From Asanoa hainanensis (GTDB lineage Bacteria > Actinomycetota > Actinomycetes > Mycobacteriales > Micromonosporaceae), in assembly GCF_900188485.1 (NCBI RefSeq), contig NZ_FZPH01000001.1:744001-808000 (forward strand): a DNA stretch of 64,000 bases, written 5' to 3'. Shown one piece after another: positions 1-64,000 of this stretch (position 1 is the first letter of the stretch; each line of letters opens with the position of its first letter). The notes beneath the pieces are model-generated. The model saw only the letters and a program-made list of their open reading frames with translations, had not been told where the DNA came from and searched no databases. Both the position numbers and the translations under genes were made by a program.

Positions 1-1
1 C

Positions 2-973
2 GTGGCGCCGACCGCCGCCGCGGCCTGCCGGCTGCGTCCGCTGCCGCTCGGCGCCGCCCGCATCACCGGCGGCCGCTGGGCGGCGAGCCAGCGGGCCAAC
101 CGCGCCGCCATCCGGGCGGGGCCCGCCGGGAACGGCTACGCATGGCTGGAGGCCGCGGCGTGGGAGTACGCGCGCGAGCCGGACGCCGGCCTCCTGCGCA
201 CCCTGCGCGCGGCCCCGCTGCCCGTGCGGGAGGGCCAGGCCGGCCATCTGCTGCGGGCCGCGATCGCGCTGGTCCGCGCCACCGGCGACCGCCGCCCGCT
301 CCAGGTCGCCACGGAGGTCGCGGACGCGCTCGACGGGAACCCGGGCTGCCACCCGGGGCTGGCCATGGCACTGGTGGAGCTGTTCCGCGAGACCGACCAC
401 CATCGGTACCTCGACCTGGCCCGCCAGCTCGTCGACGCGCACGGCCCGACCCGGCCTGGCTACCTCGCCGCCGGCGCGGCCGACGTCGCGATCGAGCAGG
501 ACGACGGTGACCTGCTCGACGCGCTCACCCGCCACGATCCCGACGCCGGCGGCCCGGGCGGCCTGCACTGGGCCTGGCGGATGCTGCTGGCGACGGGCGA
601 GCCGCACTACGCGGACGCGGCCGAGCGCCTGCTGGACGACCGGGACCCGCGCACCCTGTCGAGCCTGGACACGTACCTGGCCACCACCGACGCCGACGGT
701 GTCCAGCTCCACCTCCACGTGCCCTGCCGGGTGACCGCGCGGCTCGGTGAAGGCCGGATCCAGGTGGCGGTCGAGACCGGCGACAACCGGATCCGGGCCC
801 GCGTGCTGGACGCACCACGCCGCGAGTGGACGCTGTCGATCCGCGTGCCCGCCTGGGCCGGCGCGGCCCAACTGCGTCTCGACGGCGGCCGGCAACGGGC
901 GTGGGCCGGCACGTACGCCGAGGTGGTCCGCACGTGGCAAGCCGGCGACACGATCGAGCTCCTCCTGCGTTGA
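2..973 (+). CDS. degenerate GH127-like (beta-L-arabinofuranosidase family) protein, possibly 5' partial
   Basis: The 323-residue product has the N-terminal signature of GH127/DUF1680 enzymes (LRPLPLGAARITGGRW, residues 11-26), the mid-domain LLATGEPHYAD, then YLATTDADGVQLHLH and a C-terminal beta-domain with RVPAWAGAAQLRLDG. Family members are usually about 600-650 residues. Here the segment that normally carries the catalytic Glu and the zinc-binding Cys cluster (ETC...; CACCPPN) is absent: the text runs from GGLHWAWRM directly through the repeat helices to the C-terminal beta-domain. It is probably not a working arabinofuranosidase by the known mechanism; it could be a binding protein or a decaying gene. 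A GTG codon at base 2 could be the start, but the gene may begin outside the window. It lies 117 bp upstream of a sugar ABC operon and a GH51 enzyme, which fits an arabinoside role. Confidence 0.7.
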   Translation: MAPTAAAACRLRPLPLGAARITGGRWAASQRANRAAIRAGPAGNGYAWLEAAAWEYAREPDAGLLRTLRAAPLPVREGQAGHLLRAAIALVRATGDRRPLQVATEVADALDGNPGCHPGLAMALVELFRETDHHRYLDLARQLVDAHGPTRPGYLAAGAADVAIEQDDGDLLDALTRHDPDAGGPGGLHWAWRMLLATGEPHYADAAERLLDDRDPRTLSSLDTYLATTDADGVQLHLHVPCRVTARLGEGRIQVAVETGDNRIRARVLDAPRREWTLSIRVPAWAGAAQLRLDGGRQRAWAGTYAEVVRTWQAGDTIELLLR

Positions 974-1090
974 GCGATCTTTCTCGTTTCGTGTGCGGCC
1001 GATCTGTGATTGCGAAGATCAACTCATGGATTTCCCGTCCGCGCGACGGCGAGGCTCAGTCAACGCGCCGGCGTGGAAAGGACGGGAGCC

Positions 1091-2437
1091 ATGACGAACC
1101 ATCCCGATCCGCGGGGGTTCACCCGCCGTCGACTGCTCGGAGCCACCGCCGCCGCCATCGGGCTGGGTGCGACGGGTGCGCTCGGTGCCTGCTCCACCGT
1201 GGCCGGTGGGCTCAGTGCCTCCCGGGACACCGGGACCCTCGACTTCTGGAACCTGTTCGGTGGTGGCGACGGCGTACGCATGCAGCAGATGCTCGACGCC
1301 TTCCGGGCCGAGCACCCCGAGATCGAGCTCGCCGCGGTCACCCTCGCGTGGGGCAATCCGTACTACACGAAGCTGTCGCTGGCCACGCTCGGTGACCGGC
1401 CGCCCGAGGTCGCGATCGCGCACCTGACCCGGATGAAGAACCTCGTGCGAGCCGACCTGCTGGAAGAGCTGCTGCCCGAGGACCTGGCCCGGCACGGGAT
1501 GACGCCCGACAAGTTCAACTCGCGGGCGTGGGAGGCCGGGCTGGTCGACGGCAAGGCGTACGCGCTGCCGATCGACACCCACCCGTTCGTGATGTTCTAC
1601 AACACCGACATCTGTAAAGAGGCGGGCCTGCTCGACGACGCCGGCAAGCTCAAGCCGTTCGACAGCGAGGCTGGGTTCGTCGACGCGATGACCAAGGCCA
1701 AGCAGGTCACCGGCACGTACGGCGGCGCGGTCGCGTTCACCTCCGAGACCGCGACGCCGTGGCGGATGTTCCAGTCGTTCTACTCCCAGCTCGGCGGGCA
1801 GATGCTCGCGGACGACGGCACCCGCGTGGTGATCGACGACGCGAAGGCGACGCGGGCGCTGGAGTTCATGGCCGGGCTCACCCGCGACGGGCTGTTCCCG
1901 AACCCGATCGACTACCAGGGCTCGATCGCGATGATGGCCAACGGCGACATCGGCTTCTTCTTCCAGGGCGAGTGGGAGATCACCACCTTCCAGACGGCGA
2001 AGCTGCCGTTCAGCATGACGCTGTTCCCCAACGTCTTCGGCGGCGGCACGTACGCCGTGCAGGGCGACTCGCACACCTTCGTGCTCCCCCGCCAGCCGCA
2101 CCGCGACCAGGCCCGGCTCGACCGCTCGCTGACCTTCGTGCGGTCCATGTTGGACCAGAGCAAGACGTGGACGGAGGGCGGGCACGTGCCGCTGTGGCTG
2201 CCGTTCGCGGACAGCCCCGAGTACGCGCAGATGAGCCCGCAGTCGAACTACGCCTCGGCGGCGGACGGTGCCGCGTACGACGCTGAGGGCTGGTACTCGG
2301 GCTCCGGTTCCAACTTCGAGATCATCACCGGCTCGGCGATCGGCGACGTGCTGGCCGGCGCCTCGACCCCACAGCAGGCCATAGCCCAGATGCGCGGAAG
2401 CCTCGAGCAGCTCGCCCGCACCGCGTCACCGTTGTAG
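1091..2437 (+). CDS. sugar ABC transporter substrate-binding lipoprotein
   Basis: This is an extracellular solute-binding protein of family 1 (448 residues). The N-terminus combines a twin-arginine motif (TRRRLLG, residues 11-17) with a lipobox ending at Cys34 (ALGAC), so it should be Tat-exported and lipid-anchored outside the membrane. The mature part has the family's typical order: FWNLFGGGDG, a clamp region with IDTHPFVMFYN, and a late FFFQGEWE segment. I chose ATG 1091 because it follows AAGGACGG and starts just before the signal sequence; the longer frame from 1010 adds a non-signal-like extension. It precedes two MalF/MalG-type permeases and GH51, so arabino-oligosaccharides are the likely cargo; no ATPase gene is present, as is usual when a shared MsiK-type ATPase serves many importers. 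Confidence 0.93.
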   Translation: MTNHPDPRGFTRRRLLGATAAAIGLGATGALGACSTVAGGLSASRDTGTLDFWNLFGGGDGVRMQQMLDAFRAEHPEIELAAVTLAWGNPYYTKLSLATLGDRPPEVAIAHLTRMKNLVRADLLEELLPEDLARHGMTPDKFNSRAWEAGLVDGKAYALPIDTHPFVMFYNTDICKEAGLLDDAGKLKPFDSEAGFVDAMTKAKQVTGTYGGAVAFTSETATPWRMFQSFYSQLGGQMLADDGTRVVIDDAKATRALEFMAGLTRDGLFPNPIDYQGSIAMMANGDIGFFFQGEWEITTFQTAKLPFSMTLFPNVFGGGTYAVQGDSHTFVLPRQPHRDQARLDRSLTFVRSMLDQSKTWTEGGHVPLWLPFADSPEYAQMSPQSNYASAADGAAYDAEGWYSGSGSNFEIITGSAIGDVLAGASTPQQAIAQMRGSLEQLARTASPL

Positions 2438-2451
2438 ACCGGGAGGCACCC

Positions 2452-3402
2452 GTGTCCACGCAGACACCCGTACACACCGACAGCGACGCCGACCGCGGCA
2501 TCGCACCGACCGCACCACGCCCGAGCGCGGCTCCGGGACAGGGCCGGCCCGCGGCGGCGTTCCTCACCCCGTTCGTCGTCCTCTACCTGTTGTTCATCAT
2601 CGGCCCCGCGTTGTACGGCCTGGTGCTCAGCTTCACCGACGCCAGCCTGGTCAAGCCGGGGCTGAACGGCGGCGCCGGGTTCGGCAACTACGCCGAGGCG
2701 CTGAGCAACGCGGACTTCTGGTCGTCGCTGTGGCACACGCTGTGGTTCACCATCCTGACCACGCCGCCCCTGGTGATCCTCGGCTTCCTGCTGGCGCTGC
2801 TGGCCAACCGGGTCGCCCGCGGCCGCTGGTTCTTCCGGCTGGCCTTCTTCGCCCCGTACATCCTGCCGTCCGCGGTCGTGGCCCTGATCTGGATGTGGCT
2901 CTACACCCCGGCGCTCGGCCTGTTCGACACGATGCTGGCCAAGGTGGGCATGACCGCGCCGAGCTGGCTCGGTGATGCCGCCTGGGCGATGCCGTCGCTG
3001 GCCATCACCACCGTGTGGTGGACACTCGGGTTCAACTTCGTGCTCTATCTCGCCGGCCTGCAGGAGATCCCGCGCGACCTCTACGAGGCGGCGGCGATGG
3101 ACGGGGCCAGCCCGTGGCAGCAGATCCGCAGCATCACGATCCCGATGCTGGGCCGCACCACGACGCTCGTCGCGGTGCTCCAGGTGATCGCGTCACTGAA
3201 GGTCTTCGACCAGATGTACCTGATGACCGGCGGTGGTCCGAACTTCGCCACCCGGTCGATCCTCCAGCTCGTCTACGACGAGGGCTTCACCAACTATCGC
3301 GTCGGGTACGCCGCGGCCGTGTCGATGCTGTTCTTCCTCGTGGTGCTCGCGGTGTCGGCCGTGTGGTTCACGCTGGTGCGCAGGCAGGAGAAGGTGGTCT
3401 GA
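2452..3402 (+). CDS. sugar ABC transporter permease, MalF type
   Basis: This is an integral membrane permease (316 residues) of the carbohydrate uptake family CUT1. It has a hydrophilic N-terminus (residues 1-37), about six transmembrane helices starting at FLTPFVVLYLLFIIGPALYG, and the EAA loop that docks the ATPase (YEAAAMDGASPWQQI, near residue 213). It starts at GTG 2452 after GGGAGGCACCC, 14 bp after the binding-protein gene, and its stop lies one base before the start of the partner permease. It should form a heterodimer with that partner. Confidence 0.95.
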   Translation: MSTQTPVHTDSDADRGIAPTAPRPSAAPGQGRPAAAFLTPFVVLYLLFIIGPALYGLVLSFTDASLVKPGLNGGAGFGNYAEALSNADFWSSLWHTLWFTILTTPPLVILGFLLALLANRVARGRWFFRLAFFAPYILPSAVVALIWMWLYTPALGLFDTMLAKVGMTAPSWLGDAAWAMPSLAITTVWWTLGFNFVLYLAGLQEIPRDLYEAAAMDGASPWQQIRSITIPMLGRTTTLVAVLQVIASLKVFDQMYLMTGGGPNFATRSILQLVYDEGFTNYRVGYAAAVSMLFFLVVLAVSAVWFTLVRRQEKVV

Positions 3403-3403
3403 C

Positions 3404-4261
3404 ATGGCTAACCCCGACGTCGGCATCACGATGGAGCGGATCAACGCCCGCGAGAAGCTGTTCAACCGCATCTGCGCCGGCGTGCTGATCGCCTTCGCGT
3501 TGCTCTGGCTGGTGCCGTTGCTGTGGGCGGTGGACACGGCCATCAAGCCGAACGCGGAGACGACGCGTACGACGTGGCTCATCGACAACCCCACCCTGGA
3601 CGCGTTCACCCGTACGCTGCGGGACACGGACATGTGGAGCTGGTACGGCGCCTCGTTCATCGTCTCGTCGCTGGCCGCGCTCGGCACCGTGATCGTGGCC
3701 AGCATGGCCGCCTTCGCCCTGTCCCGCATGCGGTTCCGCTACAAGAACGTCGTCTTCTGGGCGATCCTCGCCGGCATCATGATCCCGGGGCAGGTGCTGA
3801 TCGTGCCGTGGTTCCGCGAGTTCGACGCGCTGCGGCTGCTGAACACGTACTGGGCGGTGATCCTGCCGCAGCTCCCGGCCGCGATCGCGGTGTTCATCTT
3901 CAAGCAGTTCTTCGACGGGCTCCCCCGCGACCTCGAGGAGGCGGCCCGGATGGACGGCGCGAGCTTCTTCCGGGTCTACCGCCGGATCGTGCTGCCGCTG
4001 GCCCGGCCCGCGGTGGCGGCCGTGGCCATCTTCATCTTCGTGACCACCTGGAACGACCTGCTCTGGCCGTTGCTGGTGCTGAGCAACCCCGACCTGATGA
4101 CCGTGCCCGTCGGGCTGGCGACCGTGCAAGGGGCTTTCGGCATCCGGTACGCGGACACGATGGCGTCGGCGATCCTCGGCGCGATCCCGTTGGTGGCCGT
4201 GTTCCTGCTCTTCCAGCGGCAGATCGTGCAGGGCATCGCTGGTTCCGGACTCAAAGGTTAG
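3404..4261 (+). CDS. sugar ABC transporter permease, MalG type
   Basis: This is the second CUT1 permease (285 residues). ATG 3404 follows the TGA of the MalF-type gene by one base, which indicates tight translational coupling. Hydrophobic helices begin around residue 25 (GVLIAFALLWLVPLLWAV), and the EAA loop reads EEAARMDGASFFRVYRRI near residue 178. A longer frame opens at 3233 but overlaps the preceding gene deeply, so ATG 3404 is preferred. With the upstream genes it forms an importer lacking its own ATPase; GH51 follows 8 bp downstream and would hydrolyse the imported arabinoside in the cytoplasm. Confidence 0.94.
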   Translation: MANPDVGITMERINAREKLFNRICAGVLIAFALLWLVPLLWAVDTAIKPNAETTRTTWLIDNPTLDAFTRTLRDTDMWSWYGASFIVSSLAALGTVIVASMAAFALSRMRFRYKNVVFWAILAGIMIPGQVLIVPWFREFDALRLLNTYWAVILPQLPAAIAVFIFKQFFDGLPRDLEEAARMDGASFFRVYRRIVLPLARPAVAAVAIFIFVTTWNDLLWPLLVLSNPDLMTVPVGLATVQGAFGIRYADTMASAILGAIPLVAVFLLFQRQIVQGIAGSGLKG

Positions 4262-4269
4262 GGGACTCT

Positions 4270-5772
4270 GTGCACTTCGCCTCGCTCACCGTCGATCCCG
4301 CGTTCCGTGTCGGCCCGGTCGATCCCCGCTTGTACGGCAGCTTCGTCGAGCATCTCGGCCGGTGCGTGTACGAGGGGATCTACGAGCCCGGCCATCCGAC
4401 CGCGGACGCGCACGGCTTTCGCGGTGACGTCGCCGCGCTGACCCGGGAGCTCGGTGTGCCGATCGTGCGCTATCCGGGCGGCAACTTCGTGTCCGGCTAC
4501 AACTGGGAGGACGGGATCGGGCCCGTCGCCTCCCGGCCGACGCGGATCGACCTGGCGTGGCGTTCCGTCGAGCCCAACCATGTCGGCGTCGACGAGTTCC
4601 AGCGGTGGGTGGGCTCCGTGGGCGCGTCGACGATGATGGCGGTCAACCTGGGCACGCGCGGTCTGGATGCCGCGCGCAATTTCGTCGAGTACTGCAACCA
4701 CCCGTCGGGCACGTACTGGTCGGACCAGCGCCGTGCTCATGGTTCGCTTGATCCGTACGACATCAAGGTTTGGTGCCTCGGCAACGAGATGGACGGGCCG
4801 TGGCAGATCGGACACAAGACGGCTGAGGAATATGGACGGTTGGCGGCCGAGACCGGGAAAGCGATGCGGCTCGTCGACCCGTCGATCGAGCTGGTGGCGT
4901 GTGGCAGCTCGTCGCGCGCGATGCCGACGTTCGGGTCGTGGGAGGCGACGGTCCTGCGGGAGACCTACGAGGTGGCCGACTACGTGTCGATGCACGCCTA
5001 CTACCAGGAGCGCGACGGTGATCGGGGCAGCTTCCTCGCCTCGGCGGTCGACATGGACGCGTTCATCGACGCGGTGATCGCGACGGCCGACCACGTGCGG
5101 GCAGTGGGGCGGCACCGCAAGCGGATCAACATCTCGTTCGACGAGTGGAACGTGTGGTACCAGACCAGATTCGTGGGCGAGAAGAACCTGTCGATCTCGC
5201 GTACGCCCAGGCTGATCGAGGACGTCTACTCGGTGACCGACGCGGTCGTGGTCGGCAACCTGCTGATCAGCCTGCTGCGGCACGCCGACCGGGTCAGAAT
5301 CGGCTGCCAGGCCCAGCTCGTCAACGTGATCGGCCTGATCATGACGGAGCCGGGCGGTCCGGCGTGGCGCCAGAGCAGCTACCACCCGTTCGCGCTGACG
5401 TCCCGCTACGGCCGCGGCACGGTGCTGCGGTTGGAACCGCGCGGGCCCGTGTACGACACGGCCGCGCACGGTGAGGTCCCGGTGCTCGACGCGGTGGCGG
5501 TGCTGGCCGACGAGCCTTCGGGCGGGGTGACGGTGTTCGCGGTCAACCGCGACCAACACCAGGAGTTGACGCTCGACGTCGACGCCCGGTCGCTGCCGTC
5601 ACTGACGTCGGCCTCTCACGTCACCCTGTCGGACGACGACCCGGACGCGGTCAACGACGCGACCCAACCGAACCGAGTCGTCCCGCGCCAACTCGACCCC
5701 CCGAAACTGGACGGCGGCCGCCTCCAGGCGGTCCTCCCACCCCTGTCGTGGAACATGCTCCGCCTGACCTGA
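4270..5772 (+). CDS. alpha-L-arabinofuranosidase, GH51
   Basis: This 500-residue enzyme removes terminal L-arabinofuranosyl groups from arabino-oligosaccharides. The family features are clear: YGSFVEHLGRCVYEGIYEP at the N-terminus, RYPGGNFVSGYNWEDGIG, the acid/base glutamate in LGNEMDG (Glu173) and the nucleophile in SFDEWNVWY (Glu292), followed by the C-terminal beta-sandwich ending PLSWNMLRL. There is no signal peptide, so it acts inside the cell on sugars brought in by the preceding importer. The start is GTG 4270, preceded by AGGGGACT; the frame extends far upstream but only as a shadow of the permease gene. The length matches the family (about 500). Confidence 0.96.
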   Translation: MHFASLTVDPAFRVGPVDPRLYGSFVEHLGRCVYEGIYEPGHPTADAHGFRGDVAALTRELGVPIVRYPGGNFVSGYNWEDGIGPVASRPTRIDLAWRSVEPNHVGVDEFQRWVGSVGASTMMAVNLGTRGLDAARNFVEYCNHPSGTYWSDQRRAHGSLDPYDIKVWCLGNEMDGPWQIGHKTAEEYGRLAAETGKAMRLVDPSIELVACGSSSRAMPTFGSWEATVLRETYEVADYVSMHAYYQERDGDRGSFLASAVDMDAFIDAVIATADHVRAVGRHRKRINISFDEWNVWYQTRFVGEKNLSISRTPRLIEDVYSVTDAVVVGNLLISLLRHADRVRIGCQAQLVNVIGLIMTEPGGPAWRQSSYHPFALTSRYGRGTVLRLEPRGPVYDTAAHGEVPVLDAVAVLADEPSGGVTVFAVNRDQHQELTLDVDARSLPSLTSASHVTLSDDDPDAVNDATQPNRVVPRQLDPPKLDGGRLQAVLPPLSWNMLRLT

Positions 5773-6089
5773 GGCGAAAGGCTAGGACCGTTGTCAACGG
5801 TTTCCGTGTCGGAAGGGGCCGTTGTCAACGCAGGCCCGGCGCGCGGACCGCAGCGCTGCGCGGCTCGCGCGAGGCAGAGGAGTGACGCCGCGCGGTAACG
5901 CGTATCGCGGCGCAGCGCGGTGGCGCGAGGTGGCGCGGCGCTGCGCGGCCGCGCGAGATGGCACGGCGCTGCGCGGCCGCGAGATGGCGCGAGGTTGCGC
6001 GGTCGCGCGGGGCGGTGGCATGGGCCTGACGGCGCGGCGCGCCTCGGCCGGGTGTGGGGTTGACGAGAGGCCCCTGCTTCGCCTTGGTC
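5773..6089. repeat. non-coding spacer rich in short GC repeats
   Basis: These 317 bases between convergent GH51 and the LysR gene hold no credible gene. Two near-identical copies of CCGTTGTCAACG occur at 5788 and 5819; the first extends to the palindrome CCGTTGTCAACGG (5788-5800). From about 5850 to 6020 the DNA is a degenerate array of GCGCGG/GCGAGATGGC-type units; the clearest pair are nearly identical blocks at 5936-5962 and 5964-5988. The start may act as a transcription terminator or operator region; the array looks like expanded simple sequence. Confidence 0.6.
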
Positions 6090-7094
6090 CTAGCTGGCCA
6101 GGTCGACCTGGGGCGCGCGGGGGTCGCGCCAGCCCTGGCCGCGGGAGAGCTCGCGGGCGATCGCCACGAAGGCCTTGGCCTCGCGGGACGGGCGTTCGGC
6201 GCGCCACATCACCGACCACGGGTAGCGCGGCACCGCCGGCGCCAGGGGACGCCAGCGGGCGGGGGCCGCCAGCTCCGCGGTCGAGGCCGGGGCGCACATC
6301 AGGCAGCGGCCGCTGGCCACCAGGTCGACGGCCGCTCGGAGGTTCTGCACGGTGTCGCGGTGGGCGGCCGGCACGAAGCCTGCCGTGCGGCAGATCTCGC
6401 CCACGAACTCCGCCAGCTCCGGGGCGCGAGACTCGTCCGGCAGCAGCAACGGCTCACCGGCCAGCGCGGTGACCGGAACGACGGGTAGGCGGGCCAGGCG
6501 GTGGTCGTCGGCCACCAGTACGCCGAGCGGGTCGAGCCGGAACAGCTCCGAGGCGATCTGGGCCGGTGCCGCGCAGCTGCGGCCGATGCCGACGTCGAGG
6601 CGGCCGTCGGCGATCATCCGGCATTGTTCGGGCACGCCGACCTGCACCTGGTGGAGCTCCAACTCGGGGTGGCGGGCGCGCAGCGCGCGCAGGACCGGGC
6701 GGGCCGCCTCGTAGCCCTCGTCGAGCAGGCCCACCCGCAGCACCGGCGGGGTCGACGTCAGGCCCTGCGCTAGGCCGGCGGCGCGGTCGACGTGTTCGAG
6801 GATCTGCCGCGCCTCCAGCAGGAAGCGGGCGCCGGCCGGGGTCAGCTCGATGTGCCGGGTGGTGCGGTGCACGAGCAGCACGCCGAGGGTGCGCTCGAGC
6901 CGCTGGACCTGCTGGCTGAGCGCGGACTGGACGATGTGCTCGCGGGCGGCGGCGCGTCCGAAGTGGAGCTCCTCGGCGAGCGACACGAAATAGCGCAGCT
7001 GGCGCAGCTCGATGCGGGCCGCGGCGACGGCATCCGGGAGCGGTGGGGTCACGAGTCGACGTTGCAAGGCGGGGGATGCGCCCAACTCGGCCAT
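6090..7094 (-). CDS. LysR-family transcriptional regulator
   Basis: A 334-residue regulator: the winged helix-turn-helix spans about residues 28-90 (RQLRYFVSLAEELHFGRAAA, then SALSQQVQRLERTLG), followed by the effector-binding type 2 periplasmic-like domain (VLRVGLLDEG onward). It starts at ATG 7094, preceded by a purine-rich GGAAGAGAGAGG. The 27-residue extension before the HTH is unusual but common in actinomycetes. An 18-bp inverted repeat (7128-7145) lies 33 bp upstream and probably controls it. Its target is unknown; the convergent neighbour GH51 operon and the LacI gene upstream suggest sugar metabolism, but this is only context. Confidence 0.92.
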   Translation of the reverse strand: MAELGASPALQRRLVTPPLPDAVAAARIELRQLRYFVSLAEELHFGRAAAREHIVQSALSQQVQRLERTLGVLLVHRTTRHIELTPAGARFLLEARQILEHVDRAAGLAQGLTSTPPVLRVGLLDEGYEAARPVLRALRARHPELELHQVQVGVPEQCRMIADGRLDVGIGRSCAAPAQIASELFRLDPLGVLVADDHRLARLPVVPVTALAGEPLLLPDESRAPELAEFVGEICRTAGFVPAAHRDTVQNLRAAVDLVASGRCLMCAPASTAELAAPARWRPLAPAVPRYPWSVMWRAERPSREAKAFVAIARELSRGQGWRDPRAPQVDLAS

Positions 7095-7127
7095 GTCGGC
7101 GCGCCTCTCTCTTCCAATATGAACGTG

Positions 7128-7145
7128 AATGTTAACGCTAACATT
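7128..7145. promoter_or_regulatory. inverted repeat, LacI-type operator candidate
   Basis: AATGTTA-ACGC-TAACATT is a perfect 7-bp inverted repeat with a 4-bp centre. Sequences of the form TGTTAnCGnTAACA are typical operators of LacI/GalR-family repressors. It sits between the LysR start (7094) and the end of the LacI gene (7194), so the LacI protein encoded next door is the natural candidate ligand, controlling LysR. No second copy was spotted in front of the ABC operon (974-1090). Confidence 0.6.
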
Positions 7146-7183
7146 ACGTACACAAGAGATGTCAAGCGTGTGACGCCTTGATT

Positions 7184-7197
7184 CTGAAACGGTTCAG
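7184..7197. promoter_or_regulatory. inverted repeat overlapping the LacI gene stop
   Basis: CTGAA-ACGG-TTCAG is a 5-bp inverted repeat with a 4-bp centre that overlaps the stop codon of the LacI-family gene. The GAAAC/GTTTC-like centre resembles LacI-type half-sites, but it could equally be a small hairpin ending the transcript. Confidence 0.3.
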
Positions 7198-8210
7198 CGC
7201 TTCGAGCTCTGCCGGACCACGAGCTCGACCGGCACGACCGCCCGCCGTTCGAGGGGCCGACCGGCCGCGACCTGCTCGACCAGCAGCTCGATGCTGCGCC
7301 GCCCGACCGCGGTGAAGTCCTGCCGGACGGTGGTCAGTGGCGGCGTGAAGTACGCGGCCTCCGGCACGTCGTCGAACCCCGCGACCAGCACGTCGCCGGG
7401 CACCCGTACGCCGGCCTCGTGGAACGCCCGCAGCAACCCCAGCGCCATCTGGTCGTTGGCGACGAAGACCGCCTCCACGTCACCGCGATCCGCGAGGCGC
7501 CTTCCGGCGGTGTAGCCCGACGACGGGCTCCACGTGCCGCGCAGCGGCCGGTGGACCACGGCTCCGGCTTCGCGCAGCACGCTCCGCCAGCCGAGCACGC
7601 GGCCCTCCGCCTCGACCCAGTCCCCCGGGCCGGCGACGTGCCAGACCGTGGCGGCGCCCTGGTCGAGCAGGTGACGGGTGACCCGCCGCGCGCCCTCCTC
7701 CTGGTCGACGCTGACCGCGCCGAGCCCCGGCACCGCGCCGCCCTCGACCACCACCGCCGGCAGTTGACCGGCCAGGGCGCTGAGCACCTCGGCCGTGCCG
7801 GACAGCGGCGCGATCACGATGATGCCCTCGACGGCCTGCTTGGCGAGGCGGTCGAGGGCCGCCCGCACCGAGGTGGCGGTCAGCGCGGTCAGGCTGTCGA
7901 TGGTGACCACGAACCCGGCGTCGCGAGCCGCCTGCTCGATGCCGAACAGGGTGCTGGCCGGGCCGTACAACGTGCTGTTGAACGTGATCACACCGAGCGT
8001 CTGCGAGCGCCGGGTGACCAGCGCACGCGCGGCGGAGTTCGGGCGGTAGCCGAGGTCCTCGATCGCCTTGCGCACGCGCTCGCGGGTCTCGGGGCGCACC
8101 AGCGGGTGGTCGTTGAGCACGCGGGAGACGGTCTGGTGGGACAGGCCGACCTGGCGGGCCACATCGGCCATCGTGGCGGGTCGGCGACGTCCTTCTGGCA
8201 CTCGTCCCAT
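7194..8210 (-). CDS. LacI-family transcriptional regulator
   Basis: About 338 residues. The N-terminal helix-turn-helix is textbook (MADVARQVGLSHQTVSRVLN) with the hinge GYRPNSAARAL, followed by a sugar-binding periplasmic-like domain (LGVITFNSTLYGPAST; IIVIAPLSGT; VFVANDQMALGLLRAF; FDDVPEAAYFTPPLTTVRQD). It should repress or activate sugar genes in response to a small sugar. I prefer ATG 8210; GTG 8228 would add six residues. Neither has a strong ribosome binding site. The SDR gene upstream ends 31 bp away on the same strand, so they could be cotranscribed. The arabinoside operon 1.4 kb away is a plausible target. Confidence 0.93.
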   Translation of the reverse strand: MGRVPEGRRRPATMADVARQVGLSHQTVSRVLNDHPLVRPETRERVRKAIEDLGYRPNSAARALVTRRSQTLGVITFNSTLYGPASTLFGIEQAARDAGFVVTIDSLTALTATSVRAALDRLAKQAVEGIIVIAPLSGTAEVLSALAGQLPAVVVEGGAVPGLGAVSVDQEEGARRVTRHLLDQGAATVWHVAGPGDWVEAEGRVLGWRSVLREAGAVVHRPLRGTWSPSSGYTAGRRLADRGDVEAVFVANDQMALGLLRAFHEAGVRVPGDVLVAGFDDVPEAAYFTPPLTTVRQDFTAVGRRSIELLVEQVAAGRPLERRAVVPVELVVRQSSKR

Positions 8211-8240
8211 GGTACGCGGGATGACCACATAGGACGCGCT

Positions 8241-9050
8241 TCACACTTGCCGTGGGTCGACGCCGATCGGTGCCAGCAGCTCGGCGGTGCGCTCGAGCAG
8301 GCCGTCCTGGACCGCCGGGTCCTCGGCCTCGGGGTTGGGGCGCGACGGCTCGCGCTCCTCGAAGTACCGCCCATTGATCTCGCCGGGCAGGGTGGCGACG
8401 TACTCGACGTTGGCGGCGCCGTGTTCGGGCGACTGGCCCTCGATCGAGAACATGCTGGCCAGCAGGCTGGAGCGGATGACGCCGGGGTGCATGCTCGCCG
8501 CCTCCGAGGTCGCGGCGTCGAGGCGGGCGGCCAGCCAGCAGGTGTACGTGACGATGGCCAGTTTCGACCGGGCGTACGCGGTGATGGCGGCATAGTTGCC
8601 GCGGGCCAGGCCGAGGTCGGTGAGGTCGAGGTGCTCGGTCGCGTGGGTCGCGGAGGCCATGTTGACGATCCGGCTGCCCCGGTCGCGCAGGCTCGTGCTC
8701 AGCATGACCGTCGACAGATAGTTGATCTGCAAGGTCGCCTCGATGCCGTCAGCGCTGAGCTCGCGGCGCGGGGTGCCCGGCCGGCCGGCGTTGTTGACCA
8801 GCAGGTCGACCCGGTCAGTGGCTTGCCGGACGTCGGCGGCGAGCCCGGCGATCTGGTCGAGGTGGTCGAAGTCGGCGGACAGGTAGGTCACCCGGCCGGG
8901 CAGGGTTTGGACGAAATCGGCCACCGCGGCGTGCGGTTGCGGGCCGTGCAGGACCAGGTGGCCGACCCGGCCCGCGAGCCGGACGGCCGTGGCGCGGCCG
9001 ATGCCGTCAGTGGCTCCGGTCAGCACCACCGTGCGGTTGGCCAGCTCCAC
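8241..9050 (-). CDS. short-chain dehydrogenase/reductase
   Basis: A 269-residue SDR with an NAD(P)-binding TGATDGIG motif (residues 11-18), the NNAG motif (LLVNNAG), a catalytic Ser in NMASATH and the catalytic YARSK pair (Tyr and Lys). The long insertion after the active site and the C-terminal EEREPSRPNPEAED are typical of the retinol dehydrogenase/oxidoreductase-like extended subgroup. Substrate unknown. It starts at ATG 9050, 19 bp downstream of the stop of the tiny membrane-protein gene on the same strand, so it may be the last gene of that operon. Confidence 0.9.
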   Translation of the reverse strand: MELANRTVVLTGATDGIGRATAVRLAGRVGHLVLHGPQPHAAVADFVQTLPGRVTYLSADFDHLDQIAGLAADVRQATDRVDLLVNNAGRPGTPRRELSADGIEATLQINYLSTVMLSTSLRDRGSRIVNMASATHATEHLDLTDLGLARGNYAAITAYARSKLAIVTYTCWLAARLDAATSEAASMHPGVIRSSLLASMFSIEGQSPEHGAANVEYVATLPGEINGRYFEEREPSRPNPEAEDPAVQDGLLERTAELLAPIGVDPRQV

Positions 9051-9069
9051 GAAACATCAAACTAGCCGC

Positions 9070-9216
9070 TCACGGACGCCAGGGTCGGCGTTTGGACGGT
9101 GGTTTCTCGTCGAACTTCCTGCGGCGGTAGCTGAAGAACGCGGCGATGCCGATGTAGAGGACGACGAGGACCACCAGCACGAGGACCGGATAGAGATAGA
9201 TGGCCCAGTTGCTCAT
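9070..9216 (-). CDS. small single-pass membrane protein (48 residues)
   Basis: An open frame of 49 codons starts at ATG 9216, three bases after the stop of the YbaB-like gene, and ends at TGA 9070. The product begins MSNWAIYLYPVLVLVVLVVL, one clear transmembrane helix (residues 5-28), followed by a very basic tail (SYRRRKFDEK...KRRPWRP). The tight spacing and coherent membrane-plus-basic-tail composition argue for a real gene. Topology by the positive-inside rule: N-out, C-in. Function unknown; the context is the small operon 9070-10659. Confidence 0.65.
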   Translation of the reverse strand: MSNWAIYLYPVLVLVVLVVLYIGIAAFFSYRRRKFDEKPPSKRRPWRP

Positions 9217-9219
9217 GGC

Positions 9220-9648
9220 CTAGCTCCGCGACTGCAGGCGGCTCACCGCGACGATCGCGTCGTTCATCGAGCGGGTCAGCTCGCTGAGCGTGTCGGTCAT
9301 CGTGTGCTCCAGGCCGGCGGCGTTCTCGAGGACCTCCTCCGGTGACTCGGTGCCGAGCACTCCGGCCATCGCCAGATTGACGACCCGGGCGAGCTCGGCC
9401 TGGGCGCCGGCGAAGGCGGCCTTGATCTCGCTGGCCAACTCCTCGGGCGCCAGCCGCATCGCCGCCGGGTGGAGCTCGACGCCGTGCACCACCTGGTCGG
9501 CGCCGAGCACCAGGGTCACCAGACCGGACTCGGTGGCGTAGGTCGCTCGGGTCTCCTCCAGCGTGCGTTGCAGGTCGCCGAGGCCCCGCATGCGCTGCTC
9601 GGTCTCGCGGATCGAGCGGTCGAGATCTTCCAGCCGGGCGTTGTCCAC
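9220..9648 (-). CDS. YbaB/EbfC-like protein
   Basis: This 142-residue protein resembles the YbaB/EbfC DNA-binding family: a charged N-terminal helix (residues 1-35), a central beta segment (YATESGLVTLVLGADQVVHG) and the helix ELASEIKAAFAGAQAEL. Classic YbaB proteins are about 105 residues and sit by dnaX-recR; this is a longer actinobacterial paralog without that context. It has an extra C-terminal helix (AAGLEHTMTDTLSELTRSMN). Homologs of this shape often occur beside WXG100/ESX-like genes. It lies 13 bp downstream of the three-helix membrane-protein gene. Confidence 0.75.
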   Translation of the reverse strand: MDNARLEDLDRSIRETEQRMRGLGDLQRTLEETRATYATESGLVTLVLGADQVVHGVELHPAAMRLAPEELASEIKAAFAGAQAELARVVNLAMAGVLGTESPEEVLENAAGLEHTMTDTLSELTRSMNDAIVAVSRLQSRS

Positions 9649-9661
9649 GTGACTCCTCCGC

Positions 9662-10336
9662 TCAGACGCTCTTTGCCTCGAACACGCTCGGCTTCCGGTA
9701 GTCGATGCGCATCTGCTCCAACCGCGCGGGCTCGGGCACGATGTCGCCGGCCGAGTCGGTCAGCTTCAGGCCGACCACCGTCGCGGCGATCGCGGTGGCA
9801 GCCGCGGTGGCCAGCCCCACGAACAGGATCGTCGCCTTGCCGATGAAGAAATTGATCATCAGGCCGAGCTGCATCGTGATCGCCGTGGCCGGCGCGGCGG
9901 TGAACGGGTTGAGCCGCATCACCGCGAGGGCGAGCAGCGAGATCAGGACCGCGCCGAGAAAGGTCAGGATCGCGATGTACGTCGTGACGAACCCGGTGCC
10001 GGTGAGCACCAGCATGGAGCCGGCGTCGTCGGCGGCCTTCTTGAGCGCTTCGACCTCGTTCTTGAAGTTGACGATGGACGTCTCGAACGCGTCCTTGTCG
10101 TCGGCGATCCAGTCGTCGCCGCGCTCCATGGCCAGGTCGATCTGGGCGAGCATGCCGCTGAGCCGCTTGGAGACCTGGTCCCAGCCCTCGCTCTTGGCGT
10201 CGAACATGCCGAGCGGGTTCGAGGCCAGGCTGGCGGCCAGCACGACACCGAACGCGGCGGTCGGCGCCAGGCCCGCGCTGATCCGGAGCTTGGTCATGAT
10301 CACGGCGTACAACAGTGCGCCCTCGACACCCGGCAC
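9662..10336 (-). CDS. membrane protein with ESX-like helical segment, unknown function
   Basis: 224 residues from GTG 10336, which is preceded by AGAGGA at 8 bp spacing; the frame is open further upstream but there it runs in shadow of the next gene. It has a hydrophobic segment near the N-terminus (ISAGLAPTAAFGVVLAASLA), then a soluble helical region containing EGWDQVSKRL and GDDWIADDKDAFETSI, then two long transmembrane stretches (FVTTYIAILTFLGAVLISLL; INFFIGKATILFVGLATAA). The Trp-centred helical region recalls WXG100-type hairpins, but no clean WxG motif is present. It overlaps no neighbour and is part of the compact 9070-10659 operon. Function unknown. Confidence 0.7.
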   Translation of the reverse strand: MPGVEGALLYAVIMTKLRISAGLAPTAAFGVVLAASLASNPLGMFDAKSEGWDQVSKRLSGMLAQIDLAMERGDDWIADDKDAFETSIVNFKNEVEALKKAADDAGSMLVLTGTGFVTTYIAILTFLGAVLISLLALAVMRLNPFTAAPATAITMQLGLMINFFIGKATILFVGLATAAATAIAATVVGLKLTDSAGDIVPEPARLEQMRIDYRKPSVFEAKSV

Positions 10337-10353
10337 GGTCAGCGTCCTCTCGA

Positions 10354-10659
10354 TCAGTCGCGCACGACGACGGTGCTGGCGTTCTCGGCCTCGACCCACG
10401 CGACCCGGGCCCGCCCGAGCTCGGCGATGTAGTCGTCGACGGACGCCTTGACCGCCGCGAGCGAGTCGGCGAACCGGTCGCGGAACCCGGAGTAGGCGAT
10501 GTCGAGCGGGATGCCCACGACCCCGAAGCCGGGAAAGCCCACCTCGGTGGCCGGAAGCTTCGCCTCGATCTCGGCAACCCCGTTGGGCCCGGCAGCGACC
10601 TGCTGCCGCAGGTGATCGGCGATGGCGTTGATCGCCTCGGACGAGATGTGCTTGGACAT
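10354..10659 (-). CDS. small helical protein, WXG100-like size
   Basis: 101 residues, starting at ATG 10659 after AGGGGCGC. The sequence is helical (AINAIADHLRQQVA; FRDRFADSLAAVKASVDDYI; ELGRARVAWVEAENAS) with a central Gly/Pro-rich turn (ATEVGFPGFGVVGIP). Size, two-helix layout and first-gene position resemble type VII secretion substrate-like proteins, but no WxG motif is seen. It is probably the first gene of a four-gene operon running to 9070. I do not recognise it. Confidence 0.65.
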   Translation of the reverse strand: MSKHISSEAINAIADHLRQQVAAGPNGVAEIEAKLPATEVGFPGFGVVGIPLDIAYSGFRDRFADSLAAVKASVDDYIAELGRARVAWVEAENASTVVVRD

Positions 10660-10746
10660 GGACCAGCGCCCCTCCCCTAAGCGGCGATGTCGCACCCACC
10701 GTACCGGTCCATCGGCGATCGTGAGACCCTGGTCACCGACGATTAC

Positions 10747-11433
10747 TCATTGACCCGTGCGCGGCCGAGGAATATGCGAGCGACAGCACTCGTCGGCCTC
10801 GCGGCGAAACCTGGACCACGAGTCGTTCCGACCGACGGGTCGCTCGAGCCGCCCCATCTGCGCCGCGCGGGCAAAGACGTCGGGAGCATCTGTCTCGCGG
10901 TACTTCAGCCGCTCGGGTGTGCATTCCCGCATGAGTACACGTTTGGGATCGGCGATCATCCCGGTGTCGCGGTTGCGGTACTTCGCAGGCACCGACCAGC
11001 TAACTTTGTGGGCCGCCACGGCGTCCGGGAACAGGAGCAACCACGCTTCCATCTCCGCCACGGCAAGCACGTAATGTGCGCTGGAAAAGACCCCCAGGAG
11101 GGCGCCCTCGACTCTGGTGCGGACTGTCTCGTAGGTGTCGCCATGTGGCTGGTCGAAGTCCTCGTGCACGAAAACGCAGGCAATATCCGCACTTTCGCGG
11201 GCCGCACGGGCTTTCACCTTCTGGCGGAGTGTCGTCACCCGCGCTTTCAGGTTCTCGCTGCCGGCGTCACGCAACCGCACAGAGTCGCCAATCTCGACAA
11301 TCCGGCCGCGGGTGTCCGGGCACAGATCCTCGAGGAGGACGCGGATGCTGGCGCGGTCGCTGCGGTCTTCACCGGCAAGCACGACGATCGGCTTGCGGGA
11401 CGCCGCGATCTTGGTGCCTCCCCGCCGGTTCAC
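10747..11433 (-). CDS. TOPRIM-like nuclease partner of the adjacent ATPase
   Basis: 228 residues from GTG 11433, whose GTGA overlaps the stop of the upstream ATPase gene. The sequence shows a TOPRIM-like order: a beta strand plus Glu in IVVLAGEDRSD, an acidic strand VFVHEDFDQ (D-x-D-like), and AVAEMEAWLLLF, as in RloB/DUF4276-type proteins. Such proteins pair with OLD/RecF-like ATPases in anti-phage modules (RloAB, AbiL, PARIS are named examples of the architecture). Assignment to a specific family is not certain. The pair stands alone on the minus strand downstream of RecQ. Confidence 0.6.
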   Translation of the reverse strand: MNRRGGTKIAASRKPIVVLAGEDRSDRASIRVLLEDLCPDTRGRIVEIGDSVRLRDAGSENLKARVTTLRQKVKARAARESADIACVFVHEDFDQPHGDTYETVRTRVEGALLGVFSSAHYVLAVAEMEAWLLLFPDAVAAHKVSWSVPAKYRNRDTGMIADPKRVLMRECTPERLKYRETDAPDVFARAAQMGRLERPVGRNDSWSRFRREADECCRSHIPRPRTGQ

Positions 11434-12626
11434 AGGTCGCCGCCCAACGCGCCGGAGAACCACAGCGTGCCCAGTTCCAGACCTTCGCTTTCGTCCACTA
11501 TCTCGGCCACCCGTTCGGTTGAAACCGCCGGGATCGCCGAGGAGCCGTCGTCGCGCCGCTCGCAGACAACCAACTCTTCCGGCTCGAGACGGTCGGCCAA
11601 CGCGGGGCTGTGCGTGGCGATGAGGAACTGGGTGCGCTCACTGGCGTCACGCAAGCGCTCGACCAGCAGTTCGAGCGCTTGAGGGTGCAGGCCATGGTCG
11701 ATCTCCTCGACGCACGTGAGCGAAGGTGGGCTCGGGTCATAGAGCAACGCGAGGAGTCCCAGCAGGCGGATCGTCCCGTACGAGGCATCGGCGAGTTCCG
11801 TAGGCCGCCGAAGTCCTCGCTCGTTCAGCACAACGATGACCTCTCGCGCCGCGCCTGAGGGATAGGCGAAGTCGATCCCGTCGAGCTGCGGAAGAACCTC
11901 CATCGCATCCGCAACGAGCCTTTCCCAGGCCGCTTGGTCTTGAATCTGAAGCCGCAGCAGAAAGCTCGCCAAGTTCGCCGCGTCGTCGTCGAGTGTCTCC
12001 AACTCGTTCCGAGGGAACCGGGAAGGGCGCCTGGCAGAGTCGACATTCACGTCGAACACACGGAACGAAGCGAGTCTGCGAGCCACCTGCGCGACCTCGG
12101 TGCCGCCCTTCTCGTCAGCGAGCCTGGGCAACGTCGAGAGACCACTACTGAGTGCGCTGATACCGATCTCGCGTTCACTGCCGCCGCGTCCAGTGTCGCT
12201 GACCGTCGCCCGCTGACCGGAAATCTGAATGCGGCGGCCGCGGCCCTGTGTGCGTTTGAACTGGAACGTCTCTCGCCTCGACAGCGTCGAGCGGTGGGAC
12301 GACGACGACACCCGTAGCTCGTACTCGTCAGGCGCGTTTCGGCTGCTGTTGGTCGTCCACGTGGCAGTGAGCTTGATACGAACGGAAGTCGGCGTCTTCT
12401 CACCTCCCCAGAACCGAACCTCGTCGAATCCGCCGCGCAGGTCGAGTGCCGGCTGGAGGTCGGTCCTGATGACGTCGGCGAGGAAGCGGAAGACCTCCAG
12501 GAGGTTGGTCTTTCCCGCGCCGTTAGGCCCGACGAGAACGTTCAGCGGCCGCAGCGGCAGTGAGACCCGACGTAGGCTACGGAAGTTCTCGACCTCCAAT
12601 CCAATCAGTCGCTTGTCCACGTACAC
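11430..12626 (-). CDS. AAA (RecF/OLD-like) ATPase, putative defence component
   Basis: 398 residues. The N-terminus LEVENFRSLRRVSL plus Walker A GPNGAGKT (33-40) is the RecF/SMC-type ABC head; the C-terminal half has the signature-like LADASYGTIRLLGLLALL, Walker B CVEEIDHGLHP and the H-loop LIATHSPALADRL. There is no long coiled coil, so it is an AAA_21/OLD-like ATPase rather than an SMC. The following gene overlaps by 4 bp and encodes a TOPRIM-like protein, a two-gene layout common in phage defence. Base composition is somewhat lower in GC than the surrounding genes, suggesting acquisition. Confidence 0.85.
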   Translation of the reverse strand: MYVDKRLIGLEVENFRSLRRVSLPLRPLNVLVGPNGAGKTNLLEVFRFLADVIRTDLQPALDLRGGFDEVRFWGGEKTPTSVRIKLTATWTTNSSRNAPDEYELRVSSSSHRSTLSRRETFQFKRTQGRGRRIQISGQRATVSDTGRGGSEREIGISALSSGLSTLPRLADEKGGTEVAQVARRLASFRVFDVNVDSARRPSRFPRNELETLDDDAANLASFLLRLQIQDQAAWERLVADAMEVLPQLDGIDFAYPSGAAREVIVVLNERGLRRPTELADASYGTIRLLGLLALLYDPSPPSLTCVEEIDHGLHPQALELLVERLRDASERTQFLIATHSPALADRLEPEELVVCERRDDGSSAIPAVSTERVAEIVDESEGLELGTLWFSGALGGDL

Positions 12627-12748
12627 GTCCTTACCCGGTCGAGAAGCCGACGATTACCCACTGTGCCTGATTAGACGCTGCGTGACTCTACTTTCGCCTG
12701 CGGCGGGAGTCGAGTCTTCCGGCCGGAGAACCTGCCAGGTCCGCGCGG

Positions 12749-14398
12749 TTAGTTCTCGACCGTGAGGATGCCGTTCTCCAGGACCGCCGGGGTCAGGTGG
12801 CGGTAGCCGACCGTGTCGAAGGCGACCGTCAGCTCGTGGTCGTCGCGGGACAGCAGCGTGCCCTCGCCCCACAGCTTGTGGCGTACCCGCGGCGCCGATG
12901 GGTCCGGCTGGTGGCGCCGGCCGACCTGGGCCTTCGACGGTTGGGCCCGCGCCGCCGCGGCGGCCTCGTCGTTGTCGCACGTGCCGCACGGTGGGTCGTA
13001 GTGCTCGCCGAAGTAGCCGAGCAGTTCGGCCCGCCGACAGCGGACTGTTTCCGCGAACTCGCGCGCCGCCTCGATCCGGGAGCGCAGGATCGACTGTTGG
13101 CGACCGCCCTCTTTGGACACCAGCGCGAACGTGTCCGGTGGCAGGCGGTCCGGGCGGACCAACCCGTCGCTGCCGTCCGGTTCCAGGAAGCCCAGGTCCT
13201 CGAGCTCCTGGATCACCCGCAGCACCTGTTGGCGGCTCACGCCGCTGGCGTCGACCACCGCCTTGACCGCGACCCGGCCCGGTGCCGCCTCGATCGCGTC
13301 GATGACCGCGTGCACCGTGTCCGGCGAGATCCGGGAGCGGGCCGCCAGCAGTCGCGGGATGCGGATGGTGCGCGGGTCGTAGACGACCACCGCGCGGGCC
13401 GGCTGGCCGTCGCGGCCGGCGCGGCCGATCTCCTGGTAGTACTCGTCCAGGCTGCCCGGCACACCGGCGTGCACGACCGAGCGTACGTCCGGCTTGTCGA
13501 TGCCCATCCCGAACGCGCTCGTCGCCACCACCACGTCCAGCCGACCGGCCAGGAAGTCGTCCTGCACCTGGGATCGCCGCGCCGCCGGCAGCCCCGCGTG
13601 ATAAGCCGCCGCCTTGTACGCGTCCAGCGACAACCGCTCCGCGAGCGCCTCGCACCGCGCGTGCGTCAACGCGTACACCAGGACCGGGGCGTCGTGGGCC
13701 AGCACCACCTCGACCGTGCGGTCGTCGATCGCCCGGTCCTCGGGCAGGTCGTGCCGCGTACGCCGGACCGCCAGGTGGATGTTGGGTCGGTCGAAGTCGG
13801 TGACCACGATCTTCGGCTCGCGCATGTTGAGCTCACGGGTGATGTCGGCCTGCACCGGCGGCGCCGCGGTCGCGGTCAGCGCCAGCATCGGTGGGCTGCC
13901 CAGCGACTCGCAGATCGACGGGAGCCGCAGGTACTCGGGCCGGAAGTCGCGTCCCCACTGACTGATCAGGTGGGCCTCGTCCAGCGCGAACAGCGTGACC
14001 CCCGACAGCGCGCCGATCGACTCCTCGTTGGCCAACTGCTCGGGGCCGACCATCACGAAGTCGATCTCCCCCGCGCGCAGGCCGTCGAGCGCCGCCGTGC
14101 GGTCGGCCTTGTGCATCGACGAGTTGAGCACCACCGCCCGCACCGGGTCACCGGACGGCTTGCGCCGGCGGGACAGCGAGGCGACCTGGTCGCGTTGCAG
14201 GGCGATCAGCGGTGACACCACCACCGTCAGCCCGCCCAGCACCAAACCGGCCACCTGGTAGATGGCGCTCTTGCCACTGCCTGTCGGCAGCACGGCGAGC
14301 GTGTCGCGGCCCGAGACGATCGACTCGGCGGCCGCGCGCTGCCCCGGCCGCAGGTCGAAACCGAACACCGCACGGGTGACCTGATCGACTGCCTCCAT
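12749..14398 (-). CDS. recQ: RecQ-family ATP-dependent DNA helicase
   Basis: A 549-residue 3'-5' superfamily 2 helicase: FGFDLRPGQRAAAESI, Walker A PTGSGKS, DEAH box (FALDEAHLISQWG), motif III ALTATAAPP, motif V/VI (VVATSAFGMGIDKPDV; QEIGRAGRDGQP), then a winged-helix RQC region and a zinc-binding remnant CRRAELLGYFGEHYDPPCGTCDND. The fourth zinc ligand usually Cys is Asp here. There is no HRDC domain; the C-terminus ends with an SH3-like segment (HKLWGEGTLLSRDDHELTVAF). The ATG at 14398 is preferred to a TTG three bases earlier. Acts in recombinational repair; its neighbour ATPase/TOPRIM pair may be unrelated. Confidence 0.93.
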   Translation of the reverse strand: MEAVDQVTRAVFGFDLRPGQRAAAESIVSGRDTLAVLPTGSGKSAIYQVAGLVLGGLTVVVSPLIALQRDQVASLSRRRKPSGDPVRAVVLNSSMHKADRTAALDGLRAGEIDFVMVGPEQLANEESIGALSGVTLFALDEAHLISQWGRDFRPEYLRLPSICESLGSPPMLALTATAAPPVQADITRELNMREPKIVVTDFDRPNIHLAVRRTRHDLPEDRAIDDRTVEVVLAHDAPVLVYALTHARCEALAERLSLDAYKAAAYHAGLPAARRSQVQDDFLAGRLDVVVATSAFGMGIDKPDVRSVVHAGVPGSLDEYYQEIGRAGRDGQPARAVVVYDPRTIRIPRLLAARSRISPDTVHAVIDAIEAAPGRVAVKAVVDASGVSRQQVLRVIQELEDLGFLEPDGSDGLVRPDRLPPDTFALVSKEGGRQQSILRSRIEAAREFAETVRCRRAELLGYFGEHYDPPCGTCDNDEAAAAARAQPSKAQVGRRHQPDPSAPRVRHKLWGEGTLLSRDDHELTVAFDTVGYRHLTPAVLENGILTVEN

Positions 14399-14413
14399 CA
14401 AACCGAGGCTAAC

Positions 14414-15802
14414 TCAGCCCATCAGGGGGTACGGGATGAACGTGCTGCGATTCTCGTCGAGATCGAGTCGGCGGCCGATCGGGGCCGCGGCCCGTTGCGG
14501 GCAGGTCAGCCGCTCGCAGGTCTTGCAGCCGGGGCCGATCGGGGTGGCGCCGTCGACGGCGTCGAGGTCCATGCCGGCCGAGTAGACCAGCCGCCCCGCG
14601 TGCCGGATCTCGCAGCCGAGCCCGATCGCGAAGGCCTTGCCCGGCTGCCCGTAGCCGGCGTGCTGGTGGATCACGGTGCGGGCGATCCACAGATAGCGCT
14701 GGCCGTCGGGCATCGCGGCGATCTGGGTCATCACGCGGCCGGGCGCGTTGAACGCCTCGTAGACGTTCCAGAGTGGACACGTGCCGCCCGAGCGGGAGAA
14801 CGGGAAGCCGGTCGCCGACTGGCGCTTGGACATGTTGCCGGCGCGGTCGACCCGCACGAACGAGAACGGCACCCCGCGCGCCTTGGGCCGCTGCAGCGTG
14901 GACAGCCGGTGGCAGACGCTCTCCCAGCCCATCCCGAAGTGCTCGGTCAGCAGGCCGATGTCGTAGCGCATCCGCTCGGCGGTCGCGAGGAACACCCCGT
15001 ACGGCAGGATCAGCGCGGCCGCGAAGTAACTGGCCAACCCGACCCGCGTCAGAATCTGTGTCTGAACGTCGTCGAACTTCTCTTCCTCGATGATTTCGTC
15101 GATGATGTCGGCGTATTCCAACATGCCGATCTGGGCGCCCATCCGAATCGCCATTTGGCCCGGTCGCAATGACAGCGACAAATGCAACGTGCGGGTCTGG
15201 GGATGATAGCGGTGCAGGTCTCCGCCGAGCCGGTCGTGGTCTTCGCGGACGATCCGCACGCCGTGCCGGGTCGACAGCCGGTCGCGCAGCGCCTCGAGGA
15301 TCTCGCCCCGCCGGGCGCTGAGGCGGCCGGCCAGCTCCTCGGCCGCCTCGTCGAGCGCGGGCACATAGTTCTGCTTCCGATAGAAGAAGTCGCTGACCTG
15401 GTCGTGCGGGCTGCGGCCGGCGACCAGGTCGCGGTCGCCGACCACCTCGGCGAGCTGGTCGTCGGTCTGCCGGTAGCGGCGGTAGAGGTCGATCACCGCC
15501 TCGGCCACGTCGGGCAGCTTGGTCGCGAGCTCGGTCAGGTCGTGCAGGCTGGCCCGGGTCGGCAGCGCCTCGCGCAGGTCGGCGACCAGCCGCGGCGTGT
15601 CGTGCGGCGCGAAGAAGGCCGGGTCGACCCCGAACACCTCGGTGATGCGCATGAGCACCGGAACGGTCAGCGGCCGCGTGTCGTGCTCGATCTGGTTGAG
15701 ATAGCTCGGCGAGATGCCCAACTGGCGGGCGAGATCGATCTGGGAAACCGCGCGGTCCTCCCGCAACCGGCGCAGCCGTGCGCCCGCGAAAGTCTTGGCC
15801 AC
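14414..15802 (-). CDS. ramB: RamB-type regulator of acetate/glyoxylate metabolism
   Basis: 462 residues. The N-terminus holds an XRE helix-turn-helix (AGARLRRLREDRAVSQIDLA; GISPSYLNQIEHDTRPLTVP) followed by the long IrrE/ImmA-like and C-terminal DUF2083 regions with conserved Cys-rich end (GPGCKTCERLTCPQRAAAP). Corynebacterium and Mycobacterium RamB control isocitrate lyase and malate synthase genes. I chose GTG 15802 because GGAGGTGAGG precedes it and homologs begin at the equivalent KTFAG residue; upstream in-frame ATGs exist at 15820 and 15838. It is divergent from aceA, and a dyad of TTAGCA half-sites lies between them, so autoregulation plus control of aceA is likely. Confidence 0.9.
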   Translation of the reverse strand: MAKTFAGARLRRLREDRAVSQIDLARQLGISPSYLNQIEHDTRPLTVPVLMRITEVFGVDPAFFAPHDTPRLVADLREALPTRASLHDLTELATKLPDVAEAVIDLYRRYRQTDDQLAEVVGDRDLVAGRSPHDQVSDFFYRKQNYVPALDEAAEELAGRLSARRGEILEALRDRLSTRHGVRIVREDHDRLGGDLHRYHPQTRTLHLSLSLRPGQMAIRMGAQIGMLEYADIIDEIIEEEKFDDVQTQILTRVGLASYFAAALILPYGVFLATAERMRYDIGLLTEHFGMGWESVCHRLSTLQRPKARGVPFSFVRVDRAGNMSKRQSATGFPFSRSGGTCPLWNVYEAFNAPGRVMTQIAAMPDGQRYLWIARTVIHQHAGYGQPGKAFAIGLGCEIRHAGRLVYSAGMDLDAVDGATPIGPGCKTCERLTCPQRAAAPIGRRLDLDENRSTFIPYPLMG

Positions 15803-15831
15803 GCGCCTCACCTCCACCATGTGTCGCGATG

Positions 15832-15867
15832 TTAGCACGCTGCTAAGTAGTCATTCGCAACTTAGCA
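15832..15867. promoter_or_regulatory. RamB operator candidate in the ramB-aceA intergenic region
   Basis: TTAGCA-CGC-TGCTAA (15832-15846) is a perfect 6-bp inverted repeat with a 3-bp centre, and a third TTAGCA half-site follows at 15862-15867 (about 30 bp later, three helical turns). It sits directly upstream of the ramB start and in the aceA 5' region. Known actinobacterial RamB sites are T/A-rich with GCAAA/TTTGC cores, so this exact form is only suggestive; location and dyad symmetry are the main support. Confidence 0.55.
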
Positions 15868-15973
15868 AAATGGCCGTGAGGACTTTTCAACAATTGGCTC
15901 GTTCCGTATCTCGCGCGCTCATTTCGCCCGTGCGACCGTGACCGCAGAGCCTTTTCGACTTAAGGAGTCGGCG

Positions 15974-17239
15974 ATGACCATTTCGGCGGAGCAGTTGCGG
16001 CAGGAGTGGGCGACCGCGCCGCGGTGGCGTGGCGTGGAGCGCACCTACAGCGCGGACGACGTGGTCCGCCTGCGCGGGGCGATCCAGGAAGAGCACACGC
16101 TGGCCCGCCGAGGAGCCGAGCGGCTCTGGAGCCTGCTGCACGACGAGGACTACGTGCACGCGCTCGGCGCGCTCACCGGCAACCAGGCGGTGCAGATGGT
16201 GCGGGCGGGGCTCAAGGCCATCTACCTGTCCGGCTGGCAGGTCGCGGCCGACGCCAACCTGGCCGGCCAGACGTACCCGGACCAGAGCCTCTACCCGGCC
16301 AACTCGGTGCCCGCCGTGGTCCGCCGGATCAACAACGCCCTGCTGCGGGCCGCGCAGATCACGCACGCGGAGGGCAACGACGACATCGAGTGGCTCGCCC
16401 CGATCGTGGCCGACGCCGAGGCCGGTTTCGGTGGCGTGCTCAACGCGTACGAGCTGATGAGCGCGATGATCAACGCGGGCGCGGCCGGCGTGCACTGGGA
16501 GGACCAGCTCGCGTCCGAGAAGAAGTGCGGCCACCTCGGCGGCAAGGTGCTGATCCCCACCGGCCACCACATCCGCACGCTCGAAGCGGCCCGCCTCGCC
16601 GCCGACGTGGCCGGGGTGCCGAGCCTGATCGTGGCCCGCACCGACGCGCACGCCGCGAACCTGCTCACCACCGACATCGACGAGCGCGACCAGCGGTTCC
16701 TGACCGGCGAACGCACCGCCGAGGGCTTCTACCGCGTGCACGCGGGCATCGAGCCGTGCATCGCGCGCGGCCTGGCGTACGCGCCGCACAGCGATCTGAT
16801 CTGGATGGAGACCAGCACTCCCGACCTGGAGGAGGCGCGGTCGTTCGCGGAGGCGATCAAGCAGCGCTATCCCGACCAGCTGCTGGCCTACAACTGCTCG
16901 CCGTCGTTCAACTGGCGCAAGCACCTCGACGACGCCACCATCGCCAAGTTCCAGCGCGAGCTGGGCCATATGGGGTACGCGTTCCAGTTCATCACCCTGG
17001 CCGGCTTCCACGCGCTCAACTACTCGATGTTCGACCTGGCGCGGGGGTACGCGGCCGACGGCATGCCGGCCTATGTGGAGCTGCAGGAGAAGGAGTTCGC
17101 CGCCGAGGAGCACGGCTACACCGCCGTCAAGCACCAGCGCGAGGTCGGCACCGGCTACTTCGACCTGATCAGCACGGTGCTCAACCCCGCCGCCGAGACG
17201 ACCGCGCTGCGCGGCTCGACCGAAGAGGAGCAGTTCTGA
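15974..17239 (+). CDS. aceA: isocitrate lyase
   Basis: 421 residues; cleaves isocitrate to succinate and glyoxylate, first step of the glyoxylate shunt. Family features: [20 protein letters not shown], the active-site signature KKCGH (Cys185), GRTDAHAA-like [25 protein letters not shown] and NCSPSFNW. Length equals the bacterial short form. ATG 15974 follows TAAGGAGTCGGCG; an in-frame extension to 15938 is not supported. It overlaps aceB (TGATG), so both shunt enzymes are coexpressed, likely under RamB control from the upstream dyad. Confidence 0.97.
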
Positions 17240-18774
17240 TGAGGATCGAGGTCATGGGCAACGGGTACGACGAGATCCTTGACCCGAAGGCGCTCGACTT
17301 CCTGGTCGCGTTGGACAGCGAGTTCGCCGGCCGCCGGGTGGCGCTCCTGGACACCCGGCGGGCCCGGCGGGCCCGGTACGCGGCCGGTCAGCTCCCGCAC
17401 TTCTTGGCGGAGACGGCGCACATCCGCGAGGACGCCAGTTGGCGGGTCGCGCCGCCGGCACCGGGCCTGGTCGACCGGCGGGTGGAGATCACCGGGCCGC
17501 CCGACAAGAAGATGACGGTCAACGCGCTCAACTCCGGCGCGCGGGTCTGGCTCGCCGACTTCGAGGACGCGCTGGCGCCCACGTGGGACAACCTGATGGG
17601 CGGCCAGGCCAACCTGATCGCGGCGCTGGACGGTGAGCTCGACTTCGAGTCTTCCGGCAAGCGCTATGTGGTCGTCCCGGACCCCGCGACGATCGTGGTC
17701 CGCCCGCGGGGCTGGCACCTGGCCGAGAAGCACATCGTGGTCGACGGCCGGCCGATCTCGGCGAGCCTGGTCGACTTCGGGCTGCACTTCTTCCACTGCG
17801 CGCAGCGGCAGATCGACGCGGGCAAGGGCCCGTACTTCTACCTGCCGAAGCTGGAGAGCCACCGCGAGGCGCGGCTGTGGAACGACGTGTTCGTCTTCGC
17901 GCAGAACTATCTCGGTATCCCGCGGGGCACCATCCGGGCCACCGTGCTGATCGAGACGATCACCGCGGCGTTCGAGATGGACGAGATCCTCTGGGAGCTG
18001 CGCGAGCACGCGGCCGGTCTCAACGCCGGCCGCTGGGACTACATCTTCAGCATCATCAAGCAGTTCGGGCAGCGCGCCGACTTCGTCCTGCCGGACCGCG
18101 CGGACGTGACGATGACCGTGCCGTTCCTGCGGTCGTACACGGAGCTGCTCGTGAAGACCTGCCACAAGCGCGGCGCGCACGCGATCGGCGGCATGGCGGC
18201 GTTCATCCCGAGCCGCGACCCGGCGGTCAACGAGGTCGCGTTCGGCAAGGTCCGCGCCGACAAGGAGCGCGAGGCCGGCGACGGCTTCGACGGCTCGTGG
18301 GTGGCGCACCCGGGCCTGGTCTCCACGTGCTCGGACGCCTTCACCGCCGTGCTCGGCGACCGGCCGCACCAGCTCGACCGGCAGCGCTCCGAGGTGGCGG
18401 TCAGCGCCGACGACCTGCTCGCCGTCGACCTGACGCCGGGCGCGGTCACGGCCGAGGGGTTGCGGTCCAATGTGGCCGTCGCGCTGCGCTACTTCGACAG
18501 CTGGCTGCGCGGCACCGGTGCGGCGGCCATCTTCGACCTGATGGAAGACGCGGCCACGGCCGAGATCGCGCGTTGCCAGGTGTGGCAGTGGGTCCATCAC
18601 CGGACCCCGCTGGCCGGCGGCGACGTGGTCACCGAAGACCTGGTGCGGTCCATCGTGGACGACGAGGAGGCCGGGCTGCGACCGGCGGCCGCACGGATCT
18701 TCCTGGAGACGGCGCTGGCCGAGGAACTGCCGGCCTTCTTCACGCCCGAGGCGTACGCCCGCTATCTCGTCTAG
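17239..18774 (+). CDS. aceB: malate synthase A
   Basis: 511 residues; condenses glyoxylate with acetyl-CoA to malate, second shunt enzyme. The ATG at 17239 shares bases with the aceA stop. Conserved regions include [47 protein letters not shown] (active-site Glu/Asp region), [11 protein letters not shown] and [12 protein letters not shown]. It is the AceB type rather than the longer GlcB type used by mycobacteria. The transcript is closed by a perfect 19-bp hairpin at 18790-18837. Confidence 0.97.
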
Positions 18775-18789
18775 AGGCCGGCAACACCG

Positions 18790-18837
18790 GCGACAGTGCC
18801 CCCTGCGGAACACGGCAGCCGCAGGGGGCACTGTCGC
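18790..18837 (+). terminator. strong hairpin downstream of aceAB
   Basis: The arms 18790-18808 and 18819-18837 are perfectly complementary over 19 bp with a 10-base loop; the left arm begins GCGACAGTGCCCCC. It starts 16 bp after the aceB stop. There is no T-tract, which is common for actinobacterial terminators. A hairpin this long and perfect could also be a processed or regulatory RNA structure. Confidence 0.85.
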
Positions 18838-18857
18838 GGGTTGATAGCGTGCGTGGC

Positions 18858-19397
18858 GTGGAACCGATGCTGGACCTCGACGTTCCGTCCGGTGAGGAGG
18901 TCCCGCGGCGCCGGTTCGGCGTGTCGCAACTCGCGGTGGCCGTGCTCGTCGCCATGACGGCGGCCGCCGTGGGGACGCATCTCGTCGAGGATCGTCGGCG
19001 CCAGATCGGAGAGCAGGCCACGGTGTCGCTGACCACCCTGGTCGCGCGGGCCGGGAGCGGTGGGAGCGACGGTCGGACGATGACGATCGAGGGCAGCGTC
19101 GCGGTCGCCAACAGCGGTCCGCTGCCGGTCGCCGTCGACGAGGTGCGCGGCGACGCCGGCGGGCTCACCTTCCTGTCGACGTCCACGGCGACCGTCCGGC
19201 CGGGAGTCGATTACGTCCTCGTGACGATCACGGCCGACTGTGCCCAAGGGTTTACCGACCCTGGGCAGGCCGTCCTGAAGGTGCGGACAGCGGACGGTCA
19301 GACCCGCGTCACGTCGTCAATGATGATCGTCCAAGGGACACCGTGGGCGACTAGCCACGAGCAGATCTGCCGCCCCGTCAGCCGGGCAGGGCCGTGA
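18858..19397 (+). CDS. membrane-anchored protein, unknown function
   Basis: About 179 residues from GTG 18858 (an ATG at 18867 is an alternative). A basic N-terminal cytoplasmic stretch (EEVPRRRFGVSQ) is followed by one transmembrane helix (LAVAVLVAMTAAAVGTHLV) and an extracellular beta-rich part (TIEGSVAVANSGPLPVAVDE; VRPGVDYVLVTITADC) with two Cys that may form a disulfide (ADCAQGF; EQICRP). Not recognised. The last 20 bp overlap, tail to tail, the minus-strand gene ending at 19378. Confidence 0.65.
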   Translation: MEPMLDLDVPSGEEVPRRRFGVSQLAVAVLVAMTAAAVGTHLVEDRRRQIGEQATVSLTTLVARAGSGGSDGRTMTIEGSVAVANSGPLPVAVDEVRGDAGGLTFLSTSTATVRPGVDYVLVTITADCAQGFTDPGQAVLKVRTADGQTRVTSSMMIVQGTPWATSHEQICRPVSRAGP

Positions 19398-19740
19398 GCA
19401 CCGCCTCGTCGAGCTCGGTCGGGTCGAGCCAGCGCTGGTACGAGGCGACGGCGGCGCCGTGGTCGGCCACCCGCAGGTAGACGGTGGTGGTCGCGCCCTT
19501 GCCGGCCGACCAGACGACCGCGATCTCGTGCTGCTCGTGCCGGCCGTCGACGACCGCGATCGGCAACGCGACCGCGGGCAGCCAGCCGACCTCCGCCGCG
19601 GACGGGCGCAGCTGCCAGCCGGCGCCGTCGGCCCAGGCGCGCAGCAGGTGCCAGCGGCGGGCGGCGGCACCCTTGCGCCAGGCCGCCACCGCGACACTCA
19701 CCGCGACGGCCGCCACGAGCGCGAGCAGGGCAAAGGCCAC
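19378..19740 (-). CDS. small membrane protein, unknown function
   Basis: 120 residues from GTG 19740. An N-terminal transmembrane helix (AFALLALVAAVAVSVAVAAW) is followed by a soluble domain with WHLLRAWADGAGW, HEQHEIAVVWSAGKGATTTVYLRV and ELDEAVLTALPG, consistent with a small alpha/beta domain at the membrane. It is divergent from the CadD-like gene (41 bp apart), sharing its promoter region. Longer in-frame starts upstream would overlap the CadD-like gene and are rejected. Confidence 0.6.
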   Translation of the reverse strand: MAFALLALVAAVAVSVAVAAWRKGAAARRWHLLRAWADGAGWQLRPSAAEVGWLPAVALPIAVVDGRHEQHEIAVVWSAGKGATTTVYLRVADHGAAVASYQRWLDPTELDEAVLTALPG

Positions 19741-19780
19741 GGATCCGAGAGTACGCGCCGCGTGGCGTAAGGTGCCTCGG

Positions 19781-20359
19781 GTGACGGATCTCGGGGGGAC
19801 CGTGGCAGCGGCGGCCGGCGTCTTCGCCGGCACGAACATCGACGACCTGATCGTGCTCACCGTGCTGTTCCTGGCCGCCCGCACCGCCGGGAAGCCGCGG
19901 CCGTGGCAGATCTGGGCCGGCCAGTACGCGGGCATCGGAGCCCTCGTCGCCATCGCCGGCGCGGCGGCCCTGGGTTTGACGCTGCTGCCGGACCGGTGGG
20001 TGGGGCTGCTCGGGCTGATCCCGCTGGCGCTCGGGATTCGTGGGCTGGTCGCCGCGGTCCGCTCCCCCGGCGACGCGGCGCCGCCGGTCGCTTCCGGGCT
20101 CGTGTCCGTGGCCGCGGTCACGATGGCCAACGGCGCCGACAACATAGCCGTCTACACGCCGGTGTTCCGCACCATCGGGGTCGTCGACAGCCTGGTCACG
20201 ATCGCGGTCTTCGCGGTACTGGTCGCGGTGTGGTGCCTGGCCGCGTCGTGGCTCGGCGGGCACCGGCGGGTGATCGCGGTCCTCGGCCGGTTCGGACACT
20301 GGCTGGTGCCGCTGGTCTTCATCACCATCGGCCTGGTGATCCTGTCGGGCCTGTTCTGA
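19781..20359 (+). CDS. CadD-family cadmium/cation resistance transporter
   Basis: 192 residues with about five transmembrane helices. Family marks: GVFAGTNIDDLIVLTVLF near the N-terminus, QIWAGQYAGIGALV, and the second NGADNIAVYTPVF motif, an internally duplicated layout typical of CadD/LysE-superfamily exporters. The paired Asp residues in the two motifs are intact. Starts at GTG 19781, after AAGGTG. Likely exports cadmium or a related divalent cation; specificity cannot be read from sequence. Confidence 0.85.
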   Translation: MTDLGGTVAAAAGVFAGTNIDDLIVLTVLFLAARTAGKPRPWQIWAGQYAGIGALVAIAGAAALGLTLLPDRWVGLLGLIPLALGIRGLVAAVRSPGDAAPPVASGLVSVAAVTMANGADNIAVYTPVFRTIGVVDSLVTIAVFAVLVAVWCLAASWLGGHRRVIAVLGRFGHWLVPLVFITIGLVILSGLF

Positions 20360-20432
20360 CCCACGAGGTGGGGGGCCGGAGGGAGGCGACGCCTGGGTTC
20401 CGCCGCAGCCGGTCAGGACTTCGAGGCGGACC

Positions 20433-21326
20433 CTACGACCACGGCAGGGCCGCGCGATGCCGCCAGTACTCGTCGGGTGTCTCCGGATCCGGAAGCGGTC
20501 CCGGGTCGGTGACGTCCAGCGCCTGCAGGTTGCTGGCGAGTTGGCCGGTGGTGGCGGCGCCGGAGAGGACCACGTCGACCCACGGCTGGGCGAGGGCGTG
20601 GGCGAGCACGTCGGCGTCCCGGTCGGCGAGGCGGCCGTTGGACACGGCCTCCTTGATGATCACGTGTCGGCCTTCGTCGTGGGCTTCCTTCAGGGCTGGG
20701 CCGGCGGACGGGTCGAGCGGGTTCCAGGTGGCCTGGAAGCAGTGGAACAGCGGCGTGCCGTCGACCTCGAGCTCCAGGGCCGCCCGGATCGCGTCGGCCT
20801 GGCGCGGGCCGCTGGTCGACACGCCGAGGGTCACCCCGCGGGAGCCGAGGTCGGCGAGGTGGCGATGGAGCTCGCGGTCGGTGAGCGCGGTGCTCTCCGG
20901 CGTGAGCGAGTGGATCTGGTAGAGGTCGAGCCGCGTGCCGAGCAGCGCGAGCGTCTCGGCCACCTGCCGGTCGAACGTCTTGACGCTGTGGTCCTTGGTC
21001 TCGTGCACCTTGGCGTCGACCCGCCAGCCGGCCACATAGGTGTAGCCCCACTTCGACCCGACCACGACGTCGTCACGGCCGTCGAGCCAGCTGGCCAGGA
21101 ACTCCTCGGCGCGACCGTACGAGCGCGCGGCGTCGAAGTAGCGCATTCCGGCGGCGTACGCGGCGTCGAGCACCTCGTGGGTCCGCCGCCGCATCGCGTC
21201 GACCGTCCGCTCGGCGGGCAGGTCCCGGTCCCGCCCGAGGTTGATGTAGCCAGGACGGCCGAGAGCGGCGAGCCCGAGCCCGAGCCGGTGCACCGGCACC
21301 GTCAGATCCAGTCGATCAAAACCCAC
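20433..21326 (-). CDS. aldo/keto reductase
   Basis: About 297 residues, a TIM-barrel NADPH-dependent reductase. Family marks: YFDAARSYGRAEEFLASWL (catalytic Asp and Tyr), GSKWGYTY with Lys, the DLYQIHS motif (His) and a C-terminal LSGAATTGQLASNL cofactor loop. The start is uncertain: GTG 21326 is used; GTG 21341 or an ATG at 21380 are also in frame. Substrate unknown. A 12-bp perfect palindrome (21392-21403) lies just upstream and may be its operator. Confidence 0.9.
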   Translation of the reverse strand: MGFDRLDLTVPVHRLGLGLAALGRPGYINLGRDRDLPAERTVDAMRRRTHEVLDAAYAAGMRYFDAARSYGRAEEFLASWLDGRDDVVVGSKWGYTYVAGWRVDAKVHETKDHSVKTFDRQVAETLALLGTRLDLYQIHSLTPESTALTDRELHRHLADLGSRGVTLGVSTSGPRQADAIRAALELEVDGTPLFHCFQATWNPLDPSAGPALKEAHDEGRHVIIKEAVSNGRLADRDADVLAHALAQPWVDVVLSGAATTGQLASNLQALDVTDPGPLPDPETPDEYWRHRAALPWS

Positions 21327-21391
21327 CCAGACAGCATGCACCCTGACCAGCCGGCATCGGCCGGAACCCACCCGGCGCACACTCCCTAAGG

Positions 21392-21403
21392 CATCCTAGG
21401 ATG
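21392..21403. promoter_or_regulatory. 12-bp perfect palindrome before the aldo/keto reductase gene
   Basis: CATCCTAGGATG is perfectly self-complementary. It lies between the end of the HEAT-repeat gene and the start region of the aldo/keto reductase gene, both on the minus strand, where an operator or promoter would be expected. The regulator is unknown. Confidence 0.4.
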
Positions 21404-21405
21404 AA

Positions 21406-23145
21406 TCAGGTGAGCCCAGCGTGGAAGCGCAGCACGCCAGCGGTACGGAGGGTGGGCGCGGCCCGGTCGAGCAGGGCGGCGAGCTCCGCACGCTGCGCGG
21501 CGGTCGGCATCCGGTAGGCGGTCGCCGCCTGGGACAGCCATCCGTCGACGTCCACCCGCGCCACCTGGCGCAGCTGCTCGTCGGGGTCGTCGAGCAGACG
21601 CAGATCGGCGATCAGCCGCGACCAGGCACCCCGCGCGGCGGCGAGCCGGTAGCCGGCGAACCGCACATGCCTCGGCTGCTCTGGTGCCAGCAACCGCTCC
21701 GCCAGACCGGCGTCGAGCGTCGCCGCGTCCGCCAACAGCACGGCGACCGCGTTCTTGACGACGGCGCTCGACGGGTCCGTCAACAGCGCGACGGCGGCGT
21801 CGGTCGGCAGGCCGCCGAGGCGGCGCAGGGCCCGCAGGGCCGCCACGCGGCCGCGCGCGCTCGGGTGGGCCAGGTGGACGCGCAGCACGGGAGCGTCGGC
21901 CGGACCTCCGGTCTCACCGAGACCGGCCACCGCACCCGGCGACGTGGTCGCGCCGGCGAGCGGGCCACCGGAATGCCCGGCGGCACCGCCACCAGACACC
22001 ACCGCCGCACCCGGCGACGCGGTCGTGCCCGAGAGCACGCCCACGGAACGCCCAGCGACATCGCCGCCATACAACACGCCCGCACCCGACGACGCCGTCG
22101 CACCCGAGAGCAGACCCCCTTAATACCCGGCGGCACCGCCGCCAGACACCACCGCCGCACCCGACCCGGTCGTGCCCGAGAGCGGACCCCCGGAAAGCCC
22201 GCCGGCACCGCCGCTGGACACCGCTGCGGCGCCCCGCGGTGGTGTCGCGGTGAGCAGGCGTCGGTAGTGCTCGGCGGGGTCGCCGCCGGCGGCGCGGACC
22301 GCGTCCTGGGCGACGGCCCCGACGATCGGGTGCCGGTCGGGCAGCGCGCCGATCGCCGCCTCCGTGTCTCCCCAGGCCGCCAGGGCGGTCAGTGCTTCCG
22401 CCCGGACCAGGGCGGTCCGGCTGGCCGCCAACCGGCGCAGGGTGGCGAGGCTCCGGGCGTGTGCCACGGCGGCCCGGGCCGCCAGGACGCGGATCGGCTG
22501 GTCCTGGTCCTTGGTGGCCGCCCTGACGAGGTGGTCGGCGTCGAGCAGCTCGCGGTCGATCGCAGTGCGGTAGGCGATCCGCCGGACGCGGGAATCCTCG
22601 CTGCGCAGCAGCGGCTCGAGCCGGTCCGCGGTCAGGCCCGAGACGTGCGTGTCGATCCGCTCGGCCAGCCAGCCACCGTTGAATCGCCCGCGGGTCAGGG
22701 TCGCGGTGGTCGCCAGCGTGAGCAGCGACGGCTCGCCGGCCGTCGACAGCAGCGTCTCGACCTCGCGTCGGGCCCGGGTGCGTACCTGCGGTACCCAGTC
22801 GCCGGTGCGGATCGCCAGCACGGTCGTCGCGGCCGGGCCGCCCAGGGCGGCCAACCGCGCCAGCATCGCCTCCCGGATCCGACCGTCCGCGTGGCAGCCC
22901 GCCAGGACCACGTCCAGGGCGTCGCAGGCACCGCGCGCGACCCGCGTGATGATCGGCCAGGACGAGTAGGACCCCCAGGACCAGTGCGACCGCAGCGACT
23001 CGTCGAACCCCAACCACCAACCGGCGTCGGCCTCGTTGAGGGTGCGCAGGGCGTCGGCGCGCGCGGCGGCGCGACCAGAGGCCGGCAGCTCCAACAGACG
23101 CTGCGCCAGCTCGCTCGTCCCCGCCGTCCTGCCCAGACGCGACAC
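21406..23145 (-). pseudogene. HEAT-repeat protein gene interrupted by an in-frame stop
   Basis: Two open segments in the same frame (23145 to 22120, and 22119 to 21406) together encode about 579 residues of helical HEAT-like repeats, e.g. AALGGPAATTVLAIRTGDW, RVRRIAYRTAIDRELLDAD and ARGRVAALRALRRLGG. They are joined by a Gly/Ala/Ser-rich linker (21913-22218) made of about 25-residue units. A TAA at 22120-22122 lies inside the linker, exactly where the sister unit has GHSGGPL versus GY-stop-GGLL. GTG 23145 is the likely start (GGGGGAGGGCGC before it). The second segment could restart at GTG 22077. Most simply a nonsense-mutated gene; a polymorphic or read-through stop is possible. Confidence 0.75.
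21913..22218 (-). repeat. coding minisatellite with about 75-bp period in the HEAT gene
   Basis: Translated units: a partial unit, then SGTTGSGAAVVSGGGAAGY, SGATASSGAGVLYGGDVAG..., SGTTASPGAAVVSGGGAAG... and AGATTSPGAVAGLGE. The spacing is 24-25 codons. The units are similar at DNA level (blocks such as CACCGCCGCACCCG recur), so slippage or unequal exchange is likely; the premature stop lies in the first full unit. Confidence 0.75.
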
Positions 23146-23237
23146 GCGCCCTCCCCCGCTCGAACCGCCGCCATTCTGCGCCACGGCCCGCGACCGCCGC
23201 GACCGAGATACGCGCAGCCCACGGCCGGTGGTCTGGG

Positions 23238-23450
23238 TCAACGAGCCCCGAACCGGAGCAACTGGTCCAGGCGATCCACGCCGTCGTGCGGGGTGACGCG
23301 CTCATCGACCCGGCCGTCACCGGCCGGCTGCTCGCCACGCTCGCGAGGAGCGGCGGCGCTCCGGCCGAGCCGCTCGCCGCCCCCACCGACCGCAAGGAGG
23401 ACGTGCCGGGCCGGGTCGCGCGAGGCAGGACGAACGCCGAGCGGTCGCAG
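23238..23450 (+). pseudogene. remnant of a NarL/LuxR-type response regulator
   Basis: The plus-strand frame at 23250 reads PEQLVQAIHAVVRGDALIDP, then AVTGRLLATLARSGGAPAEP and LAAPTDRKEDVPGRVARGRT. This matches the inter-domain linker and the start of the LuxR helix-turn-helix of response regulators (consensus ...LTxREx EVL xLVARGxSNAEIA). The receiver domain is missing upstream, there is no proper start, and the HTH dissolves after NAERSQP. It is a gene fragment lying immediately before the 3' end of the island's helicase gene, so it may mark the insertion point. Confidence 0.7.
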
Positions 23451-23497
23451 CCCGGCGCCCAGGCCCTTCCCGGTCGAGGAGGAAGTCGAATCGTCCC

Positions 23498-26400
23498 TCA
23501 CTCGACCATTTCGCGGATCATGGCTACCTGGCGGTCCAGCGCCTGCGAGTCGAGGACACCGTTGTCTTCCGCGGACGTGAAGAGGTTCGTGCCGAGGGTG
23601 AAGCCGTTCTCCTCGTACCACCGTTGGCGGCGCTCCCAGGACGCGCGATAGCCCGGGCGGTCCAGCATCCCGAGGTGTTCCCACACGATCGGGTCGCCGG
23701 CCGGGTCGACGATGGTGAAGTCGGGATGGATCGTACCGGTGTGGCCCCGCAGTGGGTGCTCGTAGAGATAGGGCACCCGCGCCGCGCGCAGCAGGTTGGC
23801 GATGATGACCTCGCTCTTCGAGCGGACCAGTTCGCCACCCGCGGTGCGGTGGACGAGGTGTTCCGCGAACGGGACGTCCGGGTCGAGGCGGCGGACTCCC
23901 CCGACGAACAGGTTGGTGTTCCGGCGGGCCGTCTCGCTGCGGCCCGGGCGGGTCAGCTCCCGGAGCGTCGTGACGTCCTGACCTTGCACCAGCAGCACCA
24001 GGCGTTCCTGCGCCCGCGTCAGCGCCGTGTAGACCAGCTCGCGCGAGAGCAGCCTGCTCTCCTCGGGCACGACCACGAGGACCGTGCGGAACTCGCTTCC
24101 CTGTGCCTTGTGGACGGTCAACGCGTACGCCAGCTCCAGGTCCACCTTCTCGGCGTTGCTCGACGCGATCCGGAAGTTGAAGTGTCGCTGTTTGCGGTCG
24201 GCGAACGCCACCCTGGCCCAGGGCCTCTTCTGCCTGGCCAGCAGTCCGACCTCGCCGTTCGCGAGATAGTCCCTGATCTTGACACCTTGCGCCCAGTCGT
24301 ACCCGTCGCGCATGCCGTTGCGGAGCAGCATGACCTTGTCCCGGACGACGATCTCCTCCGGGCCGTAGCTCACGCCGTAATGGGTGCGTGAGGCGGCCAG
24401 GTCCGCCGCACGGAAGTGCCGTTGGAGAAAGCGATTCAGCTCGTACGTGCCCAACTCGCGCATCCGCACGGGCGAGAGCACCTGGAATCGCTCGGCGCCG
24501 GAATGGTCGTCGAAGGGAACCCAGCCTTCGGCCGTCAGCCCCAGCGCTTTGGCGTACCCGGCGCTGTCGTCGGGTCCGGTCATCCCGAGCGCCTGCGCGA
24601 GCTCGTCCAGCAGGCGGGCGTGCAGCTCCGCCGGGGTCTGCCAGAAGACGAGACGGACGTCCGAGTCGGCGCCGCCGGCCCCCGCCGCCGAGCCCGTGCC
24701 GTCGGCGTTGGCCGCGAGCTCGCCGATCACCGACTCCGCGTCGACCTGCTGCGACTCGTTGGTGAACAGCGACGCCAGGCGCAGGATGTCGGACGGGCGC
24801 TCCCCCTTCGTGCGCAGCTCCACGGTGAGCCGCGCGAGGGCGTCGGCACGCGCCGAAGCGGACAGGTGCGCGACCAGGTCGGCGAACGGGCGGCCGACGC
24901 CGATCGGCGGCAGCTGGCTCGGGTCACCGACGAGGATCAGGCGCCGCACGTGCATCTGGTCGAGCGCCTCGAGCAGCGCCGCGAGCTGGTCCTCGGTCAG
25001 CATCGACGCCTCGTCGACGACGACGGTGCGTTCCTGGGCGTACTTCTCCGCGCCCTCGAACAGCACCCGCTGCCGCGTGCCGTCGTATCGCTTGAGCTTG
25101 TGGAGGAACTGCGCCACGTTGAGGGCCTTGGCGTTGGTCTTGTGCGCGAGTCGGACGGTCGCCTTGCCCGTCGGCGCCAGCAGGAGGACCCCTTCGGCGT
25201 TGAGCTTCGCCGAGGCGAGCAGGGCGCCCACGACGCTCGTCTTGCCGGTGCCGGCCGGGCCGACGAGGACGGCGAGCTTGCGAGTGGTGATCTGTTCGAG
25301 GGCCTCGGCCTGCTCGTCGAGGGCGCGGGCGTGGCGCTCGTTCGTCGCGTCCACGGTGCCGCCGCCGGCGGTGATCGCCGTGACGAGCAGGTCCCGCCAC
25401 CGCTCGCCCAGGCTCGGCAAGGAGCGGCCGGCCCGGGCGTCGAGCACGCGGGCCAGCGTGCGGCCGCGCTCGGCGAGCTCCCGGAGCTGCAGGCACGCGG
25501 GTCCACCCTCGGCGACCCGCACGAGCCGCAGGGTCGGGTGGTCGGCTCCGACGTGACCGGCGATCCAGTCGCTGGACACGACCACGGGCGGGCTGAGCGC
25601 GAGGTCGGCGATCCGGCTGAGCACCTCGTCGACCCGCAGCAGCGCGTCACCCTCGGCCGCTGCCTCGCGCAGGAGCGTGACGACGGTCGCCGCGACGCGC
25701 CGCTCGTCGCCCGCCGAGTCGACGTGGCTGGGTGGCGGGAGCGGGGCGCGGACCGCGACGGTCGGGTCGGGCAGCAGCCCGCGGTCCACCGTCGGGAGGG
25801 ACACCGGCAGGTCGACGCCGTCGCCCAGGTCGACCTCGGCCACCAGGTACGGGTTGCGCAGCAGGTCCGCGTCGGAGATGGGCCGGGTGGTGGCGTCGTC
25901 GCGGAGGCCCGGTTCGAGCCAACGCTTGGCGGCCGCCGTGGTCAGGGCGAACCGGCTCAGCAGCTTGACCAGGTCACGCCGCGGCTCCGGCAGCGCGGTC
26001 CAGGTCTTGCGGGCGGCGGCCAGGTCGGGCTCGTACACCCGATTCGGTGGCGTTCCGACGCCGCGCAGCAGGGCGTCCAGGAGCGGCCACGGGTCCGCCG
26101 CGGGTGCGAGGCTGCCGTCGCGGCGCAGGTCCAGGAGCAGGGAGGTGGCGAGGCGCAGGCCGAGCGCTTCGAGCACGGCGCCGGCGCCGGGGAACGCGCC
26201 CCGGTCCAGCCAGGTCTCCGCGATTCGGGCGTTGAGCCATTCCTCCCGGTCGGCCCACGGCCCGGTCGCGACTCCGTGCCGGATGACCGCGCGGACGGCG
26301 GTCAGCGCGCGCTCCAATGTGGTCAGTGCGACGTCGGGGCCGATGACCTCGCTGCCGTAGGAGAACCCGGCGATCTGGGCGCTCTCCGGAAAGACGGCGA

Positions 26401-27172
26401 TCTCCCCCAGCAGCTCCCGGCGGCGCGCGTCCTCGGCGGGATCTCCCGTCGCCGCGAGGTACGCGTGGTACGGGAGCAGTAGGCCGTCGGCGCCCTCCGG
26501 TCTGATCGAGTGGCTGACCATCCGCTCCCACAACGGAAACGTCGGCGATCCGGCGGGCGCCTCGTGGTCGATGATCCCGCTGAGCTTCGTGATCCGGCCG
26601 ATGCCGACCACCAGCCGGTTGATGTGGTCGCCGAGCGGGTGGCCGGACTTGGTGTAGAAGAGCACCAGCGAACCGTCGGGCGATATCTGCCGGAAGCACG
26701 CGTCGCTCAGCTCGCGCTGGCGAGCGGCCGCGAACACCCAGGGCGAGGGGAACGGTGGCTCCTGGTCCGGCGAGAGCGCTTCGGGCAGCCGTTCCTCGAT
26801 GGTGGCCGACCGCGAGCGCAGCATCCACGCGAACGGCGTGGCGAACGTGGTGTATTCCGGAACCTTCAGCACCGTCGGCAGCAGGTGGCCGTGCGTCGCC
26901 TGGGTCTTGGGAATGCTGGTGTACGGGTGCCGGAACTCCCTGATCCAGGGCGTCGGGTTCATGAAACCACCTGACTCGCCCGCGCAGGGCGGCAGGCCGG
27001 ACGGACCGAGGACGTCGAACGTGCGGCTCGCCTTCGCCAGCTCGTGCGCGTCGTCGCGTGACTCGCGGATCCGCGGCAGGTCGAGACAGTAGGGGTTGGC
27101 CGTCGGGTGCGCGCACACCGTGCCGTTCCATGCGCTGTCATGCCATGCGGTGCGGATGGTCAGATGCTGCAT
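23498..27172 (-). CDS. RecD-like superfamily 1B helicase with C-terminal nuclease domain
   Basis: 1224 residues. An N-terminal region of about 600 residues is of unknown fold (opening HLTIRTAWHDSAWNGTVCA; later LVLFYTKSGHPLGD). Next comes the helicase: Walker A VGPAGTGKTS (about residue 640), Walker B VVVDEASMLTEDQ (about 720), GDPSQLPPIGVGRPF, and a UvrD-C-like end YALTVHKAQGSEF...VYTALTRAQERLVLL. The last 110 residues look like a PD-(D/E)XK nuclease (LVRSKSEVIIANLLRAA; IHPDFTIVD; IVWEHLGM). ATG 27172 follows GGAGAAACC. It is third in a minus-strand operon after the Rad50-like ATPase and a small helical protein. I infer an anti-phage DNA-destroying effector; no exact named system was recognised. 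Confidence 0.85.
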   Translation of the reverse strand: MQHLTIRTAWHDSAWNGTVCAHPTANPYCLDLPRIRESRDDAHELAKASRTFDVLGPSGLPPCAGESGGFMNPTPWIREFRHPYTSIPKTQATHGHLLPTVLKVPEYTTFATPFAWMLRSRSATIEERLPEALSPDQEPPFPSPWVFAAARQRELSDACFRQISPDGSLVLFYTKSGHPLGDHINRLVVGIGRITKLSGIIDHEAPAGSPTFPLWERMVSHSIRPEGADGLLLPYHAYLAATGDPAEDARRRELLGEIAVFPESAQIAGFSYGSEVIGPDVALTTLERALTAVRAVIRHGVATGPWADREEWLNARIAETWLDRGAFPGAGAVLEALGLRLATSLLLDLRRDGSLAPAADPWPLLDALLRGVGTPPNRVYEPDLAAARKTWTALPEPRRDLVKLLSRFALTTAAAKRWLEPGLRDDATTRPISDADLLRNPYLVAEVDLGDGVDLPVSLPTVDRGLLPDPTVAVRAPLPPPSHVDSAGDERRVAATVVTLLREAAAEGDALLRVDEVLSRIADLALSPPVVVSSDWIAGHVGADHPTLRLVRVAEGGPACLQLRELAERGRTLARVLDARAGRSLPSLGERWRDLLVTAITAGGGTVDATNERHARALDEQAEALEQITTRKLAVLVGPAGTGKTSVVGALLASAKLNAEGVLLLAPTGKATVRLAHKTNAKALNVAQFLHKLKRYDGTRQRVLFEGAEKYAQERTVVVDEASMLTEDQLAALLEALDQMHVRRLILVGDPSQLPPIGVGRPFADLVAHLSASARADALARLTVELRTKGERPSDILRLASLFTNESQQVDAESVIGELAANADGTGSAAGAGGADSDVRLVFWQTPAELHARLLDELAQALGMTGPDDSAGYAKALGLTAEGWVPFDDHSGAERFQVLSPVRMRELGTYELNRFLQRHFRAADLAASRTHYGVSYGPEEIVVRDKVMLLRNGMRDGYDWAQGVKIRDYLANGEVGLLARQKRPWARVAFADRKQRHFNFRIASSNAEKVDLELAYALTVHKAQGSEFRTVLVVVPEESRLLSRELVYTALTRAQERLVLLVQGQDVTTLRELTRPGRSETARRNTNLFVGGVRRLDPDVPFAEHLVHRTAGGELVRSKSEVIIANLLRAARVPYLYEHPLRGHTGTIHPDFTIVDPAGDPIVWEHLGMLDRPGYRASWERRQRWYEENGFTLGTNLFTSAEDNGVLDSQALDRQVAMIREMVE

Positions 27173-27187
27173 GGTTTCTCCAGGGGT

Positions 27188-27544
27188 CTACGAGGAGCGC
27201 AGGTGCGTCAACAACGTCGTGACGTTCTCGTGCCAGCCGCGCAGCTCCGCGACGGTCGGCGCCAGTTCGTAGGTGTGGTGGTGCATCGCCCGCGACAGGC
27301 CGTGCCAGGCCGTGCGGGCCGTCGCGGCCGCCGCGGCGCCGGCGAAGGTGGGCAGTACCAGCAACTGGTGACGCATGACCCGGTCGGCGACCGACGGCGC
27401 GACCCGGTCCCAGTAGTCCCGGAGCCCCTGTTCGAGCGCGAGGCGGGTCAGACAGGCGGAGCCGCGCTGCCAGCAACGCCGCATGCTGGCCGGCGGGCGG
27501 ACGAGCAGTTCGCCGGCGGCGTCGAGATAGCCCTGTGGCGTCAT
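27188..27544 (-). CDS. small helical protein between the ATPase and helicase genes
   Basis: 118 residues; ATG 27544 overlaps the ATPase stop (ATGA). The protein is all helical with conserved-looking aromatics: PASMRRCWQRGSACLTRLAL, LRDYWDRVAPSVAD, MRHQLLVLPTFAG, then TAWHGLSRAMHHHTYELAP and ELRGWHENVTTLL. The RAMHHH stretch resembles the R-x4-H pattern of HEPN-type ribonucleases, which is a weak similarity. Tight coupling to both neighbours suggests an obligate partner (adaptor, toxin or inhibitor). Unrecognised family. Confidence 0.7.
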   Translation of the reverse strand: MTPQGYLDAAGELLVRPPASMRRCWQRGSACLTRLALEQGLRDYWDRVAPSVADRVMRHQLLVLPTFAGAAAAATARTAWHGLSRAMHHHTYELAPTVAELRGWHENVTTLLTHLRSS

Positions 27545-30003
27545 GACCGGCTCAGCCTCCCCACCACTGCCCGGGCGTCGGCCACCAGCGCCGCGAGGTC
27601 GCCGTAGGAGTCACCGTGTGCGCCGCGGTTGGCGAAGCCCACCACCCGCGGGGCCGCCGGGTGGAGCTTCTCCAGCGGGTCCCGCAGCTCCTTGAAACGT
27701 CGATGGTCCGACAGCAGCGCGAGCGCCAGGGTCGGCGACAGGCCCTGCGCGTCGTTGAGGGCCTGCTCGGTCTCCGCGATCGGCCGCCCGGCCTTGAAGT
27801 CCCGGGTGCGGATCAGCTCGTGGCAGGTGTATTCGAGAGCGTCGCGGACGAGGTTGCAGACCACCGGGCGGCGCACCGCGTCGGTCATCTCCTCGTCGCG
27901 TGCGACGACCATCGCGTCGTCGAGGTAGCGCCGCGCGGGATCGCCGTGCGCGTCACCGGCGACGGTGACCTGGGACTGGGCCAGGCGGCTGACGATCCGG
28001 ACCCGGGCCTGGAGCTGCAGGTGCCGCACCGCGGCCGGGAGGCGGTCGTCGTGGGTGAAGACGATGACCTGCCGATGGCGGGCCACCTGGTCCAGGACCC
28101 TGGCGAGGCCGTACACCTTGGCCGGGTCCATGGACTGCACCGGGTCGTCGATGACCAGGAAGCGGAACGGGCTCTCGGGCATGGTGGCGCGGGGCAGGAA
28201 GAGCGCGAGGGCCAGCGAGTGCAGCTCACCCTGGCTCATCACCCCCAACGCCGCACCGGGTACGCCGTCCACGTTGACCGACAGGTCCACCCGCCGGCTG
28301 TTGCCGGTGCCGGCGAGCTGGATCGAGCCCAGGTCCACATTGCTCTCCTGGCGCAACGTGTTCCAGATCTCGGTCGCCTCGGCGGCCACCGGTGCGAGCT
28401 TGTCGTTTCGGATCTGGCCGCCGACCCGCTGCAGCCAGGTGACCGCCGCCTTCAGCGCCGTGAGCATCCGCGCCGCCTGCCGGCTGGACCGCTCGGTGTC
28501 GATCCACGCGCGGAGCTGGTCGGCCAGCGGCTGCCAGGCCGCGTGCCGACGGTCGAGCGCCCGCCGGGCCGCGGCCTTGACCGGCAGCAGGGCGGCGACG
28601 AGCGCGTCGAAGGTGTCGAGCGCGGTCTCGGCGATCTTGCGGGCGTCGCCGGCGCCGATCAGGTCGTCCCAGTGCTGCCAGGCGAGCCGGGCGTCGGCCG
28701 ACTCCACCCCGTCGGCCCCAAGGTCCACGCCGAGTGCCGGCGGCAACGGCGCCAGCCACCCGCCCAGCGCACGACGGGCGTCCGACTCGGTCTCGTGCGC
28801 CTCGTCGAGCCGCTCCGCGCGCTCCGTCAGGCCGCGCAGCCGCGCCTGTGCCTCGGCGGCCCATTCGTCGTCCAGGGTGCGACCCCCGCACACCGGACAG
28901 GGCTGGCCCGGGTGGCCGGCGCGATGACGCAACGCGTCGCCGAGGAGCTTGGCGAGCGCCCAAGCCTCGTCCACCGACGTACCCGCCAGCTCGTCGATCT
29001 CCCGCAGCGCACCGCGGAGCCGCTCCACCAGCCGCACCAGATCGTCGCGGTCGGGCAGGTCGAGCACGTCGAGCTGGCGCAGCGGCACGCTGGTCGTGGC
29101 GTCGGCGGGCTCGTCGGTGGTGGCCAGCGTCCCGAGCTGGTCGAGGTCGGCGACCCGGCCGGCGAGCGCCTCTTCGGCGGCGCGGGCGCGCGGGTCGGTG
29201 TGCCGCGCGAGCGCGTCCCGCAGCTCCGGAAGCCGGGCAGCCGCGAGCTTGCGCCGGTCGTCCATCGCCCGGCGGGCGCTCTTGAGCGACGTCTCGATCT
29301 CCACGAGCCGGCCGAGGCCCAGGATGCGGTGCAGGGAGTCGTGCATCTCGCTGGGCCGGCCGCTGAGCAGACCACCGAGCTCCGCGTACGAGAGGAACGG
29401 GCGGTAGAGCTCCAACGGCTGCGCCCAGCCGAGGTCGGCGACCGACTGCCGCTTCTCGCCGGCGACCTGGAGAAACACCGTGCGCTCGTCGAGGCCGGCG
29501 CCGGGCGCCCAGTCGCACCGCACGGCGGCGCCGTTGCGCTGGCCCTCGACGCCGAGCCGCACGTGGATGCGCGGGCTCTCGGTGGCGTGCAGGTTGCGCC
29601 AACCGTCCTTCCAGACCGACGTGCGGCCGGACCACCGCTTGTTCTCGCCGGTCAGGGCGAGCTCGGCGGCCTCGGCGAAGCTGGACTTTCCCGATCCATT
29701 GCGTCCGGTCACGATGGTCAGTCCGGGGCCCGGCACGAGGTTGAGGGTGGCGGTGGGTCCGATGCCGCGGAACCCGGTCACCTCGATGCTTTCCAGGTAG
29801 GTCCCGATCGGCTCGGCGGTCTCCCGCTCGCTCGGCGCGGGTGCCGGCCGGCGCACGTCCGCGCCGCCGAGCACCGAGGACAGCTCCTCGTCGCCGAACA
29901 CGGCGGCGATGACCAGGTCCTTGGCGGCCTCGGCCAGGTCGGCGTGGTCGAGGTGGTCGAAAATGAGCCGATCGACGGTGTCGTCCTGCGGGTCGACGGT
30001 CAT
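27541..30003 (-). CDS. Rad50/SMC-like ATPase with zinc-hook-like CxxC
   Basis: 820 residues from ATG 30003, after a GGAGG ribosome site. Order: a short N-terminal helical region, Walker A VTGRNGSGKSSFAEA (about 98-112), coiled-coil arms with CPVCGG at about residue 368 (zinc-hook like), ABC signature LGVMSQGELHSLALALF, Walker B FLVIDDPVQSMDP and H-loop VIVFTHDD. The C-terminal ~150 residues are helical with EYTCHELIRTR and FANRGAHGDSYGD, HEPN-like in style. It probably senses or handles DNA ends and licenses the helicase-nuclease encoded downstream. Longer in-frame starts up to 30138 would lie in the leader and are rejected. Confidence 0.85.
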   Translation of the reverse strand: MTVDPQDDTVDRLIFDHLDHADLAEAAKDLVIAAVFGDEELSSVLGGADVRRPAPAPSERETAEPIGTYLESIEVTGFRGIGPTATLNLVPGPGLTIVTGRNGSGKSSFAEAAELALTGENKRWSGRTSVWKDGWRNLHATESPRIHVRLGVEGQRNGAAVRCDWAPGAGLDERTVFLQVAGEKRQSVADLGWAQPLELYRPFLSYAELGGLLSGRPSEMHDSLHRILGLGRLVEIETSLKSARRAMDDRRKLAAARLPELRDALARHTDPRARAAEEALAGRVADLDQLGTLATTDEPADATTSVPLRQLDVLDLPDRDDLVRLVERLRGALREIDELAGTSVDEAWALAKLLGDALRHRAGHPGQPCPVCGGRTLDDEWAAEAQARLRGLTERAERLDEAHETESDARRALGGWLAPLPPALGVDLGADGVESADARLAWQHWDDLIGAGDARKIAETALDTFDALVAALLPVKAAARRALDRRHAAWQPLADQLRAWIDTERSSRQAARMLTALKAAVTWLQRVGGQIRNDKLAPVAAEATEIWNTLRQESNVDLGSIQLAGTGNSRRVDLSVNVDGVPGAALGVMSQGELHSLALALFLPRATMPESPFRFLVIDDPVQSMDPAKVYGLARVLDQVARHRQVIVFTHDDRLPAAVRHLQLQARVRIVSRLAQSQVTVAGDAHGDPARRYLDDAMVVARDEEMTDAVRRPVVCNLVRDALEYTCHELIRTRDFKAGRPIAETEQALNDAQGLSPTLALALLSDHRRFKELRDPLEKLHPAAPRVVGFANRGAHGDSYGDLAALVADARAVVGRLSRS

Positions 30004-30008
30004 GGGTG

Positions 30009-30022
30009 CCTCCTCTCGGAGG
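30009..30022 (-). promoter_or_regulatory. hairpin that sequesters the ATPase ribosome binding site
   Basis: Read on the minus strand the leader just before ATG 30003 is CCTCC-GAGA-GGAGG-CACCC-ATG. The GGAGG Shine-Dalgarno can pair fully with CCTCC across a GAGA (GNRA-type) tetraloop. This would restrain translation of the leftward effector operon unless opened. It is short (5 bp) but GC-only and positioned exactly on the ribosome site. Confidence 0.55.
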
Positions 30023-30165
30023 ATGGATGGCGACACGGTGAACCCGCCCGGGCCGATGTCGGCCGGGCGTGCGGTCAAGCGAATGGGGTGGCGCGCCCGG
30101 GCAGGGAAACCCGGACCGGAAGCATGGGCGGCAGCCAAGGCGTACTCGGCTCGCTCGGTGAAAGC

Positions 30166-30232
30166 GACACTAGCACACTCGGGCGTGAAAGCAACGTCAA
30201 ACCGTTTACACGCCCCAGGCGTCGTGTAGAGT
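30166..30232. promoter_or_regulatory. overlapping divergent promoters of the defence island with internal inverted repeat
   Basis: Rightward: TTTACA (30205-30210), 16 bp, TAGAGT (30227-30232), 41 bp before the methyltransferase-like gene. Leftward: TTGACG (complement of 30195-30200) followed by TGTGCTAGTG near 30168-30177. The two -35 elements are only 4 bp apart. An inverted repeat TACACG-N10-CGTGTA (30207-30212 / 30223-30228) fills the rightward spacer and would let one repressor block the promoter. The HTH domain of the first rightward gene product is the obvious candidate ligand. Confidence 0.6.
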
Positions 30233-30272
30233 CACTCGCGAGCAGGATCATGCATGAACTGACAGGACACCG

Positions 30273-32420
30273 ATGCCCAGACATGCCCAGGTGACCGCCG
30301 CCGAGATAAGCCGGCTGGCGGGCGTCACGCGTGCCACTGTCAGCAACTGGCGCCGGCGGCATTCCGACTTCCCGGCCCCGAGCGGCGGCACCGACACCAG
30401 CCCGGCGTACGACCTCGACGCGGTCCAGACCTGGCTCGCCGCCCGGGGTCAACTGCCGGCCACCTCGGCGGCCGACGACCTACGCACCGCGGCGCGCGCC
30501 GCCTGGGCCGGCCCGAGCACCCTGCTGCCCCTGGTGCTGGCCGCCTCCCGGATGACCGAGAGCGACCTGAAACAGCTCGTCGACCTGCCCGACACTCAGC
30601 TCCCCGGTCAGGCGTCGCGCGCGATCCGGCCCTATCTCGACGAGATTCCCGGGGCCGCGGGCACCACGTACAGCGCACGGGACGTCGCGCCGCTGCGCGC
30701 GCTGTTGCGCTGCGTCGCCGAGGAGGGCGCGCGACGGGCCACGGAGGTGCTCGCGGAGAGCGACCCCGACGGCAGCTACGCCAGCGGCATGTACGACACG
30801 CCCGCCCCCGTCGCCTCCTTGATGGCCGAGATGCTCGCCGAGCCGGGCGAGCCGTATCCCGCTGTCGTCCTGGACCCCGCGTGCGGCGCGGGCGGCCTGC
30901 TGCTCGCGGCCGCCGCTCGCGGTGCCGAGCGGTTGTGCGGCCAGGAGATCCTCGCGTCACAGGCCGCGCAGGCCGCCGTGCGGCTGGCTCTCCAGACCGA
31001 GACCACCAGGGCCCAGGTGACGGTACGCGCGGCCGACAGCCTCCGCGCCGACGCGTACCCGGCCCTGGTGGCCGACGCGGTCCTGAGCACGCCGCCCTAC
31101 GGCAACCGCGACTGGGGTCACGAGGAGCTGGCGTACGACTCGCGCTGGGTCTACGGCCTTCCCCCGAAGAGCGAGTCGGAGCTCGCCTGGCTCCAGCACT
31201 GCTTCGCGCACCTCGCCGAGGGTGGCCGCGCCATCCTCCTCATGCCCCCGGCCGCCGCGGAACGCAGCGCCGGCCGCCGGATCAGGGCCGAGCTGCTCCG
31301 CAGCGGCGCGCTGCGCGCGGTCATCGCGTTCCCGCCCGGGGTCGCGCAGCCGCTGCACATCGGGCTCCAGCTCTGGGTGATCGAGCGCCCGCACCCGCAG
31401 GGCGCGTTGCCCCGGACCGTCCTCATCGTCGACACCGTCCCGACCGGCACGCCGGCGACCGGGCAGCCGCCGAGCAAGCGGCAGACGATGGACTGGCCCG
31501 CGGTGCGGGAGAACGCCCTGCGCGCCTGGAACGACTACGACCGCCACCCGAACAACTTCGACCCGGTCCCGGGCGTTGCACAGGCCATGCCCATCATCGA
31601 CCTGCTCGACGAGACGGTCGACCTCACGCCCGCCCGGCACGTCCGGGCCACCCCGGTGCCGGCGATGCCCGACGAGCTGGCCGCGATGAGCTTCGAGCTG
31701 CGTTCGCGGATGCGGCGCGCGGCGACGGGGCTGCTCACGCTCAGCGGCGGTCAGCCCTGGGCCGCGGTCGGCAGCGGTCCGCGGTCGTGGCGCACGGCCA
31801 GCATCGCCGACCTGCTGCGCGGCGACGCGCTGACCCTGCTGCGGGCGCCGGCCGCGCTCCGCGGCCCCATGCCCGTGCCCGCTCTACCGTCCGCGCCGCG
31901 CGTGCTGACGGCCCACGACGTGACCGCGCACCGCCCGGCGTCCGGACCGGCGGAGGAAGAGCCGGCGGGTGCCGAGGTCGAGATCCGCGCGGGGGACGTC
32001 ATCCTGCCGGAGCTGCTGCACAATGGCGGCGGCACCGCCCGGGTAGCCGACGCCCGCGACGCCGGCCACCGCCTCGGCCGGCACCTGCATCTCCTGCGGC
32101 CCGACCCGACCCGCCTGGACCCGTGGTTCCTGGCGGGTTTTCTCAGTGCCGAGGAGAACCTCAGCTCGTCGTCGTCGGGCACCACCGTCGTGCGCCTCGA
32201 CCCCCGCCGCCTGCGGGTGCCGCTGCTGCCGCTCGCGGAGCAGCGACGCTATGGCAGGGCCTTTCGGCAACTCAGCGCGTTACGCAGCGCGGCCGACATC
32301 GCCCACCGCCTCGCCGACGAAACCGCCCGCACCCTCGCCGCCGGCCTCACCGGTGGCGCACTGGAACCACCCTGCTCCCCCGGCCAGCCTGACGAAGGCA
32401 CATTGGAAGGATCCCGTTGA
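30273..32420 (+). CDS. HTH-N6 adenine methyltransferase-like protein with TRD-like C-terminus, catalytic motif altered
   Basis: 715 residues. Residues 6-60 form a MerR/excisionase-like HTH (VTAAEISRLAGVTRATVSNW). The central part is a gamma-type N6-methyltransferase: FxGxG-like motif I DPACGAGGLLLAAA (from Asp201), and the catalytic motif position reads LSTPPYGNRDWG, with Thr273 where NPPY/NPPF enzymes have Asn. The C-terminal 220 residues look like a type I specificity half (WFLAGFLSAEENLSSSSSGT; LRVPLLPLAEQRRYG). So DNA recognition and SAM-fold are retained while catalysis is doubtful. It leads the Hsd operon (TTGA overlap with HsdM). Possible roles: self-contained methylase, non-catalytic sensor, or autoregulator of the divergent promoter. 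Confidence 0.8.
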   Translation: MPRHAQVTAAEISRLAGVTRATVSNWRRRHSDFPAPSGGTDTSPAYDLDAVQTWLAARGQLPATSAADDLRTAARAAWAGPSTLLPLVLAASRMTESDLKQLVDLPDTQLPGQASRAIRPYLDEIPGAAGTTYSARDVAPLRALLRCVAEEGARRATEVLAESDPDGSYASGMYDTPAPVASLMAEMLAEPGEPYPAVVLDPACGAGGLLLAAAARGAERLCGQEILASQAAQAAVRLALQTETTRAQVTVRAADSLRADAYPALVADAVLSTPPYGNRDWGHEELAYDSRWVYGLPPKSESELAWLQHCFAHLAEGGRAILLMPPAAAERSAGRRIRAELLRSGALRAVIAFPPGVAQPLHIGLQLWVIERPHPQGALPRTVLIVDTVPTGTPATGQPPSKRQTMDWPAVRENALRAWNDYDRHPNNFDPVPGVAQAMPIIDLLDETVDLTPARHVRATPVPAMPDELAAMSFELRSRMRRAATGLLTLSGGQPWAAVGSGPRSWRTASIADLLRGDALTLLRAPAALRGPMPVPALPSAPRVLTAHDVTAHRPASGPAEEEPAGAEVEIRAGDVILPELLHNGGGTARVADARDAGHRLGRHLHLLRPDPTRLDPWFLAGFLSAEENLSSSSSGTTVVRLDPRRLRVPLLPLAEQRRYGRAFRQLSALRSAADIAHRLADETARTLAAGLTGGALEPPCSPGQPDEGTLEGSR

Positions 32421-34438
32421 ACAGCAGCAAGCACACCGAGCTGGCAAACCACGCCTGGTCGGTCGCCGACCTCCTTCGCGGCGACTATAAGCAGTCCGAC
32501 TACGGCAAGGTCATCCTGCCGTTCACCGTGCTGCGTCGGTTGGAGTGCGTGCTGGAGCCGACCCGGGACGCGGTACGCGAGACCTACGCGAAGTTCGACG
32601 GCCAGGACGTCGACGTGGCGCGCTTCCTGCGTCGTGCCGCCGGGCACAGCTTCTACAACACGAGCCGCTACACGTTGAAGTCGATCACCGGTGACGGTGG
32701 GCAGGCCGAGAAGCACCTGCTGTCCTACATCGGGGCGTTCTCCGAGAACGCCCAGCAGGTGTTGCATCGCTATGAATTTCCCCAGCAGATCCGCCGGCTC
32801 GCCGGAGCGAACCTGCTCTACCAGGTGGTCGGCCGGTTCGCAGATCTTGATCTGCGGCCGGTCGAGATCGACGAGCGCGGCCAGTCGCGGGTCGTGGTCT
32901 CCAACCACCAGATGGGGTACGTCTTCGAGGAGCTGATCCGCCGCTTCGCGGAGCAGTCCAACGAGACCGCCGGTGAGCACTTCACGCCGCGCGAGGTCAT
33001 CGAGCTGATGGTGAACCTGCTGGTCGCGCCGGACGACGACGCGCTGAGCATCCCGGGCGTCGTGCGCACTGTCATGGACCCGGCGTGCGGCACGGGCGGC
33101 ATGCTGAGCGCGGCCGAGGAACACATCACGCGCCTCAACCCGTCCTCCACCGTGGAGGTGTTCGGCCAGGAGCTCAATCCCGAGTCGTGGGCGATCTGCC
33201 GTTCGGACATGATGATCAAGGGCCAGGACCCGGAGAACATCAAGTTCGGCAACTCCTTCAGCGACGACGGGCACCGCGGCGAGCACTTCGACTACCTTCT
33301 GGCGAACCCGCCGTTCGGCGTCGAGTGGAAGAAGGTCAAGGAAGAGGTAGAGGACGAGCACGAGAAGCTTGGCGAAAGCGGCCGCTTCGGTGCGGGCCTG
33401 CCTCGCATCAACGACGGCTCGCTGCTGTTCCTCCAGCACATGATCTCGAAGATGAAGCCGGTCACCGCGGACAACAAGGGCGGCAGCCGCATCGCGATCG
33501 TCTTCAACGGCTCGCCCTTGTTCACCGGTGCGGCCGAGTCGGGCGAGTCGCGGATCCGCCAGTGGATCCTGGAGAACGACTGGCTCGAGGGGATCGTCGC
33601 CCTGCCGGACCAGCTGTTCTACAACACCGGCATCTCCACGTACTTCTGGATCCTGACCAACCGCAAGTCACCGGACCACCGCGGCAAGGTCGTGCTGCTG
33701 GACGCCCGCGACTACTTCGCCAAGATGCGCAAGTCACTGGGCGACAAGCGCAAGTACCTGACCAGCGACCAGATTTCCGAGATCACGAGCCTCTACACCG
33801 AGGCTCTGCAGGTCGTCGACAACCCCGAGCACCCGCTGCACAAGAAGGTCAAGGTGTTCGCCAACGAGGACTTCGGCTACCGCCGGATCACCGTCGAGCG
33901 CCCGCTCAAGCTCCGCTTCGAGGTCACCGAAGAAACCCTGGCCCAGGTACGCGAGTCGAAGCCCCTCCAGAAGGCCCTCGACATCGCCGGCTTCGAGATG
34001 GCTCTGAAGCCACTCGTCGGACGCTCGTGGACTACCAAGCGCGCAGCGTGGGACGCACTTCGTACGGCGATGGCCGAGGCCGGCGTGCTGTGGCCAACCG
34101 GCGCCCCCGTCCAAAAGGCACTACGCGACGTCATCGGCATCCGAGACCCAGAGGGCGAGGCGCAGCTCATCAAGGGCGAGCCCGAGCCGGACCCGGACAT
34201 GCGCGACTACGAAAACGTGCCGCTGCAGGAGGATATCGAGGAGTACCTCCGCCGCGAAGTGGTGCAACACGCCCCGGGCGCTTGGATAGACCACACCAAG
34301 ACGAAGATCGGCTATGAGATCCCCTTCACGCGCCACTTCTACGTTTACAAGCCACCCCGACGCCTTGCCGAAATTGACGCAGACCTGAAGGCGCTTGAAG
34401 CCGAAATTCAAGCCCTTCTCGGTGAGGTGACCCTGTGA
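32417..34438 (+). CDS. hsdM: type I restriction-modification methyltransferase subunit HsdM
   Basis: 673 residues; methylates adenine within the site chosen by HsdS. N-terminal HsdM helical domain (SVADLLRGDYKQSDYGKVI), motif X region EHFTPREVIELMV, motif I MDPACGTGGML, and intact catalytic motif LLANPPFG. The C-terminal part (RLAEIDADLKALEAEIQALL) is a coiled coil for HsdS contact. The start is a TTG (32417) overlapping the TGA of the preceding gene, with GGAAGG upstream; this rare start could keep HsdM at a set ratio to the upstream protein. It overlaps hsdS by GTGA. Confidence 0.95.
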   Translation: MNSSKHTELANHAWSVADLLRGDYKQSDYGKVILPFTVLRRLECVLEPTRDAVRETYAKFDGQDVDVARFLRRAAGHSFYNTSRYTLKSITGDGGQAEKHLLSYIGAFSENAQQVLHRYEFPQQIRRLAGANLLYQVVGRFADLDLRPVEIDERGQSRVVVSNHQMGYVFEELIRRFAEQSNETAGEHFTPREVIELMVNLLVAPDDDALSIPGVVRTVMDPACGTGGMLSAAEEHITRLNPSSTVEVFGQELNPESWAICRSDMMIKGQDPENIKFGNSFSDDGHRGEHFDYLLANPPFGVEWKKVKEEVEDEHEKLGESGRFGAGLPRINDGSLLFLQHMISKMKPVTADNKGGSRIAIVFNGSPLFTGAAESGESRIRQWILENDWLEGIVALPDQLFYNTGISTYFWILTNRKSPDHRGKVVLLDARDYFAKMRKSLGDKRKYLTSDQISEITSLYTEALQVVDNPEHPLHKKVKVFANEDFGYRRITVERPLKLRFEVTEETLAQVRESKPLQKALDIAGFEMALKPLVGRSWTTKRAAWDALRTAMAEAGVLWPTGAPVQKALRDVIGIRDPEGEAQLIKGEPEPDPDMRDYENVPLQEDIEEYLRREVVQHAPGAWIDHTKTKIGYEIPFTRHFYVYKPPRRLAEIDADLKALEAEIQALLGEVTL

Positions 34439-35691
34439 GTTCGGACCTACTCCCACTGCGTCGAATCACAAAGGTAATCAACGGAGGGACGCCGTCACCG
34501 GACGACGCGAATTGGAACGGCGACGTCCCATGGGCCACACCAGCCGATTTCGGCGCAGCGTTCGCCCCAATTACCGCGACGCGTAGGACTTTGACCGCGC
34601 TTGGCGCAAAGGTTGGCTCGACAATCGTCCCGGCAGGTGCGATTTTGCTATCCACGCGGGCCCCAATCGGTTATGTTGCTCTGGCAAGCACGCCAATGGC
34701 ATTCAATCAAGGATGTCGTGCGCTCGTTCTAAACGATAACGTGGATCCGCGTTTCATCGGATACCAGCTGGAATCAATGCGTCCCGATCTCCAAGCTCGC
34801 GGGCTGGGCACGACATTTGTTGAGCTTTCGTCCGAATCCTTAGCATCGGTTCCGGTCGTCATCCCACCTTTACGTGAGCAACAACGCATCGCCGACTTCC
34901 TCGATGGCGAAATCGCCCTCATCGATCGACTTCAGATTGCGACACAGCGACAAATTTCGTTGATGGTCGAACGTCGTGGCGCGGCGTTCCATCACGCGAT
35001 CGAAATCGAGGGAGGCCCCGGTCTCGATATACTTAGTCCGCGCGCTGAAGCCGACCACTGGGACATGGTTCCATTAAACCAAGCACTAACGCAATTGACT
35101 AACGGATATGTAGGACCGACTCGCGATATCCTGGTCGATCAAGGAGTCCCCTATCTTCAGTCCTTACACATAAAGGACGGTCGCGTCGACTTCGAGCGTC
35201 GCCCATATTTCGTATCTGCGGATTGGGCTCGGGAGCGACCTCGAATAAGTTTGGGAATCGGCGATGTCCTGATCGTCCAAACTGGCGCGATTGGCGAAGT
35301 TGCGATTGTTGACGAACGAAGCGCTGGCGCGAGTTGTCACGCCCTCCTGATCGCAAGGGCAAATAAGGCGATCCTTGATCCCACTTATCTATGGCACGCA
35401 CTGCGCAGCCATTGGGGGAGGAACATTCTGCTTCGTGAGCAGACTGGAGCCCTTCACCCTCACCTTGAGGCCGGGAATGTCCGGTTCATAAATTTACCCA
35501 TCGCAGACCTTCGCACGCAGAGGCGTGTCGTTGAGCGGGTCGACGAAGTTGTTCTTGACATGAAAAGAGTCGAACGCCTTCTCGGAGTGCGCCTAAATCT
35601 TCAAACTGAGCGTAGGCGCTCGTTGATTACGGCAGCGGTTACCGGGCAGGTTGACGTGTCGACGGCGAGTGGACGAGGGATCGAGGGCTGA
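34435..35691 (+). CDS. hsdS: type I restriction-modification specificity subunit HsdS
   Basis: 418 residues with two target recognition domains, each followed by a helical spacer: TRD1 from SSDLLPLRRITKVINGG to PLREQQRIADFLDGEIALID, TRD2 from WDMVPLNQALTQLTNGYVGP to TQRRVVERVDEVVLDMKRVE. It directs both HsdM and HsdR to a bipartite DNA target. Start GTG 34435 overlaps the hsdM stop. The DNA is clearly less GC-rich than its neighbours, down to about half G+C in 35040-35300, as is usual for exchangeable specificity genes. Confidence 0.95.
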   Translation: MSSDLLPLRRITKVINGGTPSPDDANWNGDVPWATPADFGAAFAPITATRRTLTALGAKVGSTIVPAGAILLSTRAPIGYVALASTPMAFNQGCRALVLNDNVDPRFIGYQLESMRPDLQARGLGTTFVELSSESLASVPVVIPPLREQQRIADFLDGEIALIDRLQIATQRQISLMVERRGAAFHHAIEIEGGPGLDILSPRAEADHWDMVPLNQALTQLTNGYVGPTRDILVDQGVPYLQSLHIKDGRVDFERRPYFVSADWARERPRISLGIGDVLIVQTGAIGEVAIVDERSAGASCHALLIARANKAILDPTYLWHALRSHWGRNILLREQTGALHPHLEAGNVRFINLPIADLRTQRRVVERVDEVVLDMKRVERLLGVRLNLQTERRRSLITAAVTGQVDVSTASGRGIEG

Positions 35692-35697
35692 GCAGAG

Positions 35698-38600
35698 ATG
35701 GGCGCCATACACCACGAGTCGGCCTTCGGCGACGCGATCGCCACAGCCCTTCTTGCCAGCGGTTGGATCGAAGGCAACCCCGCCGCTTATCGCGCCGAGC
35801 TTGGCCTCGACACCGGTGAGCTATTCACGTTTATCGGCGCTACGCAGGCCGAGCAGTGGGAGGAGCTGCTTACCTACTACGGCGGGGACCCGGACGCTGC
35901 GCAACGGGGGTTTGTCAAGCGACTCGATCAAGACATCGCGACCAAAGGGCTGCTCGACGTGCTCCGCAACGGGGTCAAAGACCACAGTGTGCGGATTCGG
36001 GTCGCTTACTTTAAGCCATCCTTTGTGGAGTCGGACGCCATTCTGGCCGACTATCGCAGGAACCGGCTTACCGTCGTTCGGGAGCTGGCGTATGCGACCA
36101 AGCAGGCCGACCGCGGTCACCGGCTTGATCTGACGTTGATGCTCAACGGGATCCCGGTTGCGACCGCTGAGCTCAAGAACCCCCTCACCGGGTCTGGGGT
36201 TGAGCACGCCAAGGAGCAGTATCGGAACGACCGCGACCCTACCGAGCTCATCTTCACCCGCCGGGTCATCGCGAACTTCGCCGTCGACCCCGACCTGGTC
36301 TTCGTCACCACCCAGCTGCGCGGCCCGCAGACCCGGTTCCTGCCCTTCAACACCGGCAGCAACGGGCCCGGCAAGCCCGGTGGCAAGGGGAACCCGGCGG
36401 CGACCGAGTTCGGCAAGTACGCGACCTCGTACCTCTGGGACGAGATCTGGCAGCCCGACAACTGGCTCGATCTCCTGGAGCGCTTCGTCCACCTCCACCA
36501 GGAGAAGGGGCCCGACAAGCGCACCAAGAAGTCGCTGATCTTCCCCCGCTACCACCAGTGGCACGCGGTGAAGAAGCTGACCGCGCACGCGGCCCGCCAT
36601 GGCGCCGGGCACAACTACCTGATGATGGCGTCGGCCGGCTCCGGCAAGTCCAACGCCATCGCCTGGCTCGCCCACCGACTATCGTCGCTGCACAGCGAGA
36701 GCGACCCCGGCACCCCGGTCTTCGACAAAATCCTCATCATCACCGACCGGCGGAACCTCGACTCGCAGCTCCGCGACACCATCGGCTCCTTCGAGCAGAC
36801 CGCCGGCCTCGTGATCAAGATTGACGAGAAGCACGGCGCCAAGTCGGAACAGCTGGCCAAGGCGCTCTCGCAGGAGACTGGCAAGATCGTGACCGTCACG
36901 TTGGCCACGTTTCCGGCCCTCGTTGACTACCTCAAGCGCAACCCGACCGAGATTCGCGGCAGTCGGTTCGCCATCGTCGTCGACGAGGCGCACTCGTCGC
37001 AGGCCGGCGAGGCGGCTACCGACGTGCGGCGGGTGCTGCGCGACCTCGGCCTCGATGCCGACGACGACGAGAAGGGCGCCGCCAGCGCCGACGGCCCGCA
37101 GACCGCCGACGAGAAGCTGGCGGCCAGCGTCCGGAAGCGGCAGCGCAGCCAGAGCCTGTCCTACTTCGCCTTCACCGCCACGCCGAAGCACAAGACGCTC
37201 GAACTGTTCGGCACTCTCGGGGACGACGGCAAGTACCACCCGTTCCACACGTACTCGATGCGCCAGGCGATCGAGGAGGGCTTCATCCTCGATCCGCTGC
37301 GCAACTACGTCACCTACGACACCTACTGGAAGTTGGTCAACGAGAACCCGGACGAGCGGGAGGTCGACTCGTCGAAGGCCAACAAGGAGCTGGCCCGGTA
37401 CGCGCTGACCCACGACTCGACGGTCGCCCAGCACGCGCAGATCGTCGTCGAGCACTTCCGGGCGCACACCGCGGGTCGGCTCGGCGGCCGGGCCAAGGCG
37501 ATGGTCGTCACCGCCTCGCGGCAGAGCGCGGTGCAGATGTCCCGGGCGATCAAGCGGTACCTCGGGGATCGCGACTACCCGGACCCGGGTGTGCTGGTCG
37601 CGTTCTCCGGCAGCCTGACCTACGAGGGCGAGGAGGTCACCGAGTCGAAGGAGAACGGCGGCCTGCCGGAGTCGGGTCTGGCCAAGGCGTTCGCCTACAC
37701 GCGGGCCGACGACAAGACCGCCCGCGCGGGCACGTCGGCGGGGCAGCGCGAGTACCGGATCCTCGTGGTCGCGGAGAAGTACCAGACGGGCTTCGACCAG
37801 CCGCTGCTGACCACCATGTACGTCAACAAGAAGCTCGCGGGTGTCTCGGCCGTGCAGACCCTGTCGCGGCTCAACCGCACCGCCGACCGCAAGAGCCAGG
37901 GCGACCTCGCGGTGCTGGACTTCGTCAACGACGCCGAGGACATCAAGGAGGCGTTCCGGCCGTACTTCGAAGAGGCCGAGACCCTCCCCTCCGACCCGAA
38001 CCTGCTCTACCAGGCGCAGAGCCGGGTGATGGCCGCGGACCTGCTGGTCGACGCGGAGATGCAGTCGTTCGTGGAGGCCTACCTCGCGGCTGAGGAAACG
38101 GCCGCCGGCAACGCGAACAAGTGGGCGAAGCTCCACGCCGAGCTCTACCGCCACCTCGAGCCCGCCGTCGAGCGCTTCGAGGTGCTGCTCGACAGCGAGG
38201 ACGAGGCGGACCTGGAGACCGCGGAGGCGTTCCGCGCGAACCTCAACGACTACGTCCGCAAGTACGGCTTCCTCGCCCAGATCGTCCCGTACGCGGACCC
38301 CGAGCTGGAACGGCTCTACCTCTACGGCCGCCACCTGCTCAATCGACTACCCCGGCGCGACGACGGCGGCGTCGACATCGGCGAGGTCGACCTCAGCCAC
38401 CTGCGGGTGGAGAAGACCGGCGAGCACAACGTGAGCCTCGACCCCGAGGGCCCGGCCGAGATGAAGGGGTTCGGCGACGGCTCCGGCGGGGCGAAGGAAC
38501 CTGAGAAGGGGCTGCTCTCCCAGCTCATCGACCGCTTCAACGAGCGATTCGGGACCAGCTTCACCGAAGAGGACGTCGTCCAGCCGTTCAACGACGCGCT

Positions 38601-38838
38601 GGCCGAGCCGAAGGTCCGCCAGGCCGCCGTCGCCAACGACGAGGAGAACTTCGGCCGCGTCTTCATCCCGGTCTTCGAAGACAAGATGATGGACCATTTC
38701 GAGACGACCGCCGACCTCGGCAAACGGTACTTCGGCCCGGAGCCCGACTTCCGCAGCTCGCTCAACCGCAGCGCCCGTAGCGCCGCGTGGCGGCTCATCC
38801 GCCGCCAGGAAGGGGTCGTAGACGACGAGGCGGCGTGA
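35698..38838 (+). CDS. hsdR: type I restriction enzyme subunit HsdR
   Basis: 1046 residues; ATP-dependent translocase and endonuclease. The N-terminal nuclease has the PD-(D/E)XK pattern RLDLTLMLNG...ATAELKNPL (Asp near 144, ELK near 160). The motor follows: Walker A MASAGSGKSNAIAW (about 310), DEAH box VVDEAHSSQAG, motif III FAFTATPKHKT, and late helicase motifs EKYQTGFDQPLL and LSRLNRTADRKS. The C-terminal helical region binds the HsdMS core. ATG 35698 lies 6 bp after the hsdS stop. The first ~500 bp share the lower GC of hsdS. Confidence 0.96.
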   Translation: MGAIHHESAFGDAIATALLASGWIEGNPAAYRAELGLDTGELFTFIGATQAEQWEELLTYYGGDPDAAQRGFVKRLDQDIATKGLLDVLRNGVKDHSVRIRVAYFKPSFVESDAILADYRRNRLTVVRELAYATKQADRGHRLDLTLMLNGIPVATAELKNPLTGSGVEHAKEQYRNDRDPTELIFTRRVIANFAVDPDLVFVTTQLRGPQTRFLPFNTGSNGPGKPGGKGNPAATEFGKYATSYLWDEIWQPDNWLDLLERFVHLHQEKGPDKRTKKSLIFPRYHQWHAVKKLTAHAARHGAGHNYLMMASAGSGKSNAIAWLAHRLSSLHSESDPGTPVFDKILIITDRRNLDSQLRDTIGSFEQTAGLVIKIDEKHGAKSEQLAKALSQETGKIVTVTLATFPALVDYLKRNPTEIRGSRFAIVVDEAHSSQAGEAATDVRRVLRDLGLDADDDEKGAASADGPQTADEKLAASVRKRQRSQSLSYFAFTATPKHKTLELFGTLGDDGKYHPFHTYSMRQAIEEGFILDPLRNYVTYDTYWKLVNENPDEREVDSSKANKELARYALTHDSTVAQHAQIVVEHFRAHTAGRLGGRAKAMVVTASRQSAVQMSRAIKRYLGDRDYPDPGVLVAFSGSLTYEGEEVTESKENGGLPESGLAKAFAYTRADDKTARAGTSAGQREYRILVVAEKYQTGFDQPLLTTMYVNKKLAGVSAVQTLSRLNRTADRKSQGDLAVLDFVNDAEDIKEAFRPYFEEAETLPSDPNLLYQAQSRVMAADLLVDAEMQSFVEAYLAAEETAAGNANKWAKLHAELYRHLEPAVERFEVLLDSEDEADLETAEAFRANLNDYVRKYGFLAQIVPYADPELERLYLYGRHLLNRLPRRDDGGVDIGEVDLSHLRVEKTGEHNVSLDPEGPAEMKGFGDGSGGAKEPEKGLLSQLIDRFNERFGTSFTEEDVVQPFNDALAEPKVRQAAVANDEENFGRVFIPVFEDKMMDHFETTADLGKRYFGPEPDFRSSLNRSARSAAWRLIRRQEGVVDDEAA

Positions 38839-38904
38839 TAGAGATCGGTGCGACAGTCAACACTGATCGTCGGCCGAGGCAGTCGCGGCGGGACGGAGAA
38901 CGTG

Positions 38905-40473
<1,569 letters not shown>

Positions 40474-40481
40474 CCTCGGGC

Positions 40482-40688
40482 TCAGCCCGGCAGCGGCACG
40501 GAGCCCAACGCCGCGGCGACGGCCGACGGGGACAGCCGCGACGCCGCCGCCAACGACACGTGCGGGCGGTGCTTGGAGTCCTGTAGTGACGCCAGCGTCG
40601 GGATGCCCTCGGCCTCCAGGGCCTTCCACAGCGCGCGCAGCCGCCGGGTCGCGTCCGTGTCCAGGTAGAGCTCGAGTGCCGCGACCAT
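40482..40688 (-). pseudogene. truncated 2'-5' RNA ligase family protein
   Basis: 68 codons starting at ATG 40688, immediately after the stop of the phosphatase gene. The product AALELYLDTDATRRLRALWK, then SKHRPHVSLAAASRLSPSAV, is the N-terminal third of a 2H phosphoesterase/2'-5' RNA ligase (first HxS motif HVS seen); the family is about 170-190 residues with a second HxT motif, missing here. It ends at a TGA 9 bp from the last kinase codon. The tail was probably lost when the defence operon arrived. Confidence 0.75.
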
Positions 40689-42296
40689 TCAGCCGGCCGC
40701 GGTGATCCGCACCAGGGTGCCCGTCGGGCCGCTCTCGATGTGCAGGCGGCTGGTCTGCTGGGCGATCCAGAGGCCCATGCCGCCGGTCGACGACGGCACC
40801 GGCCGCTCTACGCGGGCCAGGAACGCGGCGGCCGGGAAGCCGGCGCCGCGGTCGCGGACCTCGCTGACCAGGCCGGCGTCGTCGGCGAGCAGCAGGCGCA
40901 GCGTGCCCGCACCGCCGCCGTGCCGGATCGCGTTGGTCATCACCTCGTTGACGGCGGCCACGAAGTCGTCGGCGGCCTCGTCCGCCATGCCGTGCCGCGC
41001 GGCCTCGTCGGCGACCCGGCGGCGCAGCGACGCCACGCCGGCCCGGTCGAACGCCTCGTCGAGCAGGACCCGCCGGGGCGGTGGGCCGGAGCGACGGATC
41101 GCCAGGAGCGCCGTGTCGTCGGTCGGGCGTTCCTCGCCCACGACCAGCATCAGCGCCGTGCAGACCTCGTCCGGCTGGCCCGCCCAGACGGTCGCGCGCA
41201 GCCGGTCGAGGCCGACGTCGATCGACTCGCGGCGGCGCTCGACCAGGCCGTCGGTGTAGCAGACCAGCAGCGCGCCCGGCGGGAAGTCGACGACCGTGGT
41301 GCGCCGGTCGGTGGCCGGGTGGCCCATGCCGAGCGGGACGTCGGTGTGCGCCTCCAGGAACGCGACGTGGTCGTCCGCGTCGACCAGCACCGGCGGTGGG
41401 TGGCCGGCCAGCGAGATGTGGATGCTGTCGCGCGTGGGCGGGATCATCGCGTAGAGCACGGTGGCGAGGTTGCCGGTCTCGAAGTGGTGGACCTTCGCGT
41501 CGAGGTGCGTCAGGGCGTCGGCGGGATCGGAGCAGATCAGCGCGTACGCCCGCAGAGCGCTGCGCAGCCGCCCCATCACGACGGCCGCCGCGAGGCCGTG
41601 GCCGGACACGTCGCCGACCACCACGCCGAGCCAGCCGGACGGGAGGCTGAACACGTCGTACCAGTCGCCTCCGACGCCCGAGTCGTGGCCGGGCAGGTAG
41701 CGCGCCGCCATCTCGACGCCGGGCACCGCGGCCAGGGCGGTCGGCAGCAGGCTGCGCTGCAGGGCGAGGGCGGTGTCGCGGTCGACGGTGCCGGCCCGGG
41801 TGTGGGTGGCGACGCTGGCCCGGTCGGCGACCATCTCCAGCAGGCGGACGTCGTTGACCGAGAAGGCGCGCGGGCGCACGCTGCCGACGTGCAGGACCCC
41901 GGCCAGTTCGCCGCCGCCGAAGATCGGCACGCCGAGCAGCGACCGGACTCCCCCGCCGCGGACGAGATTGCTGGTGTCGGTCTCCTCGGCGATGTCGTCG
42001 ATGATCAACGGCCGCCGGTCGCGGGCGATCCGCCCGACAAAACCCCGGCCGACCGGCACGCGTACGCCCGGTCGGAACTCCTGGTCGAGGCCCTTGGCGG
42101 CGGTGGCGACGAGCTGCCGGGCGTGCGGGTCGAGCAGCAGGATCACCGCGGTGTCGACCTGGAGCAGCTCGAAGACCCGGTCGAGCAGCTCGGACAGGAG
42201 CTCGTCGACCCCCAGGTGGGAAAGGGCGGCGTCGGTGACGGCTTCGAGGCCCCGCAGGCGCTCGTCGCTGTCAGTGGCCCCTTCGATCACGCGCAC
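40689..42296 (-). CDS. GAF-PP2C (SpoIIE-type) phosphatase with HATPase domain
   Basis: 535 residues in three parts: a GAF sensor (residues ~15-165, VDTAVILLLDPHARQLVATA; GRGFVGRIARDRRPLII), a PP2C/SpoIIE phosphatase (GDWYDVF, VVGDVSGHGLAAAVVMGRLR, CYTDGLVERR, DDTALLAIR), and an anti-sigma-factor type ATPase (VNEVMTNAIRHGG; DRGAGFP; GGMGLWIAQQ). Such proteins dephosphorylate anti-anti-sigma factors to switch stress sigma factors. Start GTG 42296. It abuts the truncated RNA-ligase gene downstream. Confidence 0.93.
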   Translation of the reverse strand: MRVIEGATDSDERLRGLEAVTDAALSHLGVDELLSELLDRVFELLQVDTAVILLLDPHARQLVATAAKGLDQEFRPGVRVPVGRGFVGRIARDRRPLIIDDIAEETDTSNLVRGGGVRSLLGVPIFGGGELAGVLHVGSVRPRAFSVNDVRLLEMVADRASVATHTRAGTVDRDTALALQRSLLPTALAAVPGVEMAARYLPGHDSGVGGDWYDVFSLPSGWLGVVVGDVSGHGLAAAVVMGRLRSALRAYALICSDPADALTHLDAKVHHFETGNLATVLYAMIPPTRDSIHISLAGHPPPVLVDADDHVAFLEAHTDVPLGMGHPATDRRTTVVDFPPGALLVCYTDGLVERRRESIDVGLDRLRATVWAGQPDEVCTALMLVVGEERPTDDTALLAIRRSGPPPRRVLLDEAFDRAGVASLRRRVADEAARHGMADEAADDFVAAVNEVMTNAIRHGGGAGTLRLLLADDAGLVSEVRDRGAGFPAAAFLARVERPVPSSTGGMGLWIAQQTSRLHIESGPTGTLVRITAAG

Positions 42297-42313
42297 AGCC
42301 TAACTCCGACCGT

Positions 42314-42343
42314 GGTGGGGGGCGCGTCACCGCACCCCCCACC
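42314..42343 (-). terminator. hairpin downstream of the ThuA/sugar dehydrogenase gene
   Basis: GGTGGGGGG (42314-42322) pairs with CCCCCCACC (42335-42343) over 9 bp with a 12-base loop. It lies 7 bp past the stop of the leftward 1302-codon gene and before the next leftward start, the expected place for a terminator. Confidence 0.75.
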
Positions 42344-42349
42344 GAAAGG

Positions 42350-43145
42350 TCAGCTTCCGAACACCTCCAGGTTGAAGAGGGAGTAGCCGTACGCCGTACC
42401 GCGGGCGGTGCCGTAGATCCGGAGGTATCGCCCGCTGGCCGACAACCCGGTGTTGTCGTCCTCGCCGCCGTTACCGCCCGTCACCGTCCGCGCGACGGTC
42501 CAGGTGGTGCCGTTGGTCGAGGTCTCTATCCGGTACGCCGAGCCGTACGCGGCCTCCCAGAGCAACCGGACGCGGCTGATCGAGTAGGTCTGACCGAGGT
42601 CGACCTGGATCCACTGCGGGTCGGCGAACGCGCTCGACCAGCGCGTGGTGGTGGACGCGTCCACCGCCAGGGAGGCCGGGAACGCCGCGTTCTCGACGCT
42701 CGACGCCGTCGCCGGCTTGTTGAGCGCCACGTTGGTCGCCGTCGGCGGCTGGCCGCCACCGCCGTAGACCTCGAACGAGAACAGCGAGTAGCCCCACGCC
42801 GTGCCGCGGGCCGTACCGTAGATCCGGACGTAGCGGCCGCTGGCGCCCAGACCGGTGTTGTCGTCCTCGCCGCCGTTGCCACCGGTGACCGTCCGCGCGA
42901 CGGTCCAGGTGGTGCCGTTGGTCGAGGTCTCGATCCGGTAGCCCGAGCCGTACGCCGCCTCCCAGAGCAACCGCACCCGGTCGATCGCGTACGTCTGGCC
43001 CAGGTCGACCTGGATCCACTGCGGGTCGGCGAACGCGCTCGACCACCGGGTGGTGGCGGACGCGTCGACGGCCAGCGAGGCCGGGAACTCGGCGGCCTCG
43101 ACGCTCGACGCCGTCGCCGGCTTGTTGAGCGCGAGGTTCGTGCCC
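42350..43145 (-). repeat. 405-bp direct repeat encoding two discoidin domains
   Basis: Two copies (about 42350-42740 and 42755-43145), spaced 405 bp (135 codons), encode domains that are nearly identical: both contain SLAVDAS-TTRWSSAFADPQ, QVDLGQTY, LLWEAAYGS and GGNGGEDDNTGL. A recent tandem duplication or gene conversion is likely. Confidence 0.85.
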
Positions 43146-46100
43146 GTCGGCGGCGTGCCACCGCTCGTGAACGCGAACGAGTCGACGTTGAACAGCGCCG
43201 CGCCCGTGCCGCCGGTGAACACCAGGAACAGCGGTCCGGAGGTGGTCGGGGCGGTGATCGTGCCGGTCACGTCCGCGAACGTGTCGAACGACCCGGTCGC
43301 GGCAACGGTTGCCGTGCCGACCACCGTGCCGGTGGCCGAGCCCGACCGGATCGTGATCGTGCCGCCGCCACCCGCCGGTGCCGACACCCGGGCGGTGAAC
43401 CCGGTGGCCAGTCCGGACAGGTAGTAGGGCGTGAACGAGATCCAGTCACCGTTGCCGATGTTGCCGACCGCGCTGCCACCCTGCGCCGCCGTGGAGGTGA
43501 CGATGCTGACGCCCTGCTGGTTGCCGTAGTGCTCGGCCTGCCGAGCGCGCGGCTGCAGGACCACCGGCGTCGCGTTGATCGCGGTGGTCGAGCCCGGCGG
43601 GGTGTAGGCGGCGTTGATGATGCCGAAGATGTTCGCCGAGACGTCGTGCTCGCCGTCCACCGTCGTCTGGATGTTGCCCGAGCACCCGGCCACGTTGGTG
43701 ATCGGGTGGCCGTGCGAGTCGTGCCCGAGCACGTAGGTCACGTTGACCCGGGAACAGTCGATCGTCGGGTTGGCCGGGTCGGTGACGTTGACCGTGAACG
43801 GCACCTGGTCACCGAAGTTGAACAGCCGGCCGGGTTGCGGCAACGACACGCTGATCGTCGGGCCGCCGACCCCGATCACCACGCTGGCCGTCGCCGAGGC
43901 GCCGGACGGGTCGCGCACCGTCAGCGTCGCCGTGTACTGGCCGTTGGCGGTGTAGGTGAAGGACGGGTTCGCCGCCGTCGAGTCCACCGAGCCGTTCGTC
44001 TGGAAGTCCCAGGCGTACGTCAGCGGGTTGCCGTCGGGGTCCGTGGAGCCGGCCGACGAGAACTGCACGGTCAGCGGTGCCGTGCCGCCGGTCGGGCTGC
44101 CCGACGCGACCGCGACCGGTGGCCGGTTGCCGCCGGTCACCTGGTACTCGATGCGGTAGACGGCCGAGTTGGCGTCGCCGCCGAACCAGCCGGTGCCGTA
44201 GTCGAGGACGTAGAGCGCGCCGTCCGGGCCGAACTCGTAGTCCATCACCTGCGTGCCGGTCCACGGGAAGTTCGTGATCGTACCCGGCGTGCCGTTGGCG
44301 TTGATGTTGATCGTCTTGATGAACCGGCGGCCGAACTCGGTGGCGAAGAACTTCCCGTCGTACGAGGGCGGGAACTTCACGCTCGAGTTGAGCCCGGCGT
44401 TGTAGCGGTAGACCGCGCCGCCCATGGGCGAGAGGCTGCCGCAGCAGATGCCCGGCGGGTCCTGGCCGCCGCCGTAGGGCAGCCACGCCGCCCGGGACGC
44501 CGGCAGCGTGGTCAGACCGGTGTTGTTGCGCGAGTTGTTGGTCGGGCCACCGGCGCAGTTGTACTGGCCGAGCGACGGTCCACTGGGGAACGTGTACTCG
44601 TGGTACGGGGTGTTGTAGTTGGAGCAGTACGGCCAGCCGTAATTGCCGGGCTGGGTGATCCGCTCGTACGAGACCGTGCCGGCCGGCCCGCGGTTCGGGT
44701 CCGCGGTGCCCGCGTCCGGGCCGTAGTCGCCGAGGTAGACGATGCCGGTCGCCTTGTCGACGCTCATCCGGAACGGGTTCCGGAAGCCCATGGCGTACAC
44801 CTCGGGCTTGGTGTTGGCCGTGCCCGGCGCGAACATGTTGCCGGACGGGATCGTGTAGCCGCCGGCCGCCGACGGCTTGATGCGGAGCACCTTGCCCCGC
44901 AGGTCGTTGGTGTTGCCGGAGGAGCGCTGCGCGTCGAAGGCCGGGTTGCGGTCGGTCCGCTCGTCCAGCGGGGCGTAGCCGGCGGAGTCGAACGGGTTGG
45001 TGTCGTCGCCGGTCGACAGGTAGAGGTTGCCGGCGGCGTCGAAGTCGATGTCGCCACCGACGTGGCAGCACTGGCCACGGCTGGCGGGGACGTCGATGAC
45101 CGTGACCGCGGACGCCGGGTCGATCGTGTTGTCCGCCCGCACGGTGAAGCGGGACAACCGGTTGACGCCGTCGAACGGCGCGAACTGCGCGGGCGTGCCG
45201 GTGGTCGGCGAGTCACCGGCCGGTGTGGACAGTGGCGGCGCGTAGTAGAGGTAGACCCAGCGGTTCGTCGCGAAGGCCGGGTCGGCCTTGATGGACTGCA
45301 GGCCCTCCTCGTCGTGCGAGTAGACCGGTAGGGTCAGCGCCACCTTGGTGTTGCCGGCGGCGTCGGTGTAGCGGACGACGCCGTCGCGCGAGGTGTGCAA
45401 CACGCCGCGGTCGGGCAGCACGGTCAGGCCCATCGGCTCGCCGGTCTCCGCGACACCCTTGGCCAGCGTCACCTGGGCGAAGGCGCCGGGTGGGTCGGTC
45501 GGGCCGGAGCCCACCGAGCAGTTTCCGGTGCCCTGCGCGGCGTACCGGATGCCGCCCAGCAGGTGGTTGCGGAAGTTGGTGTCCGCGTAGCTCTCCTGGG
45601 TGTGACCCATGCCCGTGTACCAGGAACGGCCGCCGTCGTAGGCGCGGCACCAGGCGATCGGGTGGTCACCCATGCCACCGCCGGAGTACGTGGCTTCGTC
45701 CAGGTTGGCCAGTACGCGCACGTTGGCCCGGGGGTTGGTGCGGTAGCTGTACCACTCGTCGGTGCGCACCCAGTTGGCCGGCAGGCCGGCCGTCGACGGG
45801 TGGCTGCTGTCCTCGACGCGTACGGTCGCCTGCTGGATGGCCGGGTGCTGGAGGAAGTAGGCGCCGACGAGGCTGCCGTACCAGGACCAGTCGTACTCGG
45901 TGTCGGCCGCGGCGTGCACGCCCGCGTAGCCGCCGCCGGCGCGGACGTAGCCCTCGAACGCGGTCTGCTGTGCGGCGTTGAGCACGTCGCCGGTGGTGGA
46001 CAGGAAGATGACGGCCTGGAAGCGGGCCAGGTTGGCGGTCGTGAAGGCGGTTGCGTCTTCGGTGGCCTCGACAGTGAAGTTGTTCTGCGCGCCCAGCTGC

Positions 46101-46258
46101 TGGATCGCGGTGATGCCCACCGGGATCGAGTCATGCCGGAACCCCGCCGTTTTGCTGAAGACCAGCACGGTGAAGTCGGCCGCGAGAGCGGGCGTCGCCG
46201 GTATTCCGACGAGTGCCGCTGCCACGAGGGCGACGCAGAGCAGCGCTCTGCGCAACAT
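42350..46258 (-). CDS. secreted ThuA / PQQ-type sugar dehydrogenase / PKD / CBM / discoidin multidomain protein
   Basis: 1302 residues with an N-terminal signal peptide (LRRALLCVALVAAALVGIPA...ALA). Domains in order: ThuA-like (~29-240; FSKTAGFRHDSIPVGI, GGYAGVHAAADTEYDW), glucose/sorbosone-dehydrogenase-like beta-propeller (~260-690; CCHVGGDIDFDAAGNLY, MGFRNPFRMSVDKATG), PKD (GTAPLTVQFSSAGSTDPDGN), a CBM6-like domain (ARQAEHYGNQQGVSIV), and two F5/8 type C discoidin domains at the end. It should act outside the cell on carbohydrate. A promoter-like TTGACG and an AGAGCGCTCT palindrome lie upstream. The stop is followed by a hairpin. Confidence 0.92.
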   Translation of the reverse strand: MLRRALLCVALVAAALVGIPATPALAADFTVLVFSKTAGFRHDSIPVGITAIQQLGAQNNFTVEATEDATAFTTANLARFQAVIFLSTTGDVLNAAQQTAFEGYVRAGGGYAGVHAAADTEYDWSWYGSLVGAYFLQHPAIQQATVRVEDSSHPSTAGLPANWVRTDEWYSYRTNPRANVRVLANLDEATYSGGGMGDHPIAWCRAYDGGRSWYTGMGHTQESYADTNFRNHLLGGIRYAAQGTGNCSVGSGPTDPPGAFAQVTLAKGVAETGEPMGLTVLPDRGVLHTSRDGVVRYTDAAGNTKVALTLPVYSHDEEGLQSIKADPAFATNRWVYLYYAPPLSTPAGDSPTTGTPAQFAPFDGVNRLSRFTVRADNTIDPASAVTVIDVPASRGQCCHVGGDIDFDAAGNLYLSTGDDTNPFDSAGYAPLDERTDRNPAFDAQRSSGNTNDLRGKVLRIKPSAAGGYTIPSGNMFAPGTANTKPEVYAMGFRNPFRMSVDKATGIVYLGDYGPDAGTADPNRGPAGTVSYERITQPGNYGWPYCSNYNTPYHEYTFPSGPSLGQYNCAGGPTNNSRNNTGLTTLPASRAAWLPYGGGQDPPGICCGSLSPMGGAVYRYNAGLNSSVKFPPSYDGKFFATEFGRRFIKTININANGTPGTITNFPWTGTQVMDYEFGPDGALYVLDYGTGWFGGDANSAVYRIEYQVTGGNRPPVAVASGSPTGGTAPLTVQFSSAGSTDPDGNPLTYAWDFQTNGSVDSTAANPSFTYTANGQYTATLTVRDPSGASATASVVIGVGGPTISVSLPQPGRLFNFGDQVPFTVNVTDPANPTIDCSRVNVTYVLGHDSHGHPITNVAGCSGNIQTTVDGEHDVSANIFGIINAAYTPPGSTTAINATPVVLQPRARQAEHYGNQQGVSIVTSTAAQGGSAVGNIGNGDWISFTPYYLSGLATGFTARVSAPAGGGGTITIRSGSATGTVVGTATVAATGSFDTFADVTGTITAPTTSGPLFLVFTGGTGAALFNVDSFAFTSGGTPPTGTNLALNKPATASSVEAAEFPASLAVDASATTRWSSAFADPQWIQVDLGQTYAIDRVRLLWEAAYGSGYRIETSTNGTTWTVARTVTGGNGGEDDNTGLGASGRYVRIYGTARGTAWGYSLFSFEVYGGGGQPPTATNVALNKPATASSVENAAFPASLAVDASTTTRWSSAFADPQWIQVDLGQTYSISRVRLLWEAAYGSAYRIETSTNGTTWTVARTVTGGNGGEDDNTGLSASGRYLRIYGTARGTAYGYSLFNLEVFGS

Positions 46259-46329
46259 GATCGGACCTTTCTCATGGGGACGGTCATGAAGCGTGCGCCG
46301 ACCACGCCGTGCCTGAAACGATGGCCGAT

Positions 46330-46339
46330 AGAGCGCTCT
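46330..46339. promoter_or_regulatory. AGCGCT-centred palindrome before the ThuA gene
   Basis: AGAGCGCTCT is a perfect 10-bp palindrome adjacent to a leftward TTGACG (complement of 46341-46346), 72-81 bp upstream of the 42350-46258 gene. CebR-type LacI repressors of actinomycetes bind similar GGGAGCGCTCCC sites, so sugar-responsive control is plausible. Confidence 0.45.
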
Positions 46340-46362
46340 CCGTCAATCCCTCGAACAGTCCC

Positions 46363-47148
46363 CTACGCGGGTGCCGATTCCGGTGTGTTCAGCCGCGCGC
46401 AGGTCAGCACCGTGACGATGGCGCCGGTGAGCAGCACGGCGACGGCAACGGCCAGGTCGATGTCGAGGGCCTGTCGGGCCGCCTCGGGAATTCGCACATC
46501 GGACCCGACGGGCTCGCCGAACGACGGCCGGGTGTACCAGGCGTACGACAGCTTCGAGTAGGTCACCACGGCGAGCGTGCCGGCGCCGAGCCCGACAGCG
46601 GCCGCGATCCCGTGCCTGGACAGGATCCGGATGGCCACGAGCGCGCAAGCGGCGAGCGCCACCAGCGGGACGAAGGCGGTCTCGATCGAGCGGCCGACGG
46701 TGAGCAGGTCGAGGAAGATGCTCGCCAGCAGAATGAGGCCGGCGGCCAGAGGGGTGATCAGACCCACCCGGTCCAGCGGTTCCCGTGGAATCCGGGCGAT
46801 CGCGGCCGCGAGACAGACACAGGCGAGGAGCATGGCGGAGGCCGCGAGGAGCTGCCAGTACCAGTAGACGCGGTGGTTGGCAGGGTCGGCCACCCAGTTC
46901 AACACCTGCTGCTCGTCGCCGACGGTCGCCGGAACCCAGACGGTGCCGACCTGCGCGACGGCGAGGAAGAGCAGGCCCGCGCGCAGCAGCAGCCGGGTCG
47001 GTCGCGGCACCGCCGGGTCCTGGAACGCGAGGACGCCGTACACGAGGATGACACCGGTGCCGGTGACCACGGGCGATCCGGCCAGCGCGCCGGCGAGCGC
47101 CACCGCGACCGGCACGAGCAGCGCCAGAATCCGTTTCGCTGTCGACAT
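46363..47148 (-). CDS. polytopic membrane protein, CopD/YtkA-unrelated, unknown function
   Basis: 261 residues with about eight transmembrane helices (ILALLVPVAVALAGALAG; LLLRAGLLFLAVAQVGTVWV; LITPLAAGLILLASIFLDLL; IDLAVAVAVLLTGAIVTVLT). Charged loops carry VLNWVADPANHRVYWYWQ. I do not recognise the family. ATG 47148 is used; GTG 47154 would add two residues. Divergent from the secreted protein gene at 47243. Confidence 0.7.
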   Translation of the reverse strand: MSTAKRILALLVPVAVALAGALAGSPVVTGTGVILVYGVLAFQDPAVPRPTRLLLRAGLLFLAVAQVGTVWVPATVGDEQQVLNWVADPANHRVYWYWQLLAASAMLLACVCLAAAIARIPREPLDRVGLITPLAAGLILLASIFLDLLTVGRSIETAFVPLVALAACALVAIRILSRHGIAAAVGLGAGTLAVVTYSKLSYAWYTRPSFGEPVGSDVRIPEAARQALDIDLAVAVAVLLTGAIVTVLTCARLNTPESAPA

Positions 47149-47242
47149 CGGCACAGGCTAATCGCAAGATCCCGAACCCGATGCCCCTGCGATGTTCACG
47201 CGGGCGACCCTTGAAGATCACCTTTGGCGGCGACACTGTGCC

Positions 47243-47932
47243 GTGCTCTCCACCCGTGCCCGTGCGCTGCTGGCGGTGACCGCCCTCTCGGCCGCCGCCG
47301 TCCTGGTCCCGAAGCCGGCGTCGGCGCACCCGTTCGGCGACCCCCAGACGGTGGCCATCGGCCTGGCCGCGGACCGCGCCGACGTCGTCCAGGTGACGTG
47401 GCGGGTCGGCGGACCCGACGACCTCACGGTGCTCGGCGTCTCGCTCGGCCTGCTCCCCGCGGACCGCATCATGGTCGACGGAGCCGTGGACTACCGCTAC
47501 ACCGACCCGGGAGTGCTCGCCAAGTCGGAAACGTTCTCCCGCTACCTGCTGGACCGGATCACCATCACCAGTTCCGGTCGGCCGTGCACGGGGAGCACAC
47601 AGCCGATCCTCTCCCTCGGCCTCAAGGGCGCGACCGCCGACTACACGTGCCCTGGCCCCGTGACCACGGCGACGGTCGCGGTCCGGATGCTGACGGACCT
47701 CAACCCCGCGTACCGCACGCTCGCCACGGGACCGAACGGCCAGAAGGCGGTGTACGACGGCGCGGACGAGACGCACGACTGGACGCTCGTCGGAGCACCG
47801 CCCGGGCCCGACGCCGGTCGAGGCCGCAGCGCCGCCGTGCAACTGGCCACGGTGATCGGTCTGATCCTGGTCGCCGCGGCCGGTTCCCTCTTCGCGGTGC
47901 GCCGCCTACGCCGCCGAAAGGAACCGGCCTGA
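47243..47932 (+). CDS. secreted, C-terminally membrane-anchored protein, unknown function
   Basis: 229 residues: signal peptide (ARALLAVTALSAAAVLVPKP, cleavage after ASA), an extracellular beta-rich domain (AHPFGDPQTVAIGLAADRAD; VVQVTWRVGGPDDLTV) with a likely disulfide pair (RPCTG...DYTCPG), and a C-terminal helix AVQLATVIGLILVAAAGSLF followed by RRLRRRKE. The AHPFG start of the mature protein recalls proteins encoded beside nickel/HupE-type transporters, which are absent here. Start GTG 47243 is preferred; an ATG at 47192 would give a poorer signal. Confidence 0.65.
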   Translation: MLSTRARALLAVTALSAAAVLVPKPASAHPFGDPQTVAIGLAADRADVVQVTWRVGGPDDLTVLGVSLGLLPADRIMVDGAVDYRYTDPGVLAKSETFSRYLLDRITITSSGRPCTGSTQPILSLGLKGATADYTCPGPVTTATVAVRMLTDLNPAYRTLATGPNGQKAVYDGADETHDWTLVGAPPGPDAGRGRSAAVQLATVIGLILVAAAGSLFAVRRLRRRKEPA

Positions 47933-47972
47933 GCCCGACCGCTGGGTCGCCCTGGCGAAATCCGGACGTTGG

Positions 47973-48311
47973 TTACGCGGTCTCTATCCAGCCGCTGGTC
48001 CTGGTCCCGAACGGACAGACGGCGCGAGACTCACTCGAGAAGGTGATGGAGTGCCGCCACGGCCCTGAGTACTGGGCGCCGTCCGAGCATTGGATCCGCG
48101 CTCGGTATTTGAAGGCCTGCCATGGCGTCCACAAGTCGGTGGAGCACGACACTCCGAAGTAGGTCCCCGGGTTGAGGTCGGCCCGCTCCGTGCAGCGAGT
48201 CGACAGGATCGACACGTCACCGCTCGATTGGGCCAACGCGGGTGATCCGCCAACCATCGCCAGCGCGAAGCCGGCGCAGATCGCTGCCACCGCCGCCATG
48301 AGTTTCCGCAT
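47973..48311 (-). CDS. small secreted protein, unknown function
   Basis: 112 residues from ATG 48311, with GGGGGAGAGAAC upstream. A signal peptide (RKLMAAVAAICAGFALAMVG, cleavage after ALA) precedes an 85-residue mature part with four Cys (STRCTERAD, FGVSCSTD, RIQCSDGAQY, AVCPFGT), consistent with two disulfides; WQAFKYRARIQC suggests a small beta domain. Actinomycetes export many such proteins; none is specifically recognised. Confidence 0.75.
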   Translation of the reverse strand: MRKLMAAVAAICAGFALAMVGGSPALAQSSGDVSILSTRCTERADLNPGTYFGVSCSTDLWTPWQAFKYRARIQCSDGAQYSGPWRHSITFSSESRAVCPFGTRTSGWIETA

Positions 48312-48565
48312 GTTCTCTCCCCCGTAGTTGCCGCATGATGTGGCCGTTGGCCGGCCATACCACAGCGTCCAACCACCGGCCGCAGGTTGCACGTCCGTTC
48401 GACCCACGTCGAAAAACCCTGGTCGCGGCACCGGGAGCAGTGCGCTCGGGGTCCGAAGGGGTCAGCCGTTCGAGGCCCTCGTTCGGTGAATTTCGCGATG
48501 TCCGCCCGCGGGTCGCGGATCCTACGGAAGATCAGCGTAGGGGCCTGACAAGGAGTCGCTGATGG
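48312..48565. promoter_or_regulatory. divergent intergenic region before the ClC gene
   Basis: 254 bases without a gene. A stem CCTACG-GAAGATCAG-CGTAGG (48521-48541) lies 25 bp before the ClC start. AAGGAG at 48550 is better spaced for an ATG at 48562 (a 9-codon frame ending at TAG 48591) than for the ClC GTG at 48566, so a leader peptide overlapping the start is possible. Confidence 0.35.
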
Positions 48566-49900
48566 GTGAGCGCGCGGACCGTCGTGTCTAGTGCGTCGTC
48601 GAGTGCGCCCAGCCCCATGGAGCTGCTCCGGAGCCGCGGCTACATCGCGCTGCTGGTCCTGGGTGCGGTCATCGGCGCACCTGTGGCGATCGTCGCTTAC
48701 TTCTACCTCGAGGCGGTCGGCAGGGCTCAGCGCTTCTTTCTGACCGACCTGCCGCACGACCTGGGGTTCGCCGGCACTCCCGTGTGGTGGCCGATCCCCA
48801 TGGTGGCGGTCGGCGGACTGCTGGTCGGGCTCAGCCTGCGCTACCTGCCGGGCACCGGCGGCCACAACCCAGCGGACGGGTTCGTCGCGGGGCCGGCCGT
48901 CAGCGCACGCGACCTGCCCGGCGTCGCCGCCGCCTCGCTGGCCACCCTCGCGTTCGGGGCGGTGCTCGGGCCCGAAGGGCCGCTGGTGCTCATCGGCTCG
49001 GGTCTGGCGGTGGTGATCGCGCGGCTGCTCAAGCGCGACGCCCCGGACAAGGCGCTGGTGGTGGTCGGTGCGTCCGGCAGCTTCGCCGCCATCTCGACCC
49101 TGCTCATCTCGCCACTCGCGGGCGCGTTCCTGCTGCTGGAGGCGGCGGGCGTCGGCGCGGGCATGGCCAGCGTCGTTTTGGCTCCCGGGCTGCTGGCCGC
49201 GGGCATCGGCGCGCTCATCTTCGTCGGGCTCGACCACGTCACCGGGTTCGGCACGTTCTCGCTGGCGGTGCCGAACATCCCCACGTTGGGCGCGCCGACG
49301 GTGGGTCAGTTCGGTTGGGCCGTCGCGATCGGGCTGGCCGCCGGGATGCTCGGCACCGCGATCCGTCGCCTCGCCTTTCAGCTCCAGCCGTACGTGTCGC
49401 GGCGCGTCCTGCTCGCCACGCCCCTGGCGGGGCTGGTCGTCGGCGGCCTCGCGGCCCTGTTCGCGGCGGTCAGCGACAAGGGTCCGGAGCAGGTGCTGTT
49501 CTCCGGCCAGGACGCCCTCGCTCCGCTCATCCGGCAGGCCGGCACCTGGTCGGTCGGCGACCTGCTGCTGCTCGTCGCGTGCAAGAGCCTGGCCTACAGC
49601 TTGTCCCTGAGCAGCTTTCGCGGCGGCCCGACCTTCCCCGGCATGTTCATCGGAGCCGCCGCCGGTGTCGCCCTGTCGCACCTGCCCGGGCTGCCGTTGA
49701 CCGCCGCCGTCGGCATGGGCATCGGCGCGATGACCGTGGTCATGCTCGGCGGGCTGCCCCTCACCGCCGTGCTCCTGACGTTGCTCTTCCTGCAGGCCGA
49801 CGCGATCAACCTCATCTCGGTGGTGATCGTCGCCGTCGTGGTCGCCTGGGTCACCGCCGCCCGACTCTCCCCCTGGCTGCGACCACGCCCCGGCCGGTGA
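48566..49900 (+). CDS. ClC-family chloride channel/antiporter
   Basis: 444 residues, about ten transmembrane helices. ClC motifs: GTGGHNPADG (selectivity region 1), LGPEGPLVLIGS (GxxGP), and FRGGPTFPGMFIGAAAG (GxFxP). It moves chloride or fluoride across the membrane; whether channel or exchanger cannot be decided. Starts: GTG 48566 or ATG 48617 (MELLRSRG). It ends at the base before the convergent S41 peptidase stop. Confidence 0.92.
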   Translation: MSARTVVSSASSSAPSPMELLRSRGYIALLVLGAVIGAPVAIVAYFYLEAVGRAQRFFLTDLPHDLGFAGTPVWWPIPMVAVGGLLVGLSLRYLPGTGGHNPADGFVAGPAVSARDLPGVAAASLATLAFGAVLGPEGPLVLIGSGLAVVIARLLKRDAPDKALVVVGASGSFAAISTLLISPLAGAFLLLEAAGVGAGMASVVLAPGLLAAGIGALIFVGLDHVTGFGTFSLAVPNIPTLGAPTVGQFGWAVAIGLAAGMLGTAIRRLAFQLQPYVSRRVLLATPLAGLVVGGLAALFAAVSDKGPEQVLFSGQDALAPLIRQAGTWSVGDLLLLVACKSLAYSLSLSSFRGGPTFPGMFIGAAAGVALSHLPGLPLTAAVGMGIGAMTVVMLGGLPLTAVLLTLLFLQADAINLISVVIVAVVVAWVTAARLSPWLRPRPGR

Positions 49901-50758
49901 TCAGCGGTCGCGGAGCAGGGTCAGGGCCGCGGGCAGGGTTTCGTCGGGTGCGGTTTCCACGTCGGGGACCACTCCCGTGCCCTCCCAGTTGCCGCCCGTT
50001 ATCGGCGAGACCGAGCGGGCCACCGGCACCGTCAGCTCCAGGTGGTCGTCGATTCGGAAGGCGCGTCGGGGGTGGGCGCCGCCGCGGCTGCGTTGACCGA
50101 CCACGGTGGCCCGGCCCGTCTGTTGCAGGTCGTAGGCGAGTTGCTCGCCGCCCGAGAACGTGGTGTCGCTGATCAGCACCGCCACCGGCTTGTCGGGGCC
50201 GAAACGCCGACCCGGCACGTACGGCGGGGTCCACGACTGTGCCACCCGCCCCGTGGTGCGTTCGAACAGGCCGCTCAGCTCGACCGGCTCGGCGCCGAAC
50301 AGGTAGCCGCAGACGAACGCGACCATCCCCGGCTCGCCGCCGAGGCAGCGGCGCAGGTCCAGGACCAGGGCGTCGGCGCTCGCGACCAGCGTCATCGCGG
50401 CCGCGATCGTGTCGCCGGAGACGACCGTCGGGAAGAGCACCGGGTGCAGGTCGAGGTGGGCGATGCCGCCGTCGAGGCGCTGGACCGAGGCGACGCCGCC
50501 GCCCGTGCGGTCGGCCCATGCGGCCATCGTCGCGATGTCGGTCTCGTCGTCGCCGTGCCCGGCCGGCAACGGGTCGTCGTGGTGGATCAGCCGCAGGTGC
50601 TTGTCGCCGTTGACCGACTGGAGGTCACGCGTGACAGCGGCGGCGAGGTCATCGGGCGGATAACTGCCGGCCGCCAGCACGCCGACCACCTCGGCCGCCA
50701 CGTCCGGGAAGACGTAGTGCTCCGACATCAGCTCCGCGATGCGCGAGACGATCTCCAT
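49901..50758 (-). CDS. S41-family peptidase (tail-specific protease-like)
   Basis: 285 residues, cytoplasmic (no signal). An N-terminal helical IRBP-type cap (VSRIAELMSEHYVFPDVAAE) precedes the protease core: LVLDLRRCLGGEPGMVAF, then the nucleophile segment ISDTTFSGGEQLAYDLQ (Ser) and the GQRSRGGAHPR loop. No PDZ domain. It is divergent from an ArsR-type regulator; the 57-bp gap carries a perfect operator-like repeat, so this gene is its probable target. Confidence 0.9.
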   Translation of the reverse strand: MEIVSRIAELMSEHYVFPDVAAEVVGVLAAGSYPPDDLAAAVTRDLQSVNGDKHLRLIHHDDPLPAGHGDDETDIATMAAWADRTGGGVASVQRLDGGIAHLDLHPVLFPTVVSGDTIAAAMTLVASADALVLDLRRCLGGEPGMVAFVCGYLFGAEPVELSGLFERTTGRVAQSWTPPYVPGRRFGPDKPVAVLISDTTFSGGEQLAYDLQQTGRATVVGQRSRGGAHPRRAFRIDDHLELTVPVARSVSPITGGNWEGTGVVPDVETAPDETLPAALTLLRDR

Positions 50759-50769
50759 ACCCAGAAAGA

Positions 50770-50797
50770 GTCAAGAGTTCTTGACGCTTTGTCAAGA
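50770..50797. promoter_or_regulatory. ArsR-type operator, three half-sites
   Basis: GTCAAGA-GT-TCTTGAC (50770-50785) is a perfect 7-bp inverted repeat with a 2-bp centre, and a third half-site GTCAAGA follows at 50791-50797, forming a second dyad CTTGAC-GCTTT-GTCAAG with the middle half-site. It fills the divergent promoter of the S41 peptidase and winged-helix regulator genes. Confidence 0.8.
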
Positions 50798-50815
50798 CCC
50801 TGGTTCGCTAGCCGC

Positions 50816-51313
50816 ATGGACGTGCAGCCGATCGAGACCCGGCACTTCAAGGCGCTCTCGCACCCGATGCGGCACCGGCTGCTCTTTGCCCTCGGCGAGA
50901 AGCCCGCCACCACCAGCCAGCTCGCGGCGGCCTTCGCGACCCGCAAGGGAAACATCGCCCACCACCTCAAGGTGCTGCTGGAGGCGGACCTGGTCCGACC
51001 GGCCGGAACCCAGCGCGTACGCGGGGGCGTCGAGCAGTACTACGAGCGGGTGGCGCAGGCGGTCCACCTGCCCAGCGAGCACTATGCCGAGCACCTGCCG
51101 ACCGCCTTCCGGGCCATCGCGGACGAGCTCGCGGCCGCGCGCGAGGAGCCGCTGCTGGTGCTCCGCTACCTGCGGCTCAGCCCCGACCAGGCGGCCCGGA
51201 TCACCGCCACGCTCAACGAGATCGCCCACGAGACCCAGGACGCGGGCGCCGACCACCCGCGCTACGGCGTGCTGGTGGGACTCTTCCAACCCGCGGCCAC
51301 GAGCAACGCGTAG
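50816..51313 (+). CDS. ArsR-family (winged-helix) transcriptional regulator
   Basis: 165 residues. The N-terminal winged HTH (FKALSHPMRHRLLFALGEKP; SQLAAAFATRKGNIAHHLKV; LVRPAGTQRVRGGVEQYY) is of the HTH_20/ArsR type without the Cys metal-binding motif ELCVCDL. A helical C-terminus (HYAEHLPTAFRAIADELAAA) likely dimerises. ATG 50816 follows a short leader containing the triple half-site operator, so autoregulation together with the divergent S41 gene is likely. The last 52 bp overlap the convergent nitroreductase gene. Confidence 0.9.
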   Translation: MDVQPIETRHFKALSHPMRHRLLFALGEKPATTSQLAAAFATRKGNIAHHLKVLLEADLVRPAGTQRVRGGVEQYYERVAQAVHLPSEHYAEHLPTAFRAIADELAAAREEPLLVLRYLRLSPDQAARITATLNEIAHETQDAGADHPRYGVLVGLFQPAATSNA

Positions 51314-51684
51314 GCGCGGACCCGCAGCGGCCGCACGACCCCGCGCGCCCACAACGGGAGCAGCGGAGTCCCGGTCGCCGCGTCGAGCAGACGAACCTCG
51401 GTCACCTCATGTCGCCGTCCCGAGCGGGTCAGCACGACGCCCCCGACCCCGCGCGCGTTCCGCAGCCACTGCACGTCGTCGCCGTAGAAGAGCGCGACCA
51501 CCCAGCCCTCGGAGGTCGGGAACGCCATGACCGGCGTCTGGTACGACCGTCCGGACCGGCGACCGACGTGGTGGACGACCGCCAGCGGCGGCACGCGCCG
51601 CGCGAGAGGCGCGATGAACGGGTTGACCGTCCTACCGACCTTGCGGAACGAGCGTGGCACCGGCACCTGAGCCTCCCACGACAC
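51262..51684 (-). CDS. F420-type (DDN-like) nitroreductase family protein
   Basis: 140 residues of the deazaflavin-dependent nitroreductase family: NPFIAPLARRVPPLAVVHHV, GRRSGRSYQTPVMAF, GDDVQWLRNARG and RSGRRHEVTEVRLL. Related proteins bind F420H2 and reduce quinones or nitro-compounds. The family is almost confined to actinobacteria and relatives, which supports the host assignment. It ends within the last codons of the ArsR gene on the other strand. Confidence 0.88.
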   Translation of the reverse strand: MSWEAQVPVPRSFRKVGRTVNPFIAPLARRVPPLAVVHHVGRRSGRSYQTPVMAFPTSEGWVVALFYGDDVQWLRNARGVGGVVLTRSGRRHEVTEVRLLDAATGTPLLPLWARGVVRPLRVRAYALLVAAGWKSPTSTP

Positions 51685-51724
51685 GACAGCGGCTTCCGAG
51701 AAACGCTATCGCGGACAGGCCCCG

Positions 51725-52975
51725 TCAGACGGCGATCCGCGAGCCCATGATGACCGTGCGGTCGCGGGGCAGGCCGAAGTACTCAGCCGCGTCCGCCGTC
51801 ACGTACGAGGTGGCGATGAACAGCCGCTTGCGCCAGGGTGCCATGGTCGGCGCGTCGCCGCGGGTCAGCTCGATCTTCGACAGGAAGTACGAGGCGCCGT
51901 CGAGCGACACGCGTCCCTCGGTGCTCTCCGGTTCGAGCAGGGCGAGCGTCGCCGGCACGTTCGGGGTCTCGATGTAGCCGTACCGGGCCACGACGTGGAT
52001 GACCCCGTCCTGCGCGAAACCGAGGTCGTCGACGACGATCCGTTCGCTGTCCGGCACGTACGGCACGGTGTCGGTCTCGAGCGACAGGATCACCACCTGC
52101 TCGTGCAGGACGTGGTTGTGCTCGACGTTGGCCCGCAGCGCCAGCGGCGCCGTCTCCTTGCCGCGGTTGAGGAACACGGCCGTGCCCGGCACACGGGTGA
52201 AGGCGGCCCGCCTGTCGTGCAGGTCCGTGACGAACTCGCGCAGCGGACCCTCCGCCCGGGCGCGCTCGCGGGTGACCACCTCGCGCCCGCGCGACCAGGT
52301 CGTCATCACCGCGAACGCGGTCAGCCCGATCAGCAACGGCAGCCAGGCGCCGTGCAGCAGCTTGGTGAGGTTGGCGGCGAAGAACAACAGGTCGACGGCC
52401 AGCAGGACACCGGCGCCGGTCAACACCAACCACAACGGAGTGCGGAACCGGACCCGCGCCAGGTAGAAGAAGAGCAGCGTGGTGATCGTGATGGTGCCGA
52501 CGACGGCCATGCCGAACGCGTACGCGAGGGCGGCCGAGCTGTGGAACGCGAAGACGAGCGTCAGCACCGAGACCATCAGCAGCCAGTTGATGAACGGCAC
52601 GTAGATCTGGCCGATCGTCGACGCCGAGGTGTGCGCGATCCGCAACCGCGGCAGGTAGCCGAGCTGCGCCGCCTGCGACGCGACCGAGAAGGCGCCGGTG
52701 ATCACCGCCTGCGACGCGATGACCGTCGCCGCGGTCGCCAGGACGACCATCGGCAGCCGGGCCCAGTCAGGGGTCAGCAGGAAGAACGGGCTGCTGATCG
52801 CGCTCTCGTCCGAGAGGATCAGCTCTCCCTGGCCGAGGTAGCTGAGCACGCACGCCGGCAGCACCAGCCCCAGCCAGCCGCGGGCGATCGCCTTGCGCCC
52901 GAAGTGGCCCATGTCGGCGGTCGCCGATTCCGTGCCCACCCGTTCAACCGCCGAGATCGCGATACCGGGGCTCAT
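51725..52975 (-). pseudogene. kup: Kup-family potassium transporter, N-terminally truncated
   Basis: 416 residues versus about 620-660 in the family. The sequence joins homology at ADMGHFGRKAIARGWLGLVL and continues through LPACVLSYLGQGELILSDE, WARLPMVVLATAATVIASQA, LPRLRIAHTSASTIGQIYVP and the soluble tail (YVTADAAEYFGLPRDRTVIM). The first ~220 residues (five or six helices, including potassium-binding residues) are missing; the 22 residues before ADMGHFG are poorly conserved. Probably inactive. A 5' deletion next to the SDR gene would explain it. Confidence 0.8.
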
Positions 52976-53028
52976 CCTGCCGGCACGGTAGTGGATCGCG
53001 GCATCAGGAAAACGTCAAGTTGGCTCGA

Positions 53029-53772
53029 TCACGCGGCGTACCCACCATCGATGTTGATCGTGGCACCCGAGACGTAGGCGGCCTCCGGGCCGGCGAGGTA
53101 GGCGACGAGGCTGCCGATCTCCGCCGTGGTGCCGTAGCGGCCCACCGCGATGTGCGGTCGGGTGAGCTCGGCGAACGGCCCGTCGGCCGGGTTCATGTCG
53201 GTGTCGGTCGGGCCGGGCTGCACCGTGTTGACGGTGATCCCCTGGGCGCTGACCTCCCGGGCGAGCGCCCGGGTCAGCCCGGCCACGGCCGCGTTGGTCA
53301 GGGCGTAGACGCTGCCGCCGCCGAAGTGGATCCGATCGGCGTTGACGCTGCCGATCGTGATGATGCGTCCGCCGGCGCCCAGGTGCCGCAGGGCCTCCTG
53401 GCAGGCGAAGAAGACCGCGTCCACGTTGACGGCCAGCGCATGGTCGTAGTCGGCGTCGGTGATCGTGTCCACGGGACTGACGTGGGTGACACCGGCGTTG
53501 TTGACGAGGATGTCGAGGCGGCCGAGGCGCCGCACCACCTCCGCGATGCCGGCCCGCACCGCACCACGGTCCGCGGCGTCGACCTTCAGGGCCAGGGCGG
53601 AGCCACCCGCTTCGTGGATCGCCCCGACCAGGAGCTCCGCGCGCTCCGCGGAGGCGTTGTAGGTGATCGCGACCATCGCGCCCGCCGCCGCGAGCTGCCG
53701 CGCGATCCCTTCGCCGATGCCGCGGGCGCCGCCGGTGACGATCGCGACCTTGCCGGCCAAACTCTGGGCCAT
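53029..53772 (-). CDS. short-chain dehydrogenase (FabG-like) with catalytic Lys replaced
   Basis: 247 residues with an intact cofactor site (TGGARGIG, NNAG) and catalytic Ser (TIGSVNADR), but the Y-x-x-x-K motif reads SVYALTNAAVAGL: Asn (codon AAC) in place of Lys. The rest is typical (VQPGPTDTDMNP; YVSGATINIDGGYAA). Loss of this Lys usually abolishes SDR activity, so it may be inactive or use another proton relay. Divergent from a TetR gene; both promoters carry copies of the same operator. Confidence 0.9.
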   Translation of the reverse strand: MAQSLAGKVAIVTGGARGIGEGIARQLAAAGAMVAITYNASAERAELLVGAIHEAGGSALALKVDAADRGAVRAGIAEVVRRLGRLDILVNNAGVTHVSPVDTITDADYDHALAVNVDAVFFACQEALRHLGAGGRIITIGSVNADRIHFGGGSVYALTNAAVAGLTRALAREVSAQGITVNTVQPGPTDTDMNPADGPFAELTRPHIAVGRYGTTAEIGSLVAYLAGPEAAYVSGATINIDGGYAA

Positions 53773-53790
53773 TGCTCGTACTCCCTCGTT

Positions 53791-53860
53791 TATGAATGCT
53801 TGTTCAAGATGTCACGCCAGGTCGAGAGCGGACAAGTGATATCTTGAACAGAGATTCAAA
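53791..53860. promoter_or_regulatory. duplicated TetR operator in the SDR-tetR divergent region
   Basis: The motif ATCTTGAACA-NNN-ATTCA occurs twice in opposite orientation: on the plus strand at 53841-53860 and on the minus strand at 53791-53810. Each copy contains TGAAC...TTCA dyad half-sites. One lies 19-38 bp before the SDR start, the other 18-37 bp before the tetR start, i.e. symmetrical repression of both genes. Confidence 0.75.
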
Positions 53861-53877
53861 AAGTGTGGAGGGTCACG

Positions 53878-54459
53878 ATGGCGATGGGCAGGCCCCGCGG
53901 GTTCGACGTCGACGAGGTGCTGGAAGCGGCGCTGCGCGTGTTCTGGGCCAAGGGCTACGAGGGCACCACGATGGCCGACCTGTCGGCCGCGACCAAGCTG
54001 CGGGCCGGGAGCATCTACGGCGCGTTCGGCTCGAAGGAAGGGCTTTTCAAGCAGGTCGTCGACCGCTACAGCGACAACGTGTACGGGTACGGCGCGGCGG
54101 CACTGGCCGCGGACTCCCCGCGCGAGGTGGCCCGGCTCTGGCTGTACGGGGCCGCCGACGCCACGACCCGCCCCGAGTATCCGGCCGGCTGCCTCCTGGT
54201 CCAGGGGGCGCTGGCCGCGGGTGATGCGGCGATCGAGCCGGGTGCCGATCTCCGCGCCCGCCGCCAGGTCGCCGTCGTCAAGCTCACCGAGCGGTTCGCC
54301 GAGGCGGGTGAGCTTCCCCCGGACGTCGACCCAGGGGACGCCGCGCGCTACGTCATCGCGCTCTCGCAGGGTTTCGCGGTGCAGGCCGCCTCCGGCGCGA
54401 GCCGGGCGGAGCTGCGGTCCATGGCCGACCTGGCCCTGCGCCAGCTCCCCTGGGAGTGA
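53878..54459 (+). CDS. TetR-family transcriptional regulator
   Basis: 193 residues. HTH: PRGFDVDEVLEAALRVFWAK, then YEGTTMADLSAATKLRAGSI and YGAFGSKEGLFKQVVDRYSD. The ligand domain carries GCLLVQGALAAGDAAIEPG, typical of the AcrR subgroup paired with SDR or oxidoreductase genes. ATG 53878 follows GGAGGGTCACG. The two operator copies suggest it represses itself and the divergent SDR gene. Confidence 0.93.
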   Translation: MAMGRPRGFDVDEVLEAALRVFWAKGYEGTTMADLSAATKLRAGSIYGAFGSKEGLFKQVVDRYSDNVYGYGAAALAADSPREVARLWLYGAADATTRPEYPAGCLLVQGALAAGDAAIEPGADLRARRQVAVVKLTERFAEAGELPPDVDPGDAARYVIALSQGFAVQAASGASRAELRSMADLALRQLPWE

Positions 54460-54466
54460 CGCGGGG

Positions 54467-55108
54467 TCAGAGCAGGGTGCTCCAGTAGAACCAGAACCGC
54501 TGACCGATCAGGGCCGCGAGGACGAACAGCCACAGCGTGGGGATGGCGCCGCGCGCGAGCAGCAGGGTGTCGGTGAGCCGGCGCGGTGCGGGCAGGTGGC
54601 CCCGGTCGAGGTTGTGCAGCGTGACGAAGGTGAACAGCAGGATCATGACGACCCAGACCACCATGCAGTACGGGCACAGCGCGCCGATGCGGTAGAGGCT
54701 CTGGAAGAACAGCCAGTGCACGAAGCCGATGCCGAACAGCGTGCCGGCCTGCAGCGAGAGCCACCACCAGCGCGGCAGCCGGGCACCGGAGAGCACGGCG
54801 ACGCCGATGGCCGCGACGACCGGGAACGCGAGCAGGCCGATCAGCGGGTTCGGGAAGCCGAAGACCTCGGCCTGGTCGGTGGTCATGATCGAGCCGCAGG
54901 ACAGGATCGGGTTGATCGAGCAGCTCGGCACGTACGCCGGGTCCTTGAGCAACGCGATCTTCTCGACCGTGAGCACGAACGCGGCCAGGGCGCCGACCAG
55001 CCCACCGACCGTGAGGATCCACCCGATCAGCCGGTCACTGATCCCATGCCGCACCTCGTCTGAGTCCTGGGGCTCGTCGGTGACCGGGCCGGTGAGGATC
55101 TGGCTCAT
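54467..55108 (-). CDS. vitamin K epoxide reductase (VKOR) family protein
   Basis: 213 residues, five transmembrane helices (LIGWILTVGGLVGALAAFVL; LIGLLAFPVVAAIGVAVL; FVHWLFFQSLYRIGALCPYC; MVVWVVMILLFTFVTL). Both redox pairs are present: loop cysteines in CSINPILSC and the active site CPYC. Bacterial VKOR re-oxidises DsbA-like proteins using quinones, so it supports disulfide formation outside the membrane. ATG 55108 is chosen as it lies just before the acidic N-terminus; the longer frame is unsupported. Confidence 0.93.
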   Translation of the reverse strand: MSQILTGPVTDEPQDSDEVRHGISDRLIGWILTVGGLVGALAAFVLTVEKIALLKDPAYVPSCSINPILSCGSIMTTDQAEVFGFPNPLIGLLAFPVVAAIGVAVLSGARLPRWWWLSLQAGTLFGIGFVHWLFFQSLYRIGALCPYCMVVWVVMILLFTFVTLHNLDRGHLPAPRRLTDTLLLARGAIPTLWLFVLAALIGQRFWFYWSTLL

Positions 55109-55173
55109 AACGGGCCAGAATACAGCCGAGATTCGAGTCTGGCGGCCGTGCGCGTGACCGCGCTCACATCGAC

Positions 55174-55205
55174 GCACGGCTAGGCAGGCGACCGCCGAGC
55201 CGTGC
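55174..55205 (-). terminator. hairpin downstream of nrdAB
   Basis: GCACGGCT (55174-55181) pairs with AGCCGTGC (55198-55205), an 8-bp stem with a 16-base loop, starting 9 bp after the nrdB stop on the minus strand. It is the likely transcript end for the nrdAB operon. Confidence 0.6.
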
Positions 55206-55213
55206 ACCCCTGT

Positions 55214-56212
55214 CTAGAAGTCGTCGTCGAAGGCGACCGTGCCCGTCACCCCGACCTGGTACGCGGACACCCGGCGCTCGAAGAAGTTGGACAGTTCCTG
55301 CACGTCCTGCAGCTCCATGAAGGCGAACGGGTTCTTGCTGCCGTAGCGCGCCGCGATGCCGAGCACCGCCAGCCGGCGATCGGCCACGTGCTGGAGATAG
55401 GAGCGCATGTCGGCCAGGGACAGGCCGCTGACGCCCTGCTCCAGCAGGTCCTCGGCGAACTGCACCTCGCACTCCACCGCTTCCTCCATCATCGCCGTGA
55501 CCTGCTTCTCCAGGTCGGCGTCGAAGAGGTCCGGCTCCTCGCGCCGCACCGTGTCGACCACGTCGAACGCGAACGCCATGTGCATCGACTCGTCACGGAA
55601 CACCCAGTTGGTGCCGCTGGCCAGGCCGTGCAGGACGCCGCGGGAGCGCAGGAAGTACACGTACGCGAAGGCGCCGTAGAAGAACAGGCCCTCGATGCAG
55701 GCGGCGAAGCAGATCAGGTTGAGCAGGAAGGCCCGGCGGTCGTCGCGGGTCTTCAGCTCGCGCAGCTCGAAGATCGAGTCGATCCACTTGAAGCAGAACT
55801 CGGCCTTGCGCCGGATGGACGGGATGTTCTCCACGGCCGCGAACGCCTCGAAGCGCTGCTGCTCGTCCGGCACGTACGTGTCGAGCAGGTTGAGATAGAA
55901 CTGGACGTGCACGGCCTCCTCGAAGAGCTGCCGCGACAGGTAGAGCCGACCCTCGGGCGAGTTCACGTGCTGGTAGAGGTTGAGGACCAGGTTGTTCGCC
56001 ACGATGGTGTCGCCCGTCGCGAAGAACGCCACCAGGCGCGAGACCAGGTGCTGCTCGGCGGGCGAGAGCTTGGCCAGGTCGGCGAGGTCGGTGTGCAGGT
56101 CCACCTCCTCGACCGTCCAGGTGTTCTTGATGGCGTCCTTGAAGCGGTCGAAGAACGCCGGGTAGCGCATCGGCCTCAGGGTCAGGTCGAGTCCGGGGTT
56201 GAGCAGGGTCAC
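55214..56212 (-). CDS. nrdB: class Ia ribonucleotide reductase small subunit
   Basis: 332 residues; houses the di-metal centre and tyrosyl radical. Metal ligands are visible in the order FATGDTIVANNLVL (Asp), LFEEAVHVQFY (Glu, His), FAACIEGLFFYGAF (Glu), and VFRDESMHMAFAF (Glu, His). C-terminal AFDDDF serves for docking to NrdA. Start GTG 56212 overlaps the nrdA stop (GTGA), so expression is coupled. Confidence 0.96.
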   Translation of the reverse strand: MTLLNPGLDLTLRPMRYPAFFDRFKDAIKNTWTVEEVDLHTDLADLAKLSPAEQHLVSRLVAFFATGDTIVANNLVLNLYQHVNSPEGRLYLSRQLFEEAVHVQFYLNLLDTYVPDEQQRFEAFAAVENIPSIRRKAEFCFKWIDSIFELRELKTRDDRRAFLLNLICFAACIEGLFFYGAFAYVYFLRSRGVLHGLASGTNWVFRDESMHMAFAFDVVDTVRREEPDLFDADLEKQVTAMMEEAVECEVQFAEDLLEQGVSGLSLADMRSYLQHVADRRLAVLGIAARYGSKNPFAFMELQDVQELSNFFERRVSAYQVGVTGTVAFDDDF

Positions 56213-58566
56213 TGGCAGGCCTCGCAGCTTTCGGGGTTTTCGAGGGAGCAGGCGAGAGCCTCGGCGTCAGCCACTGGGACGATCGACACCGTCGCCTGCT
56301 GGATCCGGGTCGCGGGACGCGACCGCAGGTAGTACGTGGTCTTCAGCCCGGACTTCCAGGCGTAGAGGTACATCGAGGAGAGCTTGCCGATCGTCGGCAC
56401 GCTCAGGAACAGGTTCAACGACTGCGACTGGTCGATGTACGGCGCCCGCGCCGCGGCCAGGTCGATCAGCGCCCGCTGCGGCAGCTCCCACGCGGTGCGG
56501 AACAGCTCGCGCACGTCGGCCGGCAGACTCTCGATGCCCTGCACGGAGCCCTCGGACCGCTTGATCTGGTCGCGCACCTCCGGCGTCCACCGGCCGAGCG
56601 CCTTGAGCTCCCGTACCAGATAGGTGTTGATCTGGAGGAACTCGCCTGACATGGTCTCGCGCTTGAACAGGTTGGACACCTGCGGCTCGATGCACTCGTA
56701 GCAGCCGGCGATCGACGCGATGGTGGCCGTCGGCGCGATCGCGACGAGCAGCGAGTTGCGCAGCCCGGTCGCGGCGATCCGGCCGCGCAGGGCGTCCCAG
56801 CGCGCGGTCTGCGTGGGCGTCGCGCCCCACAGGTCCGGGTGCAGGTCGCCGCGCGCGGCCCGGGTCTCGGCGAAGGCCGGGTGCGCGCCGAACTCCTCGG
56901 CCATGCCGGCCGACGTCTCCAGGGCGGTCAGGAGAATCTCCTCCTGTACGCGCGTCGACAGCTCGCGGGCGGCGTCGGAGTCGAACGGCAGCCGGAGCGA
57001 GAAGAACGCGTCCTGCAGCCCCATGAGACCGAGCCCGACCGGCCGCCAGCGCGGGTTCGACGCGGCCGCCTGCTCCGACGGGTAGTAGTTGATGTCGATG
57101 ACCCGGTCGAGGAAGACGACGGCGGTACGCACGGTCGCGCGCAGCTTGTCCCAGTCGACGCCCTCTGCTGTCAGGTGGGCGCCCAGGTTGATCGAGCCCA
57201 GGTTGCACACCGCCGTCTCGTCGTCGGAGTTGACCTCGAGGATCTCGGTGCACAGGTTGGACAGGTGGATCGCGTTGCCCGGCGCGCCGGTCTGGTTCGA
57301 CAGCCGGTTCGACGGGTCCTTGAACGTCATCCACCCGTTGCCGGTCTGGGCGAGCGTGCGCATCATCCGCCCGTACAGGTCACGCGCCTTGACGGTCTTG
57401 ACCGCCTTCTTCTCGGCGGCGCGGTACGCGTCGTCGAACGCCTCCCCGAACAGGTCGGGCAGCTCCGGCGCGTCGGACGGGTCGACCAGCGACCAGTCCT
57501 CGTCGGCCTCGACGCGGCGCATGAACTCGTCCGGGATCCAGTTGGCCAGGTTGAGGTTGTGCGTGCGCCGGGAGTCCTCGCCGGTGTTGTCGCGCAGCTC
57601 CAGGAACTCCTCGACGTCCGGGTGCCACGGCTCCAGGTAGACACAGGCCGCGCCCTTGCGCCGGCCGCCCTGGTTGACCGCGGCCACGCCCGCGTCGAGC
57701 GTCTTGAGGAACGGCACGATGCCGTTGGACCTGCCGTTGGTGCCCCGGATCAGCGCGCCCCGGCCCCGGATCCGCGACCACGAGATGCCGATGCCGCCCG
57801 AGAACTTCGACAGCTTCGCGACCTGGTGGTAGCGCTCGTAGATCGAGTCGAGCTCGTCGCGCGGCGAGTCGACCAGGAAGCACGACGACATCTGGGTGTG
57901 CCGGGTGCCGGAGTTGAACAGGGTGGGCGAGCTCGGCAGATAGGCCAGCGACGACATGAGCCGGTAGAAGGCGATCGCCTCGGCCGGGTTGGTCGATAGT
58001 CCACATGCGACCCGCAGGAGCCAGTACTGCGGCGTCTCGACCACAAGGCGGGTCTGCGGGTGGCGCAGCAGGTAGCGGTCGGCCACGGTGCGCAGGCCGA
58101 AGTACTCGAAGCGCCGGTCACCGTCGACGTCGACGGCGTCGTCGAGCTTGCGGGCGTTGCGCGCCACGAAAGCCGCGGTCTCGTCGCCGATCAGGCCCTG
58201 GTCGTACGCGTACCGGATCGACTGGCTGAAGCTCGCGACGCCCTGGCCGCGGACCTCCTTGTCGACGTAAGCCGCGAGCAGGCGGGCGGCCAGCCGCGAG
58301 TACTGCGGCTCCTCACCGATGAGCTCGGCGGCGGTCTGGATCGAGAGCTTGTCGAGCTCGGCCGTGGTGGCACCGTCGTACAACCCGCTGATCGTCTTGG
58401 TCGCGACCCGCAGCGGGTCGACCTCGTCGAGGTCACCGACCCACAGCTCGACCGCCCGGACGATCTTGTTGACGTCGACCGGCTCCAGAGCGCCGTCGCG
58501 CTTGCGCACCCGCATCGCGTGGCGCCGCTGCTCCGGCACGGCGGGCGTCTCCGTGGTGACCGTCAT
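56209..58566 (-). CDS. nrdA: class Ia ribonucleotide reductase large subunit
   Basis: 785 residues; reduces ribonucleoside diphosphates. N-terminal ATP-cone (VRKRDGALEPVDVNKIVRAV), then the barrel with NLCTEILEVNSDDETAVCNL (active-site Cys pair), a glycyl-loop-like WSRIRGRGALIRGTNGRSNG, and C-terminal redox cysteines ESCEACQ. ATG 58566 follows GAGGAGGGGGAC. The transcript is preceded by a B12 riboswitch and two NrdR boxes, giving control by coenzyme and by nucleotide supply. A B12-dependent NrdJ is presumably encoded elsewhere. Confidence 0.96.
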   Translation of the reverse strand: MTVTTETPAVPEQRRHAMRVRKRDGALEPVDVNKIVRAVELWVGDLDEVDPLRVATKTISGLYDGATTAELDKLSIQTAAELIGEEPQYSRLAARLLAAYVDKEVRGQGVASFSQSIRYAYDQGLIGDETAAFVARNARKLDDAVDVDGDRRFEYFGLRTVADRYLLRHPQTRLVVETPQYWLLRVACGLSTNPAEAIAFYRLMSSLAYLPSSPTLFNSGTRHTQMSSCFLVDSPRDELDSIYERYHQVAKLSKFSGGIGISWSRIRGRGALIRGTNGRSNGIVPFLKTLDAGVAAVNQGGRRKGAACVYLEPWHPDVEEFLELRDNTGEDSRRTHNLNLANWIPDEFMRRVEADEDWSLVDPSDAPELPDLFGEAFDDAYRAAEKKAVKTVKARDLYGRMMRTLAQTGNGWMTFKDPSNRLSNQTGAPGNAIHLSNLCTEILEVNSDDETAVCNLGSINLGAHLTAEGVDWDKLRATVRTAVVFLDRVIDINYYPSEQAAASNPRWRPVGLGLMGLQDAFFSLRLPFDSDAARELSTRVQEEILLTALETSAGMAEEFGAHPAFAETRAARGDLHPDLWGATPTQTARWDALRGRIAATGLRNSLLVAIAPTATIASIAGCYECIEPQVSNLFKRETMSGEFLQINTYLVRELKALGRWTPEVRDQIKRSEGSVQGIESLPADVRELFRTAWELPQRALIDLAAARAPYIDQSQSLNLFLSVPTIGKLSSMYLYAWKSGLKTTYYLRSRPATRIQQATVSIVPVADAEALACSLENPESCEACQ

Positions 58567-58603
58567 GTCCCCCTCCTCACGACCATGCGGACGCGCAGGA
58601 GGA

Positions 58604-58642
58604 CGCCACCGACCCGCGCCGATGCGCGGTTCGGTGCTGGCG
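58604..58642 (-). terminator. hairpin in the B12 riboswitch expression platform
   Basis: On the minus strand CGCCAGCACCGAACCGCGC pairs, with a bulge and one mismatch, to GCGCGGGTCGGTGGCG across an ATCG loop. It lies between the riboswitch core and the nrdA ribosome site, the expected place of the switch that ends or blocks expression when B12 is bound. Confidence 0.55.
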
Positions 58643-58690
58643 TCGGCCGTCCCACGCGGCCTTCGACCGCCGCACACCGGACGGCATGCG

Positions 58691-58850
58691 GCGCACTGGC
58701 AGGTCTTCGGACTCGTGGGCGTCGTGCGCGTTCCTACTGGCCGTCGCTTCCCAGGCCGAGGCCCAGTGCTTCGTTGACGGCGGTCGTTCCCACTCACCGC
58801 TGCGGGGCAGTCCCGGATTCACACCGGGTTCCCTGTTGCCTCGGCCATCC
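58691..58850 (-). promoter_or_regulatory. cobalamin (B12) riboswitch controlling nrdAB
   Basis: On the minus strand the leader contains the conserved blocks in order: AGGGAACCCGGTGTGAATCC, GGGACTGCCCCGCAGCGGTGAG, a CACTGGGCC/GGCCTGGGAAG region, GCCAGTAGGAACG, and ending GAGTCCGAAGACCTGCC (B12 box and P1 closure). This is the class I cobalamin riboswitch. Actinomycetes with both class Ia and B12-dependent class II reductases are known to turn off nrdAB by B12 in this way, so high B12 should lower class Ia expression. Confidence 0.92.
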
Positions 58851-58879
58851 GGTGAGGACGGCCGAACCAGCTGCGGCCA

Positions 58880-58927
58880 AGACCATATATGGGTGCCGCC
58901 GCGAAACACCAACACCAGATGCTGTGC
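58880..58927. promoter_or_regulatory. pair of NrdR boxes before nrdAB
   Basis: Box 1 (58880-58895) contains the perfect core CCATATATGG; box 2 (58912-58927) reads ACACCAGATGCTGTGC, matching the ACAC...TGTG ends of the NrdR consensus (acaCwAtATaTwgtgt). Their centres are 32 bp apart, three helical turns, as usual for NrdR. They lie upstream of the riboswitch, at the promoter. Together with the riboswitch they give double control. Confidence 0.7.
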
Positions 58928-58961
58928 CGGCGTGTCGCGTGAGTTGCGTCGCTCCCGTCGT

Positions 58962-59495
58962 TCAGTCGGACGTCAGCGACGTCGGCCGCTCGCCGTCGTA
59001 GGGAATCCAGACGAAGCCGGCGGCGAACGGCACGAAGCTCGGGCCGCGCAGGTCGGCGAGCACCGTCTCGCCCAGCACCAGGCCCGCCAGGACGCGGTGG
59101 CCCTCGGCGAGCTCGGCGGTCCAGTCCTGCCGTAGCTCGGCCAGATCGACCTGCCACTCCGGTTCCAAGCCGACCTTGGCCGCCTGGTATCCGGAGAGCT
59201 CGGCCACGAGGTCGTAGAGCGCGCGACCGACGGTGGTCAGCTCCGCGGCCGTCAGCACCAGCCGTTCGTGCCCGCGATCCAGCGCGACCCCCCAGCCCAC
59301 GCCGACCGGCACCGCGCTCAGCTCCAGGTACGGCACGCCGCCGGCTCCGGTGACCTGGCCGAGCAATGGTTCGTGGAGGCGGATCTGGCGGTGCCCGACC
59401 GGGATCGCGGCGGCGCCGCGGACCACGTCGCAGGCGGCATGCGCGGCAGCTTCGTCGGAGCCGAAATTGACCACCAAGCCGAAGACGATCGCCAT
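58962..59495 (-). CDS. conserved hypothetical protein
   Basis: 177 residues from ATG 59495, soluble. Distinct segments: FGLVVNFGSDEAAAHAACDV, VGHRQIRLHEPLLGQVTGAG, RLVLTAAELTTVGRALYDLV, and GPSFVPFAAGFVWIPYDGER. I do not recognise the family. It ends 35 bp before the NrdR box region of nrdAB on the same strand, and its start overlaps the beginning of the divergent truncated TauE-like frame. Confidence 0.65.
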   Translation of the reverse strand: MAIVFGLVVNFGSDEAAAHAACDVVRGAAAIPVGHRQIRLHEPLLGQVTGAGGVPYLELSAVPVGVGWGVALDRGHERLVLTAAELTTVGRALYDLVAELSGYQAAKVGLEPEWQVDLAELRQDWTAELAEGHRVLAGLVLGETVLADLRGPSFVPFAAGFVWIPYDGERPTSLTSD

Positions 59496-59499
59496 GCCG

Positions 59500-60150
59500 A
59501 TGACGATAGGGCCGCCGCCCGCACCGCCTCTCGTGCGACGGCCGTTGCGGGTCGCCGTGCCGGTCATGGCCGTCGCCGCCGTCATGGGCAACGTCGGCCG
59601 CGTCGTCGCGTGGTGGCGCCGCATCGAGTGGGCGCCCGTCCTCGCGTACGCGCTGCCCGGTGTGCCCGCCGCCGCGCTCGGTGCGCACACCCTGCTGGCC
59701 GTCCCGCCCCGGCTGGTCGACGGGTGCCTGGCAGTGTTCTTCCTCGCGATGGTGCCGCTGCGGCGCTTCGCCGCGTTGGGCCGTCTGCGGCTCCGGCACC
59801 TGGCGGCCGCCGGTGCGGTGGTCGGCTTCCTCACCGGGCTGGTGCTGTCCACCGGCCCGCTCAGCGTGCCGGTCTTCAGCGCCTACGGGTTGAGCGGCGG
59901 CGCGTTTCTCGGCTCCGAGGCCGCCAGCGCCCTGCTGCTGTTCGCCAGCAAGCTGGCCACGTTCGTGAGCGCCGGGGCGCTCGGCACGGACGTCCTCCTC
60001 CGCGGCGCCGTCATCGGGGCCGCGCTCATCGCCGGATCGTTCGTCGCGCGGCGGATCGTGCGGGACGTCAGCCCGCGGCGCTTCGAGGTGCTCGTCGACG
60101 CCGTGCTCGTCGTCGCCGCGGTCAGCATGTGTATCAGCGCCGCCCGGTAG
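59500..60150 (+). pseudogene. TauE/SafE-family sulfite exporter, 5' truncated
   Basis: About 216 residues with six hydrophobic helices. Homology begins at VMGNVGRVVAWWRRIEWAPV (equivalent to helix 2-3 of the family) and includes ALPGVPAAALGAHTLLAVPP and GFLTGLVLSTGPLSVPVFSA. The first ~45-60 residues with the conserved Gly-rich first helix are missing, and the preceding PPPAPPLVRRPLR is not membrane-like. The 5' boundary coincides with the start of the neighbouring reverse-strand gene. It may be a non-functional relic. Confidence 0.6.
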
Positions 60151-60252
60151 TGCTGCGCATATGACGATATGGCGATACCACAATATATAGACGTAAGTCA
60201 CTCGACGACCCCTTGTGTCGCCCGCCGGCCGTCGCCTAGCGTCCTTTCGTAA

Positions 60253-60267
60253 TGAAACTCGTTTTCA
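60253..60267. promoter_or_regulatory. Zur box upstream of the zinc ABC operon
   Basis: TGAAACTCGTTTTCA (60253-60267) is close to the actinobacterial Zur consensus TGAAAATGATTTTCA: arms TGAAA and TTTCA with an internal CTCGT. It lies 22 bp before the substrate-binding gene, so zinc sufficiency should repress the operon. Confidence 0.75.
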
Positions 60268-60288
60268 ATTCGGAAGGTGGCGCCCGCA

Positions 60289-61206
60289 ATGCGTCATGAA
60301 CGCGCGGCTCTGTTCGGTGCCGCCCTCGTCTCCGTCGCGGTGCTCGCGACCGGGTGCGGTTCCTCGTCCGGCGACGAGGCCGCCGCCGCCGCGACCCCGA
60401 GCGGCGTGTCCGTGGTCGCCTCCACCAACGTCTACGGCGACATCGCCAAGCAGATCGCCGGCGACAAGGCCACGATCACCTCGATCATCACCGACCCGGC
60501 GGCGGACCCGCACTCGTACGAGGCGAACACCCGCACCCAGCTCGACCTCTCCAAGGCCGACGTGGTCATCGAGAACGGCGGCGGCTACGACGACTTCGTC
60601 GACACGATGCTCGAGTCGGCCGGCAGCGACGCGACCGTGCTCAACGCCGTCCAGATCTCCGGCAAGACCGCGGAAGGCGGGGAAGAGCTCAACGAGCACG
60701 TCTGGTACGACTTCCCCAGCATGACCAAGCTCGCCGACCAGCTCGTCGGCGCGCTGTCGAAGGCCGACCCCGGCAACGCCGCGACGTTCAGCGACAACGC
60801 GACCGCGTTCAAGCAGAAGCTCGACGCGATGGAGCAGCGGTCGGCCACGATCAAGTCCGCGCACGGCGGTGCCGGCGTGGCGATCACCGAGCCCGTGCCG
60901 CTCTACCTGCTCGAGGCGTGCGGGCTGGCCAACAAGACGCCCGAGGAGTTCAGCGAGGCGATCGAGGAAGGCACTGACGTGCCGGCCGCCGTACTCCAGC
61001 AGACCCTCGACCTGTTCACGGGCAAGCAGGTCCAGTTGCTCGCCTACAACGAGCAGACCGCCGGGCCCGAGACCGAGAAGGTGCTCACCGCCGCGAAGGA
61101 CCACCAGGTCGACGTCGTGCCGGTGACCGAGACGCTGCCGGCCGGCAAGGACTACCTGACCTGGATGAGCGGCAACCTGTCCGCCATCGAGACCGCGCTG
61201 AGCTGA
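60289..61206 (+). CDS. znuA: zinc/manganese ABC transporter substrate-binding lipoprotein
   Basis: 305 residues; a lipobox (VAVLATGCGSSSG) anchors it outside the membrane. Cluster A-I features: VVASTNVYGDIAKQIAGDKA, DPAADPHSYEANTRTQLDLS (metal His), NEHVWYDFPSM (metal His) and VVPVTETLPAGKDYLTWM. The His/Asp-rich loop of many ZnuA proteins is absent. ATG 60289 is chosen; the GTG at 60277 lies on top of the GGAAGG ribosome site. The Zur box and TGATG coupling to the ATPase gene argue for zinc. Confidence 0.9.
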   Translation: MRHERAALFGAALVSVAVLATGCGSSSGDEAAAAATPSGVSVVASTNVYGDIAKQIAGDKATITSIITDPAADPHSYEANTRTQLDLSKADVVIENGGGYDDFVDTMLESAGSDATVLNAVQISGKTAEGGEELNEHVWYDFPSMTKLADQLVGALSKADPGNAATFSDNATAFKQKLDAMEQRSATIKSAHGGAGVAITEPVPLYLLEACGLANKTPEEFSEAIEEGTDVPAAVLQQTLDLFTGKQVQLLAYNEQTAGPETEKVLTAAKDHQVDVVPVTETLPAGKDYLTWMSGNLSAIETALS

Positions 61207-61946
61207 TGCTGGAGCTCGTCGACGCCGGGCTCGCGTACGGGTCGCGGCAGTTGTGGTCCGGGCTCTCGCTGCGGGTCGAGCCCGGCGAGTTCGTCGCGGT
61301 CCTCGGCGCCAACGGCTCCGGCAAGACCAGCCTCGTACGCGCGATCCTCGGCCTGCAACGCCTTACCGCCGGGACGGTCACGGTGACCGACGGCATCGGA
61401 TACGTGCCACAGCAGCGGCGGGTCAACCTCCTGACGCCGCTGCGGGCCCGCGACGTGGTCGGCCAAGGTCTTGACGGACACCGTTGGGGCCTTGGCCGGT
61501 CCGCCGGGCGGACCGCCCGGATCCGGGCCGCACTCGAAGCGGTCGACGCCGCCGAGCTCGCGGACCACCCGATCGGGGTGCTCTCGGGAGGAGAACAGCA
61601 GCGGGTACGCGTCGCGCAGGCGCTCGTCGCCGGCCCGCGGCTGCTGCTCTGCGACGAGCCGCTGCTCTCCCTCGACCTGCGCAGCCAGCGCACCGTCACC
61701 GCCCTGGTCGACCGCCGCCGCCGGGAGGCCGGCACGGCGGTGCTGTTCGTGACTCACGAGATCAACCCCGTGCTGCCCTACGTGGATCGCGTGCTCTACC
61801 TTGCCGGCGGCCGGTTCCGGATCGGCACCGTGCCGGAGGTGTTCACCTCTGCGGTCCTGTCGCAGTTGTATGGGGTCCCGGTCGAGGTCGTCACAGTCAA
61901 CGACCGGATCCTGGTCGCCGGCATCCCGCAGGCGCACCATGAGTGA
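61206..61946 (+). CDS. znuC: zinc/manganese ABC transporter ATP-binding protein
   Basis: 246 residues with all ABC motifs: Walker A LGANGSGKTSLVRA (about 35-48), Q-loop GYVPQQRRV, signature LSGGEQQRVRVAQAL, Walker B LLLCDEPLLSLD and H-loop VTHEINPVL. It begins at ATG 61206 within the znuA stop (TGATG) and overlaps the permease gene by 8 bp. It drives metal uptake by the ZnuA/ZnuB complex. Confidence 0.94.
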   Translation: MLELVDAGLAYGSRQLWSGLSLRVEPGEFVAVLGANGSGKTSLVRAILGLQRLTAGTVTVTDGIGYVPQQRRVNLLTPLRARDVVGQGLDGHRWGLGRSAGRTARIRAALEAVDAAELADHPIGVLSGGEQQRVRVAQALVAGPRLLLCDEPLLSLDLRSQRTVTALVDRRRREAGTAVLFVTHEINPVLPYVDRVLYLAGGRFRIGTVPEVFTSAVLSQLYGVPVEVVTVNDRILVAGIPQAHHE

Positions 61947-62817
61947 GCTCTTCACCTTCGCCGACTACGGGCAACTGCTGGCGCTCGTGCACAACTCGAT
62001 CGCCGCCGGCGCGGTGCTGGGCCTGGTCGGCGGCCTGATCAGCGTGTTCGTGATGATGCGCGACATGCCGTTCGCGGTGCACAGCATCAGCGAGCTGTCG
62101 TTCGCGGGCGCGTCCGGCGCACTGCTGTTCGGCGCCAACGTCGTGCTCGGCTCGCTGACCGGCTCCATCCTGGCGGCCGTCCTCATCGGACTGCTCGGCA
62201 GCCGGGCCCGCGACCGCAACTCGGTCATCGGCGTGCTGATGCCGTTCGGACTCGGCCTGGGCGTGCTGTTCTTGGCACTCTACAAGGGACGGTCGGCGAA
62301 CAAGTTCGGCTTGCTGACGGGCCAGATCGTCGCGGTCGACACGCCGCAGCTGTCCTGGCTCCTGGCCACCTCGGCGGTGGTGCTGGTCGGTCTGGTGGTG
62401 GTGTGGCGGCCGCTCTCCTTCGCGAGCGCCGATCCGGAGCAGGCGGCGGCGCGCGGCGTACCCGTGGCGGCCCTCTCGACGGTCTTCATGGTGTTGCTGG
62501 GCCTGACGGTCGCGATGTCGGTGCAGATCGTCGGCGCGCTGCTGGTCCTCAGCGTCGTGTGCACCCCGGCCGCCGCGGCGATGCGGGTCACCGCGTCCCC
62601 GGTGGTGGTCACGGTGCTCAGCGTGGTGTTCGGGGTGGGCTCGGTCGTCGGCGGGATCCTGCTCTCGTTGGGCAGCACGATCCCGATCAGCCCGTACGTC
62701 ACGACGATCTCGTTCCTGATCTACGTGGTGTGCCGGATCGTCGGCGCGCGCCGACGCCGTACCGTGTCGCGGGATGTCCTTCACCAACCGACCACCGTGG
62801 CACAAGGCGCCGGCTGA
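61939..62817 (+). CDS. znuB: zinc/manganese ABC transporter permease
   Basis: 292 residues with about eight transmembrane helices: NSIAAGAVLGLVGGLISVFV, SISELSFAGASGALLFGANV, LGSRARDRNSVIGVLMPFGL (conserved regulatory loop), and VQIVGALLVLSVVCTPAAAA. ATG 61939 overlaps the ATPase gene. Its last 44 bp overlap the start of the degenerate phosphotransferase gene. A Zur box lies before the operon. Confidence 0.93.
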   Translation: MSELFTFADYGQLLALVHNSIAAGAVLGLVGGLISVFVMMRDMPFAVHSISELSFAGASGALLFGANVVLGSLTGSILAAVLIGLLGSRARDRNSVIGVLMPFGLGLGVLFLALYKGRSANKFGLLTGQIVAVDTPQLSWLLATSAVVLVGLVVVWRPLSFASADPEQAAARGVPVAALSTVFMVLLGLTVAMSVQIVGALLVLSVVCTPAAAAMRVTASPVVVTVLSVVFGVGSVVGGILLSLGSTIPISPYVTTISFLIYVVCRIVGARRRRTVSRDVLHQPTTVAQGAG

Positions 62818-63232
62818 CCTCCGGGCGGCCGTGTGCGGTGGCGAGGTCGTCGCCGCCAGGGACGTGCACGGCGGCATGTCGCCCGGCCCGGCCGCGATCC
62901 TGACCCTCGCGAACGGCGACACGGTCTTCGCGAAGGCGGTCAGCAGCGCGGTCAGCGCCGGGGCGCCGTGGCTCGACGCGGCACTGCTGGCCGCCGACGT
63001 GGTCGCGGCGGGCCACCTTGACGGGCCGGCGACCGCCCGCCGCGAGGCCCTGAGGCTGCTCGCCGACGAGCCTCCGGAGGCGGCCCGCTTCGTCATCGCC
63101 CAGGCCGGCATGTGGCGCCGAAACTCGACCCTCCCACCACACCCGGGCCTGCCCACCCACCGCGCATGGCAACGGGCCCGCGCCGCCGCGCTGGAGCCGC
63201 TCCTGGCCGACCTACTCGACTGGCAGCGGTGA
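62774..63232 (+). pseudogene. aminoglycoside phosphotransferase-family gene with internal deletion
   Basis: 152 residues. The N-terminal part (WHKAPADLRAAVCGGEVV; GGMSPGPAAILTLANGDTVF; AKAVSSAV) matches the start of APH/choline-kinase-like enzymes including the ATP-site Lys; the C-terminal part (FVIAQAGMWRRNSTLPPHPG; LPTHRAWQRARAAALEPLL) matches their end. The middle ~120 residues with the catalytic HGDLRPDN and IDWE motifs are missing; the join is near APWLDAALLAADVVAAG. It cannot act as a kinase in this form. It overlaps znuB by 44 bp. Confidence 0.7.
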
Positions 63233-64000
63233 CGCGAGAAACTCGCGGGCACCGCGCAGCCGGGTGGTCAGCAGCGCCTGGGTTTTGGTGTTGTCCAGCC
63301 GCACGTCGGCCGGTCCGGGGAGGCCGCTGCCGGCGCGCAGGGCACGTGGAAGGGCCGACTCGTCCAGGCCGTCCCGGCGGGCGATGAGCACGCCGAGCTC
63401 GTGGCGGCTGACCGCTCCGGCGCCGGCGACGTGGTGGACGCCCGCGTGCGGCGACGAAGCCAGTTCCAGCAGCGCCGCCGCGAGGTCACCCACGTCCACC
63501 GGGCAGCGCAGGTCGTCCGTGAAGAGCGCTCCGGGTGCGCCGCCCGCCAGCGCGTGCACCTGGCGCTCGTGCTGCGAGTCGCCGCGGCCGATGATCAGCG
63601 ACGTGCGGGCGATGACCGCCGCCGGTGTGATGGCCTTGACCGCTGTCTCGGCGGCGGCCTTGGCGGCACCGTACGGCGTGATGGGATCCGGCACCGCCGT
63701 CTCGTCGTAGCGGCCCGCCGCACCCGAGAACACCGCGTCGCTGGAGACGTGTACGAGCCGGGCACCGGTCGCGGCGGCCGCGAGCGCCACGTGCGTGCCC
63801 CCGTCAGCCGTCGTCGCCCAGTCCGCCTGGAGATAGGCGGCGTTCACCACCACAGCGGGCTCGACGGCGCGGACCAATGCGATGACCGCGGCACGGTCGC
63901 GGATGTCCAGGTGGTGCGCGTCGCCGTCCGGCCGTCTGGTGTGGAAGGTCGTCGCGACCCGCTGGCCCGCCCGGCGGGCCTGCCGCGTGACCTCCAGCCC
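63212..64000 (-). CDS. dTDP-4-dehydrorhamnose reductase-like NAD-dependent reductase, partial
   Basis: At least 262 residues; the 5' end lies beyond the window. RmlD/SDR-extended features: EPAVVVNAAYLQADW, LVHVSSDAVFSG (catalytic Ser/Thr region), PITPYGAAKAAAE (Tyr-x-x-x-Lys), VIARTSLIIGRGDSQH and VRLDNTKTQALLTTRLRG. The upstream continuation reads EVTRQARRAGQRVATTFHTR and DGDAHHLDIRDRAAVIALV, as expected before this fold. Could reduce dTDP-sugars or be a related NAD-dependent epimerase. Confidence 0.85.
   Translation of the reverse strand, partial: GLEVTRQARRAGQRVATTFHTRRPDGDAHHLDIRDRAAVIALVRAVEPAVVVNAAYLQADWATTADGGTHVALAAAATGARLVHVSSDAVFSGAAGRYDETAVPDPITPYGAAKAAAETAVKAITPAAVIARTSLIIGRGDSQHERQVHALAGGAPGALFTDDLRCPVDVGDLAAALLELASSPHAGVHHVAGAGAVSRHELGVLIARRDGLDESALPRALRAGSGLPGPADVRLDNTKTQALLTTRLRGAREFLASPLPVE

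What the first reader, a model, noticed from the sequence alone, without database searches (positions are those of the whole stretch)
30273..32420. Methyltransferase fold with TPPY instead of NPPY and fused HTH and TRD-like parts
Seen: motif I DPACGAGG is intact but the catalytic motif has Thr273 instead of Asn (LSTPPYG). The protein has an excisionase-like HTH and a specificity-like C-terminus. Inference: it may be a DNA-binding sensor or regulator that reads methylation rather than writing it, encoded first so that it controls the divergent effector arm.
Basis: partly seen in the sequence, partly recalled or inferred. Interest (0 to 1): 0.65.

Follow-up and report, generated by a model that had tools for sequence, protein, structure and literature searches.

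The report
Dead methyltransferase turned operon regulator
The first gene of a bacterial restriction operon looks like a DNA-marking enzyme whose lineage lost the catalytic residue once and kept a DNA-binding job at a conserved, almost unique switch site in front of itself, so it probably controls the defence genes instead of marking DNA.

Summary
The 715-residue protein P1 at 30273-32420 has an N-terminal winged HTH, a type I-like N6-methyltransferase fold with intact motif I, and a half-specificity (TRD) C-terminus; motif IV is TPPY. It starts an operon P1-HsdM-HsdS-HsdR-Ser/Thr kinase; HsdM has NPPF.

Thr itself is not fixed, but loss of the catalytic Asn is: all 17 members of one supported clade carry Ala (14), Thr (2) or Gly (1), whereas 53 of 54 aligned HsdM-linked homologs outside it keep Asn. 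Motif I and PPY are retained.

Upstream lies GAAA[AG]C-N3-GT[CT]AA, present before P1 in 86 of 94 loci with 3 matches elsewhere in those loci; in the window it abuts the -35 box. HTH type and site type covary. In related islands extra copies lie 10.7-13.2 kb from P1, near other effector genes.

P1 here is most likely a non-methylating autogenous regulator of the restriction operon (confidence 0.7). New variant of a known kind (auto-regulating R-M methyltransferases such as M.SsoII).

The parts
30273..32420 (+). P1: wHTH - helical domain - N6-methyltransferase fold (TPPY) - half-S TRD - long helix, 715 aa
30273..30458 (+). P1 winged HTH, residues 1-62; most conserved part of P1 (median 89% identity within the clade)
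30873..30896 (+). motif I DPACGAGG (residues 201-208); D201 P202 C204 G205 G207 kept in 17 of 17, A203 in 16 of 17
31089..31091 (+). codon 273 (ACG, Thr) in place of the catalytic Asn of motif IV
31785..32351 (+). TRD and C-terminal helix (residues 505-693), S-subunit-like
30187..30200 (+). conserved site (putative operator) GAAAGCAACGTCAA
30159..30165 (+). second TGAAAGC half-repeat, 27 bp upstream (GAAARC at this spacing in 14 of 17 clade promoters)
30205..30232 (+). promoter-like pair: -35 TTTACA 30205-30210, -10 TAGAGT 30227-30232
   Evidence: pattern scan only; the block is conserved in the clade
32417..34438 (+). HsdM, NPPF intact (NPPF in 73 of 73 HsdM homologs examined)
34435..35691 (+). 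HsdS; TRD regions hypervariable (median 20-25% identity among 15 clade loci)
35698..38838 (+). HsdR (HSDR_N, SWI2/SNF2, T1R_D3-like)
38848..40473 (+). Ser/Thr protein kinase with TPR, last gene of the operon
27541..30003 (-). divergent SMC/RecF-type AAA ATPase; start probably ATG at 30003
27188..27544 (-). small 118-aa gene that accompanies the ATPase in related loci

Best explanation
P1 of this clade is a pseudo-methyltransferase that works as an autogenous transcription regulator of a kinase-linked type I restriction-modification operon. Its winged HTH, probably helped by the half-S TRD, binds GAAAGC-N3-GTCAA and the TGAAAGC repeat 27 bp upstream, next to the -35 box, and sets transcription of P1-hsdM-hsdS-hsdR-kinase. 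The methyltransferase fold still has a SAM-type pocket and the base-stacking PPY, but lacks the amide that holds the target amino group, so it no longer writes; it may act as a DNA clamp, a dimer scaffold or a ligand (SAM) sensor. Methylation in the operon is left to HsdM-HsdS. Shown by computation: clade-wide loss of Asn, retention of the other pocket residues, conservation and near-uniqueness of the site, HTH/site covariation. Inferred: that P1 is what binds the site, that it does not methylate, and that it regulates; the sign (repression or activation) is open.
For: Monophyletic 17-member A/T/G clade inside Asn lineages, SH-aLRT 99; 53 of 54 aligned HsdM-linked homologs outside it have Asn, one has Ser. 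Of 67 MTase positions at least 93% conserved in 52 N-P-P homologs, 61 are kept in the clade; the 6 others are position 273 and five exchanges among L/I/M/F/V/Y/A/T. D201, P202, C204, G205, G207, Q224, D255, S256, P274, P275, Y276 are 17 of 17. MTase dN/dS 0.28, so not decaying. At matched divergence Asn lineages keep MTase above TRD (68.6 vs 56.0%; 74.3 vs 64.0%), the clade the reverse (61.9 vs 65.2; 66.6 vs 75.1). Site before P1 in 86 of 94 loci, once each, against 89 matches in all in 4.06 Mb counted over both strands. In 354 family genomes TGAAAGCNNNGTCAA has 40 matches; the 17 genomes with intact clade P1 and one with a broken copy each have one just upstream of it. VTRAT/VSRAT HTHs go with GAAARC in 88 of 89; VGRAA HTHs with it in 1 of 29 and with a GAACC form in 16 of 29. 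Precedent: in PacII, double pocket mutants including Asn to Ala reduced methylation (PMC9613975, passages); M.SsoII, with an N-terminal region predicted to hold an HTH, downregulates its own gene (PMC3978073, passages).
Against: No binding, transcription or methylome data. The site was defined by eye on these promoters before it was counted, although its placement was then tested on whole genomes. Sequence linkage cannot show which protein binds the site. 12 of 29 VGRAA promoters matched neither of my patterns, and the GAACC pattern is loose. The methyltransferase fold is still under purifying selection, so it has a role that simple operator binding does not explain. The tree is the quick method with single support values; dS is 0.7-1.0 for P1, near saturation. 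At 75-90% overall identity the constraint difference is small (MTase 78.1, TRD 83.0 in the clade; 86.0, 83.9 in the N-P-P set).
Confidence: 0.7

Rival explanations
1. P1 is a catalytically dead partner subunit: it assembles with HsdM (and perhaps HsdS) as an asymmetric M1-M2 enzyme, as METTL14 does for METTL3 (recalled) or as the two M subunits of PacII do, and promoter binding is secondary or absent.
For: P1 residues 64-461 match type I M subunits (7vru_A Z 31.3, rmsd 4.6, 378 aligned; 3lkd_B Z 32.1, rmsd 4.4, 367 aligned over 65-460); two-M type I enzymes exist (PMC9613975); 57 of 80 loci have HsdM and HsdR matches beside P1.
Against: 20 of 80 loci have P1 plus a kinase and no HsdM or HsdR match in the stretch held, so P1 seems to work without HsdM there; P1 carries its own conserved TRD while HsdS TRDs are hypervariable.
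Confidence: 0.15
2. P1 still methylates (m6A or m4C) with a tolerated T/A/G-PPY motif.
For: Motif I and PPY kept; MTase dN/dS 0.28.
Against: Three different side chains, two of them (A, G) without a group to hold the amino group; double mutants including Asn to Ala in related M subunits reduce methylation (PMC9613975, passages); MTase constraint relaxed relative to the TRD.
Confidence: 0.07
3. The site is bound by another regulator and P1 is simply the first gene of the regulated operon.
For: Linkage alone cannot assign the binder. I made no systematic search for another protein common to all loci.
Against: The site precedes P1 in loci with and without HsdM, and HTH type covaries with site type. 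The kinase, the other frequent companion (55 of 80 loci), shows no DNA-binding domain in Pfam.
Confidence: 0.08

Closest known systems
M.SsoII / M.Ecl18kI / M.EcoRII-type auto-regulating methyltransferases (PMC3978073, passages; PMC3874152, passages)
   Same: N-terminal HTH region fused to a DNA methyltransferase; M.SsoII binds a quasi-palindromic site in its own promoter region, distinct from the methylation site
   Different: Those are active m5C enzymes; P1 is type I N6-MTase-like with a half-S TRD, lacks the catalytic Asn and leads a kinase-linked type I operon
RptR repressor of type I R-M islands (PMC12255303, abstract and section list)
   Same: Dedicated regulator binding direct repeats in the promoter of a type I R-M island, conserved across bacteria
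   Different: RptR is a small separate regulator; P1 is a 715-aa methyltransferase-derived protein with a different site
PacII M1M2S non-canonical type I methyltransferase (PMC9613975, passages; PDB 7vru/7vs4)
   Same: M-subunit fold, two different M proteins in one system
   Different: Both PacII M subunits are active; P1 adds an HTH (outside the matched range 64-461) and its own TRD
MADS (methylation-associated defence system)
   Same: HTH, methyltransferase, S, kinase and ATPase parts match MAD1/2/5/6/3 profiles of PADLOC to different degrees
   Different: NCBIfam MADS cut-offs are far from met; HsdR is present; HTH and methyltransferase are one protein
PADLOC MTase_I profile PDLC03037
   Same: P1 matches at 646.8 bits, so the family is already catalogued as a type I methyltransferase
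   Different: The catalogue calls it a methyltransferase; motif IV loss and the promoter site are not part of that name

Membership tests
N6_Mtase fold (PF02384) | Score above the curated cut-off | tested here: met
   110.2 bits vs 20.4
Active amino-methyltransferase of type I M kind | Motif I (SAM) | tested here: met
   DPACGAGG; D201 P202 C204 G205 G207 in 17 of 17
Active amino-methyltransferase of type I M kind | Motif IV N/D/S-PP-Y/F (definition recalled) | tested here: not met
   A 14, T 2, G 1 of 17 in the clade
Active amino-methyltransferase of type I M kind | DNA methylation activity | not testable with these tools
   needs a methylome or assay
Auto-regulating R-M methyltransferase (M.SsoII-like) | N-terminal HTH | tested here: met
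   AlphaFold2 model, residues 9-57; profile matches weak and below cut-off
Auto-regulating R-M methyltransferase (M.SsoII-like) | Dedicated conserved site in its own promoter | tested here: met
   86 of 94 loci; all 17 genomes with intact clade P1. Presence of the site only
Auto-regulating R-M methyltransferase (M.SsoII-like) | Protein binds that site and changes transcription | not testable with these tools
   needs EMSA and reporter
Auto-regulating R-M methyltransferase (M.SsoII-like) | m5C methyltransferase domain | tested here: not met
   N6_Mtase family
MADS | NCBIfam equivalog cut-offs for MAD2, MAD5, MAD6 | tested here: not met
   23.8 (P1) and 54.2 (HsdM) of 720; 40.5 of 400; 166.2 of 460
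Type I R-M operon | HsdM, HsdS, HsdR encoded together | tested here: met
   Pfam domains of genes 2-4; HsdR is under the TIGR00348 cut-off (175.1 vs 284.55)
Two-M (M1M2S) type I enzyme | P1 assembles with HsdM and HsdS | not testable with these tools
   only fold similarity seen

The most novel reading that the evidence does not exclude
P1 is a methyl-base reader made from a methyl-base writer. It keeps motif I, the Tyr of PPY and Tyr174 (Tyr276 and Tyr174 in 17 of 17 each), and has swapped the Asn only for small residues (Ala, Gly, Thr), which could leave room for an N6- or N4-methyl group on a flipped base. It would then report the methylation or SAM state at its own promoter and release the restriction operon, the kinase and, in some lineages, further island effectors when incoming phage alters that state.
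Probability: 0.17. Interest if true: 0.88.

Novelty: new variant of a known kind. Interest (0 to 1): 0.68.

Why it matters
It gives a clade-wide case of a restriction methyltransferase losing its catalytic residue while keeping its DNA-reading parts tight, with a defined promoter site that makes the regulation of a kinase-linked type I defence operon directly testable. The site is rare enough to serve as a genomic tag: in a related genus it also marks second units of the same islands (an OLD/GajA-like gene, a type IIG gene), which points to co-regulated defence islands. If the pocket reads methylated bases, it would be a natural writer-to-reader conversion in bacteria.

Tried and rejected
Sequencing error as the source of Thr: rejected (two base changes from any Asn codon, and 16 relatives also lack Asn). 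General pseudogene decay: rejected (dN/dS 0.11-0.47 by region, 61 of 67 conserved MTase positions kept). One related copy (G329, L039) is broken into three frames; it did not pass the coverage rule and is not in the tree.

Site as a genome-wide methylation motif: rejected for the exact form, which occurs once in the 8.64 Mb genome. The relaxed pattern has 3 matches there, 2 of them far from P1.

RecD-like helicase 23498-27172 as part of the system: no match in the related loci. Whether kinase or HsdR is truly absent in some loci could not always be told, because the held flanks end: 25 of 80 loci showed no kinase, and 24 of these have HsdM.

Rows dropped: 119 P1-like ORFs were kept for the tree by coverage and score (start at or before query residue 25, end at or after 640, at least 250 bits, duplicates merged). 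The 94-locus set is 17 clade loci plus 77 others, without repeated contigs; one of them (L130) is a split ORF. The 52 homologs were chosen for having N-P-P, so their Asn is by construction; the unselected count is 53 of 54 (L128 and L130 were not in the alignment).

Stray sites: of 31 matches inspected in 30 loci (of 59 matches in 246 genomes of G161's genus), 18 precede a P1-type gene (16 by HTH pattern, 2 by tblastn). The 13 others lie in 12 genomes, all searched for P1: 7 matches in 6 genomes belong to a P1 island (P1 10.7-13.2 kb away on the same contig in 5; in G806 P1 is on another contig and only the system's kinase is near), and 6 matches in 6 genomes do not. Two further genomes, picked because they hold two matches each (G826, G849), have P1 at one match and the second 24.7 and 8.7 kb from the first. 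The first six genomes had been picked because the context looked operator-like. The other matches were not inspected.

The wHTH alone was not folded or searched, and its range is outside the part covered by the structure matches. No paper on this operon or site appeared in the search listings (searches showed only part of their hits). The primary MADS paper was not among them; what I say of MADS rests on the profiles and on recall.

Full report
What is there. The ORF 30273-32420 is intact and encodes 715 residues (P1). It is followed on the same strand by HsdM (HsdM_N plus N6_Mtase), HsdS, HsdR and a PknB-like Ser/Thr kinase with TPR repeats. A divergent SMC/RecF-like ATPase (probable start 30003), a 118-aa gene and a RecD-like helicase (PADLOC PDC-S68, 1328 bits) lie on the other side. 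The AlphaFold2 model of P1 (mean pLDDT 89.3, pTM 0.69, 56-sequence alignment) has a winged HTH at about 1-62, a helical domain at 66-162, the methyltransferase fold at about 170-390, a TRD at about 505-650 and a long C-terminal helix at 654-693. VIA-align matches residues 64-461 to type I M subunits (3lkd_B Z 32.1, rmsd 4.4, 367 aligned; 7vru_A Z 31.3, rmsd 4.6, 378 aligned) and residues 68-696 to the Vibrio vulnificus MTase 7eew_A (Z 26.0, 540 aligned, but rmsd 24.8, so only the order of parts is alike). So P1 is a winged HTH fused to an M plus half-S protein.

Is the Asn loss real and fixed? I aligned 119 distinct P1 homologs. At position 273, 83 have Asn, 16 Ala, 12 His, 2 Thr, 2 Ser, 2 Asp, 1 Gly and 1 Arg. 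The window and 16 relatives from the same bacterial family (55-77% identity) form one clade (SH-aLRT 99, quick tree) with Ala 14, Thr 2, Gly 1 and no Asn, nested among Asn lineages. Outside it, 53 of 54 aligned homologs that stand beside HsdM have Asn and one has Ser. HsdM next door has NPPF in 73 of 73 homologs examined. The 52 N-P-P homologs use AAC or AAT, the clade GCN, ACC/ACG or GGC, and the window ACG, so one base error cannot explain the Thr. Other parts of the wider family have also changed motif IV: a His-PPF group in Streptomyces, and a group with NFPF and a DFTSG-like motif I that includes a second copy in this genome.

Specific loss, not decay. Of 67 methyltransferase positions conserved at 93% or more in the 52 N-P-P, HsdM-linked homologs, 61 are kept in the clade; HTH 31 of 31; TRD 43 of 44. 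Besides 273, the changed ones are exchanges among L, I, M, F, V, Y, A and T; one is Tyr294, which is Phe in 16 of 17 (the window keeps Tyr). D201, P202, C204, G205, G207, Q224, D255, S256, PPY and Tyr174 are kept in 17 of 17, A203 in 16 of 17, and 225 is D or E. dN/dS of the methyltransferase part is 0.28 in the clade and 0.31 in the N-P-P set, of the TRD 0.26 and 0.41 (dS is near saturation). At matched overall identity the order of constraint is reversed: the N-P-P set keeps the methyltransferase above the TRD (68.6 vs 56.0% at 55-65% overall, 74.3 vs 64.0% at 65-75%), the clade keeps the TRD above the methyltransferase (61.9 vs 65.2, 66.6 vs 75.1); at 75-90% the figures are 86.0 vs 83.9 and 78.1 vs 83.0. 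In the clade operons the HsdS target regions have median identities of only 20-25%, while P1's TRD has 74% and its HTH 89%. P1 therefore reads something constant, unlike HsdS.

The constant thing is probably its own promoter. The 17 clade promoters share a block with TGAAAGC-N3-GTCAA, in 14 of 17 a GAAARC repeat 27 bp further up, and then the promoter region; in the window a -35/-10 pair is found there. The core GAAA[AG]C-N3-GT[CT]AA lies upstream of P1 in 86 of 94 loci from Micromonospora, Streptomyces, Actinomadura, Nocardia and others, in 71 of the 86 at 76-95 bp before the start used; only 3 further matches exist in the 4.06 Mb (both strands counted) of these loci. In 354 genomes of the family the exact form TGAAAGCNNNGTCAA occurs 40 times; each of the 17 genomes with an intact clade P1, the one with a broken copy, and one with a further P1 homolog (G479) has one about 65-100 bp upstream of it; the other 21 matches are elsewhere. 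The window's genome has this form once and the relaxed form 3 times. The 8 of 94 loci without the core include six of the His-PPF group, whose HTH reads VGRAA instead of VTRAT and most of whose promoters carry GAACCGAGTCAACA instead. Over the 119 homologs, VTRAT/VSRAT goes with the GAAARC form in 88 of 89, VGRAA with GAAARC in 1 of 29 and with a loosely defined GAACC form in 16 of 29, 12 being unmatched; one further protein had another HTH and no match. This covariation is the best in silico evidence that P1's HTH binds the site.

Beyond its own promoter. In 246 genomes of the genus of G161 (by inference Streptomyces: its P1 groups with Streptomyces proteins) the exact form has 59 matches. Of 31 matches inspected, 18 precede a P1-type gene. 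Of the other 13, seven (6 genomes) lie in a P1 island, 10.7-13.2 kb from P1 and on the opposite strand in five genomes, the sixth next to the system's kinase on a split contig; six (6 genomes) do not. In G865 the second site is in the gap before an OLD/GajA-like gene; in G806 two sites lie between a type IIG restriction-methyltransferase gene (935 bits) and a gene whose product has the same ATPase start as that of G865. So the site is likely used by more than one unit of an island. In the window the neighbour that could share the site is the ATPase; the case is weak because the 7 clade loci in which no ATPase was found keep the same site.

Wider use of P1. In 80 loci of named genomes, 57 have HsdM and HsdR (35 of them with the kinase in the held stretch), 20 have the kinase without HsdM or HsdR, 2 have HsdM only and 1 none. 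Some loci carry an SNF2-type helicase (L120) or a kinase-DEAD-MZB fusion with a weak endonuclease match (L109) instead. P1 thus heads different effectors and seems not to need HsdM, which speaks against a pure partner-subunit role.

How it most likely works. P1 binds its operator beside the -35 box and adjusts the operon; loss of the Asn removed its own methylation, leaving HsdM-HsdS as the writer. The retained SAM motif suggests a structural or ligand role. The position of the site (ending 4 bp before the -35 box, repeat 27 bp further up) fits either repression or activation; I do not choose. Precedents: M.SsoII binds a 15-bp site in its own promoter region, its N-terminal region being predicted to hold an HTH, and downregulates its gene (PMC3978073, passages; PMC3874152, passages); RptR, a separate small repressor, controls a type I island through direct repeats (PMC12255303, abstract); double pocket mutants of PacII M1 and M2 that include Asn to Ala reduce methylation (PMC9613975, passages). 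What differs here is that the regulator is itself a disabled M plus half-S protein.

Verdict. Observation confirmed; regulator reading supported, methylation reading open, divergent-arm reading only positional. Known parts in a new arrangement: new variant of a known kind.

Noticed in passing
27188-27544 (-): A 118-aa gene with no Pfam match accompanies the divergent ATPase (each found in 10 of 17 clade loci); the sequences printed share an HH-rich stretch near YELAPT.
   Followed up: partly
23498-27172 (-): RecD-like helicase matching PADLOC candidate PDC-S68 at 1328 bits; no match next to P1 in the loci, so probably a separate defence gene.
   Followed up: partly
L175 13458-19652; also L070, L073, L074: About 2-6 kb lie between hsdS and hsdR in some loci, as if other genes are embedded in the operon.
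   Followed up: no
L222 7925-9991; L223 8969-10978: The same genome has two more P1-like proteins (NFPF with a degenerate motif I, and NLPF). Of neighbours scanned by Pfam at the first, a BTAD regulator and a glyoxalase-like protein were named, no kinase or HsdM.
   Followed up: partly
L109 12150-18491: P1 is followed by one 2113-aa protein joining a Ser/Thr kinase, a DEAD helicase, an MZB domain and an MTES_1575 endonuclease match below its cut-off.
   Followed up: no
L264 8634 and 8919; L265 7832: Second copies of the P1 site near OLD/GajA-like and type IIG genes; in the five genomes where P1 and the second site share a contig they are on opposite strands.
   Followed up: partly
34435-35691 (+): HsdS target regions are hypervariable (20-25% median identity in the clade) while HsdM and HsdR in the same operons are 79-89% identical.
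   Followed up: no
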